A stretch of 64,000 nucleotides of DNA from Phycisphaerae bacterium (lineage in GTDB: Bacteria > Planctomycetota > Phycisphaerae > SM23-33): the NCBI GenBank assembly GCA_016782885.1, contig JADHXQ010000004.1, positions 1 through 64,000 of the forward strand, written 5' to 3'. The stretch's first letter is position 1. Each line of letters starts with the position of its first letter. Positions 1-64,000 of the stretch are shown here, piece by piece. Made by a program: the position numbers and the translations under genes. The notes below the pieces were generated by a model that saw nothing but the letters and a program-made list of their open reading frames with translations, made no database searches and had not been told where the DNA came from.

Positions 1-800
1 CAACCTCGTTCGAGTTGTGTGGTCGGCAGGTGGAATCTCGCCAGCATGTGCGTAACGCCCGCCAGCTTTCCGTCCGGTGAGATCTTCAGTCCGCGAAGGG
101 CCATCGCGCCGTTGGGCAAACTGATCTTAACAGGGTCAGCCTTGCCCGCCATATCCAGAATCGTAACTTCCGCGGCTGCGTAGTCCTGATCGGACGCGGT
201 GGCCGGAAGGTGATTGGCGACAAGCAGCGTCGAACCGTCATGGGAGACATCCAGAGCGGTCGGTTCGCGAGCGACAACTATCGTCTTGATTTCCTTTCCG
301 GCGGCGAGGTCAACCACGCTTATCGTCCCAACCGACCTGCCGCTGCTCTGGCGGCCGAAACGGTTGGCCACGTACACTATCTTACCGTCGGGGCTTACAA
401 CCGGCGACATCGGCGTATGCCCGACGGGGATCTTGGCGGTGATCTTTCCGCTCTTGACATCAACCACGCAGAGCTGTCCTTCGGAAAGGGCTGCGGTGAC
501 GTAGAGTGTGGCCTCGTCTGCCGACAGATACAAACCACTGGGAGGAGCACCCATAGGAATGCTCTTTGCGACCTTCTCGGAGGCGACATCGAGGACGTCG
601 ATCCGATTGGCGGTGGACTCAGCGATGTATAGCGTCTTACCAGCCTTGTCGGCGACAATGGCAACGGGAGACAGATACACCGGACCGGACGCCGCCGCGG
701 GCGCGGCGGTAACTGTTGGAGCATCGGTGAGCAGATAACCGACGACCGCGGCGATTGCAGTGATGGTGAGACACAACAGCATTTTCATTAATCGATTCAT
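1..800 (-). CDS. YVTN/YncE-like beta-propeller repeat protein, secreted; 3' end truncated by window edge
   Basis: Reverse-strand reading from ATG at 800: MNRLMKMLLCLTITAIAAVVGYLL... (signal peptide), then repeats such as LYIAESTANRIDVLDVASEKVAKSIPMGAPPSGLYLS and VYVANRFGRQSSGRSVGTISVVDLAAGKEIKTI. Open to the window start, so absent from the ORF track. Confidence 0.8.
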   Translation of the reverse strand, partial: MNRLMKMLLCLTITAIAAVVGYLLTDAPTVTAAPAAASGPVYLSPVAIVADKAGKTLYIAESTANRIDVLDVASEKVAKSIPMGAPPSGLYLSADEATLYVTAALSEGQLCVVDVKSGKITAKIPVGHTPMSPVVSPDGKIVYVANRFGRQSSGRSVGTISVVDLAAGKEIKTIVVAREPTALDVSHDGSTLLVANHLPATASDQDYAAAEVTILDMAGKADPVKISLPNGAMALRGLKISPDGKLAGVTHMLARFHLPTTQLERG

Positions 801-868
801 GGCAGGTTCCCTATTCTTTTGCGGTTATTCCAATTCAGGAGACTCGGATTCTCCTCGAAAGCCTGCCG

Positions 869-3800
869 TTAACGCAAGCCTTTTTTTTTGTTATTCTTAT
901 TCTGCCACAAAAACAGCCCAATAGTCGCCTGGTTCCTTTTCCGTTCGGTCTTGTCACCGCCAATCAGCATGTCGGCATAACGTCTTCGCAACTCGGTTAA
1001 TTGCAATTCCTGGTCATCGCTGAATGACCCGGCCCGTTGTGCATAGGTATCCATCCATACAATAAGCCGGCGGCGATCTTCGCCGGTGAGTTTCACTTTG
1101 TAGTGTCCTTTGGGACCATCAAGCATCGCCATAAGAGCGCTATTGGCGGCCGCACAATTACCCTCCTCTGAGATCCCCTTGCGATAGTCAACGAACACGT
1201 GCTGCTGCAGCGAGGGCTTTCCATATCTGCACAGCGAGGCATAAGCCTTTGCGCCAGTCAGGTCAAATTTCCTTCCCTTCTCATCTTTTGATTTCGGGTT
1301 GTGGCATGTGACGCACTTGGCGTCGAGGAGCGGTTGGATGAGGCGGTCGAACCTGAGCGGCCAGGAACCGCTCGGGGCCAGCGTGATTTTGGACGCCGGG
1401 CGTTTGAGGGCGAGAAGGCGTCGCGACGCGGGCGCCTCGTTGCGCCGCTCGTGACAACCTATGCAACTGAGCGTCTGCCCGGGCTGAACGTGCGTGGTGC
1501 TCCGCATGGTCTGAACCGCCATCCCGCGCGAATCAATCGCCTGGAAGAATACTATCACGCCCGAGGGCATGCGGAACTGCGCCGAGCCGTCTGCCTCGAC
1601 GGGCACGGAGCCCAGAATGCATTTGCCCGGGTCTTCGCCCGTCACGCCGATCGACGGGCGGTTCATGGTGGGTTGACACTTCGGGGGCACGGCGATTATT
1701 CGAACGGCCTTGATCTCGCCGCGCTTGACCGTTTTCAAACCGCGGTAGATGTCGGAGATCACGAATACGCCTTCCTGCGGCCCGTTGCGGTCGATGTTCT
1801 CCGGAAGGATTGGCGGGCGTTTTCGCGGCGCGATCGGCAAGGGATACATCGTGGAAATTGTCGGGTCGCGGTGCATCAGTTCCATGGTCCCCGCCTTGGC
1901 GTCAAACACGTAGACGCCAAAGCCGTTGTTGACCCTTGTGCGCCCTTCCCTGACGGTCGACTCGCTCCCCCATGATGTCAGGTACATGCGTTCCGAGAGC
2001 GGCCAGGGGTGTGCGTATTGCGACGGGGCTGTGCGTTCGATTTCCGGGAACGTAACTTCCGGCGTGAGGCGCTTCAGCGGTGCCTGACCGTCGATATCCA
2101 CAGTGGTGTCGAGCAGCACAAGCGAGCCCATGGTCTGGGCATGGTGCGCCGAGGCAGTGAAGATCAGCTTGTGCGAGTTGGGGATGGCGCGAGCCTCGAA
2201 GACGCAGTGCGGGCTGCGGGTATAGTTCCCGTAGACAATCCGCGAGTTCGTTCCGTCGGGGTTGACCGCCCAGAGGCTCATCCAGGCGTTGTTGTGGCGG
2301 TCCACGTAATCCCATCGGGCGTGAAGAATGGTCCCGTCGGCAGCGATACTGGGGGTCCATTCGAACTCCTCGAACGGTGAGATCGCGCACAGGGACGAAC
2401 CGTCGGCGTTTATCGTGTGCAGGGTGAAAGCCGCAACCGGGCGGGACGACCCGCCTCCGCATCGGACGTATACGTCCGGGCACTCCGCACTGACCACTGA
2501 CGCAGCAGCGCTTTTCATGCCAACCTGCAGGAACTGACCTCTGCGGGTCGAGGTGAACACTATCCGCCCGTCGGGCAGGTAGCGGGCGTCAAAATCATCG
2601 TACTTGCCTTTAGTCAATTTGCGGACGCCGCTGCCGTCAATGTTCATCTCGAAGACGTGATAGAATGCGTCCTCGGCGATCCGGGACTTATCGAGCTTGT
2701 TTCGCTCGCCCCTCAGATTCGGATAGTGCCTGCACCAGGCGAAGAGAACCCTCTTGCCGTCGTAAGACAATATCGGCCGGAGAAAACTTCCCGCCTGCTT
2801 GAACGAACCGCTGATGCATCGCAGCTTGGGGTTATTGCTCCTGACGTCGTCGATGATGTAGAGGCCGCCGCCCGGTCGCGACCACCAACCGTAATACTGG
2901 TCCGACATGTGCGAGTACGAACCGGGCACGCGCTTGGTCACCAGGAGCGAACGGAAGTCCAGGAGAGGATCGGCCAGCGTCATCTCCCGCAGTATCCAGC
3001 GGGCCGCGAAATAGGTTTTCTGGTCGATCTTATCCGGCGCCATACCCTTGAGGCGGGCGATGAGTTTGTCCAGTCGCCCGGCAGGGGCGGAAACGTCCAC
3101 ACTATCGCGGCGAAGTTCCTTTACGCGAAGTCGAGATTTCTTGAGGATGTCGGCGACGCGTCGGGCCCAGATGTTTTCGCCGGCCTTGCCGGACGACGCG
3201 GGAGCCCGCTCTGCCGATGATCCGACATTCGACCATTGCGAGACACTGCTCTGGTCGGCAGGCCGGCGCAGGGCGAGGTTCTTCGTCCCTCCGGGAGCGA
3301 AGATCTCCACTTCGTCCAGGTGGAAGTATGTCTTTCCGGACAACTGGAGGCGGACGTAGCGGGCGGATTTGTCCGCCAGCGTCACTGTCAGCGGTTTCTT
3401 GTCCGGGACGCCTCCGAACGTTTTACCGTTGTGCGTGTAGACCTTCCGCCACTTCCTGGCGTCGTCCGACAGCAGCACCATCATACGGTTGGTGCGGACA
3501 GCCATTGCGGGCGAATCGCATCTGTTCCACGCCACAAGTTTGCCAACCGCCTGAGACTTGCCCAGATCAACCTGCCACCACGGATTCGATTCATTTTCAG
3601 TATGGAAGCCCCACTTGCCGTTCTTCACGCCGTCGCAACCGCCGGCGGCATCTGCCGTTTTCGTCATCTTCGTTTTGGCAGGCCGGGCGGATGGAGATTT
3701 ACCGACGGGAACCTTGGCGCCAACGTTGAAGCGTTCCTGCAACAGCCAGTCGGCCTGTATCTGATGCTTCCAGGCTTCCATACCGCCTGGTGCATCGGCG

Positions 3801-3880
3801 CCGATGGCGGTCGACAGCGGCATACTGATCGCCAGTAATATAGCAACTGGTAAGATTCCGCCAAACCGAATAACAGTCAT
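869..3880 (-). CDS. Secreted hydrazine-synthase-alpha-like (HZS_alpha-type) protein with discoidin (F5/8C)-like domain, PD40/TolB-like propeller and two CxxCH motifs
   Basis: Signal peptide; F5/8C-like segment (NPWWQVDLGKSQAVGKLVAWNRCD...RYVRLQLSGKTYFHLDEVEIFAPGG); PGGGLYIIDDV motif; PDGRIVFTSTRRG propeller motifs; CIGCH and CVTCH. Confidence 0.8.
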   Translation of the reverse strand: MTVIRFGGILPVAILLAISMPLSTAIGADAPGGMEAWKHQIQADWLLQERFNVGAKVPVGKSPSARPAKTKMTKTADAAGGCDGVKNGKWGFHTENESNPWWQVDLGKSQAVGKLVAWNRCDSPAMAVRTNRMMVLLSDDARKWRKVYTHNGKTFGGVPDKKPLTVTLADKSARYVRLQLSGKTYFHLDEVEIFAPGGTKNLALRRPADQSSVSQWSNVGSSAERAPASSGKAGENIWARRVADILKKSRLRVKELRRDSVDVSAPAGRLDKLIARLKGMAPDKIDQKTYFAARWILREMTLADPLLDFRSLLVTKRVPGSYSHMSDQYYGWWSRPGGGLYIIDDVRSNNPKLRCISGSFKQAGSFLRPILSYDGKRVLFAWCRHYPNLRGERNKLDKSRIAEDAFYHVFEMNIDGSGVRKLTKGKYDDFDARYLPDGRIVFTSTRRGQFLQVGMKSAAASVVSAECPDVYVRCGGGSSRPVAAFTLHTINADGSSLCAISPFEEFEWTPSIAADGTILHARWDYVDRHNNAWMSLWAVNPDGTNSRIVYGNYTRSPHCVFEARAIPNSHKLIFTASAHHAQTMGSLVLLDTTVDIDGQAPLKRLTPEVTFPEIERTAPSQYAHPWPLSERMYLTSWGSESTVREGRTRVNNGFGVYVFDAKAGTMELMHRDPTISTMYPLPIAPRKRPPILPENIDRNGPQEGVFVISDIYRGLKTVKRGEIKAVRIIAVPPKCQPTMNRPSIGVTGEDPGKCILGSVPVEADGSAQFRMPSGVIVFFQAIDSRGMAVQTMRSTTHVQPGQTLSCIGCHERRNEAPASRRLLALKRPASKITLAPSGSWPLRFDRLIQPLLDAKCVTCHNPKSKDEKGRKFDLTGAKAYASLCRYGKPSLQQHVFVDYRKGISEEGNCAAANSALMAMLDGPKGHYKVKLTGEDRRRLIVWMDTYAQRAGSFSDDQELQLTELRRRYADMLIGGDKTERKRNQATIGLFLWQNKNNKKKGLR

Positions 3881-4087
3881 CGCAGACTCCTATACCGAAT
3901 TTACAGAGCCCCCTCACCCGGTTCCACCGGGCGCCATAGTATACCATGCTAACCTGCATAACGTGTTTGTAAAGCGAATCTTTCAATTTGCCTCGCGCCA
4001 TTTTCAAAGAAATATTTATTGCCCGCACCAACCAGGCAACCCGATGACGCCAAAGGGATTACAGGGCGCGAAAATTGTGCCTCCGGC

Positions 4088-4117
4088 TTGAAAGAAAAAC
4101 GATGGACTTGCTACAAT
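4088..4117 (+). promoter_or_regulatory. Candidate sigma70-type promoter (TTGAAA-N18-TACAAT) upstream of the FAH-family gene
   Basis: TTGAAA at 4088-4093 and TACAAT at 4112-4117, 18-nt spacer, about 60 nt upstream of the ATG at 4177. Confidence 0.35.
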
Positions 4118-4176
4118 GCGCCGATATATGTATTAAGATTCACTAACCCCTAACCCCTGTTGGAGATTATCCGGTT

Positions 4177-4965
4177 ATGAAGATCGCGAGAATCGAGCAT
4201 GGAGACAGACTCGACTATGCAGCCACGGCTGAAAGAGGATTCCATCTCATCGACGGTGATATCTTCGGTAAGTTTCAGGTAACCGGCGAGTTCGTTCCTG
4301 AAGACGCCGCGGTCTTGGCGGCGCCGGTGGACCCGCCGCAAATCGTCGCGATCGGACGTAACTACGCCGGGCACGCCGCCGAGACAGGATCCGAAGTACC
4401 CGACGCACCTCTCGTATTCATAAAGACGCTCAATACGATCGCCGATCCGGGCCAGCCGATCCTCCTTCCCAAGATGGCGCCTGGCGAAGTGGACTACGAG
4501 GCGGAACTGGCGATCGTGATCGGTAAGGAAGCCAAGCAGGTTCCACCTCATGAAACCGACGAGTACATTCTCGGATATACGTGTGCTAACGACATTTCGG
4601 CCCGCGACTGTCAATTGCGTAAGGATGGCCAGTGGGCGCGTGGTAAATGTTTCGACACGTTCGCCCCGCTCGGACCGTGGATCCAGACCAGTATGGACCC
4701 CGACAGCGTCGCTATCCGCTCCGAACTGAATGGCAAGATAATGCAGGATTCCAACACATCCAACATGCTGTTTAACTGCAGTTATCTGGTCAGCTACGTT
4801 TCGCGCTGCATGACGTTGTATCCGGGCAGCGTGATCTTGACGGGTACTCCGCCCGGCGTGGGAGAAGGTCGCAGTCCCAAAGTCTTCCTCCGCAATGGCG
4901 ACACGGTCACCATCTCGATAAGCGGTATCGGTGAACTGACTAATCCGGTGAAAATGGAGAAGTAG
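4177..4965 (+). CDS. Fumarylacetoacetate hydrolase (FAH) family protein
   Basis: VAIGRNYAGHAAE..., GEVDYEAELAIVIGK, YTCANDISARDCQ, VILTGTPPGVGEGRSP are typical of the FAH C-terminal domain family. Confidence 0.92.
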   Translation: MKIARIEHGDRLDYAATAERGFHLIDGDIFGKFQVTGEFVPEDAAVLAAPVDPPQIVAIGRNYAGHAAETGSEVPDAPLVFIKTLNTIADPGQPILLPKMAPGEVDYEAELAIVIGKEAKQVPPHETDEYILGYTCANDISARDCQLRKDGQWARGKCFDTFAPLGPWIQTSMDPDSVAIRSELNGKIMQDSNTSNMLFNCSYLVSYVSRCMTLYPGSVILTGTPPGVGEGRSPKVFLRNGDTVTISISGIGELTNPVKMEK

Positions 4966-5002
4966 GCGGTCGCCTTGCAAAGACCTTCCGTCCAGGTTTT
5001 CT

Positions 5003-6070
5003 TCATGGTATCAGTTTCTTGATTTCGGCGGCGGCGGTTTTGGGGTCATCCGATGTGCAGATCGCTCCGCACACCGCCAGGCACGTTACACCCGCCTCGA
5101 TTACCTGTGGGGCATTGTCGGCGTTGATCCCCCCTATCGCCACGAGTGGGACTGCACTGACAACCGGATCTTCGAGGGCCTGTTTCAGCAGATCGACTCC
5201 CGCAGCGGGACCGGCATCCTTGGTGTCGCTGTCAAACACCGGTCCGAGGGCCACGTAGTCGGCGCCTTCCTGGACGGCCGCCCTGGCCTGTGCGATATTG
5301 TGTGTGCTCCTGCCCACAATTGCGCCCGGGCGCAGCAGCCTCCTGGCGTCCGCCAGAGGAAGATCTCGCTGCCCGAGATGCACACCGTCGGCGCCGACGA
5401 TTGCGGCGATGTCAGGGCGATCGTTTATGATCAGTATCCTGCCCATTTCGTCGGTAAGTTCCCGCAGTTCAGCGGCCAGCGCCAGGAGCACCGCGTCGCT
5501 GCTGTCTCCGGGTTTCTCGCGAAGCTGGATGGCGCCTGCGCCCCCTGCGATTGCGGAGCGCACCGTCTCGCGGACACTACCGTGATGCGAGGCGATTATC
5601 TTGCTTGAGACCAGCAGATAGAGCCCGACATCCGCAAATCTCCTACCGCCCCACAACCGCCCGAGGAGTCGCTGTTCGAGCGTGTAGGAATCGTATCGCA
5701 TCCGCTCGAAGCGATGGGTATGTTCGGGCGATACGAATTTGCTGTATTCTTCGAGCGTCCGCAGCGCCTCGGTCATGCGCTTGCAGGCGGCGGTCACCAC
5801 GTCAGGGATATCCGTGCGGACCAGCTCAGTCGGGCTCGATAACTCCGTACCGATATCGCCCGGAGCGTCGCGGGAAACGACAAGTTCCTTAACCGGCATG
5901 GCGGCGAGAACTTCCCGGAGGTCAGAGCGGAGGTTCTTGGCCATGGCGGTAACAGCCGGATCGTTCAACACGAACCTGCCGCAATCTTCAGCCACACGAA
6001 GGGCCTCTCTCGCACGATTGAAATTCGCGTCCAGAATTCGATAGAGCTCTTTCATTTCCCTGTGCTCCAT
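5003..6070 (-). CDS. thiE: Thiamine-phosphate synthase with N-terminal ThiD2-like domain
   Basis: N-terminal ILDANFNRAREALRVAEDCGRF...TEALRTLEEYSK (ThiD2-like); C-terminal ThiE motifs AIQLREKPGD, IINDRPDIAAIVGADGVHLGQRDLP, IVGRSTHN, DYVALGPVFDSDTK, AIGGINADN. Start may be the internal ATG at 6055. Confidence 0.9.
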   Translation of the reverse strand: MEHREMKELYRILDANFNRAREALRVAEDCGRFVLNDPAVTAMAKNLRSDLREVLAAMPVKELVVSRDAPGDIGTELSSPTELVRTDIPDVVTAACKRMTEALRTLEEYSKFVSPEHTHRFERMRYDSYTLEQRLLGRLWGGRRFADVGLYLLVSSKIIASHHGSVRETVRSAIAGGAGAIQLREKPGDSSDAVLLALAAELRELTDEMGRILIINDRPDIAAIVGADGVHLGQRDLPLADARRLLRPGAIVGRSTHNIAQARAAVQEGADYVALGPVFDSDTKDAGPAAGVDLLKQALEDPVVSAVPLVAIGGINADNAPQVIEAGVTCLAVCGAICTSDDPKTAAAEIKKLIP

Positions 6071-6101
6071 ATTTGCTATCGACTATCAGCTATTAGCATT
6101 A

Positions 6102-6232
6102 GCCACGGATGAACACGGATGAATCGGATATTGTCTTTTTCTTTTAAGATAAACCGCCTATCTGTGTTTATTCGTGTTCATCCGTGGCGGAAAAAGCCTG
6201 CCGTTATGTCGTTCGCCAATTGCCAGTTGCCA
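6102..6232. repeat. Imperfect inverted repeat (GCCACGGATGAACACGGATGAA ... TTTATTCGTGTTCATCCGTGGC) plus adjacent CCAATTGCCAGTTGCCA repeat
   Basis: Left arm 6102-6123 and right arm 6167-6188 are near-perfect reverse complements; CAATTGCCA-type sequence at 6215-6232. Confidence 0.75.
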
Positions 6233-6239
6233 AGCCGCT

Positions 6240-7499
6240 TTAGTAGCTGCTGTTGGGTACGGGGAACCGGCTGCACAATTCCCGTGCGGCGGCTCGGACT
6301 TCCGCTATTTTCTGTTCGTCACCACCGCAAGAGAGTATCTCGTCAATCCATCCGGCGATTACTTTCATGTGTTCGGTTCGCAATCCGCGGCTGGTGATTG
6401 CGGGCGTACCCAGCCGAATCCCCGAACTCTCAAACGGAGTTCTGGGGTCAAACGGTATTGCATTCTTGTTGGTCACCAGGTGGGCGTCCGACAACCATAT
6501 CGCCGCCTGGTGTCCGGTGAGTTCCGGCATGCGACTTCTCAGGTCGACCAGCATCAGGTGATTGTCCGTCCCTCCGGTCACGAGGCGCCACCCTCGAGCC
6601 ATGAGTTCGTCGGCAAGCGTAGTCGCGTTGTCGATGATAGCCTGGGCGTAGTCCTTGAACTCCGGGTGCATCGCCTCGGCGAAGGCAACGGCCTTGGCGG
6701 CGATAACGTGCATGAGCGGTCCGCCCTGGATACCCGGGAAGACGGCCGAATCGATTCTTCCGCCCCACTGCTCCTTGCAGAGGATAATACCACCGCGTGG
6801 TCCCCGGAGCGTTTTGTGGTTCGTGGTCGTGACGAAATCGCTGTGAGGTACGGGGTCCGGATGCAGACCGGCGACGACCAGACCGGCAATGTGGGCGATG
6901 TCGCTGAGCAGCAGGCAGCCGGCCTCGCGTGCGATCCGCCCGAACGCCTCGAAATCGATAGTTCGCGGATACGCCGAGGCGCCGCAGACCAGGATATCCG
7001 GACGCTCGAGGAGCACCTGATCGCGGACCTGGTCCATGTCGAGGGTCTCGGTATCTTCCCGAACGCGGTAGTGAACCGCCCGGTAATGCGTACCGGAAAT
7101 ATTGTTGTCCCGTCCGTGGGAAAGGTGCCCGCCATGCGCCAGGTGCATGCCCATTATCTTCTGGGCGGGCTTCAATGCCGCCACATACACCGCGAGGTTT
7201 GCGCTGGTGCCCGAGTGAGGCTGAACGTTGGCGTGTTCGGCGCCGAAAAGTTTCTTGGCGCGATCGATGGCGATCTGCTCAACGCTGTCGACGTTTTCGC
7301 AACCGCGATACCATCGCTTCCGGGGATATCCCTCAGCGTACTTGTCAGTCAGGACAGTCCCCAACGCTTCAAGCACGGAGCCCGACACGTGGTTCTCGGA
7401 GGCTATCAATTCAAGGGTGTCGTTCTGCCGGTCCCGCTCGGCGGCGATAACGCCCGCGATTTTGGGGTCCGTTTCCCTAAGTAAACCGTTGTCGTTCAT
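6240..7499 (-). CDS. glyA: Serine hydroxymethyltransferase
   Basis: NDTLELIASENHVSGSVLEALGTVLTDKYAEGYPRKRWYRGCENVD, HGGHLSHG, SDIAHIAGLVVAG, DFVTTTNHKTLRGPRGG (PLP-lysine region). Confidence 0.97.
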   Translation of the reverse strand: MNDNGLLRETDPKIAGVIAAERDRQNDTLELIASENHVSGSVLEALGTVLTDKYAEGYPRKRWYRGCENVDSVEQIAIDRAKKLFGAEHANVQPHSGTSANLAVYVAALKPAQKIMGMHLAHGGHLSHGRDNNISGTHYRAVHYRVREDTETLDMDQVRDQVLLERPDILVCGASAYPRTIDFEAFGRIAREAGCLLLSDIAHIAGLVVAGLHPDPVPHSDFVTTTNHKTLRGPRGGIILCKEQWGGRIDSAVFPGIQGGPLMHVIAAKAVAFAEAMHPEFKDYAQAIIDNATTLADELMARGWRLVTGGTDNHLMLVDLRSRMPELTGHQAAIWLSDAHLVTNKNAIPFDPRTPFESSGIRLGTPAITSRGLRTEHMKVIAGWIDEILSCGGDEQKIAEVRAAARELCSRFPVPNSSY

Positions 7500-7668
7500 T
7501 GTCCCTGCTCGGATATCCTGATTGGAAAACTGCGGTCCGCCGCCACGCGGCGCCGGTAAGGCGCAACTCTACCGCGGTTGTGAGCGTAACGCAAGGATTG
7601 TCCGGATATCAGCGACACCGGGCCCTCGGTTGGTCGAGCCGCCCCCGGAACAATTACGACAACAAGTT

Positions 7669-8799
7669 CTAATCGACCGCCACGGCATCGAGTTCCATTT
7701 CGAACAGCAGGTCATGGCGGCAGACATGGTTCTCGGTGATCACGAACGGGATATTCTCCACGTCTTTGGCGCGGCAGTAGTCGTCGAAAGCGGTGATGTA
7801 ACTGGCATCTTTGAGATACGCCATCGCCTTGGCGGTATTGCCCCAATCCATCCCTCGAGAGACTAAGATGGCCTGGACAACATCGAAGGTAAGTTCGATC
7901 TGGGCGGCGATATCGTCCAGGTGGACGGTCTCTCCGCCCGGAGCAATACTTGCCGTTCCCGACACCGAGAGGCGCCGGCAGCCGGGCGTACCGAACTCGA
8001 CACCGCGGCTGAACGAACTACCGTATGCGGGCGCCGGACACTGCAGCGGAGAGGCAACGGCCTCGACCGTAAACTGTTCGTGTTTGGGCGCTACGGCCAG
8101 GGCGCTGGACATCATGGCAGCCCCGTATGGATTGGCGCCGCTGATACCAGTGCTTGCCGGAACGAGACGGTCGAAAACGCCGCGATCGCTGAAGAAACTC
8201 GTGCGCACCTCATTGAACGGACCGTACCAGTCCAGCAGGTCTTCGAGGTAAATCCAGGTTCGAATCACGTTCGAGAAATCCATACCGGCCTTATCGAGCG
8301 ATTTTTCCATGAGATCGAAAGTTCTCTTCGCCTGGTCGGGTCGAGTCTCGGATGTGTCGGATGCTCGCATGTCGCCGAGGTAGCAGTATCTGGCGTCGGA
8401 ATCTTCGAAGGTGCTGGCGACAACTCGCCCGCCGTCCTCGATCGACTCGACATCACCGCCGATAACGGCGTAGAACTGCGTTCCGGCAAGGTGCGAACCC
8501 TTCTTGTGCCCGCTGTCTATCCACGTAACGGGCCAGTCGCACCGCCCCGCGGCATCGGTAAGGGCTTTCGTGCCGGCGCCGTCTGCGCCTATCGGAGCGA
8601 AAACGTGCTGCGAAACAACTGTTGCATCATTTTCTTTAATTGCCTGAAGCGCATCGGCGAATATCCCGTATGGGTTGCCGTTCTGCGAACTGGCGGTAAC
8701 AAACAGCTCGGTCAACTCGGGACGAACAAGGGTATGGATATCCATGACCGATTCACCGCTCCGGGTTGACTGCGTTGTATAGGAGGCAAGCTGGTCCAT
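7669..8799 (-). CDS. Tandem RidA/YjgF-like (FkbO/chorismatase-like) two-domain protein
   Basis: C-terminal YjgF-like segment LSVSGTASIAPGGETVHLDDIAAQIELTFDVVQAILVSRGMDWGNTAKAMAYLKD...ENHVCRHDLLFEMELDAV; N-terminal segment with YCYLGDMRASDTSETRPDQAKRTFDLMEKSLDKAGMDFSNVIRTWIYLEDLLDWYGPFNEVR. Start could be an internal Met. Confidence 0.75.
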   Translation of the reverse strand: MDQLASYTTQSTRSGESVMDIHTLVRPELTELFVTASSQNGNPYGIFADALQAIKENDATVVSQHVFAPIGADGAGTKALTDAAGRCDWPVTWIDSGHKKGSHLAGTQFYAVIGGDVESIEDGGRVVASTFEDSDARYCYLGDMRASDTSETRPDQAKRTFDLMEKSLDKAGMDFSNVIRTWIYLEDLLDWYGPFNEVRTSFFSDRGVFDRLVPASTGISGANPYGAAMMSSALAVAPKHEQFTVEAVASPLQCPAPAYGSSFSRGVEFGTPGCRRLSVSGTASIAPGGETVHLDDIAAQIELTFDVVQAILVSRGMDWGNTAKAMAYLKDASYITAFDDYCRAKDVENIPFVITENHVCRHDLLFEMELDAVAVD

Positions 8800-8935
8800 G
8801 CTTTTTCCTCGTGATCAATATCGTAAAGTAGTCGGAAACAATGCGTTTTTCGACCAGGCTTACCGCACGTCGGCGGTCGGTCGAAACCTGACGATACCGG
8901 AAGCCTCTCGGGAGGCCCGGACATTATCCCGCATA

Positions 8936-9418
8936 TCAAACCAGGATAACCACGCTCCTCAGGGCGAGTCGGGCCGCGTTGTCTCCAGGGTCAGGCGGGG
9001 GGGGATGCGGGATGATCTCGCCGCACGACACGTATACATATTCCGCCCATGCGGGCGCAAACACAGGCACGGGAATATCAGCAGGTTCGGGCACGTAAAC
9101 GACATCCACCGGCGCCACTTCAGGGTAGTCCAGAGAATGGCCCGGAAGATCCATGTCGGCACACGGGCAGCACCTGGCGAGGTCCTGGACCCTCTGGTGG
9201 GTTATCGGCAGACCGAGTTCCTCTGCCACTTTCGCCAGCGTGTGACTGCAGACGCCCGTCCTGGTATCTTCAAGCGAAATGTGACCGTCATAACCGATGC
9301 ACAGAACCAGCGATTCGGTATCGCCCAGTCCGACCAGGACCAGCGACACCAGCAACACGCAACTTGTGGTTCTCGTAATTTTTCTCATCGCTACCACTGT
9401 CGTTCGGTAATTATGCAT
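8936..9418 (-). CDS. Small exported Cys-containing hypothetical protein
   Basis: N-terminal hydrophobic segment CVLLVSLVLVGLG; SLVLCIGYDGHISLE...CSHTL...RCCPCADMDLP. Start may be the internal ATG at 9388. Confidence 0.6.
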   Translation of the reverse strand: MHNYRTTVVAMRKITRTTSCVLLVSLVLVGLGDTESLVLCIGYDGHISLEDTRTGVCSHTLAKVAEELGLPITHQRVQDLARCCPCADMDLPGHSLDYPEVAPVDVVYVPEPADIPVPVFAPAWAEYVYVSCGEIIPHPPPPDPGDNAARLALRSVVILV

Positions 9419-9588
9419 GTACGTCCGTCCAAACTCAATACAATCAGAACTCCAGACACCTCCAACCGGCGAGGCAAGTTTACCGGATTAACGGTCTATT
9501 ATTACGATTATTGCCCAACATGTCAAGACCGCCAACGCACATATTCAATTCGCACCACCAGCAATCGGATCGGTCGGCGGGATAGTAC

Positions 9589-9625
9589 TTGACACGGAGT
9601 CTGCACAAGACGGTATCATTATAAT
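9589..9625 (+). promoter_or_regulatory. Possible promoter (TTGACA with TATCAT/TATAAT) upstream of the HZS_alpha-like gene at 9686
   Basis: TTGACA 9589-9594; TATCAT 9614-9619 (19-nt spacer) and TATAAT 9620-9625. Confidence 0.3.
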
Positions 9626-9685
9626 ACATGGTACCGCCCCGGGCGGTCACCATGATCGACCGACAGCCTGCCGCAAGGAGACATC

Positions 9686-12600
9686 ATGAGCCGCAAGTAC
9701 CGAATTCTATTGCCCTTCTGCATAGTCCTGATCGTATTCGCCGGCGCAATCGAAACGCCCGCCAAACCCCCCGCCAGGACGGACGGCGCTGTGGCGACCA
9801 GCGAAGTGAAACGCGGCGGACAGAAACCGCAGCAGCTTTCAGCCAACGTCACCGGATTCGACGCCCTCACCCTGACCGCCGTGGGATACTCCTGGGGCCA
9901 GGCCGTCTGGGGAAACCCCAAACTCGTCGACGCCAAGGGCGCAGAAACCCGCCTGGTCGATCTGAAGCCCACCTCCGTCCGCGTCGGATGGGGAACCTTC
10001 TCCCGCAACAAGGGTCCCGACAACAGACCCCTGTCGATCGGCGGGGTGAAGATCCCCCGCGGGCTGTTCGCCCACGCAAACAGCGCGGTGGTCTACAAAC
10101 TCAGCGGAAAGTACGTTCGCTTTGAAGCTCAGGTGGGCATCAACCACACCGCCGGCGACAAGGGCAGCGTTGTTTTCAAGGTGTTCGACGCCAAGTCGTT
10201 CAAGAAGAGCAAAACTTTCAAGATCATCGGGAAAAGCATCATCCCAAATACCCCCGAACCGCCAAAGAAAAAGTTCAGCAGGGAAACTCTCGCATCATTA
10301 GAGAAGGCAATCACCAAATTGATCGCCGCCGGTTCCGGAAACACCGCGGCCGCCAAAAAGGCCCTGGCCGAAATACAATCGTGCATCAAATCGTTCGACG
10401 AGATCAGCAAGGGCCTCGACGCCGGGGAACCAGAAGCCATGAAACGCACCGAGGCGTTATGGGCGATCGTGCGAACCGTTCGCGTCGCCGAGCTCGACGC
10501 CCCGCTGCTCTTCGTAAAGCAGCATCCCTACTACGCCCCGCACATCTACGATGACTACCTGCCCTACCGTCCCGGCGGCGGTATCTACGTGATCGAAAAC
10601 CCCACCGCACCGATCGACCAGCATATCGTCCGTGCGATCATCGATCCCAAGACCCCCGAAACGCTCGGAGTGGGAGTCTATCGCGACCCGGACTTGTCAT
10701 TCGACGCAAAGCGCCTGGTATTCGCATTCAAGGGCGAAGACGGTAATACGAGCATTTACGAAATCGGCGTCGACGGTAAGGGCCTGAAGCGCCTGACCAA
10801 TCCGGGGTACGACTGCAGGGATAGAAAGCCCTCCCAGGGGCTCTACGGCAGGGGGCAGCACGATGTCACTCCGTGCTACCTGCCCAGCGGGCGGATCGCC
10901 TTTACTTCAACGCGCACCGGCGCGCACGTGATGTGCTTCAGCAACTACATCGACGTCCTGCACACAATGAACGGCGACGGCAGCGACATCAGGTGCATCT
11001 CGGTCAACAACCAGACCGAATTCGACCCGTCAGTCCTGCCCGACGGGCGGATCATCTACGGGCGATGGGAATACATCGACAAGTCCGCACTCTACATGCA
11101 AAGCCTCTGGACCGTGAATCCCGACGGGAGCAACGAGACCGCGTTCTTCGCAAACAACCTCGCCAAGCCGACGGCCGTACTGGACGCACGCGCCGTGCCC
11201 GGAACCGATCTGGTCGTCGCGTCGCTGACGCCCCACAACGGCCAGGCCGTCGGCGCCATCGCAATGATCGATTCGAAAGTGGGCAAGAACAGCCTTGACG
11301 CGATAACGAACTTCACGCCCGAATATCCCAAGGAAATGGACCAGGGCCTCAGGCGCGGACCGTGCGACCCCTGGCCGCTGTCGAAAGACGTTGTCCTCTT
11401 CGCCAACAACGCCCCGTCGCACGGGGCCCACGGCGTTATCGAACTGGTCGACCGATTCGGTCTCCGCGCCGTCATCCACCGCGAGCCGGACCTCTCGTGC
11501 TACGCGCCCATGCTCGTAAAACCCCGCCCCAGACCGCGGGACGTCATCTCGCTTATCCAGCCGGGCAAGCCCGCGACCTTCGTTGTCCACGATATCTATA
11601 AAGGCCTGACCGGTATCGAACGAGGACGCGTAAAGAAACTGCGCGTGATCGAAACCACTGCTCGCGTCAGCGGTATCCCGCGCGGCGGGAGATGGTGGAA
11701 CCAGGCGTTCCTGGCCAGTTGGCAGGGATCGTACGATATCAAATACTTCCTAGGCCTGGTTCCGGTCGAGAAGGACGGCTCGGCGTACTTCGAAGCGCCC
11801 CCCGGAAAAGCGATCTACTTCCAGGCACTCGACGCCGAGGGGCGGATGCTCCAGTCGCAGCGGACGTTCGTCCAGGCCGCCCCGGGAATCGCACGATCCT
11901 GCACCGGATGCCACATCAAGGAAGACAACGCGGCCCCGGCGGTGGCCACCATGCGCCCGATGGCAGCCCGAAAGGCCCCTGCCAAACTCAAAACCGAATC
12001 GTGGGGCGACGGTTTTCTCGACTACCCGACGATGGTCCAACCGGTGCTCGACAAGCGATGCGTAAGCTGTCACGGTGGCGAAAAAGGCATCGCCGGCGGG
12101 ATCGACCTGTCAGGCGGATGGACATATGCGTTCAATATCAGCTACGAAACGCTCATCAAGAACACGCTTGTCGGATTCCTGAACTGTAAGAACGGAGCGG
12201 TTCAGGCCACGAAAATACTCGATCCGCTGACCCACGGTTCGGGCGCCGCACCGCTCACCAAACTGCTGCTCGGCGGACACAAGAAACACATCAAGGACAT
12301 GCCGCAAAAGGAAATCGATCTGCTTCTGGCGTGGATGGACGGGAACTGCAACTACTACGGAACCTGGAACTACTCTCAACACGCGGTCGCAAATGCGCTG
12401 CTGTCGACCAGAGGCCCCCTGCTGGGACAGATCAAAACCGGCGGATGCCTGAAGTGCCACCCATCGGAAATCGGCAGCGATTGGGTGAACCTGAAAACAC
12501 CCGCACGAAGCCGCATACTCCGAGCTCCGATGAAAAAGGGCGAAAAATCGCTCGGTCTGGCGTCGTGTCGCGACCGCAAGGCCGCAAAACCGTCCATGCC

Positions 12601-12865
12601 GTTTGTCGGCAAGTGGACCCAACCGCCGGACGTCTTCGCCCCGAGAAAAACGCCCGCTCCCAATCCCGAAGGCAAGGTCGTCACGACATTCGCCGACACG
12701 ACCAACGCGACCTACCAGGCGATGCTGAAAATAATCACCGACGCCCGCGCAGCGGCTTTGAAGAGTCCACGAGTTGACATGCCCGGGGCGATAATCGAAA
12801 GAGGCGTCTGGCGAGAGCTAGCGCCCCTGGGACCGCCGGTCCTGCCGAAGGGAGCATCAAAATGA
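9686..12865 (+). CDS. Secreted HZS_alpha-like protein with N-terminal NPCBM-like module, PD40-like propeller and three CxxCH motifs
   Basis: Signal peptide; VRVGWGTFSRNKGPDNRPLSIGGVKIPRGLFAHANSAVVYKLSGKYVRFEAQVGINHTAGDKGSVVFKVF (NPCBM-like); RPGGGIYVIEN; EKDGSAYFEAPPGKAIYFQALDAEG; CTGCH, CVSCH, CLKCH. Confidence 0.82.
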   Translation: MSRKYRILLPFCIVLIVFAGAIETPAKPPARTDGAVATSEVKRGGQKPQQLSANVTGFDALTLTAVGYSWGQAVWGNPKLVDAKGAETRLVDLKPTSVRVGWGTFSRNKGPDNRPLSIGGVKIPRGLFAHANSAVVYKLSGKYVRFEAQVGINHTAGDKGSVVFKVFDAKSFKKSKTFKIIGKSIIPNTPEPPKKKFSRETLASLEKAITKLIAAGSGNTAAAKKALAEIQSCIKSFDEISKGLDAGEPEAMKRTEALWAIVRTVRVAELDAPLLFVKQHPYYAPHIYDDYLPYRPGGGIYVIENPTAPIDQHIVRAIIDPKTPETLGVGVYRDPDLSFDAKRLVFAFKGEDGNTSIYEIGVDGKGLKRLTNPGYDCRDRKPSQGLYGRGQHDVTPCYLPSGRIAFTSTRTGAHVMCFSNYIDVLHTMNGDGSDIRCISVNNQTEFDPSVLPDGRIIYGRWEYIDKSALYMQSLWTVNPDGSNETAFFANNLAKPTAVLDARAVPGTDLVVASLTPHNGQAVGAIAMIDSKVGKNSLDAITNFTPEYPKEMDQGLRRGPCDPWPLSKDVVLFANNAPSHGAHGVIELVDRFGLRAVIHREPDLSCYAPMLVKPRPRPRDVISLIQPGKPATFVVHDIYKGLTGIERGRVKKLRVIETTARVSGIPRGGRWWNQAFLASWQGSYDIKYFLGLVPVEKDGSAYFEAPPGKAIYFQALDAEGRMLQSQRTFVQAAPGIARSCTGCHIKEDNAAPAVATMRPMAARKAPAKLKTESWGDGFLDYPTMVQPVLDKRCVSCHGGEKGIAGGIDLSGGWTYAFNISYETLIKNTLVGFLNCKNGAVQATKILDPLTHGSGAAPLTKLLLGGHKKHIKDMPQKEIDLLLAWMDGNCNYYGTWNYSQHAVANALLSTRGPLLGQIKTGGCLKCHPSEIGSDWVNLKTPARSRILRAPMKKGEKSLGLASCRDRKAAKPSMPFVGKWTQPPDVFAPRKTPAPNPEGKVVTTFADTTNATYQAMLKIITDARAAALKSPRVDMPGAIIERGVWRELAPLGPPVLPKGASK

Positions 12866-14340
12866 ACTGTTTCTCCTGCGTATGCATGACGTTCCTCGTT
12901 GTTGTCGCTTTCGGCGCGGCGGTCGAGGCCGGTGACGCATTGTTCTTCCGCGAGGACACGCGCGATATCCCGCCGGCGTTGCCGATCACACAGGAGCACG
13001 TCTCAAATCCCGCTCTTACGCTCGGGCTGTACGGGCCGGGCAAGACCGGAATCAAGAAGAGCTATCACGAAACCGCCAAAAGCGATCCGCACTACATCTG
13101 GTCAGGGCAGTGCAAGGGCAAGTGGGCTTTCGCATTCGCCAAAAAAGGAGCCCCGGCCGATCTGACCGACGACGACGCCCAAATCCGCATGAGTACGAAG
13201 AACTACGGGCGGACAGTCTACGTCATTCTGAAAACGCCCGACGGCTGGTTGATCAGCAACCAGGGGGCCGGAGCGTCAAAAGACTGGCGGCGGATCATTC
13301 TGAGAATCAGCGACATGTCCTGGTCGAAACTTGACATCGACACCGTCACACGCGGCGAGCGGATCAAGAAAGCAAACCTGAAGCGGATTACGGAGATCGG
13401 CGTGACCGATCTGAAGCCCGGCGGCGGTAGCAGAGCCTGCTCGCGTGTGGATTGGATCGAAGTGTGGCTCCGCATGCCCAAGCAGCGGATGCATGCCGTC
13501 AGGGCGGCTGACGGGTATCAGTTCTACGATGGCGACAGGCCCGTGCTGTTCTACCACACTGGAACGAACACCTACAAAGGCACGCACGCCCGCGCGAGCT
13601 ACGTACACCCGCTTACGGGGCTCGACGGCGAAGTGTTGACCGAGGATTTCCCCGACGACCACCTGCACCATCGCGGGATATTCTGGGCGTGGCATCAGAT
13701 GACGGTGGGCGGAAAGTCCGTCGGCGACCACTGGGCGTGCCAGACTATCGTCTGGGACGCCCGCGAGTCCGGCGTGATCGAATCGCCCGCCGGTTCGACC
13801 GCCGTCAAAGCCACCGTCCACCTGAAGTCGCCCAAATACAAGAACGGTAAGGAAGCATTCCTCCAAGAGACCGTAACCATTCGAGCCCATCGAATCGTAG
13901 ATCAGTCGCGGGCGATCGATTTCACTATCGCGTTAAAATCGCTGGTCGACGCGGAAGTGAAAATCGGCGGCGCCGAAAACGATAAAGGATACGGAGGCTT
14001 CTCCACCCGCATCGTCATGCCCTCGGACCTGTCGATGACCGGTCCCAAGGGCGCCGTAACGCCAAAACGGACCCCCGTTGCCGCCGGTGAGTGGCTCAAC
14101 TTCGCCGGCACGTTCGGAAAGAACAAGTCCGCCATCGCGGTCCTCGTCCACCCCGACAACCCGGGCTATCCCCAACCGTGGATCCTGCGAAAGAAAGGCA
14201 GCGCCCAGAACGCAGTCTACCCCGGCCGCCACGCGGTCACCGTTCCGAAAGACAAACCGCTGGTCCTGCGATATCGCCTACTGCTCCACAAGCAGGCGGA
14301 CCTCACCAAAGAGCACGCCAAACTGAAAGACTGGAAATAG
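12862..14340 (+). CDS. DUF6807 (PmoA-like family) exported protein
   Basis: YQFYDGDRPVLFYHTGTNTYKGTHARASYVHPLTGLDGEVLTEDFPDDHLHHRGIFWAWHQM; N-terminal signal peptide; ATGA overlap with the upstream gene. Confidence 0.78.
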   Translation: MNCFSCVCMTFLVVVAFGAAVEAGDALFFREDTRDIPPALPITQEHVSNPALTLGLYGPGKTGIKKSYHETAKSDPHYIWSGQCKGKWAFAFAKKGAPADLTDDDAQIRMSTKNYGRTVYVILKTPDGWLISNQGAGASKDWRRIILRISDMSWSKLDIDTVTRGERIKKANLKRITEIGVTDLKPGGGSRACSRVDWIEVWLRMPKQRMHAVRAADGYQFYDGDRPVLFYHTGTNTYKGTHARASYVHPLTGLDGEVLTEDFPDDHLHHRGIFWAWHQMTVGGKSVGDHWACQTIVWDARESGVIESPAGSTAVKATVHLKSPKYKNGKEAFLQETVTIRAHRIVDQSRAIDFTIALKSLVDAEVKIGGAENDKGYGGFSTRIVMPSDLSMTGPKGAVTPKRTPVAAGEWLNFAGTFGKNKSAIAVLVHPDNPGYPQPWILRKKGSAQNAVYPGRHAVTVPKDKPLVLRYRLLLHKQADLTKEHAKLKDWK

Positions 14341-14366
14341 CAAGGCGTGATGCAGAGACACCGTCG

Positions 14367-14470
14367 CCGTGGAGCCCACCGGAGGTGGGTGATTTGATCG
14401 TAGCCCAGGGTGAACCCGAAGGGTGAGCCCTGGGCTACGATCAGTCATCCGCCTCCAGCGGACTCCACGG
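14367..14470. repeat. 104-nt near-perfect palindromic hairpin between convergent genes (REP-like element and/or bidirectional terminator)
   Basis: CCGTGGAGCCCACCGGAGGTGGGTGATTTGATCGTAGCCCAGGGTGAACCC-GAA-GGGTGAGCCCTGGGCTACGATCAGTCATCCGCCTCCAGCGGACTCCACGG folds along nearly its entire length. Confidence 0.85.
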
Positions 14471-14482
14471 CAAACGCTTTCG

Positions 14483-15313
14483 TCAAATAAACCGCGCTTT
14501 GAGATACTCTCCGTTTGCTCGGGTTACGGCATCGGGGTCTACCTCCGCACGGGGCGATTCGTCCTCGACCATGATCCAGCCCTGGTAGTTGTTCTGTTCG
14601 AGGGCGCTGACGATTCCGGCGAAATCGATATCGCCTGCGCCCATCTCGGCCCAGGTTCCGTCTTGGCGCATGTCCTTGAAATGGACGTGCCGGATTGCAG
14701 GTCCATACTCCTGGAAGATCGCGACGGGGTCCATACCGCCTTTGGCGATGTGCCCCGCGTCGGGAGCAAATCCGACCACGGACGTGTCCAGGCCGTCCAT
14801 GAGAACCTTGTAGTCCTCGGCGATCCGAAACACCGAGCCCTCGGGCGAGTTGGGATGAAATGCGGTTCGGACACCGCTGTCGGCGGCACGCCGGCCGATG
14901 GCGTTGCTGCAGGCGATACAGTTGTCCTGCCGCTCGGCCAAGTTGCCGCGGTCGGTCTGCGGCATCTGGCAGAGTGCGAGGATCGTGCCGGGAAAGTGCG
15001 ATTGCAGCATCGCGATGACCCTGTCGGCTTCGGCTGATTCTTCGGGCGTTTCCTTCGGCGCCAGCCAATCGCAGACGAGGCAGATCGCCGCAAGGGCGAG
15101 CCCTTTTTCCTGCAGGTCCCCTGCCAGCCTGGCGGGGTCTTCGTTGTACGGACCAAGCATGCAGACTTCAGCCTCGATTCCCGCAAAGCCTGCTTCGGCG
15201 ACCACGTCTATGATGCGATCGAGGCGCTGCGAGTACTTATCGTATGACATCTGCCACGTATAGGTTTGGCATCCGTATTGGATTGCACACATGGTTTTCT
15301 CCTTAATTGGCAA
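14483..15313 (-). CDS. Sugar phosphate isomerase/epimerase (xylose isomerase-like TIM barrel)
   Basis: GCQTYTWQMS...IIDVVAEAGFAGIEAEVCMLG; FHPNSPEGSVFR; VGFAPDAGHIAKGGMDPV; VHFKDMRQDGTWAEMGAGDIDFAGI. Likely true start MCAIQYG at 15292. Confidence 0.88.
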   Translation of the reverse strand: MPIKEKTMCAIQYGCQTYTWQMSYDKYSQRLDRIIDVVAEAGFAGIEAEVCMLGPYNEDPARLAGDLQEKGLALAAICLVCDWLAPKETPEESAEADRVIAMLQSHFPGTILALCQMPQTDRGNLAERQDNCIACSNAIGRRAADSGVRTAFHPNSPEGSVFRIAEDYKVLMDGLDTSVVGFAPDAGHIAKGGMDPVAIFQEYGPAIRHVHFKDMRQDGTWAEMGAGDIDFAGIVSALEQNNYQGWIMVEDESPRAEVDPDAVTRANGEYLKARFI

Positions 15314-16076
15314 GCAGGAATTTCGTTGTCGTCTCGTTGAATGTCTTCAGGTCTTCCCAGTGATGACAGTGCCCCAGGCCGGGGAGTACAAACAGTTCCG
15401 AATTCGGTAAGCGTCCGTGCATCTCCTCGCTGCAACGGAGCGGAGTGAAAATATCGGCGTCACCGACGGTCAATAGGCAGGGCGTCTGAATCTCACCCAG
15501 GCGATCGAGTGTGTCGTGGTCGCTGCAGGCGGCACATTGTGCGTCAAAGGCATGGGCGGCCATCGGGTTGTCTTTGGCGTCTTTTCTGCCGACAAGCAGG
15601 TCCGCGTAATTGGCGCCGAAATGATCCGGGGCGAAGATCCACAATTGCAGGAGCTGCATGAAGTCCTCGGGCGGGATCAGCGGACGGACCCGAGTGAAAT
15701 GTTCGAACACGTCTTTCATGTACCGATCGCACCGCGCCCAGGAGCTTATCAGCACCATGGATCTCACGCGATCGGGCGCCAGAAGCGCCATGCACTGGGC
15801 AATCGCGCTGCCCATGGAAATACCGGCCACTCGGGCGGAATCGATCTCCAGTTCATCCATCATCGCAAGCGTGTCTTGCGCCATCATCTCCGTGCTGTAC
15901 GGGCCTTCGGGCTTGGGAGAATCTCCCGCCCCGCGGTTGTCAGGCATGATACAGTGAAAATGCCGGGAATACGCCTTGGCGTGCAGTTCCCACAAACTGT
16001 TGTCGGCGCCCAATCCCATAATGAGGACGAGCGGCTCGCCCTGGCCGACTACTTCATAATGCAGCTTAACGGGCAT
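15303..16076 (-). CDS. Alpha/beta hydrolase
   Basis: GEPLVLIMGLGADNSLWE, MPDNRGAGDSPKPEGPYSTEMMAQDTLAMMDELEI, VAGISMGSAIAQ (nucleophile elbow), GLGHCHHWED. Confidence 0.93.
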   Translation of the reverse strand: MPVKLHYEVVGQGEPLVLIMGLGADNSLWELHAKAYSRHFHCIMPDNRGAGDSPKPEGPYSTEMMAQDTLAMMDELEIDSARVAGISMGSAIAQCMALLAPDRVRSMVLISSWARCDRYMKDVFEHFTRVRPLIPPEDFMQLLQLWIFAPDHFGANYADLLVGRKDAKDNPMAAHAFDAQCAACSDHDTLDRLGEIQTPCLLTVGDADIFTPLRCSEEMHGRLPNSELFVLPGLGHCHHWEDLKTFNETTTKFLLAN

Positions 16077-16229
16077 GGATGATATCTCCTTCGGTTTTCC
16101 GATTACTCGCGGGTGGGAAAATTATTGCGCGCAGCGTCATGGATTTCCACTTTGGTTTTCAGATGCATCTTGGTTTTGTACTTGCAGAATTTGCGTGGCT
16201 GGAGTTTCTTCCATGCGAAAATCACGGTC

Positions 16230-19200
16230 TCACTTCAAACAGATCACACCGCCATCCCGCAGGACCACGAACAGCTTGCCGCCCGCGGTTATCATACCGT
16301 CGAAGATGGGCAAAGCCGGTAATCTGATCTCGCTGAGCTTCTCACCGTCCTTTGTGGAGACAGCCCAGAGCTGAACGCCCTTTCGACCTTCGAACGAGGC
16401 CATGGGATCGGTCGGATCGAAAATGTCTGGAGGCCCGGCGACAAAGAGCGTGTCCCCGGCAAGCGTCATCGCGGTGATGCGAAGCTTCACCCATTTGAAC
16501 CATACGGGATCTTCGGATCGCGTATATCCAATGCCCTTGTCTTTGTCGTGGGCGGCGTAGTCGAGAACGGGTTCGACGTCGTTCTTGTCGGCAAGGAGGA
16601 GATAGCCCTTCGTACCGGGATTCATGCGTGGGGTAAGTCTGTCACGGCTGGGGAAGCTCTGGACGGCATAGGTGTTCCTGGGACCGACAACCAGGATCTG
16701 TCCGGACTTGGCCGCACGATGGGCATGTTGGAAACCAGGCCAGTCCTTACCGTACATCCAGTAGGTGCGGTTGTAGTATGTGTCATCCAGGAAACTGCTC
16801 TTGTTGAGGAGATGGAGGCCCATGCGGCGGTCGCCATTGTGGCCGCGTCTGATTTCGGCGCTGGCAAACGTGCTGTAATCCTTCCTGCCGTTTTTCTGCG
16901 TTTGGTAACCGGGGACTGTGTAGGGCTTATTGCGAATGTCGATACCGGTCAATTTGGGGTTTGGTTTGACGTATGGAACTTCCATTCTCTTTAATGACGA
17001 ATCGAACTTGATCTGAGAAAGGTAGATATACCCGCCTTCGCTGACCAGGATGTCGGAGTGCGCGCCCTCGATGTGGAATGCGGGATTGAACGGCTTCCCC
17101 TCGGCGTCTTTTCGTGTCGCAGACGTCGTATCGATGCGCTTTTTGTGGACAACATCGCCGGTTTTCGGATTAATGGCGTAGACACGGATACCGCCATCAA
17201 GGTAAGTGGAGCGTCCGGAAGTGGCGTATGCCAGGCCCTTGTGAATAAGAACACTGCCATGAACGCGCCACGGCGATTCGAGCTGATCCTCGACGACTAT
17301 CATTCTTTCGACCGGTGCGGCCTGGACGCGCCACGCCAGCTCGCCGTCAGAGGCTCGCAGGCAATAAACCCAACCATCGCCGCAACCAAAGAGCACCTGC
17401 CCGTTATAGATTGTCGGTGGCGAGTCGACGCGCCCGTCAGGCGTGAAGGCCCACGCCTCCTTACCGGTGACCGCGTCTAACGCAATGAGACGCTGCCGGG
17501 ACTTTGCGGAGATGAACAGCTTACCGTAAGCAAACACTGGAGGAGTTAGTCTTCCACCGATCTTCTGTCTCCACTGACGGGACATCTTGCCGCTCATAGC
17601 CACCGGCGACGCGCCGGTTCGCCTGGCATCGCGACGGTATGTCGGCCAGTCCGTTGGCGAGGTCGCCTTTGAAGTCGCGGCGCCGTATGCGGGCCCTTTG
17701 ATAAGTTTACCGCCGAATGCGGGCGTTGTCTCGTTCTTATCGATCGTCGCCAGGGCATTGAATCCGAGCAGCATCACGCCGCCGTAGCACAGGCATGGGT
17801 GTGGGGCCACGTAAAGCAGTCCGTTGCTCGGAAGTACGCCATACGAACACGGTCCGCGGAGCCAGTCGTTCTGGCAACTCTCGCCACCGGTCATGCTGAT
17901 GAACTCCGTTCCGCGATTTGGGCTGATGACGTAGTTCGTGGTTGCCCGGCTCTTGTAACAGCGGGGATGGTGGCCTTTGCTGAAAATGTTGGTTGTATCA
18001 ACTTTGGCGACGGTCTTGCCCGTCTCCAGATCAACACCGCTCAAGTAGTTCTGCCATGCCTTTCCGTGGGCTACAAAGAGGTCCCTTCCGCCGCCTGCGG
18101 CCTTCCACAGAACCTTGCCCGATTCCGCATCAAGCGCCCAGAGCTTGTTGCCCGGACCGTGGATGAGAACCTTTGTGTCCGCCAGCACGAGAGATCCGCC
18201 CCTGCCCGTCCTGGGTTTCCTCTTTCTCTTCCCCTTGGCGGGTTCTTGTTTTTTGGGCGCCGGTGCTGCGAGATCCACTGCCCATTTCCGCCTGCCGTCG
18301 GCGAGCGAGCGGCGGGTGACTATATTGCCCGCGTGATAGAACACGCCGTGATCGTTCACCGCCAGACTATGTTGACTGACGTGAGGCTCCCTGGTCCGCC
18401 AAAGCGTTTTACCGGTTAATTTGTCCAGGAGCATCAGGCTGTTTTCCGCTCCGGCGCGAATGCGAGCGAGGATGGTGTCGCCATACATTACGAGCTCGTC
18501 AGTACGATCGGTCCGCTCGAAAGTCTTCAGCAATTCACCGCTGGCGGCGTCCAGAACCGAAATTGGACTGGAGAATCCGAGCGTGATGTACAGTTTATCG
18601 CCATCGACTGCGAGCCGCCGCATCACACCGCGCGGGATCCCGCGGAGCGACGTAGACCGCCACACCTGCGACCCCCAGTCAGGCAGCGATTTCTTCCAGA
18701 GAAGCACCCCGCTATGCGCATCGCGGACGATGAGCGTCCAGCGTTCAGGAATCGGCTTTTCGGTAATCCCGCTGAGCCCCTGGTCGAATACATAGAAGAT
18801 TCTCCCGTTACCTGTGACCATAGTCGCGACACTTGAGGTGAATTCGTGGCTGCGCGACCACCATGGCCCGGCATGCCAGCGCAGACGGCGCGGTGGTCCT
18901 ACGCGAGTATCGCCGGCCGTTCGCGTGTTGCTGGAATCGTGCAGGTACTGGGGCCATTCATCCATATCCTTCGGCCAGGGCTTAATCGTCTTCTTCCCGC
19001 CGATCATCGCCACGCCACGAGGCGCGAGCACGCGCATAACCTCGCTCATCGGTACGGTCCCCAGGCTGTCGGCCGCCAGCAGATTCACCAGGTCGCCGGC
19101 ATAGGGCAGGACGCTGCCGGACCATTGACGGATGGAGACAGGTCCGTACACGCCTTCTTTGTGCAGGCGATTGCGTGCGATCGCCACTTTGGCCGCGTCG

Positions 19201-19412
19201 GCTTCCAGGCCCTGGACCATGTAACGCTCATTCACGCGAAGCGCTGCGGTCGTCTTTCCGTCACCAGCGCCCAAGTGGACGATGAGTCCGCCTCTAACGC
19301 CGCTGTCGGAGACAATGCTATCAGCATCAGCAACTGAGGCACAGTATATAAGCAGGACAACAACGACAAGACTTCCTCTAATGGTTCGAGTCTGCATGTT
19401 CTTAACTTTCAT
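16230..19412 (-). CDS. Exported fusion of methyltransferase-like Rossmann domain and PQQ/BamB-like beta-propeller (paralog A)
   Basis: Signal peptide; GVRGGLIVHLGAGDGKTTAAL...YMVQGLEADAAKVAIARNRL...LPYAGDLVNLLAADSL...VMRVLAPRGVAMI; linker DEWPQYLHD; many propeller repeats (LWALDAESGKVLWKA, LIALDAVTGKEAWAF, WVYCLRASDGELAWRV). Confidence 0.85.
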   Translation of the reverse strand: MKVKNMQTRTIRGSLVVVVLLIYCASVADADSIVSDSGVRGGLIVHLGAGDGKTTAALRVNERYMVQGLEADAAKVAIARNRLHKEGVYGPVSIRQWSGSVLPYAGDLVNLLAADSLGTVPMSEVMRVLAPRGVAMIGGKKTIKPWPKDMDEWPQYLHDSSNTRTAGDTRVGPPRRLRWHAGPWWSRSHEFTSSVATMVTGNGRIFYVFDQGLSGITEKPIPERWTLIVRDAHSGVLLWKKSLPDWGSQVWRSTSLRGIPRGVMRRLAVDGDKLYITLGFSSPISVLDAASGELLKTFERTDRTDELVMYGDTILARIRAGAENSLMLLDKLTGKTLWRTREPHVSQHSLAVNDHGVFYHAGNIVTRRSLADGRRKWAVDLAAPAPKKQEPAKGKRKRKPRTGRGGSLVLADTKVLIHGPGNKLWALDAESGKVLWKAAGGGRDLFVAHGKAWQNYLSGVDLETGKTVAKVDTTNIFSKGHHPRCYKSRATTNYVISPNRGTEFISMTGGESCQNDWLRGPCSYGVLPSNGLLYVAPHPCLCYGGVMLLGFNALATIDKNETTPAFGGKLIKGPAYGAATSKATSPTDWPTYRRDARRTGASPVAMSGKMSRQWRQKIGGRLTPPVFAYGKLFISAKSRQRLIALDAVTGKEAWAFTPDGRVDSPPTIYNGQVLFGCGDGWVYCLRASDGELAWRVQAAPVERMIVVEDQLESPWRVHGSVLIHKGLAYATSGRSTYLDGGIRVYAINPKTGDVVHKKRIDTTSATRKDAEGKPFNPAFHIEGAHSDILVSEGGYIYLSQIKFDSSLKRMEVPYVKPNPKLTGIDIRNKPYTVPGYQTQKNGRKDYSTFASAEIRRGHNGDRRMGLHLLNKSSFLDDTYYNRTYWMYGKDWPGFQHAHRAAKSGQILVVGPRNTYAVQSFPSRDRLTPRMNPGTKGYLLLADKNDVEPVLDYAAHDKDKGIGYTRSEDPVWFKWVKLRITAMTLAGDTLFVAGPPDIFDPTDPMASFEGRKGVQLWAVSTKDGEKLSEIRLPALPIFDGMITAGGKLFVVLRDGGVICLK

Positions 19413-19453
19413 TCTGACCGACCTTCATCAAGTTCATTTAAGCCTTTACCGTC

Positions 19454-20857
19454 CTACTTGGCGGGTTTCCTTGGCGGAGCCTCAACGTCAATTTCGCCCT
19501 CAACTTCAAGCACGATGACCGCTACTTTCTCAGCGAGCAAGCCCGCGGGAAGAGTGATCATGTTCGTCTGCTTGTCGATGCGGCGTTTGAGAGGCGTCTT
19601 CTTCGCGTCGCCCAGAACGCAGGCGCCCGCGATCTTGTTCTTGAGGCCGGGCAGGGAGATCTCGCCGCTCTGCCTGCCCCACACGTGCAGGAATATCTTC
19701 GATCCTTTGGCGGTGCATGTACCCCACGGGAACTTCCTCGGCCAGAACGGGCTGTGCGAAGTCCCGTAGATCGCCTCGCCGTTGGTTTTCAACCACTTGC
19801 CGATCCGCACCAGCCGATCCTGCATGATCACGGGTATTCGCCCGTCGGCGGTCGGACCGACGTCCAGCAGCAGGTTCCCGCCGTTTCCGCACACGCGAGA
19901 GAGCATCTTTATGAGCGTGTATTCAGAGTCGTAGGCGTCGATCCCCTCGTTGCGGTTGTACCCGTAGCTGTGCCCGATCCCGCGGTCCTCCTGCCACGGA
20001 TGCTTTGGCGAAAACTTCCCGCCGCCGTACTCGCTGGAGTAAACGTCTCCGTGTTTGCGGCGCGTCTTGCCCCAGCGATCGTTAGTGACCACGTAGTCCC
20101 TGCACGGCGATTCGTTGTAAAGCCATGTCGCCATCTCAAACGATCGCCACACCTTGTAGTCGGCCTCCCACTCACCGTCCAGGAAGATGAACCAAGGTTT
20201 GAACTTCGTGACCACATCCTTGAACTGCGGGTGCAGGTGCTCGGTAACGTACTTCGTGCGGTCGGTCAGGTACAGCGGGTGATACCACTCGTAGAGCGAG
20301 TAATAGATACCCATCTTCAGTCCGCGCTTCTCGCCCGCGTCGAACAGTTCGCGGAGCACGTTGCGCTTCGGGCCGACGACGGTGGCGTTCCACTTGTCGG
20401 TGGTCTTCGTCTTGGAATACGGCGAGTCCCACAAGCAGAATCCGTCGTGATAGTTCGCCGTCGTCACCACGTACTTCGCGCCGCTGCGGGCGAATATCTC
20501 GCACCAGTAGTCGGGCTTGTAGAGTTTGGCGGTGAGCTGCTCGGCAAATTTTTCATATGGGAAATCCTTACCGTACATCTTCTCGTGGAACTTCTGGACG
20601 GCTGAGCCCTTTTTCTTCGAGCGGTTCCAGTACCACTCGGCGTATCCGCGGTCGACCCAGGACGGCACGGAGTATGGGCCCCAGACCACAAAGATACCGA
20701 ACTTCGCCTCGTTGAACCATCCGGGCAGCGGTCGGGAATCGATTGACTCCCACGTGGGCTTGTACTTTTTTGAAGGCTCGGCGCCGCGGACTCCGTCCGC
20801 ACACGTCGCAATCACAACCAACCCCGCAATCACCCAGTATTTCGATACTCTTATCAT
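19454..20857 (-). CDS. Alpha-L-fucosidase, GH29 family
   Basis: WFNEAKFGIFVVWGPYSVPSWVDRGYAEWYWNRSKK; GAKYVVTTANYHDGFCLWDSPYSKT; PWFIFLDGEWEADYKVW; GGNLLLDVGPTADGRIP. Signal peptide. Confidence 0.95.
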   Translation of the reverse strand: MIRVSKYWVIAGLVVIATCADGVRGAEPSKKYKPTWESIDSRPLPGWFNEAKFGIFVVWGPYSVPSWVDRGYAEWYWNRSKKKGSAVQKFHEKMYGKDFPYEKFAEQLTAKLYKPDYWCEIFARSGAKYVVTTANYHDGFCLWDSPYSKTKTTDKWNATVVGPKRNVLRELFDAGEKRGLKMGIYYSLYEWYHPLYLTDRTKYVTEHLHPQFKDVVTKFKPWFIFLDGEWEADYKVWRSFEMATWLYNESPCRDYVVTNDRWGKTRRKHGDVYSSEYGGGKFSPKHPWQEDRGIGHSYGYNRNEGIDAYDSEYTLIKMLSRVCGNGGNLLLDVGPTADGRIPVIMQDRLVRIGKWLKTNGEAIYGTSHSPFWPRKFPWGTCTAKGSKIFLHVWGRQSGEISLPGLKNKIAGACVLGDAKKTPLKRRIDKQTNMITLPAGLLAEKVAVIVLEVEGEIDVEAPPRKPAK

Positions 20858-20910
20858 TTGCGTTCTCCCTGCAATTGCGTTCGTACGAAGTGATTGTATC
20901 CAACAGGAAG

Positions 20911-21966
20911 CTATTGGTCCATCGACTTGACAGGCGTGAGCATTCCGATTCGCCAGGGAATGGCTCCGTAGTTCTTGCCCGCCTTTTCCTTCTGCAGCGC
21001 ACCCTGGAAGATGAATCGAAGGTTCTTCGGATCGACCAGCAGCGTCTGGTCATAGCCCTTTCGGATGAGTTCACCGTGGCTGATATTGTCGGTCCATGCA
21101 GCAACGCCGTCGGCTGGGCGGATATTGGGCAAGCCTGCAAACGGCTTTCGCCGACCGTCTGAGGCCTCGGTCCACTTTCCGTCCAGGCGGTCGGCGAGGT
21201 AGGCTTTGTAGTATCGCCTGCTACCGGCCTGGGCTTCGATTACGGTGAGGTACTTGTCAGTCCCGCTGAGTTTGTAGGTATGGCTGGCTTCGAAGATGTC
21301 GGCGCGGAGCGCCAGCACCAGATCTCCGAATCCGTGCGGGAAATCCTCCAGCTTCGCCGACATCCGCCACATCTTGCCATTGAGGCTGGTGATGAACAGG
21401 TACGCTCGCTTGCTGTCGCAGATCATCCAGTAGTCCAGCCCCCCTTCCTTCCTGGTGTCTTCAGAGTCGTTGCGGAAGACCGAACCGGGCTTTGTCCAGG
21501 ATTTCGGATCGGCGATGTCAGTGGTGGTGGAAAACGCGATCTGCATCTTCCTCTTGCCCTTCACGCCAAGCTGATAGATCAGATACCACTTCTTGTGCGG
21601 AGTGAAGAAGAAGACCTGCGGGGCGCAGTAGTACTTGCTGTCGGTGAGCTTCAGGATTGTGCGCTTGGAGTTGTGGGCCTTTCCCCAAGTCTCGAACGAG
21701 CAGTACTCAATAGCCGACATCCCCTTGAGCTTTACCGTCATGAACACGTGCCACTTGCCCTTGAAGAAGACAACCGTCGGATCCTTCTGGGCGCGGCTGG
21801 GAAGTTCGTCGCGCTTCTCCGGAGAGATCAATGGCGCCGAGTACTTCCAGGTCGATGGCGGCTTGAAAGATGCCTGGCCGGATTCCTCGCGGGAAATCGA
21901 CAATCCGGCGACAAGCAAGACACAGGAAACAGCTAGTACAACGGACAGAGTGATCTTAGCGTTCAT
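20911..21966 (-). CDS. Exported GH62-like (GH43/62-type five-bladed propeller) glycoside hydrolase, putative alpha-L-arabinofuranosidase
   Basis: Signal peptide; PSTWKYSAPLISPEKRDELPSRAQKDPTVVFFKGKWHVFMTVKLKGMSAIEYCSF; YYCAPQVFFFTPHKKWYLIYQLG; GLDYWMICDSKRAYLFITSLNGKMWR. Confidence 0.8.
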   Translation of the reverse strand: MNAKITLSVVLAVSCVLLVAGLSISREESGQASFKPPSTWKYSAPLISPEKRDELPSRAQKDPTVVFFKGKWHVFMTVKLKGMSAIEYCSFETWGKAHNSKRTILKLTDSKYYCAPQVFFFTPHKKWYLIYQLGVKGKRKMQIAFSTTTDIADPKSWTKPGSVFRNDSEDTRKEGGLDYWMICDSKRAYLFITSLNGKMWRMSAKLEDFPHGFGDLVLALRADIFEASHTYKLSGTDKYLTVIEAQAGSRRYYKAYLADRLDGKWTEASDGRRKPFAGLPNIRPADGVAAWTDNISHGELIRKGYDQTLLVDPKNLRFIFQGALQKEKAGKNYGAIPWRIGMLTPVKSMDQ

Positions 21967-22070
21967 AGCTTTGGCTCCTTTCCGTCAACGCCCGACATTC
22001 TACCACGAAATCGAAACCAGTTCTTGGTTTATTCAAGGCATCAGTCAGGATACAATCATCGCGACCAGAG

Positions 22071-23363
22071 ATGATGGAACCAACTATGAAGCCTGACAAA
22101 CTTGTCCGGAGACGAACGTTTCTGAAAGGCGCAGCGGTCGGTCTGGCCGCTGCGAGCATCCCCACCATCATTCCATCCAACGCTCTGGGCAAGGACGGCT
22201 CCGCGGCGCCAAGCGACAGGATCGTGCTCGGCGGCATCGGTGTCGGCCGGCGCGGACGGTACGTCCTGGGCCGCATGCTCGCCGAGAAAGGCGTGCAATT
22301 CGTCACCGCCTGCGATGTGCAGGCATCCCGCCGCCAATACGTCAAGGACATGGTCGACGGAAAGTACCGCAACAAAGACTGCGTGATGTATCGCGACATG
22401 TTCGAACTGCTCGGGCGCAAGGACATTGATGCCGTTCTGATAACCACCGGCGACAACTGGCACGCATTGGCGTCGATACTGGCGGCCAAGGCCGGCAAGG
22501 ATGTCTACTGCGAGAAGCCCTGCGGGATGATGTTCGGCGACTGCCAGGACCTGGCCGACACGATGAATCGCTACTCTCGCGTCTTCCAGGCCGGTACGCA
22601 GAGACGGTCCATAGGCAATTTCCAGTTCGCCGTTCACCTCGCACGCAGCGGGAAGCTGGGCAAACTCCACACTCTGCACGCATCGATCAACCGGCTGAGT
22701 GTCAGTCATGCCTGGCTGCCGGCCCAGCCCGAGCCGGACAAGGACGTCTGCGACTGGGACCGCTGGCTGGGCCCGGCGCCGTGGCGCCCTTACAACGCGC
22801 GTTACGTCCAGGGCGGGTGGCACGGTTACGTCGACCTTAATGCCGGCGCCAGGCTGCTGGATTGGGGCTCGCACACCGTAGATCTATGCCAGTGGGCCAA
22901 CGACGCTGATGATACCGCGCCGATAACATACGAACCCCACGGCGGCACAATCAACGCGAAATACGCCAACGGCGTCAAACTGGTGATACGGCCCGATAAA
23001 TGGCTCGGCCTGGGAACATGCCCGGTCCGTTTCGAGGGCGACGAGGGCTGGGTCGAAACCGGCGACACCGGAGCGATCAAACTGCACCCGGCATCGCTGA
23101 TGGGAGAGCGAAAGCGTTATCTGCGGCGGGGAACGGACCCGGCAAGTCACGCGAGCGATTTCTTCGACTGCATCAGATCGCGAGGTCTAACTGCGGCCAA
23201 TGCCGATGTAATGAGGCATGCGCACGTGGCCTGCCACGCGGCGGCCATCTCATGGCGACTGGGGCGAAAGCTCACGTTCGATCCCGCTAAGGAGGTTTTC
23301 ATCAACGACAAAGAAGCCAATCGCATGCGTACCCGCGCCAAACGCGCTCCGTGGCACGCATGA
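22071..23363 (+). CDS. Tat-exported Gfo/Idh/MocA family oxidoreductase (copy 1)
   Basis: Tat-like RRRTFLKGAAVG; GGIGVGRRGRYVLGRMLAEKGVQFVTACDVQ; VLITTGDNWHALASILAAKAGKDVYCEKPCG; GTQRRS. Likely start at ATG 22086. Confidence 0.93.
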   Translation: MMEPTMKPDKLVRRRTFLKGAAVGLAAASIPTIIPSNALGKDGSAAPSDRIVLGGIGVGRRGRYVLGRMLAEKGVQFVTACDVQASRRQYVKDMVDGKYRNKDCVMYRDMFELLGRKDIDAVLITTGDNWHALASILAAKAGKDVYCEKPCGMMFGDCQDLADTMNRYSRVFQAGTQRRSIGNFQFAVHLARSGKLGKLHTLHASINRLSVSHAWLPAQPEPDKDVCDWDRWLGPAPWRPYNARYVQGGWHGYVDLNAGARLLDWGSHTVDLCQWANDADDTAPITYEPHGGTINAKYANGVKLVIRPDKWLGLGTCPVRFEGDEGWVETGDTGAIKLHPASLMGERKRYLRRGTDPASHASDFFDCIRSRGLTAANADVMRHAHVACHAAAISWRLGRKLTFDPAKEVFINDKEANRMRTRAKRAPWHA

Positions 23364-23374
23364 CATAACACGAA

Positions 23375-24703
23375 ATGAACATCCCACTAAAGATGGAGAC
23401 AACTATGAAGCCCAGACAACCCATTTACAGGCGAACGCTCCTGAAAGGCTCGGCACTCGGCCTTGTCGCCGTGAGCGGTCCCACTATCATCCCATCAACC
23501 GTTCTGGGCAAGGACGGCGCCACTGCGCCAAGCGACAGGATCGTGCTGGGGGCGATCGGTATCGGCCCGCGCGGGCGCTACGTGCTGGGGCGAATGCTCG
23601 AAGAAAAAGGCGTGCAGTTCGTAGCCATCGCCGACGTTCAAAAATCACGTCGAGAGTACGTCAAGCAGATGGCCGACAGGAAGTACGGTAACAAGGACTG
23701 CGTGATGTATCGCGACATGTTTGAACTGCTCGGGCGGAAGGATGTCGATTCGGTGCTGATAGCCACCGGCGATCACTGGCACGCGCTGGCGTCGATATTG
23801 GCGGCCAAGGCGGGCAAGGATGTCTACAGCGAGAAACCCTGCGGGATCACGATCGGCGACTGCCGGGAACTCGCCGACACGATGAATCGCTACGGTCGCG
23901 TGTTCCAGGCCGGCACGCAGAGGCGATCGGTGGGCAACTTCCAGTTCGCCGTTCACCTCGCCCGCAGCGGGAAGCTTGGCAAGCTCCACACGCTGCACGC
24001 GTCGATCTACAAACTGCGCATCAATCATTCGTGGCTGCCCGCCCAGCCCGAGCCGGACAAGGACATCTGCGACTGGGACCGCTGGCTGGGCCCGGCGCCG
24101 TGGCGTCCGTACAACGCGAGTTACGTTCATGGCAGATGGCGCGGTTATGCGGACTTCGACTCCGGCGCCACGCTGCTGGACTGGGGCGCCCACACCGCCG
24201 ATCTCTGCCAGTGGGCCAACGACGCCGATAACACCACGCCGCTGACGTACGAACCTGTCGAGGCCGGCGCGATCATCGCCAAGTACGCAAACGGCGTGAA
24301 ACTTATCATGCGCCCCGGCGGATTCCGCGGCGAGGGTAACTGGCTCGGTCTGGGGACCTGCCCGGTGCGGTTCGAGGGCGACGAGGGATGGGTTGAAACG
24401 GGCGACAGCGGCGGGATCAAGCTGCACCCGGCCTCGCTGATGGGCGAACGGAAGCGATATCTGCGGAGAGGAACCGATCCGGCCGGGCATACGAGCAACT
24501 TCTTCGACTGCGTGCGGTCGCGGGCCTTGACGGCGTGCAACGCTGACGTCATGCGACATTCGCACCTGGCGTGTCATGCAGCCGCAATCGCCTGGCAGCT
24601 CGGGCGAGAGGTCACGTTCGACCCCGCCAAGGAGGCCTTCGTCAACGACGAAGAGGCCAATCGCATGCGAACCCGCGCCAAACGCGCTCCGTGGAAGGCA
24701 TAA
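23375..24703 (+). CDS. Tat-exported Gfo/Idh/MocA family oxidoreductase (copy 2, tandem duplicate)
   Basis: Tat-like YRRTLLKGSALG; extensive identity to the preceding ORF; VLIATGDHWHALASILAAKAGKDVYSEKPCG. Likely start at ATG 23405. Confidence 0.93.
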   Translation: MNIPLKMETTMKPRQPIYRRTLLKGSALGLVAVSGPTIIPSTVLGKDGATAPSDRIVLGAIGIGPRGRYVLGRMLEEKGVQFVAIADVQKSRREYVKQMADRKYGNKDCVMYRDMFELLGRKDVDSVLIATGDHWHALASILAAKAGKDVYSEKPCGITIGDCRELADTMNRYGRVFQAGTQRRSVGNFQFAVHLARSGKLGKLHTLHASIYKLRINHSWLPAQPEPDKDICDWDRWLGPAPWRPYNASYVHGRWRGYADFDSGATLLDWGAHTADLCQWANDADNTTPLTYEPVEAGAIIAKYANGVKLIMRPGGFRGEGNWLGLGTCPVRFEGDEGWVETGDSGGIKLHPASLMGERKRYLRRGTDPAGHTSNFFDCVRSRALTACNADVMRHSHLACHAAAIAWQLGREVTFDPAKEAFVNDEEANRMRTRAKRAPWKA

Positions 24704-24733
24704 CATCACACCCCCCGCCCGAAAGGCGACACC

Positions 24734-27700
24734 ATGACAATCAAACGATACATATGCATCACTATAATACTGGCGGCGATAACGCCCATATACGCCCGGG
24801 ACGCGAGCCTCCAGAACGTCGACGAGCAGAAACTCATCGCCGTGCTGAAATCCGACGCACCGCTCTACAACAAGACCCAGGCGTGCCAGAAACTGGCGAT
24901 TTTCGGAAGCGAAAAGGCGGTCCCCGTACTGGCTGGTCTCCTCGGCGACAAGGCGATGGGCGACTACGCGCGGATCGCTCTGGAGCCGATGAAATTCCCA
25001 AGCGTAGACAAGACGTTCCGCGACGCACTGGGCAAACTCAAAGGGCGACTGCTTGCCGGCGTGATCACTTCGATCGGCGTTCGGCGCGACGCCAAGGCCG
25101 TCGGCGATTTGAAGATGCTCGTAAGTGACAAGGATAAGGATATCGCCCTTTCAGCTCTGGCGGCGCTTGGTCGCATCGCCAGCGATGAGGCCACTAACGC
25201 CATCATCCAAACACTCACCGGGAGCCCCGCTGCGCTCCAAACACCCGCCGCCGACGCAGCCCTCGTCGCCGCCAAAATCCTGTTGGACGCAGGCAAGCAG
25301 GACCAGGCCGTGGGCCTATACGATGCGGTCGGCAAGGCCGACGTCCCCGCCTACGTGCGAACATCGGCAGTCTACGGCGCGATTCTCGCCCGCGGGGCCA
25401 AGGGCCTCCCGCTGCTGGTGAAACAACTCAAGAGCAAGGATCCCGCGCTGACAGCCATTGCGCTTCGCGCCGCCAGAGAACTGCCCGGGGCTGAGGTCTC
25501 GGCGAAACTGGCGGTCGAAATGGGCAAGTCGCCTCCCGCCATCCAGGCAATGTTGATCAAGACGCTGGTCGACCGCGGCGACCCCGGCGCCCGCAATGCC
25601 ATCGCCGCCCTGGCATCCAGCAAGACCGCGGCAGTGCGTTTGGAATCGCTGAAGGCCCTCGGACGAATCGGCGATGCGGAGGCGATACCGGTTCTCCTGA
25701 AATACGCCGACTCCGAAGGTGAAGAAGCGACTGTCGCACTGGTCTCGATGCGCTCGATCGACGGCGAAGGTGTGGGCGCGGCGATATTGAAAGGCCTGCC
25801 CGACGCCAAGGGCGATCTGAAAACCGAGTTGATCTCCGTGCTGTCCGACCGGCGCTACGCGCCCGCCGCCAAATCCATTCTCGCCGAAGCCGACACAAAC
25901 TCCGAATCCCTGGCCCGGGCCGCCTTCAAAGCCATCGGCGTGCTTGGAGCCCCCGGCGACATCCCCGCGATAATAAAGATCATGCCCGCCAACGGCAGCA
26001 GTTCTGCGGCCCAGGCGGAAGGTTCAATCGTCGCACTGGCCGCAAAAATCTCCGACCCGTCCAAACGCGCCGATCCGGTCCTGGCCGCCCTGGCCTCTGA
26101 GAAGAAGCCGGGGCGGCAGGCAGCCCTGGTTCGCATACTCGGCAAGATCGGAGGCGATAAGGCCCTCGCCGCCGTCGTCAAGTCAGACAGCACCGGCGCC
26201 GCCGTCCGCGCGCTGGCAGGTTGGCCCGACGGTAAGGCCGCCGGACCGCTCCTGAACATCGTCAAGAACACCGGAGACAAGACGCATCGCATCCTGGCGC
26301 TGCGGGGATACATCCGCCTGCTTGGGCTCGACCCAAACACGCCCGTTCAGAAATACGCCGAAGCGCTCGAACTGGCCAAGCAGCCGGAAACGAAAAAGCT
26401 CGTCCTCAGCGGAATCGCGGGCGTCGCCCACAGCGATGCGCTGAAACTTGTAATCCCGCTGCTCGATGACAAGACGGTTCGAGGCGAGGCGGCCTTGGCG
26501 GCGGTGAATATCGCTCTCGCCACGATGGGCGCCGATCGCGACCAGGCTCGCACCGCGATGGAGAAGGTTCTGGCAGCGTCGAAAGGCAAACCCGTCGCCG
26601 CCGAGGCACAACGTGTTATCAGACAGATCGACGCGTTCGGCAATTGCATCGCCGCCTGGCGGATCACCGGACCGTACATGAAGAAAGGAGCGAACTACGA
26701 GAAACTGTTCAACATCCCGTTCGCCCCCGAATCGCCCGAAGCCAAGGGCGTTGTGTGGCGGACGCTCTCGGCGGGGACCGATCCCAAGCGCCCCCCGATT
26801 GTCGACCTGAAAAAAGCCATCGGCGGCGAGCAAAACGCCGCTTATGCACTGACGTGGATCCACAGCGAAAAGGCGACCGACGCCAGACTCGATCTCGGCA
26901 GCGACGACGGGATCAAGGCCTGGCTTAACGGGAAACTCGTTCACGCCTTGAGCGCCCCGCGAGCGGCGATCCCCTACACCGACAAGGCCCCGATCAAGCT
27001 GAAAGCCGGCTGGAACCCGCTGCTGCTGAAGATCACCCAGAACCAGGGGCCCTGGGAATTCTGCGCTCGGATCACCACCCGCAGAGGCCAGGGGGATCCT
27101 GTTCCAGGCGTAAGCGCCGACTGCATACATGAAGGCGACTGGACATTGCCCGCGGCGGCAACGCCGGCGCCTGCAAAGAGCGTCAAATACGCACTGGCGG
27201 GCAAGCCCGTGCGAATCTTCGACGGCAAGACGTTCGACGGATGGGAAGGCAATCTCAAAGCGTTCCGCATAGAAGACGGTGCGGTCGTCGGCGGAACGCT
27301 CAAAGCCAAAATCCCCCGCAACGAATTCCTCTGCACGAAGAAACGGTACGCAAACTTCGAACTGCGGCTGAAGGTCAAACTCGCCGGGGGAAAGGGCAAC
27401 GCGGGGATACAGATACGCTCCATCCGGATCCCCAATCATCACGAAATGCGCGGCTACCAGGCGGACATGGGCGGCGGCTGGTGGGGCTGCCTGTATGACG
27501 AATCGCGCCGCGGCGTTCTGGTCCGGGCCGACAAGGAAGCTCTGGCCAAGGTCCTCAAGCGCGACGATTGGAACGAGTACGTCATCCGGTGCGCCGGACC
27601 GAGAATCCAACTGTTCATCAACGGTTTGAAGACCGTCGACTACACCGAGAAGGACGCAAAGATCCCCTCAAACGGAATAATCGGCCTGCAGATCCACGGC

Positions 27701-27769
27701 GGCGCCCCGAGCGAATCGTGGTACAAGGACATCGAGATCGTGGAACTTAAATCCGCCAATGGTAAATAA
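24734..27769 (+). CDS. Exported HEAT-repeat protein with C-terminal DUF1080 (3-keto-disaccharide hydrolase-type) domain
   Basis: HEAT-like repeats (AVRLESLKALGRIGDAEAIPVLLKYAD); C-terminal RIFDGKTFDGWEGNLKAFRIEDGAVVGGTLKAKIPRNEFLCTKKRYANFELRLKVKLAGGKGNAGIQIRS, typical DUF1080. Confidence 0.9.
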   Translation: MTIKRYICITIILAAITPIYARDASLQNVDEQKLIAVLKSDAPLYNKTQACQKLAIFGSEKAVPVLAGLLGDKAMGDYARIALEPMKFPSVDKTFRDALGKLKGRLLAGVITSIGVRRDAKAVGDLKMLVSDKDKDIALSALAALGRIASDEATNAIIQTLTGSPAALQTPAADAALVAAKILLDAGKQDQAVGLYDAVGKADVPAYVRTSAVYGAILARGAKGLPLLVKQLKSKDPALTAIALRAARELPGAEVSAKLAVEMGKSPPAIQAMLIKTLVDRGDPGARNAIAALASSKTAAVRLESLKALGRIGDAEAIPVLLKYADSEGEEATVALVSMRSIDGEGVGAAILKGLPDAKGDLKTELISVLSDRRYAPAAKSILAEADTNSESLARAAFKAIGVLGAPGDIPAIIKIMPANGSSSAAQAEGSIVALAAKISDPSKRADPVLAALASEKKPGRQAALVRILGKIGGDKALAAVVKSDSTGAAVRALAGWPDGKAAGPLLNIVKNTGDKTHRILALRGYIRLLGLDPNTPVQKYAEALELAKQPETKKLVLSGIAGVAHSDALKLVIPLLDDKTVRGEAALAAVNIALATMGADRDQARTAMEKVLAASKGKPVAAEAQRVIRQIDAFGNCIAAWRITGPYMKKGANYEKLFNIPFAPESPEAKGVVWRTLSAGTDPKRPPIVDLKKAIGGEQNAAYALTWIHSEKATDARLDLGSDDGIKAWLNGKLVHALSAPRAAIPYTDKAPIKLKAGWNPLLLKITQNQGPWEFCARITTRRGQGDPVPGVSADCIHEGDWTLPAAATPAPAKSVKYALAGKPVRIFDGKTFDGWEGNLKAFRIEDGAVVGGTLKAKIPRNEFLCTKKRYANFELRLKVKLAGGKGNAGIQIRSIRIPNHHEMRGYQADMGGGWWGCLYDESRRGVLVRADKEALAKVLKRDDWNEYVIRCAGPRIQLFINGLKTVDYTEKDAKIPSNGIIGLQIHGGAPSESWYKDIEIVELKSANGK

Positions 27770-29137
27770 TCACCCGGGCAGGCGTATTTTCGCGGGCGGT
27801 TTTCCGCCCAATGGAATGTTCTCGCCAAGTTCCTTCCTCATCGCCTCCAACTGCTGTCGAAGCTGCTTTTTTTTCGCGGCGTGCATGGGATCGTCGATCA
27901 GGTTCCTCAGTTGATATGGATCGTTTTCCAAGTCGTACATGACCCAGTCGCCGAACTTGTGGTATGCATAGACCCATTTCTTCGTGCGAATCCCCCGCCA
28001 GTCGCACCCCGGTCCGCCGCCGCGATGCACGTTAAAGAGAAACGCCGCGTCGCGCCCGGTTTTGCTCTGCCCGCAGAACGTCGCCGAGAGGTCCATTCCC
28101 TGAACCTGCTTTGGAACCGCCGCCCCCGCAAGCCCCAGCAACGTGGGCATTATGTCGACCGAAGCCACAAGCCAATCACGTTTCTGTGCGCCCTTGATCT
28201 TACGTGGATACCGCATGATAAACGGGATATCGATCGATTCGGCCCACGGACGCTGCTTCAGCACGTGACCCTGCGAACCAAGCATGTCGCCGTGATCGGA
28301 TGAGAAACACAACACGGTGTCCTCGGCGATACCGGCCGCGTCGAGCGCCTTTACGATCCGCCCGATGCAGTCGTCGAGGCTGGTGACCATCGCGTAATAA
28401 TTCAGCAGCGAATTGGTCTTGTCGCCGGGCGCGTTGGGGCGGTTGGTCAGTTTCCTGTCGGCGTATTTCGCCAGATACTGCTGAGGGGCCTTGTACGGGT
28501 TGTGCGGCGGGCCGAAGGACAGGAACAGGCAGAACGGATTGTCCTTGTGACTCTTGATGTAGTCAATCGCCAGGTCGGTCTGCACCTCCGGTTCCCAGCC
28601 TTTTGGCGTGGTGGGCTTTTTGGCGTTATTGAGCCAGTAGACCGGATTGAAATGCCGGTGCGAGCAGTTTCGCACCGCCCAGTAGTCCCATCCCTGACGA
28701 TTTTCCGTAGCGATGGGATCCCGCCTGTCCCCATTGAGATGCCACTTACCGATATAACCCCTCTGGTATCCGCGGTCCTTGAGCACTTCGGCGATTGTCG
28801 TCTCGCTGTCAGGCAGTTTGATATCGTTATGAATCAATCCGGTCGCGTGCCCGTATCGACCCGTCATCAGGTGCCCGCGGAACGGCGTGCATACCGGTTG
28901 GCATGATATGGCATTGGTCACCAGAAGACCGCTTGCCGCCAACTTGTCGAGGTTCGGCGTGATGACCTGCTCGTTGCCCATACAGCCCATGGCGCAGGCG
29001 CGCATCTGGTCGGCGAAGACAAACACGATGTTAGGCTTGTCTTTGCGAATTGCGGCCGCCCGCAGACCGCGGGCCGCAAACAGCGACGCCCCGGCTGCGC
29101 TTACCTTGAGAAACCCGCGCCTCGATAGCTGTCTCAT
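27770..29137 (-). CDS. Sulfatase, Tat-exported
   Basis: SRRGFLKVSAAG; KPNIVFVFADQMRACAMGCMG; CQPVCTPFRGHLMTGRYG (Cys-type formylglycine motif CTPFR); FSSDHGDMLGSQG. Confidence 0.95.
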   Translation of the reverse strand: MRQLSRRGFLKVSAAGASLFAARGLRAAAIRKDKPNIVFVFADQMRACAMGCMGNEQVITPNLDKLAASGLLVTNAISCQPVCTPFRGHLMTGRYGHATGLIHNDIKLPDSETTIAEVLKDRGYQRGYIGKWHLNGDRRDPIATENRQGWDYWAVRNCSHRHFNPVYWLNNAKKPTTPKGWEPEVQTDLAIDYIKSHKDNPFCLFLSFGPPHNPYKAPQQYLAKYADRKLTNRPNAPGDKTNSLLNYYAMVTSLDDCIGRIVKALDAAGIAEDTVLCFSSDHGDMLGSQGHVLKQRPWAESIDIPFIMRYPRKIKGAQKRDWLVASVDIMPTLLGLAGAAVPKQVQGMDLSATFCGQSKTGRDAAFLFNVHRGGGPGCDWRGIRTKKWVYAYHKFGDWVMYDLENDPYQLRNLIDDPMHAAKKKQLRQQLEAMRKELGENIPLGGKPPAKIRLPG

Positions 29138-29141
29138 GGGG

Positions 29142-32000
29142 TTACTGGCCTTTCTTCTTTACGCCTTTGGGCGGGAAGAGCTGAACTTCCCAGATCGTCG
29201 GCACGTGGCTTGCTTCAATGATATTCAAACGCACGTGGCGCGCCGTAACAGGCTCGAACCTAGCTGAGAACTTCTCGCCGATCTTGCCGCCCTTGAAAAA
29301 CGTCCGCCACGAATCGCCTTTCATCACCTGCAGTTCAAACTGGCTGACGCGGTCGTAGGCCTCGCTGATAAACACACTGGCGAACGTCTTCTCAGCCCCG
29401 AGATCCACCGCCAGCCAGCCCGATTTGCTGTCGGGCGCACCGCCCCAGCGGGTAGTCATATCATCATCAAACGCCAAACCCGCGTCTAACCGGGGATTCG
29501 GCCAGACGCCTGATGCGGTCGCCTTGCAGCCGACAGTCATAGGCGCAGGAGGTACAAGTGTCGGGTCCTTCATGACGCGCCCGAGAAGCAAGAGCTGCTC
29601 GACATCCTGCTTGCGGAACCGCCCTGTATGGTCGGGCGCACACGACAGTAGAATGTTACCGGCGCCCCGGTCACGCGCGCCGCTGATATGCTTGTAAAGG
29701 AGATGCACGGAGAAGGGCCGGCTGGGTCCAAACCCTTTACCGCCGCCGTAAGTGAACCAGGAGTAGTTCCTGTATATTCCCCCCGGCCCGCCCGCCCTGC
29801 TCTGGGAGCAGGGTTCAAATTCGAAAGGCAGGTAATAGGTCTTGTCTCCGACTTTGCGCATCGCGGTGTGGCCTGATGCGGGGGGAGGCATCATCTCACC
29901 GTTGATGACATCCGTTGGGAAGTACTTGAGCTTACCACCGTCCTGTATGTGCTGGTTGAAGAGCACAACCGTCTGTGGATTAACGTTCTTGAGGGAGTCA
30001 TAGATTTCCTGGGCCGTCAGGTCCGCCGGCGCCCAGTTCATCATATCAATCCAGAAATAGGGGATATGTCCGTTCCGGGTTGCGAGTTCGTGGAGTTGAG
30101 CCAGGATCAGCCCGCGCGAGCCGGGTATCTCCTTTCTTCCCGAAGGCCCGCAGTTCTTACCGCCCCACAGGCAATAGTAGATACCGGGAATTAGTCCCTG
30201 GCGCCTGCATTCCTGAACGCAGGCCTTGACCACGTCCGTCTTGTTTCCGCTCGACGCCACGTCGAAATTCGTCGTGGCGCTGTCCCAGAGAAGGAAGCCC
30301 GACGTGTGACGCGCGGTAAGCACGGCGTGCGTCATGCCCGCGGCCTTGAAGGTGGAAATCCATTGTTTGACATCCAATTGCCGCGGATCGTAAAGCATGG
30401 GATCCTTGATGTCGCAGAATTCCTTGCCGCTGAACTGATTTGAATTGAAACAGAGGAACGCCCCGTACTTCCATTGACTCCATTTCCTGATCAGGTCATT
30501 GTTTTCAGACGTGGCGGGCCGATGATGGGGCAGAAGCTTGACCTGGTAAACAGCGGGCGCCTTACCATCGGGAGTATGCACCTTGAGCAGGCTTGTTCCG
30601 TCGGTTTCCTTCTTCTCGCTGACTTTGTAATTGGTCGGCTTGAAGGCCTTGGGCTTGACAGGCTCCATGCGGGCCACTGACCTGTCGAATTCGAGCTTGA
30701 CGATCGTGTCGAGGTCATCGCGATCTTTGGCTCCGACGGTCACGGTGATCCCGCTGCCGGTCTGCTCGACTCTCGCCTTTCCGCCGGTCAGGACGGAGTG
30801 CGAAACTATCTTTCGGTCAATCGGCGGGAGGGTGATCGAATCGCCAGGCCAGCGGAGGATGTGCAGGTAAACAGTCTTGCCCTTGTGTGTCGAACCGCCC
30901 CACCACCGCCCTGCCGGGAGTTTGAAACCGTCGCGAGCGGAGTTGAATCTGCGGGCGTTGCGATCCGGCGAGATGAACGGACCGCCGCGAGTACCGTAGA
31001 TCGATTCGCCGTATTTCTTCATCCACTTCCCGATTTTGCGGAAGCTTTCGGCCTGTCGAGGCTCGATTCGCCCGTCAGGCATGGGGTTGGTGTTGAGCGC
31101 CAGGTTCCCGTCCCCCACGGCACACAGGATCAGCATACGAAGCCCATCAGTGAACGGCTTGAGTTTGTCGTCGGGTTTCCACGCCCACTGCGTTCCGAGG
31201 GTAATGCAGCTTTCCCACGGGCGTTTTGTGTTGACTCGCCCGACGTGCTGCTCGGGCGTATCGAAATCGCCGGGAAGCCCGCAGCGGTTGTTAATGATCA
31301 GGTGCGGCTGGAGCTTGCGGGCCATCGCAAACAGCTTCTTCGTATCCCAGTCGGTCTCCCTGCCGCCCAGGTCGAACCACAACCCGTCGATCTTCCCGTA
31401 GTTCGTCAGCAGTTCGCGGACCTGACCGTGGAAGTACTTGATGTAACGCCCGTGGTTTTCGCCCCGGTAGTCCGGATGATGCCAGTCCGGCTGAGAGTAG
31501 TAGATTATAAGTTTCAGATCGTGCTTGTGACATGCGTCGGCGACGTGCTTCATCACGTCGACCTTCCACGACGACGCCGGTCCGGTGGTCTTGAAATCGG
31601 TGAGTTTCGTGTCGTACAGGCAGAATCCGTCGTGATGCTTCACAAGGAAGATCAGGTACTTCTGCCCGGCGTCTTTTGCGATTTTGACCCATGCTTCGGC
31701 GGAGAACTTGTCGGGCTTCCACTTGGTGTAGAGCTTGTCGTAGACTTTCGCCGGCGTCGGTCCCTTCCCTCCGCGAACGCCTTTGCGGCGTCCCCACGCC
31801 GGGGCCCCACGCGACCATCCGATCTCCTTGCCCGTCAGGCTCACCGGTCCCCAGCAGAGGAACATGCCGAATCGCATGTCCTTCCATGCCTCGACGACCT
31901 CGCCTTTCGCGGTCAGCGGAAAGTTATCAGCACCGCTCGCCGCAATCGATCCGAGAAGCATCGCGGCGAGGAGAGCCGCCGGAGCGATTCGTTTGCGCAT
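29142..32000 (-). CDS. Exported protein with two tandem GH29 alpha-L-fucosidase-like domains and C-terminal F5/8C domain
   Basis: Domain 1: WKDMRFGMFLCWGPVSLTGKEIGWSRG, KHHDGFCLYDTKLTDFKT, IDGLWFDLGG. Domain 2: RKWSQWKYGAFLCFNSNQFSGKEFCD, ARHTSGFLLWDSATTNFDVASS, PYFWIDMMNW. C-terminus: RWGGAPDSKSGWLAVDLGAEKTFASVFISEAYDRVSQFELQV. Confidence 0.88.
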   Translation of the reverse strand: MRKRIAPAALLAAMLLGSIAASGADNFPLTAKGEVVEAWKDMRFGMFLCWGPVSLTGKEIGWSRGAPAWGRRKGVRGGKGPTPAKVYDKLYTKWKPDKFSAEAWVKIAKDAGQKYLIFLVKHHDGFCLYDTKLTDFKTTGPASSWKVDVMKHVADACHKHDLKLIIYYSQPDWHHPDYRGENHGRYIKYFHGQVRELLTNYGKIDGLWFDLGGRETDWDTKKLFAMARKLQPHLIINNRCGLPGDFDTPEQHVGRVNTKRPWESCITLGTQWAWKPDDKLKPFTDGLRMLILCAVGDGNLALNTNPMPDGRIEPRQAESFRKIGKWMKKYGESIYGTRGGPFISPDRNARRFNSARDGFKLPAGRWWGGSTHKGKTVYLHILRWPGDSITLPPIDRKIVSHSVLTGGKARVEQTGSGITVTVGAKDRDDLDTIVKLEFDRSVARMEPVKPKAFKPTNYKVSEKKETDGTSLLKVHTPDGKAPAVYQVKLLPHHRPATSENNDLIRKWSQWKYGAFLCFNSNQFSGKEFCDIKDPMLYDPRQLDVKQWISTFKAAGMTHAVLTARHTSGFLLWDSATTNFDVASSGNKTDVVKACVQECRRQGLIPGIYYCLWGGKNCGPSGRKEIPGSRGLILAQLHELATRNGHIPYFWIDMMNWAPADLTAQEIYDSLKNVNPQTVVLFNQHIQDGGKLKYFPTDVINGEMMPPPASGHTAMRKVGDKTYYLPFEFEPCSQSRAGGPGGIYRNYSWFTYGGGKGFGPSRPFSVHLLYKHISGARDRGAGNILLSCAPDHTGRFRKQDVEQLLLLGRVMKDPTLVPPAPMTVGCKATASGVWPNPRLDAGLAFDDDMTTRWGGAPDSKSGWLAVDLGAEKTFASVFISEAYDRVSQFELQVMKGDSWRTFFKGGKIGEKFSARFEPVTARHVRLNIIEASHVPTIWEVQLFPPKGVKKKGQ

Positions 32001-32012
32001 TGTCCACCTCGT

Positions 32013-34607
32013 CTATTCGAGTGTCGGTTTGGCGATCTCGCCGCGGAGCTGCGCCTCGCCGCCCTCCTTCTCGTACACGCCGTAGAACGGCGAGCAGGAA
32101 TCCAACCACACGGTTATGCGGCGCATTTCGTCGGGCGAGAGCTTCACCTTGTAATGCCCCTTCTGGAGCAACTGATAGAGGTTTGAGGCCTGTGCCCCGA
32201 AAGCACCCGGTATAGTGCGATACCAACCGGGATCGCCCCAACTCTTACCGCCGTAATCGTAGAAACCGTACTTCGGCGCCAGGTTCAGATAGGAAACGAA
32301 GTAGGATGTCTTCGGATTCATATAACTGCCCCGGGACGTCTTGACGATCTTCGAATCCAGCGGCAGGGTCTGCTTGGTCTTGTCTTTATTGTCCTTGTTC
32401 TTCTCGTGACATTTGACGCAGTGCTTGTCGAGCACGGGCTGGATGAGTCGCGGGTAGCTGAACGGGTTGGTACCGTCGGCCTCGGGCTTGAGCACTGATG
32501 GAGCCCGTTTCATCGCCATGGTCACTTTCCTCGACGGCGAGGTGGCAACGCCGTATTTGGACTCGTGGCAACCCTGGCAGATCGTACGCTCGCCAGGCTG
32601 GAAATGCGTGCCCGACCGCATCGACATAACCGCCAGACCCTTTTCGTCGAGCACCTGGAAGAACAGCTCCTTGCCCGACGGTACGGTGAAGTGGGCGCTG
32701 CCGTCTTCTTCGACCGGCACAGTTCCAAGCACCGCGCGGGTGAGGTTTATCGAATCTCTGGCCTGGGGGATCTGGCAGCCGGTTGCGTGAGTCACCCGCG
32801 CCGATGCGACCGACAGCGGGAAGACCTGGTAGACGCGCAGAGATTTGATCTTCACGCCTTTGGGCAGGGGCTTGGCGGCGTTGTAGACGTTGACCACGCC
32901 CACGGTGGCGGACTTGCCCGGATTGGCTTCGAGGCGTTTGGACATCTCCGGAATCACGGGCGGTTTTTTGCGGGCCTTGATCGGAATGGGACTCTGCGAA
33001 GCGATCGACGGGTCACGGTAGATCAGTTCCCTGTTACCGAAAGAATCGACGAGATAGATCCCGTACATTGTCCCGCTGGTGCCTCTTCCTCCGGGGTCAT
33101 ACGCGCAAATGTAGTAGTCTTCGTTCAGCGGCCAGGGCTGGCCGTACAGCATCGACCGCTGCTTGTGGGTCTGCGATTCGGGGAAGCCCGCGTCGGGTGT
33201 CACGCGTTTCACCGGACCCATCGCGTCGTCGTCTTCGGCGCGGGGATCGATAATCACCATCGAACCGAACGATTGAGCGTGGTGCGGAGCGGCGACGGCC
33301 ACGAACTTGTTCGAACCGGGAATGGCGCGGGCGTCGACCTCCATGTCCGGGCGCTTGTTGCGCGTGGCGTAGTTTCCGTGTACGGCGCGCGGGTCGCGTC
33401 CGTCGGGAGTGGTGGTCCACGCCATGTGGGCGATCTGTCCGTGCCGATCAACGTAGTCCCATCGCGTCCAGATGATCATTCCGTCGTTTGTGACGCTGGG
33501 ATGCCATTCGTTTGTCTCGTGGAACGACAGGCATTTGATACCGCTGCCGTCTGCGGCCATGTCGTAGAGGGTGTAGGTCGGGCAGACACGCCCGCAACGC
33601 AGGTATCCGCCGCGCCGCTCGGTGATGAAAGCGATCCGCCCCGAGGGCATGAAGCACGGGTCGAAATCGTTCCACGTACCGTCGGTCAGCATCCGGAGAT
33701 TCTTCCCGTCGATCCCGACGGAGAAAACATGGTAAGACCGTTCCTTGGCCCAATGCCCTCTCGACGGGTCCGTATGATAATCATGCCCCCGCCCGCCGGT
33801 GCACTCGACGTAAGCAAACGCCACAGTCTTTGCGTCAAACGACAAATCGGGCGAAAGGAACGATCCGCCCACGGTATTATCGGCCCCGCCGCTTCCCATA
33901 CCGTTGTAACGAACCTTCCAGAGTTTCTTTGGACCACCGGAGAGCTTCTGCCCCTTCAGGCGTCCGGTGGCGACCACCGACTTGTCCAGCAGGCTGCGGA
34001 TCTTCGGTTTCGCTCCGAACACGTCGCTGAGAACGTAAAGCCCCCCGCCGGGGCGCTGGGCCGTACCGTAGTACTGGTCACACATGTGATTGTAGCCCGG
34101 CAGCAGACGCTTGATAATCAGCATCTCGCTGAAGTCGAGCAGCGGATTGGAAAACGCGATACGCCGGCGAAGTTCGCAGACCTTGTCGAACATCGCACGG
34201 CGTGCCGGGGCGTCTTTGGGGTCGACCTTGGCGGCGGAGGCTTTCAGCGCCGCCAGTTCGCTCTTCATCTTGTCGAGCCTGGGCGCCTTGGGCATTGCGG
34301 CGATATCCGCAAGCAGCGCCTCACTGCGGCGCAGGATAATGTCCAGAGCGTCGCGGTCGGTGTCGAGTATCATCGACTCCTTGCGGAAAGTCTCCGATGC
34401 AAACTTGTTGATCGTCGCCCGCGACTTGATATCCCTGGACAACGTGGCGAAACGCCGGTCGGCCTCTCCGGCGGGATACGCCGAACCCGACGGCGCCGGT
34501 CCGGTCCAGGCGTCAGGCTCGGCGACAGCCCGACCGCAAAGCAAACTGGCAACCATCAGCCCCAAGATAACTTTCGAGATACCATTTGTGTTCATTTCGT
34601 TTCTCAC
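32013..34607 (-). CDS. Exported HZS_alpha-like protein with PD40-like propeller and two CxxCH motifs
   Basis: LLPGYNHMCDQYYGTAQRPGGGLYVLSDVFGAKPKIRSLL; SGRIAFITERRGGYLRCGR; EEDGSAHFTVPSGKELFFQVLDEKG; CQGCH, CVKCH. Confidence 0.82.
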   Translation of the reverse strand: MRNEMNTNGISKVILGLMVASLLCGRAVAEPDAWTGPAPSGSAYPAGEADRRFATLSRDIKSRATINKFASETFRKESMILDTDRDALDIILRRSEALLADIAAMPKAPRLDKMKSELAALKASAAKVDPKDAPARRAMFDKVCELRRRIAFSNPLLDFSEMLIIKRLLPGYNHMCDQYYGTAQRPGGGLYVLSDVFGAKPKIRSLLDKSVVATGRLKGQKLSGGPKKLWKVRYNGMGSGGADNTVGGSFLSPDLSFDAKTVAFAYVECTGGRGHDYHTDPSRGHWAKERSYHVFSVGIDGKNLRMLTDGTWNDFDPCFMPSGRIAFITERRGGYLRCGRVCPTYTLYDMAADGSGIKCLSFHETNEWHPSVTNDGMIIWTRWDYVDRHGQIAHMAWTTTPDGRDPRAVHGNYATRNKRPDMEVDARAIPGSNKFVAVAAPHHAQSFGSMVIIDPRAEDDDAMGPVKRVTPDAGFPESQTHKQRSMLYGQPWPLNEDYYICAYDPGGRGTSGTMYGIYLVDSFGNRELIYRDPSIASQSPIPIKARKKPPVIPEMSKRLEANPGKSATVGVVNVYNAAKPLPKGVKIKSLRVYQVFPLSVASARVTHATGCQIPQARDSINLTRAVLGTVPVEEDGSAHFTVPSGKELFFQVLDEKGLAVMSMRSGTHFQPGERTICQGCHESKYGVATSPSRKVTMAMKRAPSVLKPEADGTNPFSYPRLIQPVLDKHCVKCHEKNKDNKDKTKQTLPLDSKIVKTSRGSYMNPKTSYFVSYLNLAPKYGFYDYGGKSWGDPGWYRTIPGAFGAQASNLYQLLQKGHYKVKLSPDEMRRITVWLDSCSPFYGVYEKEGGEAQLRGEIAKPTLE

Positions 34608-34734
34608 CTTTGTAAAACCAGTTCAGAACCACCCCGCCTGCATTACAATAGCGTACCGGTTTGCGGCGGGCATTTCAATTCCTTTGCGGCCCCATGCCTG
34701 CTATAGTCGTCCGAAGTTCGTCAGGAGAGTATAA

Positions 34735-36192
34735 ATGCAGCGACGCGACTTCCTCAAAGCCTTGAGCCTCGGCGCAGCGGCCGCCGTCTTTCCGCAAGCG
34801 CCCGCGACGGCAAAAGCTTCGAAACGCAAACCAAACGTCGTGCTCGTGCTGGTCGACGACATGGGCTGGACCGACGTGGGCTGCTTTGGCAGCACGTACT
34901 ACCAGACGCCCAACATCGACCGCCTGTGTCGCGGGGGCATGAAGTTCACCCAGGGCTACGCAGCCTGCGCCGTCTGCAGCCCCACGCGAGCGTCAGTCAT
35001 GACCGGACGATACCCCGCGAGAGTTGGCGTGACCGATTGGATCCACTTCCACGATCGCCGCGCCACAGCCGCCGCCAAAGCGGGCAAGAACCCCGAAGGC
35101 TTCGACCCGCACCGCAATCGCAAGCTCCTGACTCCAATTTGCAAGTTCTGGCTGGAACACAACGAAGTCACTATCCCCGAAATGCTCAAACCGCTGGGCT
35201 ACGTTTCGTGTCACGTGGGCAAGTGGCATCTCGGGCCCAAAGACTGGTATCCCGACAAGCAGGGCTTCGATTACAATTTCGGCGGTACCGCAATCGGCGC
35301 GCCTCCGAGCTTCTTCGATCCGTACTCACGATCGGGAAAAACCGCGGGAATCGCCACATTCCCGCCACGAAAGAAAGGTGAGTACCTCACCGATCGCGAA
35401 GCCGAGCATGCGGTCGGCTTTATCGAGAAGCATCACGACAAGCCCTTCTTCCTGCAGGTGGCCCACTACGCGGTCCACTCGCCCATCCAGGCCAAGAAGG
35501 AGATCATCGCAAAGTACAAGGCGCGCAAAACCACCAACCAGAAGAACCCGGTGTATGCGGCCATGGTCGAAAGCGTTGACCAGGCGGTCGGGAAGATCAT
35601 GAATGTTCTGGACAAACACAAGCTCACCGACGATACGATGTTCATCTTCACGTCCGACAACGGCGGCGCGGTGCATTTTCCCGCGACAGACAACGCACCC
35701 CTTCGCAAGGGAAAGGGTTACGCCTACGAAGGCGGGATTCGCGAACCGTTCATCATCCGCTGGCCGGGGAAGGTCAAGGCCGGCGCCGTCTGCAATACGC
35801 CCGTCTGCAGCATCGACCTCCTGCCCACTATCGCCACCGCCACAGGCGCCAAAATGCCCGACAAGACCATAGACGGACTTGACCTCACCCCGCTGCTAAA
35901 GCAGACCGGCGACCTGAAGCGAAAGACGCTGTATTGGCATTTTCCGCATTACTGGTGGGGCACGAGAATCAAACCCTACAGCATCATCCGCGACGGCGAC
36001 TGGAAACTCATCCGCCGCTACGAGAGCGGCAAGCGGGAACTTTACAATCTCAAGGACGATCTGTCCGAGAAGACCGACCAGGCCGCCGCAATGCCCAAGA
36101 AGGTCGCCGAACTGGACGCGAAGCTGACCGCCTGGCTGGAATCCGTCGGAGCCAAACTCCCCAAGCCCAATCCCGAATACAAACCAAAGTAA
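34735..36192 (+). CDS. Sulfatase, Tat-exported
   Basis: QRRDFLKALSLG; KPNVVLVLVDDMGWTDVGCFGSTYYQTPNIDRL; CAVCSPTRASVMTGRYPAR; FTSDNGG. Confidence 0.96.
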   Translation: MQRRDFLKALSLGAAAAVFPQAPATAKASKRKPNVVLVLVDDMGWTDVGCFGSTYYQTPNIDRLCRGGMKFTQGYAACAVCSPTRASVMTGRYPARVGVTDWIHFHDRRATAAAKAGKNPEGFDPHRNRKLLTPICKFWLEHNEVTIPEMLKPLGYVSCHVGKWHLGPKDWYPDKQGFDYNFGGTAIGAPPSFFDPYSRSGKTAGIATFPPRKKGEYLTDREAEHAVGFIEKHHDKPFFLQVAHYAVHSPIQAKKEIIAKYKARKTTNQKNPVYAAMVESVDQAVGKIMNVLDKHKLTDDTMFIFTSDNGGAVHFPATDNAPLRKGKGYAYEGGIREPFIIRWPGKVKAGAVCNTPVCSIDLLPTIATATGAKMPDKTIDGLDLTPLLKQTGDLKRKTLYWHFPHYWWGTRIKPYSIIRDGDWKLIRRYESGKRELYNLKDDLSEKTDQAAAMPKKVAELDAKLTAWLESVGAKLPKPNPEYKPK

Positions 36193-36201
36193 GGAACTTC
36201 C

Positions 36202-37638
36202 ATGAAGCGACACAGCAGACGTGAATTTCTCAAGGCCGTCGCGCTCGGCGCCGCGGCGGTATCGCTGGGCGGCTGCAAGCAGGCAATCTCCGCATCGGCG
36301 ACCGGCAAGTCCGGCAGGAAACCCAACATCATCCTGATCATGATCGACGACATGGGCTGGATGGACCTGCACTGCCAGGGAAACAAGAATCTCGATACGC
36401 CGCATATCGACAAACTCGCCAAAGACGGAATGCGCTTCACCGACGCCTATGCTGCCGCCCCGGTGTGCTCGCCAACGCGGGCGTCGATCATGTCGGGGCA
36501 ATCGCCGGCGCGCTTGATGATCACCAACCACATCCCCGACCAGGCGCGCTTCGAGCCCAAAGGCGCCAAGCTCAAATCGGCCAAGACAATCAACGTCCTG
36601 CCGCTGGAGAAAGTCACCATCGCCGAACGCCTCAAGGCCGACGGGTACGCCACCGCCTTCATGGGCAAATGGCACCTCAGCGGAAAACGCAAGGGCAACG
36701 ATCAGGGACGCGGCGACGACCGCTTCAACCCCGAGAACCAGGGTTTCGACATTAACATTGGCGGCTGCTGCTACGGAGGTCCGCCGACGTACTGGGACCC
36801 CTACAAAATCTACAATCTCAAGCCTCGCAAGACAGGCGAGTACCTGCCCGACCGCCTGTGCGACGAGGCGATGGGGTTCATCACCGCCAGCAGCAAGGCC
36901 CGCAAACCGTTCTTCCTGTCGCTGTGGAACTACACGGTGCATTGGCCGATGGAGGCGCCAAATCCGCTGATCGAAAAGTACAAGTCTCGCGTCGGACCGG
37001 GCATCAAGGATGCCAGATACGCAGCCATGCTCGAAGCGATGGATACAGCAATGGGGCGACTTTTTGCGAAAGTCGACGAACTGGGCATCCGCGACGAGAC
37101 GCTGGTGATCTTCACTTCCGACAACGGCGCCTACGGCGGCGTGGGCGACAACAGGCCGCTTCGCCTCGACAAGGGGCACCTGTACGAAGGCGGTATCCGC
37201 GTACCGACCATCATCCGCTGGCCGGGAGTCATACCGCCCGGCACGACCTGCGCCACGCCGATTATCAGCACCGACTTCTACCCGACCCTGCTGTCCGCAG
37301 CCGGTCTGAAACCGCAAAACGGACAGATCATCGACGGCGAGGACATCACCCCCCTGCTTACGAAAACCGGCGCGCTGAAGCGCAAAGCCATCCACTTCCA
37401 CTACCCCAACTACGCCTTCCACAGATCCAACGGCCTCGGTGGAGCGATCAGGCAAGGCAAGTACAAACTCATCAAGTGGTATCTGGACGGCTCGGTGGAG
37501 CTCTACGATCTGTCGAAAGACATCTCGGAGAAAGTGAACATCGCCAGGCAGCAGCCCGCAATAGCCGCCCAAATGAAAGCCGATCTTGAAGCCTGGCTGG
37601 TCAAGAACAACGCAGTCATGCCCGAGCGAATCACCTGA
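36202..37638 (+). CDS. Sulfatase, Tat-exported
   Basis: SRREFLKAVALG; KPNIILIMIDDMGWMDLHCQGNKNLDTPHIDKLA; APVCSPTRASIMSGQSPARL; FTSDNGAYGGVGDNRPLR. Confidence 0.96.
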   Translation: MKRHSRREFLKAVALGAAAVSLGGCKQAISASATGKSGRKPNIILIMIDDMGWMDLHCQGNKNLDTPHIDKLAKDGMRFTDAYAAAPVCSPTRASIMSGQSPARLMITNHIPDQARFEPKGAKLKSAKTINVLPLEKVTIAERLKADGYATAFMGKWHLSGKRKGNDQGRGDDRFNPENQGFDINIGGCCYGGPPTYWDPYKIYNLKPRKTGEYLPDRLCDEAMGFITASSKARKPFFLSLWNYTVHWPMEAPNPLIEKYKSRVGPGIKDARYAAMLEAMDTAMGRLFAKVDELGIRDETLVIFTSDNGAYGGVGDNRPLRLDKGHLYEGGIRVPTIIRWPGVIPPGTTCATPIISTDFYPTLLSAAGLKPQNGQIIDGEDITPLLTKTGALKRKAIHFHYPNYAFHRSNGLGGAIRQGKYKLIKWYLDGSVELYDLSKDISEKVNIARQQPAIAAQMKADLEAWLVKNNAVMPERIT

Positions 37639-37649
37639 GGCGCTTGCGG

Positions 37650-40193
37650 CTACTTGCTCGCGGCTACCGCGACTTTTTGTTTGGTCAGTACGTTTTGGGT
37701 GACTCGGCGGTAGTTTTGTGAGATTGGATGAGGCAGGTGCTGGTCGGTTGGCGCGGGACTGGCCTTCACGGGGCGGTCGGCGATTATCCACGCTTCGGTC
37801 GAGACCGCGGCCGCCGAGTCGCCCTTGAGGCGGGCCTGGAGCATTATCGTCTTGCCGCGGTATGGCGCCAGGTCGAAGGCGTGGATGCTCCATCTGGCGT
37901 CTTTGGACGACTGGCGGGCGGGGACGGTTTTCCCGTCGACGGTGAGTTCCACGTCGACCGTCCCCCAGGGCTGGACCACAAGTTCGTAGCGTTTCATCGC
38001 TTCGTCGGGAACTTGCAGTTTCAGGACGATCGCTTTGTCGGCAATGGCGGCTTTGGCGGCGGGCAGTGGTTTGGCCTCGACCGCCAGGGTCTCAGGCGGT
38101 CGGCCCGGATCGATCTCGCAAACGATCACGGTGTCGCCCGGAACTGTCACCTTGAACGGTTTGCCTGATGTCAGATGCCAGGACATCTGCTTTACGAACG
38201 GATAGATCGCCCTCGCCCGGTATGCCTTGCCCTTTGCGCCACGATAGTAGACCGCGGCGTCGAACGGTACTGTTAGCCTCTGGGCGTTGCGGTTTGGGTT
38301 GCGGACGGTGAGTATCGCCCTGTCACCGACCCAGCTTACAAATCCGTATATCTCGCCTTTCCCCGGATTACCGCCGATTATCACCGTGTTCTTCAGTCGA
38401 TCCTGGTTGCGCTGGGCCCAATCCGACGCCCGTCCGAGCACTTCCCACTGGTCTTCGTTGATGAGCTTGGGCGTGAGGTAGAGTTCCTTTACCATCGTCC
38501 CGCGGGCGCAGTACATCACGACGTGATTCGACCAGTTTTCCAGCAGGTCCTTCCCGTCGGTGAACGGTTTCTTGGCGGAATAAATTATCCCGTGCGTCAT
38601 GAAGTTCGCGATCGGAATAATCGGGCGGGCGGTGCGCTGGGGATTGTTGAAATTCTGGAAAAAATACTCGTCGCGATACGAGGTCGACCGGTCACGATGC
38701 GCCAGGTGCGGATACTTGCGGGAATTGCCCGAATCGCCCGACATCATCCACAACGAATCTACATGCTGAAGCCACCACGGCGAGAACCACGATCCGTTAG
38801 TGTAATTCTGGTAGACCTTCGGATTCAGCGACCGCTCGTACTTCAGCAGATCGAGCGTCACGTCAAGGCAGGCCTCGCGGGCATGACGCTGCGTGATGTA
38901 GTTGCTGGTGAAGTTGTGGTTGAAGTCGTGCTTGATGTAGTCCACGCCGGCGTCGGCGATCAGGAACTTCAACGCCTTCTTCAGGTCGCGTTGGTATTTC
39001 GGGTCGAGAATATCGAAGTATGCCTTGCCCTCCATCCACCTGGCCTCGCGTTTGAAGCCCTTGGCGTACGCGGGCTTGTAGCCGATCTTCAGCCCGTGGG
39101 CAGTGGAGTTATTCGTCCCGTCCAGCGCCATCCAAATCCCCAAGTGCGTCTTGTCGTGATCCATCAGGGCTTTGGACAGTTCCGGCAGCGGCGAATGCGA
39201 GGCGCTGACCTGCGGTTGGAATATGTACTCGAACGCCTTGGTGTTCTGCCACCCGTGGTCGGGCACAATCGCATCAAGCTTGGCGCCGTACTTTTTCAGC
39301 TTGTCGTTGATGGGCTTGTAGACGTTCGAGATGAAGTGATCGATACCGAGGTTCTTGCCTTCGGGAGAGTACCAATTGTTGTAGTGCAGGTGGCTGCGAG
39401 GGGGCTTGCGTGTTTCGGCGATGTAGTCAAACAACGCCAGTTCCGCATTGTCACCCTTGGTTTTGCTCAGGCCCATGACGGCGCGTTTGGAAACGATTGC
39501 CCACTTGCCCCCCGCCTGCTCGCGGGCGTATCCGGGGAAATGGAATACCGACACCAGACCCTTGCGCGGTGCAAAGATCTTGTCGCGTCCGTCGAGATCT
39601 ATCATGTAATCCCAGCGATAGAAGTAGTCGGGATTGGCGAAGCCGTCGCTGTGTCGACTGTAGAAGCACGGGTAGTCCGCCCCGACGAACCAGTTGCCCA
39701 GGAACACCGCCTCGCCCCGTCCGCCGCGTGAGGCCTTAGTCGGCGCGGAGAATCGCAACACGGACAGGCGGTCGATCTTCTCGCCCTTTTTCATTGTGAG
39801 CGTAACGGTCTTGTACAGATACGGACCCGTGCCCCACTCGTACGTTACCATCACGCCGCGCGGCGCTTTGGGAGACGTCGAGGCTTTGGGCTTGTACTGG
39901 ATCTGTATCGCCAGTGGGGTGGCGTTCCCGACTATTTGTTTGGGCTCATCGGCTTGGTAGTCCGCCGCCGTGAAGCGAGTATCATCGAACAACAGTATCT
40001 CGAACTCATCGCTGTCCAGCGTTATCGCATCGGAACCGTCAGCCCGCGACAGGCCGCAGTTGGCCCAAACGCCATCGGTCAGCCTGAAGTCCACCCGAAT
40101 ATGCTCGTTGGACAGTTCGATCAGTTTGGCCGCCTGCGCAACTGACGCAAACAGGCAAATCAGCAGGCACGCCAACATTCCACATCGTCTCAT
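37650..40193 (-). CDS. Exported GH36/alpha-galactosidase-like TIM-barrel protein
   Basis: Signal peptide; LGIWMALDGTNNSTAHGLKIGYKPAYAKG; FLIADAGVDYIKHDFNHNF; MMSGDSGNSRKYPHLAHRDRSTSYRDEYFF. Confidence 0.65.
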   Translation of the reverse strand: MRRCGMLACLLICLFASVAQAAKLIELSNEHIRVDFRLTDGVWANCGLSRADGSDAITLDSDEFEILLFDDTRFTAADYQADEPKQIVGNATPLAIQIQYKPKASTSPKAPRGVMVTYEWGTGPYLYKTVTLTMKKGEKIDRLSVLRFSAPTKASRGGRGEAVFLGNWFVGADYPCFYSRHSDGFANPDYFYRWDYMIDLDGRDKIFAPRKGLVSVFHFPGYAREQAGGKWAIVSKRAVMGLSKTKGDNAELALFDYIAETRKPPRSHLHYNNWYSPEGKNLGIDHFISNVYKPINDKLKKYGAKLDAIVPDHGWQNTKAFEYIFQPQVSASHSPLPELSKALMDHDKTHLGIWMALDGTNNSTAHGLKIGYKPAYAKGFKREARWMEGKAYFDILDPKYQRDLKKALKFLIADAGVDYIKHDFNHNFTSNYITQRHAREACLDVTLDLLKYERSLNPKVYQNYTNGSWFSPWWLQHVDSLWMMSGDSGNSRKYPHLAHRDRSTSYRDEYFFQNFNNPQRTARPIIPIANFMTHGIIYSAKKPFTDGKDLLENWSNHVVMYCARGTMVKELYLTPKLINEDQWEVLGRASDWAQRNQDRLKNTVIIGGNPGKGEIYGFVSWVGDRAILTVRNPNRNAQRLTVPFDAAVYYRGAKGKAYRARAIYPFVKQMSWHLTSGKPFKVTVPGDTVIVCEIDPGRPPETLAVEAKPLPAAKAAIADKAIVLKLQVPDEAMKRYELVVQPWGTVDVELTVDGKTVPARQSSKDARWSIHAFDLAPYRGKTIMLQARLKGDSAAAVSTEAWIIADRPVKASPAPTDQHLPHPISQNYRRVTQNVLTKQKVAVAASK

Positions 40194-40206
40194 GGGTCGC
40201 GTTCCT

Positions 40207-41253
40207 TTACGGCTTCATCGCGTGGTCGGACGGTTTAACGCCCTTTTTGAACTTGTTGAAGCCGAACGGAAGCGGTTTGTACTCGCCCACGATATCCACG
40301 TTCGATTTGGCGGGGATCTGCTTCTCCATACCGACGCACCAGTACGCCGCGTTGACCAGCATGCGCCGCAGGCCTTCGTTCGCCACGTCGCGCCCGTCGC
40401 CCATTGTTGTCATGAACACGCGCCCGACCTGCCCCTTGACGCCTTTGTAAGTTTTCGTCCACGCCATCGACATCATCGGATTGTTCTTTTTCCCCTCAGC
40501 CGGTTTGTCGGTGGGCTTCATACCGTCGATCACCTGGCCTTTGAACAGAACGGTGCTGCCTTCGGGCATCGGCATGGGAGAAACGTAAACGTCGGTAGGC
40601 CCCCAGATATCGGTGCAGCCCTGGACTATCGGATGATCCTTGGCTTCGGGAACCAGGACGCCGCGCGTGGACTGCCGACCGTGCCGACCGTGATGACCCA
40701 TCCACGTCTGACCGAGAATGCGCCGACCGAAGCCGCCTTTCCAGATTTTGCCCTTCCAGCAGAACCGTTCGTAGGTCTTGCTGCTCTTGAGCCAAAACGC
40801 CACCAGCCCCGCCCGCATACCGATCACCGGCTTGCCCGCGTCAATATACTCAGCCGCATATTTCATCTGCTCGTCGGGCAGATCGCGAAAACGCGTTGCG
40901 ATTATCATCAGATCCGCCGTCTTCAGCGCTTCAAGCCCGGGAATGTTCTTCTGGTTGTTCGGATCGATCACGCCGTCGGTGATCGAGAACAGCACCGTAC
41001 ACTTGAACCCGTGCCGCTTTGCCAGAATCTTGCCCAATTGCGGAAGACACTCTTCGGAACGATATTCCTCATCACCGGAAACCAGGACGATATGCTTACC
41101 GCCCCCGACGCCGTTGGCGCCTTCGTAGACCACCCACTCCTTGCCGTCAGGAGCGTCAGCCTTCGCCCCGGCTGCGCGATCGTTAATCACAAACGCAAAA
41201 CAAACCATAACCACCGACGCCGCCAACACAATTATCGATGCACTTTTCAACAT
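40207..41253 (-). CDS. ThuA-like domain protein
   Basis: GKHIVLVSGDEEYRSEECLPQLGKILAKRHGFKCTVLF; TADLMIIATRFRDLPDEQMKYAAEYIDAGKPVIGMR; signal peptide. Confidence 0.88.
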   Translation of the reverse strand: MLKSASIIVLAASVVMVCFAFVINDRAAGAKADAPDGKEWVVYEGANGVGGGKHIVLVSGDEEYRSEECLPQLGKILAKRHGFKCTVLFSITDGVIDPNNQKNIPGLEALKTADLMIIATRFRDLPDEQMKYAAEYIDAGKPVIGMRAGLVAFWLKSSKTYERFCWKGKIWKGGFGRRILGQTWMGHHGRHGRQSTRGVLVPEAKDHPIVQGCTDIWGPTDVYVSPMPMPEGSTVLFKGQVIDGMKPTDKPAEGKKNNPMMSMAWTKTYKGVKGQVGRVFMTTMGDGRDVANEGLRRMLVNAAYWCVGMEKQIPAKSNVDIVGEYKPLPFGFNKFKKGVKPSDHAMKP

Positions 41254-41254
41254 A

Positions 41255-42421
41255 CTATTTTTTCCTTTTAATGTTATTTCCGCCGGCTGTTTTCATCGGC
41301 GGCTGGTCGCCCCGGCGCTTCTGCGCCGCTTCGTAGACTGGATCCTTATTTGCCGCGTTGCCCTCTTCAAACAACTTCCCGTACTTCTTCAACGCCGCCT
41401 GCACTTTTTCATCCGTCGCGTGATTGGTCGTCTTCGCCAGCATCGGTTTCATCAGTTCAGCCGACCAATACCCGACATCGAGATAGGCCCTCCCGTTATG
41501 CCGCCAATGGGTCCCGTCGCCCGAAGCGTTATAAACCGAATACGCCTTGTCGCCTTTCAAATTGATCCTGGACTTGGTGAGAATCGCCGCCGCCTGCCTG
41601 TCGCCGGATTTCCTGTTGACGCGATCGACGGCATTCTTGAACGCCGAACCCGGCGCACGGCTCGAAAGGCTCTCAACTGCAATGAAGGGAAGTTCGGGCA
41701 GTCCGAACATTGCCCGGATATCCACGATGAAATCGGCCAGGTTATCTTCGTATTCTTTGGCGTACTTTCCGCCGTCGGCATTACCGTGAACCCAGACAAC
41801 GCCCATGATCTGGTATCCGCGCTTCGGATCGTAGCCCTCAATCAGTTTCGGCAGGTTGTCCAAAGCCTTCTTCATCTTGTAGAACGCTGCCTGAAAACCG
41901 GCCCGGCGCCCTTTCAACGGACCTTGTCGCCCATTACGCCTGGCCGCACTAGGAGATGTCCAGTGCGTCGCCAGCGGAGTGCCTCCGGCGATGCTCTTGA
42001 TCAGCAGAACCTCATCATCGTAGTGATCGCCCATGGCGTGGCCGAACCCCAACTCCGGGCCGAAATAGTCAAACTGTCCAAACCCCGGCTCCAGACGGAC
42101 GTTCCTCATCTGGTTGGATATCCCGTTTCCGTTGGCCCCGGTGATCCACACATCGCTGCGGATTTTCATCAGTGAAGGCGGATACTTCTCGGGCAAGTCT
42201 TTGGTCAACTTCTCATCCAGGACCTTGACATTGCCCCGCCCGTTCATATTCGACTGCCCAAGCAGCAGAAAGACCCTGACGGGCCCTTTCCTGGCGCCGG
42301 CCTTGGGGGCAGGCGTTTGAGTCTTCGCTCCGGCCAGTGAGACACCGATCGCTAATAAACAAACGGACAGCAGAACTCTTCGCACAACCATTTCGATCTC
42401 CTTCGATCCGGCAAGCCGCAT
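41255..42421 (-). CDS. SASA/CE6-type carbohydrate esterase (sialate O-acetylesterase-like)
   Basis: GPVRVFLLLGQSNMNGRGNVKVLDE (GQSNM block); GPELGFGHAMGDHYDDEVLLIKSIAGGTPLATHW; VVWVHGNADGGKYAKEYEDNLADFI. Confidence 0.88.
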   Translation of the reverse strand: MRLAGSKEIEMVVRRVLLSVCLLAIGVSLAGAKTQTPAPKAGARKGPVRVFLLLGQSNMNGRGNVKVLDEKLTKDLPEKYPPSLMKIRSDVWITGANGNGISNQMRNVRLEPGFGQFDYFGPELGFGHAMGDHYDDEVLLIKSIAGGTPLATHWTSPSAARRNGRQGPLKGRRAGFQAAFYKMKKALDNLPKLIEGYDPKRGYQIMGVVWVHGNADGGKYAKEYEDNLADFIVDIRAMFGLPELPFIAVESLSSRAPGSAFKNAVDRVNRKSGDRQAAAILTKSRINLKGDKAYSVYNASGDGTHWRHNGRAYLDVGYWSAELMKPMLAKTTNHATDEKVQAALKKYGKLFEEGNAANKDPVYEAAQKRRGDQPPMKTAGGNNIKRKK

Positions 42422-42542
42422 GATATCGTCATAGACGCCCGCAACACCAGTTTATTACCGAGACTTCCGCCACCTGCAGGGTATTATACTGACGACCGCA
42501 TCGCCGAGTCGGAATCTCGTTAGACTCAAAAGGAGCGTTATA

Positions 42543-45206
42543 ATGACCAGGATTGCACTGCTGGTGTGGACGGGACTTCTGTTGAGCGTAGAGGCCGCTC
42601 ATGGGGCCGGAGAGCTTACCTTCGCCTGCCGGGCGGACAATGACCTGTATCGCGCGGTGACCGCGGGCGGGACGAAGTGCGCTCGTTTCGACGAAGTAGC
42701 CAAAGCTGTCGAAGCCGCGCCGGCCGGCTCGGGCGTGCTGATCCTGGCTGGGGGGTATCCGAAGAAAACCACTGTCGTCGGCAAGGACGTTTTCACGAAG
42801 GCCGCCGCCAAGCGCCTGAGGCTGCTGGTCGAATATCCCGGCGCACTGCCCGGTCTGAAAGTGGGTAAACCCATCAGCACGCACGTTCAGCGTGTGGTGA
42901 TCAACTCGGATTTCTTCGGCAGCGATCTCAAGAAGCTGCGTATTGTTTCAGTCAACGGGCTGCACTATGTGCCCCTCGCCGCCGCCAGGTCGCATCTGGT
43001 CGCGGCGCGGGTGGCGGGGTTCGATCGTGCCGTCTACGGCCTGCCCGCGAAAACCGCACCGATTCTCTTCGAGATGCCCGGGCGCAACGTGATGGTCGCC
43101 ACTACCGGTCTGAGCCGCTTCGTCACCGGCCGCTACTCGCCGCAGGCGGCCTGGCACGACATCTGGAGCGTCATCCTGAAATGGCTCAGCGGCGGAGCTA
43201 ATGATAAAACCCCCGCCCTGCGTTGGACGCCGACCGTCCAGGCGACCTACGCGCGGGACGAGCCCCTGCCAGCAAATTACGAGTTGCAGGCGATCCGGCG
43301 CGGTATCGAGTGGTACAAGAAGGCGAAGATGATCGTCCATCCGTCGTTCGAGAAGAAAGTTGCTACTATACAGAGGATCGCCAACGTGCCCGCCGACACC
43401 CCAACCGGAGACGGTTCGCTGGGCTGCCTGGAGGCCGTGATCTCGGTGATTCACCAGGATGGAACGCAATCGATAAGTTCGGTCAGGCGGGGCGACTGCG
43501 TCTGCGAATCGGCGATGGCCCATGCGTTTGGAGGCAAAGTGCTCGAGAGCAAGGCCCACGCCGATACGGCCCGCAACCTGCTGGACTACTGGATGTTCAA
43601 GTCCGACGCCCGCAAGAAGGAGCGAGGCGACCCGAAGCACGGCGCCTACGGCCTGATCGCCTGGGGCGTCACCACGCCGGCGTGGTACAAAGCCAACTAC
43701 GGCGACGACAACGCCCGCGTCATGCTCAGCGCGCTGGCCGCGGCGGCGTTGAACGCCGACGACCGGTGGGACGAGGCGATTATGATGTGCCTGCTGGCGA
43801 ACCTCCGCACGACGGGCCGATTCGGTTTTCGGGGCGGTCGAATCGACATCGGTGCCCTGAGCGGGGGATGGCGGCGGTACTTCAACGCCCGGTCTGTGAA
43901 CTACGCGCCCCACTACGAGAGCTACCTCTGGGCGTGCTACCTGTGGGCGTACGAGCAGACGGGCTGCAAACTGTTTCTCGATCGAGCCGAGACAGCGCTT
44001 AAGATGACGATGGCGCAGCACACCGACGGTTGGAGGTGGACCAACGGGCTGGCGCAGGAAAGGGCGCGAATCATCCTTCCGCTGGCATGGCTGGTGCGAG
44101 TCAAGGACACCTCCGCCAACCGCGCAATGCTGCGAAAGGCCGTCGACGGGCTGCTCGCCCTGCAGGACAAGTGCGGCGCCATCCGCGAGGAACTCGGACG
44201 CCCGGGCAAGGGCGCCTACCCCCCGCCGCGGAGCAACAGGGCCTACGGCACGAGCGAGGCCTCGCTGATCGCCGCCAACGGCGACCCGGTGTCCGACCTG
44301 CTATACACGACGAACTTCGCGTTTCTCGGCTTGCACGAAGCGGCCGGAGCCACCGGCGACAAGGATATAATCGCAGCCGAAGACAAACTCGCCGAGTTCC
44401 TCTGCCGCATACAGGTCAAGAGCAAGACCCAGCCGGCGGTCGATGGCGGGTGGTTCCGCGCGTTCGACTTCGGTCGATGGGAGCACTGGGGCAGCAACGC
44501 CGACCACGGATGGGGCGCCTGGTGCATCGAAAGCGGATGGACGCAGGGGTGGATCACATCGGTTCTGGCGATGCGGCGGATGAAAACCTCGCTGTGGGAC
44601 CTGACCCGCAACAGCAGGATCGAGCGCCACCACGAACGCCTGCGCAAGGTGATGATGCCCGACGAGGCGATGAAACCCCCGGAGGTCCAGGCGGCGGCGC
44701 AGGCGAAGAAAATCAGCCACGCCGCCGTCGGCAAGGGCGTCAAACTGACCGCCCTGCCCAGCCCTCATTACTTCGGCCTGGGCTCAAAATCGCTGACCGA
44801 CGGGAGAGTCAGCGGCCCGGACCACACATCGGGCCTGTGGCTCGGTTTCCACGGAGACAACCTGGAGGCCGTGGTCGACCTGGGCGCCTCGCAGCCGATC
44901 CGCCAACTCGCCGCACGGTTCCTGCAGTCGATCTCCGTGGGCGTCTACCCGCCGAGGAAGGTCGTCTTCGAGATTTCGACAGACGGCAAGACGTTCGCTC
45001 AAGCCGCGTCGGTCTCCCTGGAGGACGTCGAGAAGGCCCGCGGCAAGAAGGTCCATACAGTCACGGCGCCGGCGATGAAGGCGACCGGCCGATTCGTACG
45101 CGTCCGCGCCGAGAACGTAAAGATCATTCCCAGGTTGCACCCGGCGCGCGGGAGGAAGGCGTGGTTGTTCGTCGATGAGATTCTAATCAATCCCACGACA
45201 CCCTAG
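42543..45206 (+). CDS. Exported uncharacterised protein with helical-toroid-like middle region and C-terminal F5/8C-like domain
   Basis: Signal peptide; W-rich helical segments (WLVRVKDTSANRAMLRKAVDGLLALQDKCGAIREELG); C-terminal VVDLGASQPIRQLAARFLQSISVGVYPPRKVVFEISTDGKTFAQAA...GRFVRVRAENV. Confidence 0.65.
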   Translation: MTRIALLVWTGLLLSVEAAHGAGELTFACRADNDLYRAVTAGGTKCARFDEVAKAVEAAPAGSGVLILAGGYPKKTTVVGKDVFTKAAAKRLRLLVEYPGALPGLKVGKPISTHVQRVVINSDFFGSDLKKLRIVSVNGLHYVPLAAARSHLVAARVAGFDRAVYGLPAKTAPILFEMPGRNVMVATTGLSRFVTGRYSPQAAWHDIWSVILKWLSGGANDKTPALRWTPTVQATYARDEPLPANYELQAIRRGIEWYKKAKMIVHPSFEKKVATIQRIANVPADTPTGDGSLGCLEAVISVIHQDGTQSISSVRRGDCVCESAMAHAFGGKVLESKAHADTARNLLDYWMFKSDARKKERGDPKHGAYGLIAWGVTTPAWYKANYGDDNARVMLSALAAAALNADDRWDEAIMMCLLANLRTTGRFGFRGGRIDIGALSGGWRRYFNARSVNYAPHYESYLWACYLWAYEQTGCKLFLDRAETALKMTMAQHTDGWRWTNGLAQERARIILPLAWLVRVKDTSANRAMLRKAVDGLLALQDKCGAIREELGRPGKGAYPPPRSNRAYGTSEASLIAANGDPVSDLLYTTNFAFLGLHEAAGATGDKDIIAAEDKLAEFLCRIQVKSKTQPAVDGGWFRAFDFGRWEHWGSNADHGWGAWCIESGWTQGWITSVLAMRRMKTSLWDLTRNSRIERHHERLRKVMMPDEAMKPPEVQAAAQAKKISHAAVGKGVKLTALPSPHYFGLGSKSLTDGRVSGPDHTSGLWLGFHGDNLEAVVDLGASQPIRQLAARFLQSISVGVYPPRKVVFEISTDGKTFAQAASVSLEDVEKARGKKVHTVTAPAMKATGRFVRVRAENVKIIPRLHPARGRKAWLFVDEILINPTTP

Positions 45207-45314
45207 CCCCGCGACGAGAATCGCCCCTGTCGCTGCGCGGGTAAGTTGTGGGTTGAAAGGAAACTCGGTAGAATAATCGGACAGGCCCGCGAGTTACTCA
45301 TATTGGAGATATTG

Positions 45315-46799
45315 ATGGATACCAGACGAACGTTTCTGAGAAACAGTTGCCTGGCCGCCGCCGCACTCCAGGCACCGTCGATTCTTACCGCCGCGACCGC
45401 CACGCGCGACCGCCCTAACATACTGTTCATCATGACCGACCAGCAGTTCGGCGACGCCATGAGTTGTCGCATGGGGAACAAATGGCTCAGCACGCCGGCG
45501 ATGGATTCTCTTGCCGCAAACGGCACGCTCTTCGCCAACGCATACAGCCCCAACCCGCTCTGCATGCCCGCGAGGAACTCGATCTTCACCGGGCGATACC
45601 CACACGAAACGGGCGTAACCAAAAACGCACGCACGAAGATCGACACCGAAGAGTTCCTGAACATGGGCAACTACTTCCGCCGCGCCGGCTACGAGACAGC
45701 CTACTTTGGAAAATGGCATCTCTGCTTCAACCAGAAGGACAAGAACGCACACGGTTTCCAGACCGCCCAGTGCCTGCACGGTAACGGTCACGACGGCGAG
45801 GTCGGCGACTTGTCGGCGAAATATCTCGCCGGCAAGCAAGGCGTGCAGGGCAAGCCATTCCTGGCGGTGGTCAGTCTCAGCAACCCGCACGACATCTGCC
45901 AATTCAGCCGCTTCCAGAAACTCCCCAGCGGCCCGGTCGGCAAGACCCCGCCGCCGGACAAGTGCCCCCCGATCCCCGCCAACCTCGCGGCGCCGATCAA
46001 CGAAACCGACACCATGACAACGCTTCGCAAGGGCTACCAGGGTCCGGGAAGCTTGTTCCCCGTTGGCGATTTTACCGAAGGCCAGTGGCGCCAGTTGCGA
46101 TGGGGTTACTATCGCCTGATCGAGAAAGTCGACGCCGAGATCGCCAAGGTGCTGGTCGCCCTCGGCAAGTCCGGCCACGAAGAGAATACCGTCGTCATCT
46201 TCACCAGCGACCATGGCGATTGCGCGGGCGCACATCGCTTCAACCAGAAAACGGTTTTCTACGACGAGTCCGCCCGCGTTCCGCTGATCGTCTGCCGCAA
46301 GGGCGCCACGAAGAAACGCCGGTTCGACAAGCTCGTGAACACTGGAATCGACATCCTCCCGACGATGCTCGATTTTGCCGGCATCGCAATACCGAAGAAA
46401 CTCCCCGGTCGCAGCGTCCGCCCGATCGTCGCCGGCAAGACCCCCGCCAGCTGGCGCGACCACGTGGTGATCCAGAACCACTTGAGTCAGACGGTGGTCG
46501 TAGACGGCATCCGCGCGATCGCCCAGGGCAGAATGGTGCGGACCGAGCGGTACAAATACTGCGTGTACGATCACGGTACACAGCGCGAGTCGCTGGTCGA
46601 CATGACCAACGATCCACTGGAAACCAAGAACCTGGCGACCGACCCATCGCACAAGAAGACCATCCAAATCCACCGCAACATCCTGCTGGCGTTCGCGGAC
46701 AAACACAAAGACCTCCTGGCCAAACAGATGCTCGCAGACGGCATGCCCGCAATACCCTTCAAAGCCGGCAAGCCCAACAAAAAGAAGCGAAAGAAATGA
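45315..46799 (+). CDS. Sulfatase, Tat-exported
   Basis: In-frame ATG at 45315 gives DTRRTFLRNSCLAAAAL; RPNILFIMTDQQFGDAMSC; NPLCMPARNSIFTGRYPHETGV (CMPAR motif); FTSDHGDCAGAH. Confidence 0.94.
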   Translation: MDTRRTFLRNSCLAAAALQAPSILTAATATRDRPNILFIMTDQQFGDAMSCRMGNKWLSTPAMDSLAANGTLFANAYSPNPLCMPARNSIFTGRYPHETGVTKNARTKIDTEEFLNMGNYFRRAGYETAYFGKWHLCFNQKDKNAHGFQTAQCLHGNGHDGEVGDLSAKYLAGKQGVQGKPFLAVVSLSNPHDICQFSRFQKLPSGPVGKTPPPDKCPPIPANLAAPINETDTMTTLRKGYQGPGSLFPVGDFTEGQWRQLRWGYYRLIEKVDAEIAKVLVALGKSGHEENTVVIFTSDHGDCAGAHRFNQKTVFYDESARVPLIVCRKGATKKRRFDKLVNTGIDILPTMLDFAGIAIPKKLPGRSVRPIVAGKTPASWRDHVVIQNHLSQTVVVDGIRAIAQGRMVRTERYKYCVYDHGTQRESLVDMTNDPLETKNLATDPSHKKTIQIHRNILLAFADKHKDLLAKQMLADGMPAIPFKAGKPNKKKRKK

Positions 46800-49700
46800 A
46801 TATGAACAAGCAAGTAATTATCGCACTGACCCTGATCCTGACATTCGCCGCTACGGGATATGCCGCCGAGGCGCCCAAAAGCGATCGCGTCAAGGGCGGG
46901 CTGATCGTCCACGTGGGCGCCACTGACGGGAAAGGCACGATCTCGCTTGCAGGCGACAACTTCGTGGTCCAGGGCCTGTCGACCAAACCCGAAGCCGTCG
47001 CGGCCGCTCGGGAACACCTGAAATCCACCGGGAAGTGCGGCAAGGTTTCAATCGACCTGTTCGATGGCGAGCATCTGCCCTACGTTGACGAACTGGTGAA
47101 CCTGATAGTGATCCGTGAAGCCGGAAAACTCACGCGCGACGAGATCGAACGCGTGTTGGTACCTGGCGGACATGCAGTGTTCGCGGTCGAGAACGGAAAA
47201 AGCTTCAGCAAACCGCATCCCAAGGCGATCGATGATTGGACGCACTATCTGCACGACCCGGCCGGAACGTCGGTCTCGCAGGATACGCTGGCCGGGCATC
47301 CGCGAGGCATGCGGTGGACCGGCGGACCGTATTGGGCGCGAAGCCACGAACACACGAACAGTCTCAACGCCATGGTCTCGGCGGCTGGTCGGATGTTCTA
47401 CGTTATGGACGAGGGCCCGACCGACTCGATCCAACTCCCCGCCAAAACCTTCCTCACCGCACGCGACGCGTTCAACGGCGTGGTGCTCTGGAAACGCCCA
47501 TTGAAAAACTGGTTCAACGCCCTGTTCCCTCTCAAGAGCGGTCCCGGCTGGCTGCCCAGACGCCTGGTCGCCGTCGGACAGCGAGTGTACATCGCACCCG
47601 GCGTCGGGCAGGACATGCTGTGTCTCGATGCGGCCACGGGCAAAGTCATCCGCACATACCCCGACACGCCCAGCACCTTCGAACTGATCGTCTCCGGCGG
47701 GGTCATTTTCGCCGCGGTCGATCCCAAAGGCAAAGTCGTCGACTACCAGCAGGAAAACGCAAACTGCTGGGCCGAACGCGGCCGGGCCAGCAAGCGATGG
47801 GGCTGGACCCCCGAAAACGGCTCGCGCGTGATCAAGGCGATCCAGGCTGAAAGCGGAAAGGTCCTTTGGAAGCATGAGGGCCCCGTGGCGCCGATGACAC
47901 TCTCGACCAACGATAAAATGGTATGCTTCTACGACGGATCAGCCGTAATCGCCCTCGACAAGACCACCGGAAAGAAACTCTGGCAGGCCGACGTCGCCAA
48001 AACCAAGCTGATCGGCACGGGCTACAGCGGTCCGCGACTGGTCATCTGCAAAGACCGCATTCTGCTGTCGCCGATGGGGAGCATGTTCGCGATCTCGATC
48101 AAAGACGGCAAGGTGCTCTGGTCGGTCAAGGGCAAACCGCGATCGGGGCACTACAGCCTCGAAGACTTCTTCGTCCTGGGCGACAAAATCTGGGTGCTCG
48201 GACGTCGCAACAACGGAGTCTACACCACCTACAACCTCGCCGACGGTAAGCAGCTCGATGTGTACTCAAATCCGATCAAATCGTTCTATATCCACCAACG
48301 ATGCTATCCGGGGCGGGCGACTGTCAAGTACCAACTCCCCCCGGTCATGGGGATGACGGTCTACGATATGGAAAAGGACACGTGGGTTAACAATCACTGG
48401 GTGCGCGGGGTCTGCGTTTACGGCGTGATGCCCGCAAACGGTCTGGTCTACGCCGGTCCGCACGCATGCGCCTGCTATTACCAGTCAAAGCTCAACGGTT
48501 TCAACGCACTGTCGCCCGTGGCGCAGGCGCCCAAGGCCCCACCGGTCGATAAAAGGCTCACAAAGGGACCGGCGCTGGGCAAGTGCAAGGATGCGGCGAA
48601 ATCCCCGGCCTCATGGCCCGTATTCCGACACGATAACACTCGCAGCGGATACGCGAAAACCGACGTCCCGGCCGATCTCGGTCAGGCATGGGGCAAGAAG
48701 TTCGGCACGAAGCTCAGCCAGCCGGTCGTCGCCGGGGGGAAACTTCTCGTTAGCGCAGTCGACACCCACACCGTTTGCGCGCTGGATGCCAAAACGGGTA
48801 AGGAGAGCTGGCATTTTGTGGCCGGCGGGCGCGTTGATTCGCCCCCGACTATCCACGCCGGCATGGCGATCTTCGGCTGCGCCGACGGAAACGTATACGC
48901 ACTGCGCCTCGCCGACGGGAAACTCGCCTGGCGTTTCCAGGCCGCCCCGAACGACCGCAAGCTGATCGCATACGGACAGGCCGAATCGGTCTGGCCGCTC
49001 TCGGGCAGCGTTCTGATCCAGAGCGATTCAGCCGGTAAGGCCCGCCTCTATTGCGTCGCCGGACGGTCGATGTTCCTCGATGGCGGGCTGCGAATGCTGA
49101 TGCTCAAGCCCCTCACCGGCGAGCTTATCTCCGAGAATGTTATGGACGGTAAGGTTCCCGGGACGGACAAGGGCCTCCAGGACCTCATGATGGGCAAGCA
49201 CATGCCCGTCACGTCGCCCGACATCCTCTCCAGCGACGGGCGCCACGTCTACATGAAGTCGCAGACATTCACCATGGACGCCAAGCGGGTGCGCGTTCGC
49301 CCGCAGCGCCCCGACACCCAATACGACCAGGAAGTGCATCTGTTCTCGCCGATCACGTTCCTGGACAAGTCATGGCACCAGCGGACGTACTGGATCTACG
49401 GACGCGCCGCCGGGGAGGGATGGGCCGAATTCCAATACCCTCCCAAGCGCGTCCCATGCGGCCGCATAATGTGCATTGACGAAAAGAACGCATACTCATA
49501 CGCACGCGACCTCGAATTGGTTTGCAACACTTCCGTCAGCGAATACCGCCTCTACAGCGCCGCCAAGATACCCGCTCGCAAGGTCGGTGAGCCCCGGCTC
49601 GAAGGAACCTGGATAAAGGGCAAGACCCCCACCGCCAAGGGCGACCAACTGGCCGGTAACACCGTCGACTGGAAGAAACTCGCACAGCAACCCAAGAACA

Positions 49701-50053
49701 AGCTCAGCGCCCTGGACTACAACTGGATCAACGACGAGCCGGACGTAATGGCCAAGGCGATGGTCCTGGCCAACGACCGCCTCTTCATCGCCGGTCCGCG
49801 CGACGTAGCCGACGAGAAGGCCCTCTGGGGCCGCTCGAACGACAAGATCTTCCAGACAAAAATGCAGGAGCAGGCCGACTGGCTCAAAGGCGCCCACGGC
49901 GGAGTAATGCAGGTCTACAACAAGAAGACAGGCAAGAAGCTCAAAGAATACAAGCTGGACGCCCTGCCGAGTTTCGATGGCCTGATCGCCGCCGAGGGCA
50001 GGCTTTACATGATAACCGACACCGGCTCGATCATCTGCTTCAAGGGCAAATAG
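46796..50053 (+). CDS. Exported fusion of methyltransferase-like Rossmann domain and PQQ/BamB-like beta-propeller (paralog B)
   Basis: The listed ORF 45962-50053 begins inside the sulfatase; ATG at 46796 gives MNMNKQVIIALTLILTFAATGYAAEAPKSDRVKGGLIVHVGATDGKGTISL. ATGA overlap with the sulfatase stop; linker DDWTHYLHD; propeller motifs. Confidence 0.86.
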   Translation: MNMNKQVIIALTLILTFAATGYAAEAPKSDRVKGGLIVHVGATDGKGTISLAGDNFVVQGLSTKPEAVAAAREHLKSTGKCGKVSIDLFDGEHLPYVDELVNLIVIREAGKLTRDEIERVLVPGGHAVFAVENGKSFSKPHPKAIDDWTHYLHDPAGTSVSQDTLAGHPRGMRWTGGPYWARSHEHTNSLNAMVSAAGRMFYVMDEGPTDSIQLPAKTFLTARDAFNGVVLWKRPLKNWFNALFPLKSGPGWLPRRLVAVGQRVYIAPGVGQDMLCLDAATGKVIRTYPDTPSTFELIVSGGVIFAAVDPKGKVVDYQQENANCWAERGRASKRWGWTPENGSRVIKAIQAESGKVLWKHEGPVAPMTLSTNDKMVCFYDGSAVIALDKTTGKKLWQADVAKTKLIGTGYSGPRLVICKDRILLSPMGSMFAISIKDGKVLWSVKGKPRSGHYSLEDFFVLGDKIWVLGRRNNGVYTTYNLADGKQLDVYSNPIKSFYIHQRCYPGRATVKYQLPPVMGMTVYDMEKDTWVNNHWVRGVCVYGVMPANGLVYAGPHACACYYQSKLNGFNALSPVAQAPKAPPVDKRLTKGPALGKCKDAAKSPASWPVFRHDNTRSGYAKTDVPADLGQAWGKKFGTKLSQPVVAGGKLLVSAVDTHTVCALDAKTGKESWHFVAGGRVDSPPTIHAGMAIFGCADGNVYALRLADGKLAWRFQAAPNDRKLIAYGQAESVWPLSGSVLIQSDSAGKARLYCVAGRSMFLDGGLRMLMLKPLTGELISENVMDGKVPGTDKGLQDLMMGKHMPVTSPDILSSDGRHVYMKSQTFTMDAKRVRVRPQRPDTQYDQEVHLFSPITFLDKSWHQRTYWIYGRAAGEGWAEFQYPPKRVPCGRIMCIDEKNAYSYARDLELVCNTSVSEYRLYSAAKIPARKVGEPRLEGTWIKGKTPTAKGDQLAGNTVDWKKLAQQPKNKLSALDYNWINDEPDVMAKAMVLANDRLFIAGPRDVADEKALWGRSNDKIFQTKMQEQADWLKGAHGGVMQVYNKKTGKKLKEYKLDALPSFDGLIAAEGRLYMITDTGSIICFKGK

Positions 50054-50056
50054 GCA

Positions 50057-50345
50057 TGGCAATTGGCAATTGGTTTTTGGCAGTTGGCGACGGCTTTTCT
50101 ACCACGGAATACACGGAAAGCACGGAAATGGTAACGGCTACGGCTCGGACACAAAGGTAGGCAACCCCGCGACAGCGGAATAAGCAATTTGGATGCGGCA
50201 AGCTCTTGCCGCTTTCATATGTCGCGAAGCGACGGTTCTGCCTTTTGCCGTTCTGTGACGATGAAGACGCCCCTGAGACGAAGAAGCCAACGGCGAAGAC
50301 GCTTGCCACGGATGACATCTTTTCGCCGTCCTCTGAGTCTCTGCG
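50057..50345. repeat. Intergenic mosaic of short repeats and hairpins (CAATTGGCAATTGG, ACCACGGAATACACGGAAAGCACGGAAA, GCGGCAAGCTCTTGCCGC, GTCGCGAAGCGAC, CCTCTGAGTCTCTGCGGCTCTGTG)
   Basis: Direct reading. Hairpins at 50195-50212 and 50221-50233; CACGGA tandem motifs at about 50102-50128; shares CACGGA and CAATTGCCA motifs with 6102-6232. Confidence 0.65.
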
Positions 50346-50361
50346 GCTCTGTGTGGGATTA

Positions 50362-50964
50362 CTACTCAGCGGCTTTGCGGATTTCGGCCAGGGCGCGGTC
50401 GTAGTCGGGGTGGGACGCCACTTCAGGTACGATCTCTTTGTAGAGGAGGGTCGAGTCCTTGCCGATGACGAAAATCGCCCGGGTCAGGAGGCCCATGTCC
50501 TTTATCAGGACACCGTATTTCAGGGCGAAGTCCTTATGCACGCAGTCGGAGAGGACCTTGATGCTGCCAACCTTCTCGGCATCGCAGAATCGTTTCTGAG
50601 CGAACGGCAGGTCGGTGCTGATCGTCAGGACCACGACGTCCTCGGGCAACTTTGCGATCTCTTCGTTGAACCGCTTGGTCTGCAGCGAGCATATGCCCGT
50701 GTCGAGGCTGGGAACGGCACTGATTAAGACAGGCTTGCCCGCGAAGTCCGCCAGGCTCACCGGGGCAAACGACATGTCGACGACCCGGAAATCGGGGACG
50801 CTACGGCCGACCTGGATGTCCGGGCCGATGAGCGTCAGGGGATCGCCCTTCATCGTGACGGCGCCTATACGCTCGAGATACGATCCGCCATCGGTGCATC
50901 CGGCCAGCACGAACAGCGCCCCCGCGGCGGCTAGTGAGATTGTTATCATTAGACTGTAATGCAT
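50362..50964 (-). CDS. tpx: Thiol peroxidase (Tpx-like peroxiredoxin) with lipoprotein signal
   Basis: From ATG at 50964: MHYSLMITISLAAAGALFVLAGCTDGG (lipobox LAGC); PDFRVVDMSFAPVSLADFAGKPVLISAVPSLDTGICSLQTKRFNEE (Tpx active site). Confidence 0.88.
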   Translation of the reverse strand: MHYSLMITISLAAAGALFVLAGCTDGGSYLERIGAVTMKGDPLTLIGPDIQVGRSVPDFRVVDMSFAPVSLADFAGKPVLISAVPSLDTGICSLQTKRFNEEIAKLPEDVVVLTISTDLPFAQKRFCDAEKVGSIKVLSDCVHKDFALKYGVLIKDMGLLTRAIFVIGKDSTLLYKEIVPEVASHPDYDRALAEIRKAAE

Positions 50965-51225
50965 TGTTCGACTCCTTTCCGGACGCCCTATGCGTCCGAT
51001 AAAGTATAGGCTCGTAACTCTCGATACATCAAGTCGCCCGCCACATCGAAGCGCCAAGGGGGACCACTGCGCAGCTGAATTCTTCCCGTTTTTTCCATCC
51101 GGGAAATTCGTAATAGAATTTGCGAGTTCAACGTTATACCATGCTGGGTCGGCTGGGCGATGGTCCCCGCCGATCGCCGGACGACCGTCCCGTACCGCTG
51201 ACACTAACCGTCGAAAGGAAACAAC

Positions 51226-52260
51226 ATGTTGAAACACAATGCCGGCAGAGTCGCAGTAGCCGCCCTTACCGTTCTGATTGTATTCTCACAGGTTCAGGCG
51301 AAAAAGAAGCCAAAGGCTCCCCCGGTGAAGGACCCCGTCGATATCGACAAGGTCGAAGGCGCCGAATTCATGGGCGATTATGCAGGCACGCGAACGATGG
51401 CTGACGGTAAGAAGATGCCCGTCGTGGCGCAGGTGCTGGCTACGGGCGACGGTAACCATACCGTCACCAACCTGCCGGAGTTCGACAAGCGAGTAAAACC
51501 GTTCTGCGTGCTCAAGGGCAAAGCCGAAGGCGGAAAGCTCGCGGTCTCCGCGGGCATGAAGAAAGGCGTTATCGCCAACGGCAAATTTACCGGCGGCTGC
51601 CCCAAGTGCAAATTCGAGATGAAAAAGGTCGTCCGCCTGTCGCCGACTATGGGCGCCAAGCCGCCCGCCGGCGCGATGGTGCTGCTCAGCAAAGACACCA
51701 AAGACCTCAATGCGGAGTGGAAATCCAGCAAGGGCGGCGATTTCTCCTGGTTCCTGAAGCCCGGCGGAGTCATGCAGTGTCGCGCCCGCACCGGCGGAGC
51801 GGTGACCAGGAAGGAATTCGGAAGCGCCAAAATCCACCTGGAATTCCGAACGCCGTTCCTGCCCAAGGCCCGCGGTCAGGGAAGGGGTAATAGCGGTATG
51901 TACGTCCACGGACGCTACGAAGTGCAGATCCTCGACAGCTACGCGTTGGAGGGCCAGGACAACGAATGCGGCGGGATTTACAAGAAGGGAAAACCAATCG
52001 CCAACATGTGCGCCCCGCCGCTTCAGTGGCAGACATACGACGCGACGATCATCGCCCCGAAGATGGACGCCAATAAGGTCGTCGAGCCCGGACATCTAAG
52101 CGTGATTCACAACGGCGTGCTGATCCAGGACAAGATCAAGCTTTCCGGTCCGACAGGCGGAGCCTACGCAAAGGGCATGAGCGACAAGGGCGGGATATAC
52201 ATCCAGGACCACGGACACCCCGTAGAAATCCGCAACGTGTGGGTCAAGGAAATCAAGTAG
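51226..52260 (+). CDS. Exported DUF1080 (3-keto-disaccharide hydrolase-type) protein
   Basis: Signal peptide; WKSSKGGDFSWFLKPGGVMQCRARTGGAVTRKEFGSAKIHLEFRTPFLPKARGQGRGNSGMYVHGRYEVQILDSYALEGQDNECGGIYK. Confidence 0.88.
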   Translation: MLKHNAGRVAVAALTVLIVFSQVQAKKKPKAPPVKDPVDIDKVEGAEFMGDYAGTRTMADGKKMPVVAQVLATGDGNHTVTNLPEFDKRVKPFCVLKGKAEGGKLAVSAGMKKGVIANGKFTGGCPKCKFEMKKVVRLSPTMGAKPPAGAMVLLSKDTKDLNAEWKSSKGGDFSWFLKPGGVMQCRARTGGAVTRKEFGSAKIHLEFRTPFLPKARGQGRGNSGMYVHGRYEVQILDSYALEGQDNECGGIYKKGKPIANMCAPPLQWQTYDATIIAPKMDANKVVEPGHLSVIHNGVLIQDKIKLSGPTGGAYAKGMSDKGGIYIQDHGHPVEIRNVWVKEIK

Positions 52261-52343
52261 CGGCGAACAAGGCGATAGCAATATAGGGATCGATCACTGG
52301 AATTCCTGCCCGAAGATACTCAGTTCGCCCCCAGGCCCGCGCA

Positions 52344-55034
52344 TTAGTCGATGTACGGACCGCGGGGTCGGAACACCAGCTTGCTGCGTGAGGGCGAGCG
52401 CCCCTGCTCTTCGAATATTACCAGTTCGTTAACTTCGTCGAGCCAGCATTCCGGCAGGTAGTAGTATTTCTGCGGACCGATACTCCAGAATCGCCCGATG
52501 TTGTGGCTGTTGAGGAAGAGTTGGCCTTTGCGGGCGCCGGCTATTTCCACGAACAGCGCCTTGCCCGCGGCGGCGGTTGAGGCGGGATACTTGAATCGCG
52601 AGGCGTACCACGCCGGGCGCCCGCTACCGGTCATGGCACTCGACGGTTCGGGCAGCTCCCAATTCCTGTAAGCCCACTTGGCGCCTTCGGAGAGATTCTC
52701 GACCAGGTTGTAGAATCTGAACGCGTCGAGAGTCTCGGGCGAGACATCGCCCCAAAGCATGACGCGGATGACATTCTTGCCCCTTTTGAGGCCCGCGCTG
52801 AGTGTCACATCACCGTAATTGAGCCCTTCGTTTAAGAACAGTCCCGCCGGTCGATCGTTGCACAGGATGGCTGCATGGTGCTCCAGGCCTTCAAACGAGA
52901 TGCAAATCGGCGTGACCTTTGTCAATGAAATCGAGAAATCCGCCTGCCAGATCGGTTCGGTTTCCAGTTCCCCGATCGCGTACGACAGCGGTCGTGGAAC
53001 GACCCTCCTGTTAAACGGTCCGGCCGATTTGATTCTGGGCTTGCTCACGCGCACCTTCTTGGCGTCGTAGATATGCCCGAAGAGACCTTTAGGCCCGCCG
53101 AATCTCGCGGGCGAAACATTGCGCCCGAGATTGTCCGACAGCACCGAGATCACGTTGGTTCCTTTCTTGAGCGACACGTCTACAGGCCGGCGCGAGGCTC
53201 CTTCACCACGCCCCCAGACACCGGTAAGTTGCCCATTGACATAGAGCGTTGCGCGGTCTTCGCAGTGCGGCAGCAGCAGGTGGCGCTTCTTGGCACTGGG
53301 CTGTTCCAGTTCGATCCGATACCAAAGGTATCCCTGCGGTACGCCGAGTTGATCGACGTCACGGGGGCGAGGCATCTTTTCCCATTCAAGTTCCCGCAAG
53401 GTCGCCTCGGCACATACACTCACCCGCTTCCAATTACCAAGACGCGGGACCGGCGAAACCCTGGTCGATGACGCCTTGGCCTTTTTGCGAGAAATCTTCC
53501 CGTCCCCAAAATACAGGATCGCATAGGCGCCGCCCCTGGCCGGCGAGATCGCATACTCACCGTCATCCGACATCTCGCCAACAAACCGCGGTCCGAAAAG
53601 AATTCTGTCATCAAGCGGCCAGGTCCGCATCGCCAGATCGCTGTTGATCACAACCAGCAGCAGGTCCTCACGCTCGATTACCGCCGGTTCGTCGTCGTCG
53701 GGCACATCAACCTCGATTTCCTCACCGTTAATACTGATCAGGCCTTCCCAATCGGCCGGACCGTGCAGGACCAACACGCGATCGTGGAAGAATCCCAGCG
53801 GCATGAGATTCGTATAATCCAGCTTTGACGAGGGCTTGAGTTCCAGGTCAATCGGAACAGCCGTAGCCCCGATACCCTCCAGAGAAACCGTCAGCATCCT
53901 ACCGCTGGGCAGCGATACCCTGGCGGTCTCGATATCGTCGTCACCGTTATTGGTGATCACCGCCCACTGCCCGATGAGCCCGAAGGTATTCAGCGCGTCT
54001 GTACCGTCATGCACGCTGACCCCGGGGTCCTGCAGGCTGCAGTCAGCCAGGTACGGACCCATGTGATTGGCCAGCAAATTCACCAGGCGCGTCAGATAGT
54101 ACTTCTCGGTAAGTCCACCGCCCTCGGCCAGCGGAGCATCGCAATCGTAGCTGGTAGTCTGGAACATCGCATCGTGGGCGCCCCTGCTTCCGGCGGAGAA
54201 TTCAAAGTTCGTACCACCGTGGAACATATAATAGTTGTACTGCGCCGCACACCCCAGTATCTCCAAGGCTCTGCGGGCGGTGGTTCTCGGCGGGATGTTC
54301 GTGTGAGGCTCACCCCACGTATCGATCGTCCCGCCGCAGAAGTCGGCAACCAGCAGGGGCCCGCCACCCTGGCGGAGTCGCATCTTCTTGATTGTGGCAG
54401 CCACGTCGCCGGTCAGTCTCAGGGTCTCTATCGCATCCGGCGCTGAAGGATCAGAGAATCCGTTGCACGTGATGATCGGAATGTCAAAACCGCTTCGCCG
54501 GAACAACTGGCTTATGAACTCCATGTAGCTCAACCGCTCAGGCATGGTCGTCTGTAAGTACTGATTCTCGTTTTGGATCAGTATCACGTTACCACCGCGC
54601 GTAACCTGCTCTTCGGCAAGCTTCGGAAGAATGCCAGCGAAGTACTTGTCGAAGTAATGGCTGTAGGCCGCGTTGGCGGTCCGATACCCCATACCGCTCT
54701 TGGCCGTCAACCATGAGGGCAAACCCCCGAAGTCGCAGTCAGACCCGACAAACGGTCCGGGACGCAGGATGACGTATAATCCCAGATCACCGGCAAGTTT
54801 CACAAACGCCTGCACGTCACGGTCGCCGGTAAGTTCCCACTTCCCCTCGACCGGTTCGTGGACATTCCACGGAACGCAAGTGGAGATGCAATTGAGACCG
54901 GCGCGCTTGGCCTTGAGCAGACGATCGGCCCACAGTTCCGATGGCACACGGAAGTAATGGATCGATCCGCTGACCAACCACACCCTCCGCCCGTCCACCC
55001 AGAAACTTCGATCATCATACGTTACACTAGCCAT
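52344..55034 (-). CDS. Beta-galactosidase-like, GH35 family
   Basis: MASVTYDDRSFWVDGRRVWLVSGSIHYFRVPSELWADRLLKAKRAGLNCISTCVPWNVHEPVEGKWELTGDRDVQAFVKLAGDLGLYVILRPGPFVGSDCDFGGLPSWL; ILIQNENQY; MFHGGTNFEF. The listed ORF extends to 55259; ATG at 55034 fits the family start. Confidence 0.93.
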   Translation of the reverse strand: MASVTYDDRSFWVDGRRVWLVSGSIHYFRVPSELWADRLLKAKRAGLNCISTCVPWNVHEPVEGKWELTGDRDVQAFVKLAGDLGLYVILRPGPFVGSDCDFGGLPSWLTAKSGMGYRTANAAYSHYFDKYFAGILPKLAEEQVTRGGNVILIQNENQYLQTTMPERLSYMEFISQLFRRSGFDIPIITCNGFSDPSAPDAIETLRLTGDVAATIKKMRLRQGGGPLLVADFCGGTIDTWGEPHTNIPPRTTARRALEILGCAAQYNYYMFHGGTNFEFSAGSRGAHDAMFQTTSYDCDAPLAEGGGLTEKYYLTRLVNLLANHMGPYLADCSLQDPGVSVHDGTDALNTFGLIGQWAVITNNGDDDIETARVSLPSGRMLTVSLEGIGATAVPIDLELKPSSKLDYTNLMPLGFFHDRVLVLHGPADWEGLISINGEEIEVDVPDDDEPAVIEREDLLLVVINSDLAMRTWPLDDRILFGPRFVGEMSDDGEYAISPARGGAYAILYFGDGKISRKKAKASSTRVSPVPRLGNWKRVSVCAEATLRELEWEKMPRPRDVDQLGVPQGYLWYRIELEQPSAKKRHLLLPHCEDRATLYVNGQLTGVWGRGEGASRRPVDVSLKKGTNVISVLSDNLGRNVSPARFGGPKGLFGHIYDAKKVRVSKPRIKSAGPFNRRVVPRPLSYAIGELETEPIWQADFSISLTKVTPICISFEGLEHHAAILCNDRPAGLFLNEGLNYGDVTLSAGLKRGKNVIRVMLWGDVSPETLDAFRFYNLVENLSEGAKWAYRNWELPEPSSAMTGSGRPAWYASRFKYPASTAAAGKALFVEIAGARKGQLFLNSHNIGRFWSIGPQKYYYLPECWLDEVNELVIFEEQGRSPSRSKLVFRPRGPYID

Positions 55035-55487
55035 ACCCAAACTCTCCCGGACGTCAAGGTTCCAGAAGTGCCGCTTTCGTGAAGAGTTTACGCCCCGAGG
55101 CGCACCATGCAACAAAAAACCTGAAAGCGCGGTCCAAAAGCCTGGAATTTGCCCTTCACGCTCCAGAGCAAACAACACATAACTTAAACGTCGACCGATA
55201 CACACCGTCCGTAAGTAATGTATAAAACAGCAGTTTCGCAACATCCCATGAATCTCCACGCTGCGCTTTCCCGTATCATGCCATTACCCTCAAAAAACAA
55301 GCTTTTTTTGCAAAACCATCCCTAAGTGCTTAACAGGCAAGCTATAAACCCACGACGCCCTTATAATTCCTCAATGACACAAATTATTCCAGAATCGTAG
55401 AAGCGGTATCTGCGTCAATTTCGCTTTCCTGCGCGTTCTTGTCCGACTACAATCGACGGACGTTGGATTACTGAAAGAGCGAGAACA

Positions 55488-58400
55488 ATGAAATCGAGTC
55501 AAATATTACTGTCAACTATCGTCGCTTTCTGCGGAATCACGTACTGCCCCACTTCGAGCAGCGCGGAAACCGCCCCTGACCTCGTGGCCAAATCGGGTGT
55601 CAAAGGCGGGCTTATCGTCCACGCCGGATGCGCCGGCGGTGAGTTCACCGGCGCTCTCAGGATAAACGACCGCTACGTGGTCCAGGGCCTCGACCCCGAT
55701 CCGGACAACGTTGCCAAAGCGAGAAACCGCCTGCGCAAGGCGAAGCTTTCGGGCCCGGTTAGCGTGATACAATGGGATAATAAAAAGCGCCTCCCTTACG
55801 CCGACAACCTGGTAAGCCTCCTGATCGTAGAATCGGGCGCCGACCTCGCGGACGCCGAGATCATGCGCGCGTTGAGCCCCAACGGAGTGGTCATGGTCAA
55901 GACCTCCAACGGTTGGAAAAAACGCACCAAGCCCCGCCCCGAAGAGATCGACGAGTGGACGCACTACCTGCACGGACCGGATAACAACGCGGTGGCCGAG
56001 GACACGGTCGTTGAAGCACCGCGACACATGCAGTGGGTTTCCGGACCTCGCTGGGGGCGCAGCCACGATCATCTCTCAAGCGTAAGCGCGGTGGTCTCGT
56101 CCGGTGGACGGATATTCTCCATCGTTGACGAGGGGACCATGGCATCGGTAAAGCATGCGTCGAGTTGGATGCTGGTGGCTCGCGATGCCTTCAACGGCGT
56201 GCTGCTCTGGAAGAAGCCCGTATCTCCCTGGGAGGATCAGCTCCGGCCTTTCAGAAGCGGACCGGTCGAGCTGCCCAGGCGTCTGGTAGCCGTCGGCGAT
56301 CGCATTTATGCGACGCTGGGCTACAACAAACCGGTGGTGGCTATCCATGCGGCAACGGGCGAGGTATTACACACTTACAAGGACACCGACAACGCCCACG
56401 AGATCGTCTGTAGCGATGGGAAGCTCTTTGTAGTCATAAGCCAACCGCTGAAAGAACCAAGCTTCACCACCGGCAAGGTTCTGCGGAAGATGCCCCTCTG
56501 GCGCGGCGCATACGGTGAGTACACCATACAGTACATGCCCAAGCATATTGAAGTATTCGACGCAAAGTCCGGTAAGCTGATCTGGAAGAAAGATGACAAA
56601 GACACCGCGGAGATCCTTCCGCTTTCGATGATAGTCAGCCAGGGGCGTGTCTTTTTCCAGAACGGGACAGATCTGGTGGCATTGAAGGCGGCTACGGGCG
56701 AGGAGTTGTGGAAGGCCAAACGCCCCTCGCCTCGCCAGCGCTATGCATGGCTGGTCCCGACGGTTGTGGTGAAAGACGGCGTGGTGCTTTCGGCGGACCG
56801 TGCGGCCGATAAGCCCGTCGACACCGGCGCCAAGGACAAGGGGGCGATGGAGTGGCAGGTTTCGGCAAACCATAAGCTGAAAGACGGGCTGATCATGGCG
56901 TATGATGCCGCCAGCGGTAAGGAATTGTGGACGGCACCTTGTCACGAGGGCTTCAACTCCCCCGCCGACCTGTTTGTCATCGGAGGGAAGGTCTACAGCG
57001 GTCCCCTGGCATGGGGAAAGCAGCCGGGGATCACGAACGTCTACGACCTGAAGACGGGCAAGGTGGTCGCCACCAAACCACCTGACCAGAAGCTCTACAC
57101 GTTCGGATTCGGTCATCACCGCTGCCACCGCAACAAGGCCACCACGAAATACATCATCCAGGCGCGAGCGGGCATAGAGTTAATCGACGTCAGCGACCTG
57201 TCTCGCGCGACGGCCGATCACTGGGTCCGCGGCGCCTGCCAGTACGGCACGCTTCCCTGCAACGGTTTGATGTACGCTCCGACACACCCCTGCGCATGCT
57301 ATATAACCGCCAAGCTGAACGGTTATAACGCACTCAGCGGTAAGCGGGCGGTTCCATTGAACCAAGGACCCGAACAGTTAGTCAAGGGAGCGGCGTTCGG
57401 CAAGATCCCGCAAGCTGAAAAGCGAAATCCGCAATTGGATTGGCCGACGCTTCGCGGAGACAATGCCCGCAGCGGATCGACCGCGGTCAAACTTTCGACG
57501 AAACCGGAGCGCCTATGGGAAACATCGCTCCCCGGACCGCTGACCGCCGTGGTGGTCGCGGGCGGAAGGTGCTGCGTCGCACGCCGGGAGTCCAATACCG
57601 TCTGCGCACTGAAAGCCGATGACGGGGCGCCTCTCTGGTCTTTCACGACCGGTGGACGCATCGATTCCCCCCCCGCCGTTTTCGGTCAGGCGGTCTACTT
57701 CGGCTCGGCCGACGGGTGGATCTACTGCCTTCGCGCAAGCGACGGTGCGCTTGCGTGGCGTTTCCGGGTGGCGCCCGAGGCTCGACAGATCGTGGCCTAC
57801 GAGCGGTTGGAGTCGGTCTGGCCGGTCCACGGCAGCCTGCTGGTCTGCATGGGTCCCAAGGGCACAGCGACGGTGTACGCCGCGGCTGGCAGATCGTCCT
57901 ACGTTGACGGAGGGGTGTATCTCTGCGGTCTCGACGCGGTCAGCGGTAAACTGCTCTTCAGACGCAGGATTTCACACATGGACCCGAAAACGGGCAACGA
58001 ACCGCAGAGCGTGATTAAGGGCGTGATCATGCCCGGGGCGATACCCGACGTGTTGTCCACCGACGGGAAGTCTATCTTCATGAGGCACCAGCGATTCGAT
58101 CTCGAAGGTAATTCTCTGGCCCAGGACGTCGATCACCTCTTCTGTTCTGCCGGATTCCTGGACGATACGTGGTGGCATAGAACGTATTTGCAGTTCGGAC
58201 AGTTCATGAAAGGCGGTTACGGCGGCTGGACCACCGCGGGCAACAGCCGCATCTCCGGTAAAGCCCTCGTAACCGACAACAAGCGAGCCTTCGGATTCGG
58301 ACGGACCGAATACACGATGACCGGCAACCACATCGGGATAAATTCGGAATTCCGCCTCTTCGCCGCCGACATGAAGACCTTCGCCCCGGCGAAGGCCCAG

Positions 58401-58721
58401 CCCGAAAAAAAGAACCGGCGCCGCGGGGCACAATCAAAAAAGTCCAAAGTGAATTACATATGGTCGAAATCCATCGGTATCTACCCGCGTGCGATGCTCC
58501 TCACTGGCGAGGCCCTGTTCCTTGCCGGACCGGGCAATGTCGATGACTTCTTTGCACCCGCACCCGGCGGAGGCGTTCTGCTGCAGACGGTGTCACTGGA
58601 AGATGGAGCCAAAATATCCGAAATCAAATTGAAGGCATCGCCCGTATACGACAGCTTCGCCGCCTGCAACGGACGCCTCTACTTCACAACAATCGACGGA
58701 CGCGTGGTCTGCTGGAAGTGA
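55488..58721 (+). CDS. Exported fusion of methyltransferase-like Rossmann domain and PQQ/BamB-like beta-propeller (paralog C)
   Basis: Signal peptide; GVKGGLIVHAGCAGGEFTGALRINDRYVVQGLDPDPDNVAKARNRLRKAKLSGPVSV...LPYADNLVSLLIVES; linker DEWTHYLHG; propeller motifs. Confidence 0.86.
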   Translation: MKSSQILLSTIVAFCGITYCPTSSSAETAPDLVAKSGVKGGLIVHAGCAGGEFTGALRINDRYVVQGLDPDPDNVAKARNRLRKAKLSGPVSVIQWDNKKRLPYADNLVSLLIVESGADLADAEIMRALSPNGVVMVKTSNGWKKRTKPRPEEIDEWTHYLHGPDNNAVAEDTVVEAPRHMQWVSGPRWGRSHDHLSSVSAVVSSGGRIFSIVDEGTMASVKHASSWMLVARDAFNGVLLWKKPVSPWEDQLRPFRSGPVELPRRLVAVGDRIYATLGYNKPVVAIHAATGEVLHTYKDTDNAHEIVCSDGKLFVVISQPLKEPSFTTGKVLRKMPLWRGAYGEYTIQYMPKHIEVFDAKSGKLIWKKDDKDTAEILPLSMIVSQGRVFFQNGTDLVALKAATGEELWKAKRPSPRQRYAWLVPTVVVKDGVVLSADRAADKPVDTGAKDKGAMEWQVSANHKLKDGLIMAYDAASGKELWTAPCHEGFNSPADLFVIGGKVYSGPLAWGKQPGITNVYDLKTGKVVATKPPDQKLYTFGFGHHRCHRNKATTKYIIQARAGIELIDVSDLSRATADHWVRGACQYGTLPCNGLMYAPTHPCACYITAKLNGYNALSGKRAVPLNQGPEQLVKGAAFGKIPQAEKRNPQLDWPTLRGDNARSGSTAVKLSTKPERLWETSLPGPLTAVVVAGGRCCVARRESNTVCALKADDGAPLWSFTTGGRIDSPPAVFGQAVYFGSADGWIYCLRASDGALAWRFRVAPEARQIVAYERLESVWPVHGSLLVCMGPKGTATVYAAAGRSSYVDGGVYLCGLDAVSGKLLFRRRISHMDPKTGNEPQSVIKGVIMPGAIPDVLSTDGKSIFMRHQRFDLEGNSLAQDVDHLFCSAGFLDDTWWHRTYLQFGQFMKGGYGGWTTAGNSRISGKALVTDNKRAFGFGRTEYTMTGNHIGINSEFRLFAADMKTFAPAKAQPEKKNRRRGAQSKKSKVNYIWSKSIGIYPRAMLLTGEALFLAGPGNVDDFFAPAPGGGVLLQTVSLEDGAKISEIKLKASPVYDSFAACNGRLYFTTIDGRVVCWK

Positions 58722-58738
58722 CGAGCGGAACGATTGCA

Positions 58739-60409
58739 ATGACGCGGATTATCACTACAAAATCACTTTCGTTCCGCGGGACCCGGTGTTTCGCCGGACT
58801 GCTGGTTATGCTTGTATCCGCCACCGCTTCGGCGCGGGACGAAACGCCGGCGGCACCGAACATGACGCTCGACGACGGAAAACAACTGGTGAATCTCGCG
58901 CGCAGCGGGATGGTCGAGTTCATCAAGTCGCGCACTCGGGCCGACAAGTACCCCATTCCACCGGCGATGAAGCACCTTACCACGCAATTCCGCCCCGCGA
59001 GCGTAACGCTGCGGAGTTCGGGCAAGCTCCTGGCCAGGAGTTTTCGGGCGGATACCAACGTCTGCCGCAGCGTTCTTTCTGCCGCCCTGGACGCTATGCG
59101 CAGCAGCAATCTGCCCGATCGCGTTACCCCGTCGCTGCTGGCGGCGATGACTGTGGAAATCGAGGTCGCAGGACCGGCCAGGGCTGTATCCTCCAGAAAA
59201 CTCGCTAGTTGCATAGTGCAGGGGCTTACCGGCGTGAAGGTCTCACGCGGGAAGTCCAAGGGATTCCTGCTGCCTTCGACCACCTGCCGACTCGGTCTCT
59301 CGGCGCAACAGACGCGTGCCTCGTGCCTGGCCCAATTGACCGACACCGCCGGCGGCAAGGCCCATGTGGAAACCTGGTCGATATTCGGTTCAAAGCATTA
59401 TGTCGGTTATCCCGACGGAGCGGTGGTCCAGTTGTTCAGGGGCAAGATTCTCGTCCCGCCGGAAGGACTCACCGACGAGGTCCTCTCCAGTGCCGCAGCC
59501 GCGGCCGGGCTGTTCCTGACAAGAGCCCAGGAGTCCAACGGAATGTACAATATACCGAACCGCAAACCAGCGCTTCACGAACACCTCTACGCAACTTACG
59601 CCATGGCAAAACTCTCAAGGCGCGACAGCAGGAAACTCTTTTCGGTAAGCGTGAACCGCGCCCTGGCGTATGCAGCCAGGTTCGTGCTGGCGGATGACAA
59701 ACAGGCCAGGGTCCTGGCCGGATCGTCCCGGGGGCGGACAACGGAAAGTCCGACCCGCGCAACAGCATGGCTGCTGCTTGCCCTCACCGAACTGCCGGTC
59801 GAGACCGCCAACAGGAAACTCGCGGAAAAACTCGCCGGGGCGTTGCGGCAGGATGTTGTTTCAGTGGTCGGGCCCGAGCACGGGCTTGCCACTCCGAGCC
59901 AACTGCTGGACTGGAGTGTGGCGCTGCTGGCGTTGCGTAGATTCCTGCCAAAAAACGAGAGCACCGCCAAACTCCTCGATCCGATGCGCAAGACAATGCG
60001 GGCCTGGTCAAAGAGCGGACAAAAGCTCAGCCCGTTGGTATTCCGCGGGACGGCGGCGATGGGCTCCCTGCCGAAATGGCGGCAGATAGACGATTCCGAC
60101 CTGCCCGATCGGCGCGGCGGATTCATCTCGTCGCCGGCCGAACCGACCACGCTGGATACCGCAATCGCGGCGGTATGCCTGTCCGAAGCCATTGAATCTG
60201 CGACGACAACCCAGGGCGCCAAAACCGCCATCAGCAAACAGATACTCCGGGCCAGGCGGTTCTGCTACCAGATGCTCTACAGGAGCCGGGAAGCCTATTG
60301 GACCGCCCAACCGGTGAAAATGATCGGCGCCCTTCGAATCTCCCCTGGTGCCTCAACAGTGGGCCTCGACGCCTGCGCCGCGGCAATCGAAGCGTTCCTG
60401 CTGAAGTAG
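58739..60409 (+). CDS. Exported protein with AMMECR1-like N-terminal region and helical-toroid-like C-terminal region
   Basis: ATG 58739 gives signal peptide FAGLLVMLVSATASA; RPASVTLRSSGKLLARSF...LLAAMTVEIEVAGPARAV...GLTGVKVSRGKSKGFLLPS resembles AMMECR1 spacing; C-terminal alpha-helical repeats (ESNGMYNIPNRKPALHEHLYATYAMAKLSRR). An alternative GTG at 58718 overlaps the upstream stop. Confidence 0.6.
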   Translation: MTRIITTKSLSFRGTRCFAGLLVMLVSATASARDETPAAPNMTLDDGKQLVNLARSGMVEFIKSRTRADKYPIPPAMKHLTTQFRPASVTLRSSGKLLARSFRADTNVCRSVLSAALDAMRSSNLPDRVTPSLLAAMTVEIEVAGPARAVSSRKLASCIVQGLTGVKVSRGKSKGFLLPSTTCRLGLSAQQTRASCLAQLTDTAGGKAHVETWSIFGSKHYVGYPDGAVVQLFRGKILVPPEGLTDEVLSSAAAAAGLFLTRAQESNGMYNIPNRKPALHEHLYATYAMAKLSRRDSRKLFSVSVNRALAYAARFVLADDKQARVLAGSSRGRTTESPTRATAWLLLALTELPVETANRKLAEKLAGALRQDVVSVVGPEHGLATPSQLLDWSVALLALRRFLPKNESTAKLLDPMRKTMRAWSKSGQKLSPLVFRGTAAMGSLPKWRQIDDSDLPDRRGGFISSPAEPTTLDTAIAAVCLSEAIESATTTQGAKTAISKQILRARRFCYQMLYRSREAYWTAQPVKMIGALRISPGASTVGLDACAAAIEAFLLK

Positions 60410-60481
60410 CTCATTTCCTCAATACCGTCAGGCATCGACTCCCGGCGCAACGCCCGAACGTCCAACATGCGCACTTCCTGC

Positions 60482-60511
60482 TTGACAGCGGCGTGGGTGT
60501 GACGCTAGTAT
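60482..60511 (+). promoter_or_regulatory. Candidate sigma70-type promoter (TTGACA-N18-TAGTAT)
   Basis: TTGACA 60482-60487, TAGTAT 60506-60511, about 50 nt upstream of the ATG at 60564. Confidence 0.4.
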
Positions 60512-60563
60512 CGCGCGGTCTGTATGTAATTCGACACCTTCAATCTGGAATGGATATATACCC

Positions 60564-61697
60564 ATGCAAATGATTGCCATGTTGCGAATCCCGGTGATAG
60601 CCCTCGTTCTCGGATCCCTGGCGATGTCCGGTACACATGCGGCCGAACCGGAACCGATCCAGATTTCCTCCGCCAACCTTAAGGGCGGTCTGGTCAAGAA
60701 GGACATCGCCCAGATTCAGTTGCACACCAAATACTGGGTGGCAGAGTTGGCCGCAGCCAAGACGGCGGGAGGCGTGTACCGGGCCCGAGAGGGAATACTG
60801 GCCGACTACGGCAAGTACGCAACGAGTCTTCGCTACCAGGTGGAGTTCGCCCGCAGCGCGGCTGCTGTCATTACCCGCGCGATGGGGAAACTGACCGCCA
60901 ATGACCCGTTGGTACCCGTAAAAGAGATCAATTGCGCAATTGTGATCTCCAAAATGCCGCAACTGACAGCCGTTACCGCGATCGACGCGATGGTCGGGAG
61001 TACGAATCCAGGCGTGCGATTTCTCGCATGGAAGGGCTATGAAGGAATTCGCAAACAAGTTATACGCAAGGGCGGAAAGGTCTCCAATACGCTTTTTGCT
61101 ACACTGACAAAACACGCCGCAACCGAACCGAGTCCCCTCGTCGCCATGGTAATTATCGATGTTCTGCATATCAAGAAATCGGATTTGACCGCCAAACCGT
61201 TTACAAAAGCGTTCGATCGCAGTTTCAACACGTTGGTTGGAATGCTGAAAACCTGCTGCGACCGTTTGGCCGATGGTGACGCGGCATGGGCTCGCCCCTG
61301 CATCGCCGCGATACCGGTCCTGTTGGACGCCGCTGAGTTCTACAAACCCGACAACAAGAAGAGCACGCTGATTATCCAGCAGTTGGTGAATATCGCTCAG
61401 GCGGCGGCAAAGGCGTTTGCAGCCACCGATGGTACGGGCAACGGCGCCTTCCATTGCGCCCCACTGCTGCTGAAGGTCGAACCGGCAATCGGATCACTCA
61501 CCAAAGACAGCGGCAGGGAAATCCGCAATCCACTGCTCGACAGGAAAATGAGCCCCAAGGAGAAATCCTCCGCGGTTCGCCGCGGCGTACTCGAATGGAT
61601 CGCCAGGCTGGATGAATTGGGTATCAAGAAGCCCGTATTCACGCCGATAAAACCGCCGGCGCCGACTACGCAACCGGCTGCCAAGACCTCGGTCTGA
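60564..61697 (+). CDS. Exported helical hypothetical protein
   Basis: Signal peptide MLRIPVIALVLGSLAMSGTHAAE; mostly alpha-helical composition; no family recognised. Confidence 0.7.
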   Translation: MQMIAMLRIPVIALVLGSLAMSGTHAAEPEPIQISSANLKGGLVKKDIAQIQLHTKYWVAELAAAKTAGGVYRAREGILADYGKYATSLRYQVEFARSAAAVITRAMGKLTANDPLVPVKEINCAIVISKMPQLTAVTAIDAMVGSTNPGVRFLAWKGYEGIRKQVIRKGGKVSNTLFATLTKHAATEPSPLVAMVIIDVLHIKKSDLTAKPFTKAFDRSFNTLVGMLKTCCDRLADGDAAWARPCIAAIPVLLDAAEFYKPDNKKSTLIIQQLVNIAQAAAKAFAATDGTGNGAFHCAPLLLKVEPAIGSLTKDSGREIRNPLLDRKMSPKEKSSAVRRGVLEWIARLDELGIKKPVFTPIKPPAPTTQPAAKTSV

Positions 61698-61747
61698 CAC
61701 CGAAGTTTTCCCGGTCCGGCCAGACCGCAGTCCAACCGGTAAACGCC

Positions 61748-63658
61748 ATGAAGTGGTTCTACATCACTGCCTTGACAGCCGCCGCCGCACTGGCGGCCGC
61801 TCCGTTCTGGCTGCTGGAAGAAGAGGACGCGTCACGGTTTGAAGGCAAGATCGTTGAATACACCACCTATTCGGCCAAGATAGACTCGATAGATCCCGCA
61901 ACCTGCGGTAACACCCCGTCGGCGCAGATACAGGGCGGATTCTACGAAGGGCTCTACACCTACCATTACCTCAAGCGCCCGCTTGAAGTAATTCCGGGCC
62001 TGGCTGAATCGATGCCCGAGATATCCGCCGACGGCCTGACCTACACGGTCAAACTCAAGAAGGACGTGAAATACTTTCGCAATCCGTGCTTCGGCAGGGA
62101 ATCGGGCCCAGAGCACAAGTACAAGACCCGCACGGTGACGGCCGACGATGTCGTCCTGGCGTACAAGCGTGTGGGGGATTTCCACGTGAACACGAGGTTG
62201 TCGCTGGCGTTCCTCCAGGGCAAGATCCTGGGTATGGACGAGTACCGCCGCAAGACCCGCAGCTACGCACCTGGCGACTTTTCGCGATACGAAGAAGAGG
62301 ACCTGCCCGGCGTGGTGGCGCTGGACGAGCACACCGTCCAGTTCAAGCTCAACGGGGTTTTTCCGCAACTGATGTACGTTCTGGCGATGCAGTTCTACGC
62401 CCCGATACCCCACGAAGTGATCTCGTACCATCTGGCCACGAAGGACGACGGTGAAGGCGGACGCATACCGATCCCCGTCAATGACAGGACCACGGAGATC
62501 CGTATGCCCTCCGAGGCAGTAGGAACCGGAGCGTACATGATGACCAAGTGGGTGCGGGGCAGCAGGATCGTCATGGAGCGTAATCCCGATTTCCGCGATT
62601 CGTACTATCCGTCCGAAGGCGCTCCCGGCGATCGGGAACGAGGGCTGCTGGAAGACGCGGGCAAGAAATTACCGTTCGTGGACGTCAGGGACCTGCGGTG
62701 CGTTCTGGAGCCGAACCCCGACTGGATGCTGTTCCTTACCAAACAGAAGGACTGGGCGTTGATACCTACAAGGGTCTTCCAGACGGTAATATCGCCGTCG
62801 ACCGAACTTTTGGAAACCTGGCAGAAGCAGGGCATCCGCCTGCTGAAATACCCCCATCCGGGAATATGGTGGATAGCCTTCAACCTGGCGGATGACGTGG
62901 TGGGTAAATCCAAGTCCCTGCGCCAGGGAATGTATCTGGCTTTCGACGTGGAGAAGTTCATCAAAGTTGTCTGGAACGGCCGGGGTAAGCGCGGTTTGAA
63001 CATAATACCCAGCATGTTCAAAGGTCACAAGGAGGCCGGGCGCGGACCGTACGCGCACGTGGATATCGAAGCCGCAAAAAAGAAAATCGCACAGGCCAAG
63101 GAAGAACTCGCCGCCGCCGGCGTAATCAAGAGCGGCGATAACATCCCGGTTATCACCATTGATTTCGGGAAGCGGGACGAGCAGACCCACCGAATCGCCG
63201 AATTCATGATGGGCGAGTTCCGCAAGATCGGGATCACCATCAAAGCCGAACTCAACGACTATCCGACACTGTTGGGAAAGATAAACAACAAGCGGTATCA
63301 GACGTGTATGCTGGGGTGGTACGCCGACTACCCCGACGCCGAAAACTTCCTCCAGAACTTCTACTCGCCGAATATCGACCGGAACACCAATTACTTCAGC
63401 TACGAGAACGAAGAGTTCGATCGCCTGTTCGAAGAGGCCGGAAAGCACCCCAATATCGCCGACCGAGTACCTCTATACGCCAGGATGGCGCAGATGATCT
63501 CCGAAGATGTCCCTGTCATTCTGCTGTACGAACCTGTAATATATACGCTACTCATGCCATGGACACACAACTACAAGACGCATCCGGTCGACTTCGGTGT
63601 GGCCAAGTACATGCGAATAGACGTTGCGGCACGCGTCCGGACCGGAGGACGCGGATGA
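61748..63658 (+). CDS. Extracellular solute-binding protein, SBP_bac_5 (peptide/oligosaccharide) type, copy 1
   Basis: NTPSAQIQGGFYEGLYTYHYLKRPLEVIPGLAESMPEISADGLTYTVKLKKDVKY; AVGTGAYMMTKWVRGSRIVMERNPDF; LGWYADYPDAENFLQNFYSPNI. Confidence 0.93.
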   Translation: MKWFYITALTAAAALAAAPFWLLEEEDASRFEGKIVEYTTYSAKIDSIDPATCGNTPSAQIQGGFYEGLYTYHYLKRPLEVIPGLAESMPEISADGLTYTVKLKKDVKYFRNPCFGRESGPEHKYKTRTVTADDVVLAYKRVGDFHVNTRLSLAFLQGKILGMDEYRRKTRSYAPGDFSRYEEEDLPGVVALDEHTVQFKLNGVFPQLMYVLAMQFYAPIPHEVISYHLATKDDGEGGRIPIPVNDRTTEIRMPSEAVGTGAYMMTKWVRGSRIVMERNPDFRDSYYPSEGAPGDRERGLLEDAGKKLPFVDVRDLRCVLEPNPDWMLFLTKQKDWALIPTRVFQTVISPSTELLETWQKQGIRLLKYPHPGIWWIAFNLADDVVGKSKSLRQGMYLAFDVEKFIKVVWNGRGKRGLNIIPSMFKGHKEAGRGPYAHVDIEAAKKKIAQAKEELAAAGVIKSGDNIPVITIDFGKRDEQTHRIAEFMMGEFRKIGITIKAELNDYPTLLGKINNKRYQTCMLGWYADYPDAENFLQNFYSPNIDRNTNYFSYENEEFDRLFEEAGKHPNIADRVPLYARMAQMISEDVPVILLYEPVIYTLLMPWTHNYKTHPVDFGVAKYMRIDVAARVRTGGRG

Positions 63659-63698
63659 TGACCGGTATATTCAAAAGACCCGCAATCGGTGAAGTACT

Positions 63699-64000
63699 AT
63701 GAAGTGGTTTTATATCATTGCCCTGATGGTGACGCTCGGATTGGCCAGCGCGCCGTTCTGGCTCCTGAAGGCCGAAGACACATCACGATTTGAAGGCAAG
63801 ATAGTCCAATACAACATCTATCCCTCCAAGGTCAATTCGATAGATGCGGTGACCTGCGGGGACACTACGTCGGCTGCGATACAGGGTAATTTTTACGAAG
63901 GTCTCTACACCTACCATTACCTCAAACGCCCGATGGAAGTGATCCCCGATCTGGCCGACGGAATGCCCGAAATATCCGCCGACGGACTGATGTATACCGT
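63699..64000 (+). CDS. Extracellular solute-binding protein, SBP_bac_5 type, copy 2 (truncated by window edge)
   Basis: ATG at 63699: MKWFYIIALMVTLGLASAPFWLLKAEDTSRFEGKIVQYNIYPSKVNSIDAVTCGDTTSAAIQGNFYEGLYTYHYLKRPMEVIPDLADGMPEISADGLMYT, near-duplicate of the preceding CDS. Confidence 0.88.
   Translation, partial: MKWFYIIALMVTLGLASAPFWLLKAEDTSRFEGKIVQYNIYPSKVNSIDAVTCGDTTSAAIQGNFYEGLYTYHYLKRPMEVIPDLADGMPEISADGLMYT

Follow-up and report, generated by a model that had tools for sequence, protein, structure and literature searches.

The motif-I residue of ordinary class-I SAM methyltransferases is acidic, either Asp or Glu. PQQ-type propellers that lack PQQ include the exported, eight-bladed BamB (YfgL), and genes annotated as bamB can be numerous in planctomycetes: Tuwongella immobilis is reported to have 28, with products of 43–193 kDa, some of which were detected by proteomics (PMC8567305). 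The available part of that paper does not ascribe a methyltransferase domain, a circular permutation or an operon partner to these paralogs.

We analyzed a 64,000-nucleotide stretch of DNA from a Phycisphaerae bacterium (contig JADHXQ010000004.1, positions 1–64,000), referred to in the following as the window, using ORF-based gene calls throughout. The original prediction, made from the sequence alone, was that three exported paralogs in the window fuse a methyltransferase-like Rossmann domain to a PQQ/BamB-type propeller. No characterized member was named in it, and we found none in the open-access full-text literature. Our preferred reading, which we consider reasonably probable, is that these are exported double-propeller proteins with a domain that descended from a cytosolic class-I SAM methyltransferase and no longer works as one. 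Beyond that prediction, the analysis revealed a second propeller, four near-invariant cysteines, a Planctomycetota-wide expansion, a circular permutation and operon partners.

Architecture of the three window proteins

All three ORFs (P0001, P0002 and P0003; Table 1) were found where predicted. They have a common architecture, M-A-B, where M is the class-I methyltransferase-fold domain and A and B are the two PQQ/BamB-type propellers. The full-length proteins are 35–38% identical to each other, and the motifs named in the prediction aligned in register. Two start codons are possible for P0001, and its ortholog (L034, 79% identical) begins where the second ATG aligns. For full-length P0001, AlphaFold gave a model (pLDDT 88, pTM 0.90) with a Rossmann-like domain at residues 35–138, followed by two propellers. 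A strongly hydrophobic stretch lies immediately N-terminal to the M domain in 65/67 family members, compared to 13/80 control windows, in agreement with the signal peptides originally proposed. Export, as predicted from this stretch, is a general trait of the M-A-B proteins.

Table 1. Features of the window proteins, their neighbors and the c3 locus. Positions refer to the window, except for the last two rows, which refer to locus L094 on contig C111.
Feature	Position	Strand	Remarks
P0001, predicted exported M-A-B protein, 1085 aa	46796..50053	+	start 46796 or 46802
P0002, predicted exported M-A-B protein, 1077 aa	55488..58721	+	
P0003, predicted exported M-A-B protein, 1060 aa	16230..19412	-	
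Putative signal peptide of P0001 (~residues 1-24)	46796..46867	+	sequence MNMNKQVIIALTLILTFAATGYAAEA; low model confidence, helix 5-19; family-wide hydrophobic stretch
M domain of P0001 (residues 30-147), truncated class-I methyltransferase fold	46883..47236	+	Methyltransf_11 21.5 bits; AlphaFold strands
Propeller A of P0001 (residues 148-600)	47237..48595	+	model, Foldseek, domain profiles
Four-cysteine motif of propeller A, P0001 (C503, C540, C558, C560)	48302..48475	+	
Propeller B of P0001 (residues 605-1085)	48608..50050	+	model, Foldseek, domain profiles
M domain of P0002 (residues 35-156)	55590..55955	+	AlphaFold pLDDT 94; Foldseek
Propeller A of P0002	55956..57410	+	domain profile
Propeller B of P0002	57438..58718	+	domain profile
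M domain of P0003	18957..19307	-	Methyltransf_25 19.3 bits over full model
Propeller A of P0003	17670..18956	-	domain profile
Propeller B of P0003	16233..17654	-	domain profile
Sulfatase gene overlapping P0001 start (ATGA); same pair at ortholog L034	45246..46799	+	
Predicted exported AMMECR1-like protein overlapping P0002 stop (GTGA)	58718..60409	+	
c3 of L094, contig C111	12013-13239	-	
CAP (permuted propeller protein) of L094, contig C111	3014-6751	-	

The prediction had proposed an HMM search of the N-terminal region and an AlphaFold model with a structure search, and both returned the methyltransferase family. P0001 and P0002 scored 21.5 and 22.7 bits against Pfam Methyltransf_11, above the curated cut-off of 21.2, and the Methyltransf_11/25 match at the N-terminus of the window copies spans the complete profile length. 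Across the family, 51/63 N-domains matched Methyltransf_11/25 (best 8e-12), and a profile of the 63 N-domains matched solved SAM methyltransferases among the PDB sequences at 6e-9 (3dlc). The M-domain strands in the P0001 model are at residues 35–40, 56–62, 84–88, 101–106, 121–129 and 135–138. When the P0002 N-domain was modelled alone, the pLDDT was 94, and 50 of its 50 best Foldseek matches in the PDB were methyltransferase-fold proteins. Based on these profile and model matches, the M domain is homologous to class-I SAM methyltransferases and has a Rossmann-like fold.

The remaining ≈900 residues were correctly predicted to be of the PQQ/BamB type, with Pfam PQQ_2 stretches at E-values below 1e-30, but their organization as two propellers, each with about eight blades by the strand pattern of the P0001 model, had been missed. 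By Foldseek, the nearest structures to the P0001 propellers were tetrathionate hydrolase and BamB, with PQQ alcohol dehydrogenases also listed. The best NCBIfam family was BamB (TIGR03300; 88, 76 and 70 bits for P0001, P0002 and P0003, with a cut-off of 285), whereas the PQQ-dependent alcohol dehydrogenase family (TIGR03075) scored 44, 48 and 42 bits with a cut-off of 480.

These matches bear on two other readings of the family. In one, the proteins would be oxidoreductases of a quinoprotein-like kind whose substrates are sugars or sulfated polysaccharides, and the M domain would be a cap. The PQQ_2 and PQQ family matches and the alcohol dehydrogenases among the Foldseek matches are consistent with this. 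However, P0001 falls far under the PQQ dehydrogenase cut-off (43.6 vs 480 bits), its top structures are PQQ-free propellers, and no adjacent Cys-Cys pair was seen on inspection of its sequence. In the other, they would be BamB-kind scaffolds of envelope biogenesis, which together with a LolCDE-like pair (see below) would place outer-membrane proteins or lipoproteins. BamB is the best-scoring NCBIfam family and is among the best structures, and a second planctomycete, T. immobilis, has 28 bamB-annotated genes, but 88 bits is well short of 285, and P0001–P0003 have no lipobox cysteine by sequence inspection.

The four cysteines of propeller A were invariant in 30/30 M-A-B family members. Propeller A, in which these residues may form disulfides or a metal site, is probably the functional center of the protein.

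Decay and constraint in the M domain

The original prediction described the SAM-binding motifs as degenerate, and this was borne out across the family. The motif-I residue was acidic in only 1/63 members and was His in 48/63; in the window genome, most ordinary methyltransferases still have the acid. The two glycines of the loop and the acid of strand 2 were jointly present in 32/63 members, G47 in 55/63, and Asp at the adenine-binding position in 25/63. The residue at the end of strand 2 is an acid in P0002 and P0003 and Ser in P0001. The structural residues E, R, P and G of the “E..RxLxPxG” motif were kept in 62–63/63 members. In the models of the window copies, the helix and strand expected after strand 5 are missing, leaving the seven-stranded sheet incomplete.

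Between P0001 and its L034 ortholog, dN/dS was 0.16 for the M domain and 0.15 for each of the two propellers. For L027 and L087, in which motif I is destroyed, the corresponding values were 0.20 for the M domain and 0.23 and 0.28 for the propellers. By this measure, the M domain is under purifying selection on par with the propellers. Together with the fold found by Foldseek and the matches to the N-domain profile, these ratios led us to reject an origin of the Rossmann domain by chance or as a pseudogene. As to whether the M domain is a METHYLTRANSFERASE, the combination of acid loss, truncation and equal constraint suggests that it has retained a role other than methyl transfer. Most likely, it is a repurposed pseudo-methyltransferase, as the original prediction had suspected.

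Alternatively, the M domain might still have an adenosine compound such as SAM or SAH as its ligand after export, making these proteins exported sensors or even methyltransferases. The glycines and strand-2 acid in about half of the members, the frequent G47, the Asp at the adenine position, and the SAM-type residues of permuted relatives such as L096 would all fit such a role, and the near-canonical pocket signature in 32/63 members counts against a pure pseudo-domain, in which its loss might be expected. On the other hand, the motif-I acid is gone in nearly all members, and those whose motif I is destroyed are equally constrained. The window copies have also lost the acceptor-binding part that would come after strand 5, and the periplasm is not expected to contain SAM. 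We consider this alternative unlikely, although it is the least unlikely of the three. The repurposed domain of our preferred reading would sit between the two propellers as a wedge or docking module without catalytic activity.

Distribution of the family and surroundings of the window copies

Copy numbers were derived from profile searches of draft assemblies. The window genome (4.95 Mb, 187 contigs, 91% complete) contains ≈28 M-A-B copies, which are dispersed and in some cases cut by contig ends. The original prediction had also proposed a count of how widely the fusion occurs: a profile of the N-domain plus linker, at a threshold of 1e-10, matched 49/294 sampled Planctomycetota genomes and 38/210 genera, nearly all of the matches being in long ORFs. 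The 11.7 Mb genome of Pirellulaceae bacterium BS150m-G36 (G329, the record behind L035) had about 100 family N-domain matches, a poor fit to a housekeeping scaffold of the BamB kind. Judged from these searches, the family is Planctomycetota-wide, large and scattered. In one genome of the same genus as the window, four family genes lie near-tandem (L090:2764-18980, + strand). Nearly half of the Methyltransf_11 matches in the window genome are in long ORFs of the kind typical of this exported family. Plasmid records gave generic propeller matches only.

In a tree of propeller A, the copies of the window genome were intermixed with those of other genomes, and the nearest relatives within the same genome were more than 1.1 changes per site apart, indicating that the expansion is old rather than recent. 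The closest relative of P0001 was the L034 ortholog, that of P0002 was L024, on another contig, and that of P0003 was L028. The three window copies are thus not each other's nearest relatives in this tree, and we rejected a local duplication as their origin.

Many sulfatase and glycoside hydrolase genes lie in the window, and the presence of three copies in one polysaccharide region had led to the prediction that they have a role in it. Polysaccharide genes near the window copies, and the sulfatase gene that overlaps P0001 and likewise its L034 ortholog, would also suit quinoprotein-like enzymes. The prediction was not supported for the family as a whole. The window genome has about 107 sulfatase matches, and 8/28 family genes were within 5 kb of one, compared to 6.0 expected (P 0.24). 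Proximity was at chance for 0.5, 2 and 5 kb and reached P 0.03 at 10 kb only. With 28 dispersed, anciently diverged copies and no excess within 5 kb, a general polysaccharide association is not supported. The chance-level sulfatase proximity of the 28 copies also speaks against the quinoprotein reading, which we regard as the least likely of the three alternatives.

The gene overlapping the P0002 stop encodes an apparently exported AMMECR1-like protein, with an AMMECR1-like domain followed by ≈300 aa without a family match; AMMECR1-type proteins are usually regarded as cytosolic. Three other window proteins, at 869-3880 (-), 9686-12865 (+) and 32013-34607 (-), contain the hydrazine synthase alpha middle domain (PF18582), with two or three CxxCH haem motifs apiece.

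The permuted sister protein, its operon and comparison with known systems

In several relatives, the downstream gene encodes a predicted exported CxC protein, c3, which has a strict CNIPVFRYALERW at its start and CSCQVKxxNPGxDL at its end. It had no Pfam or PDB sequence match and one weak NCBIfam match below the cut-off. Pirellulaceae-type loci have the gene order M-A-B protein, c3, ModA, ModB, ModC. We found c3 in 41/294 Planctomycetota genomes, 39 of which are among the 49 genomes with a family-profile match (Fisher 1e-36, relatedness ignored; some weak family-profile matches in this count are the permuted sister protein described below). When only strong family matches (<1e-25) were considered, c3 was present in 26/32 genomes with such a match and 15/262 others (3e-21, relatedness ignored).

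Outside Planctomycetota, a “Bacteroidales bacterium” record (G331, locus L037) had four family matches and c3. It was the sole carrier of full family members among 297 sampled genomes of that record's phylum, and no other of the 297 and 198 genomes sampled from the phylum had the family matches and c3; the record may therefore be mis-binned or reflect transfer. The three other matches in this phylum were short ORFs of 222–286 aa, which were taken as ordinary methyltransferases.

Most or many of 20 c3 neighborhoods contained a LolCE-like FtsX permease and a LolD-like ATPase, one or two ModA-like binding proteins, and ModB-like and ModC-like proteins; about half contained a large propeller protein, here called CAP. 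In the window genome, the genes of this conserved operon follow one another without interruption on contig C111, all on the same strand (L094:3014-13239, -), in the order c3, permease, ATPase, two ModA-like genes, ModB-like, ModC-like and CAP. Domain profiles gave the order B-M-A in 10/10 c3-linked CAPs: with the B profile, the N-terminal propeller scored 128–185 bits and the C-terminal propeller no more than 6; with the A profile, the C-terminal propeller scored 57–137 bits and the N-terminal propeller 22–39. By these scores, CAP is a circularly permuted sister of the M-A-B proteins. Two more window-genome proteins have the B-M-A order, and in a third, M-A is accompanied by a B-type stretch in the adjacent ORF. 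Some CAPs seem to keep the part after strand 5 that is missing in the window copies, which likewise counts against a pure pseudo-domain. Some CAPs or long M-A-B proteins carry malectin or laminin-G modules. Of the four-cysteine motif, the CxC part was present in 9/10 CAPs, the tenth being a truncated ORF, which shows that the cysteine motif predates the permutation.

Permutation requires that B is beside M and that the C-terminus of A is near the N-terminus of B, so the protein is probably a compact three-domain body, with M, A and B packed together. The M-A-B proteins would be periplasmic or on the cell surface, and the ligands or partners that they read probably differ from paralog to paralog. 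The occurrence of CAP in or beside the c3/LolCDE-like/ModABC-like operon points to an ancestral job in which a ligand might be captured or handled in the envelope and then moved by the ABC systems. The LolCE/LolD-like pair would also suit the BamB-kind scaffold, which we consider improbable, slightly less so than the quinoprotein reading. Tentatively, and with considerable doubt, we propose a previously undescribed planctomycete envelope system, in which the operon of c3, LolCDE-like and ModABC-like genes and the B-M-A protein serves dispersed, permuted pseudo-methyltransferase receptors, each with its own ligand, via the four-cysteine propeller. The operon may describe the permuted sister only, as it is distant from the window copies.

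If correct, our reading would account for part of the unexplained “BamB/PQQ-like” expansion in the planctomycete envelope. It would also clearly exemplify how the fold of a cytosolic cofactor-dependent enzyme can be exported and kept under selection without its original chemistry, and would show a three-domain protein that has undergone circular permutation in nature. The c3 operon offers a first handle on the function of an anonymous family with tens of genes per genome.

The M domain resembles Methyltransf_11/25 (UbiE-like) class-I enzymes, such as PDB 3dlc, 3bus (RebM) and 4pne (SpnF), in its fold, in the order of strands and helices through the first five strands, and in its glycine loop, LPF/LPY and E..RvLkPGG motifs. 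Unlike these enzymes, it is exported and fused to two propellers, its motif-I acid is mostly replaced by His and its strand-4 Asp by Asn, and it is truncated after strand 5. The family is like BamB in being exported and having eight-bladed PQQ-type propellers without PQQ, but differs in falling far under the BamB cut-off, in its two propellers, methyltransferase-like domain and four conserved cysteines, in its many copies and in having no lipobox. Tetrathionate hydrolase (PDB 7cqy, 6l8a), the best Foldseek match, is a PQQ-type propeller that compares in overall fold, with only 13–15% identity across one propeller. The PQQ-dependent alcohol dehydrogenases share the propeller superfamily, but the family scores far under their cut-offs. 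The bamB paralogs of T. immobilis are likewise a large BamB-annotated planctomycete family, some members of which have been detected by proteomics, according to the available part of the report (PMC8567305).
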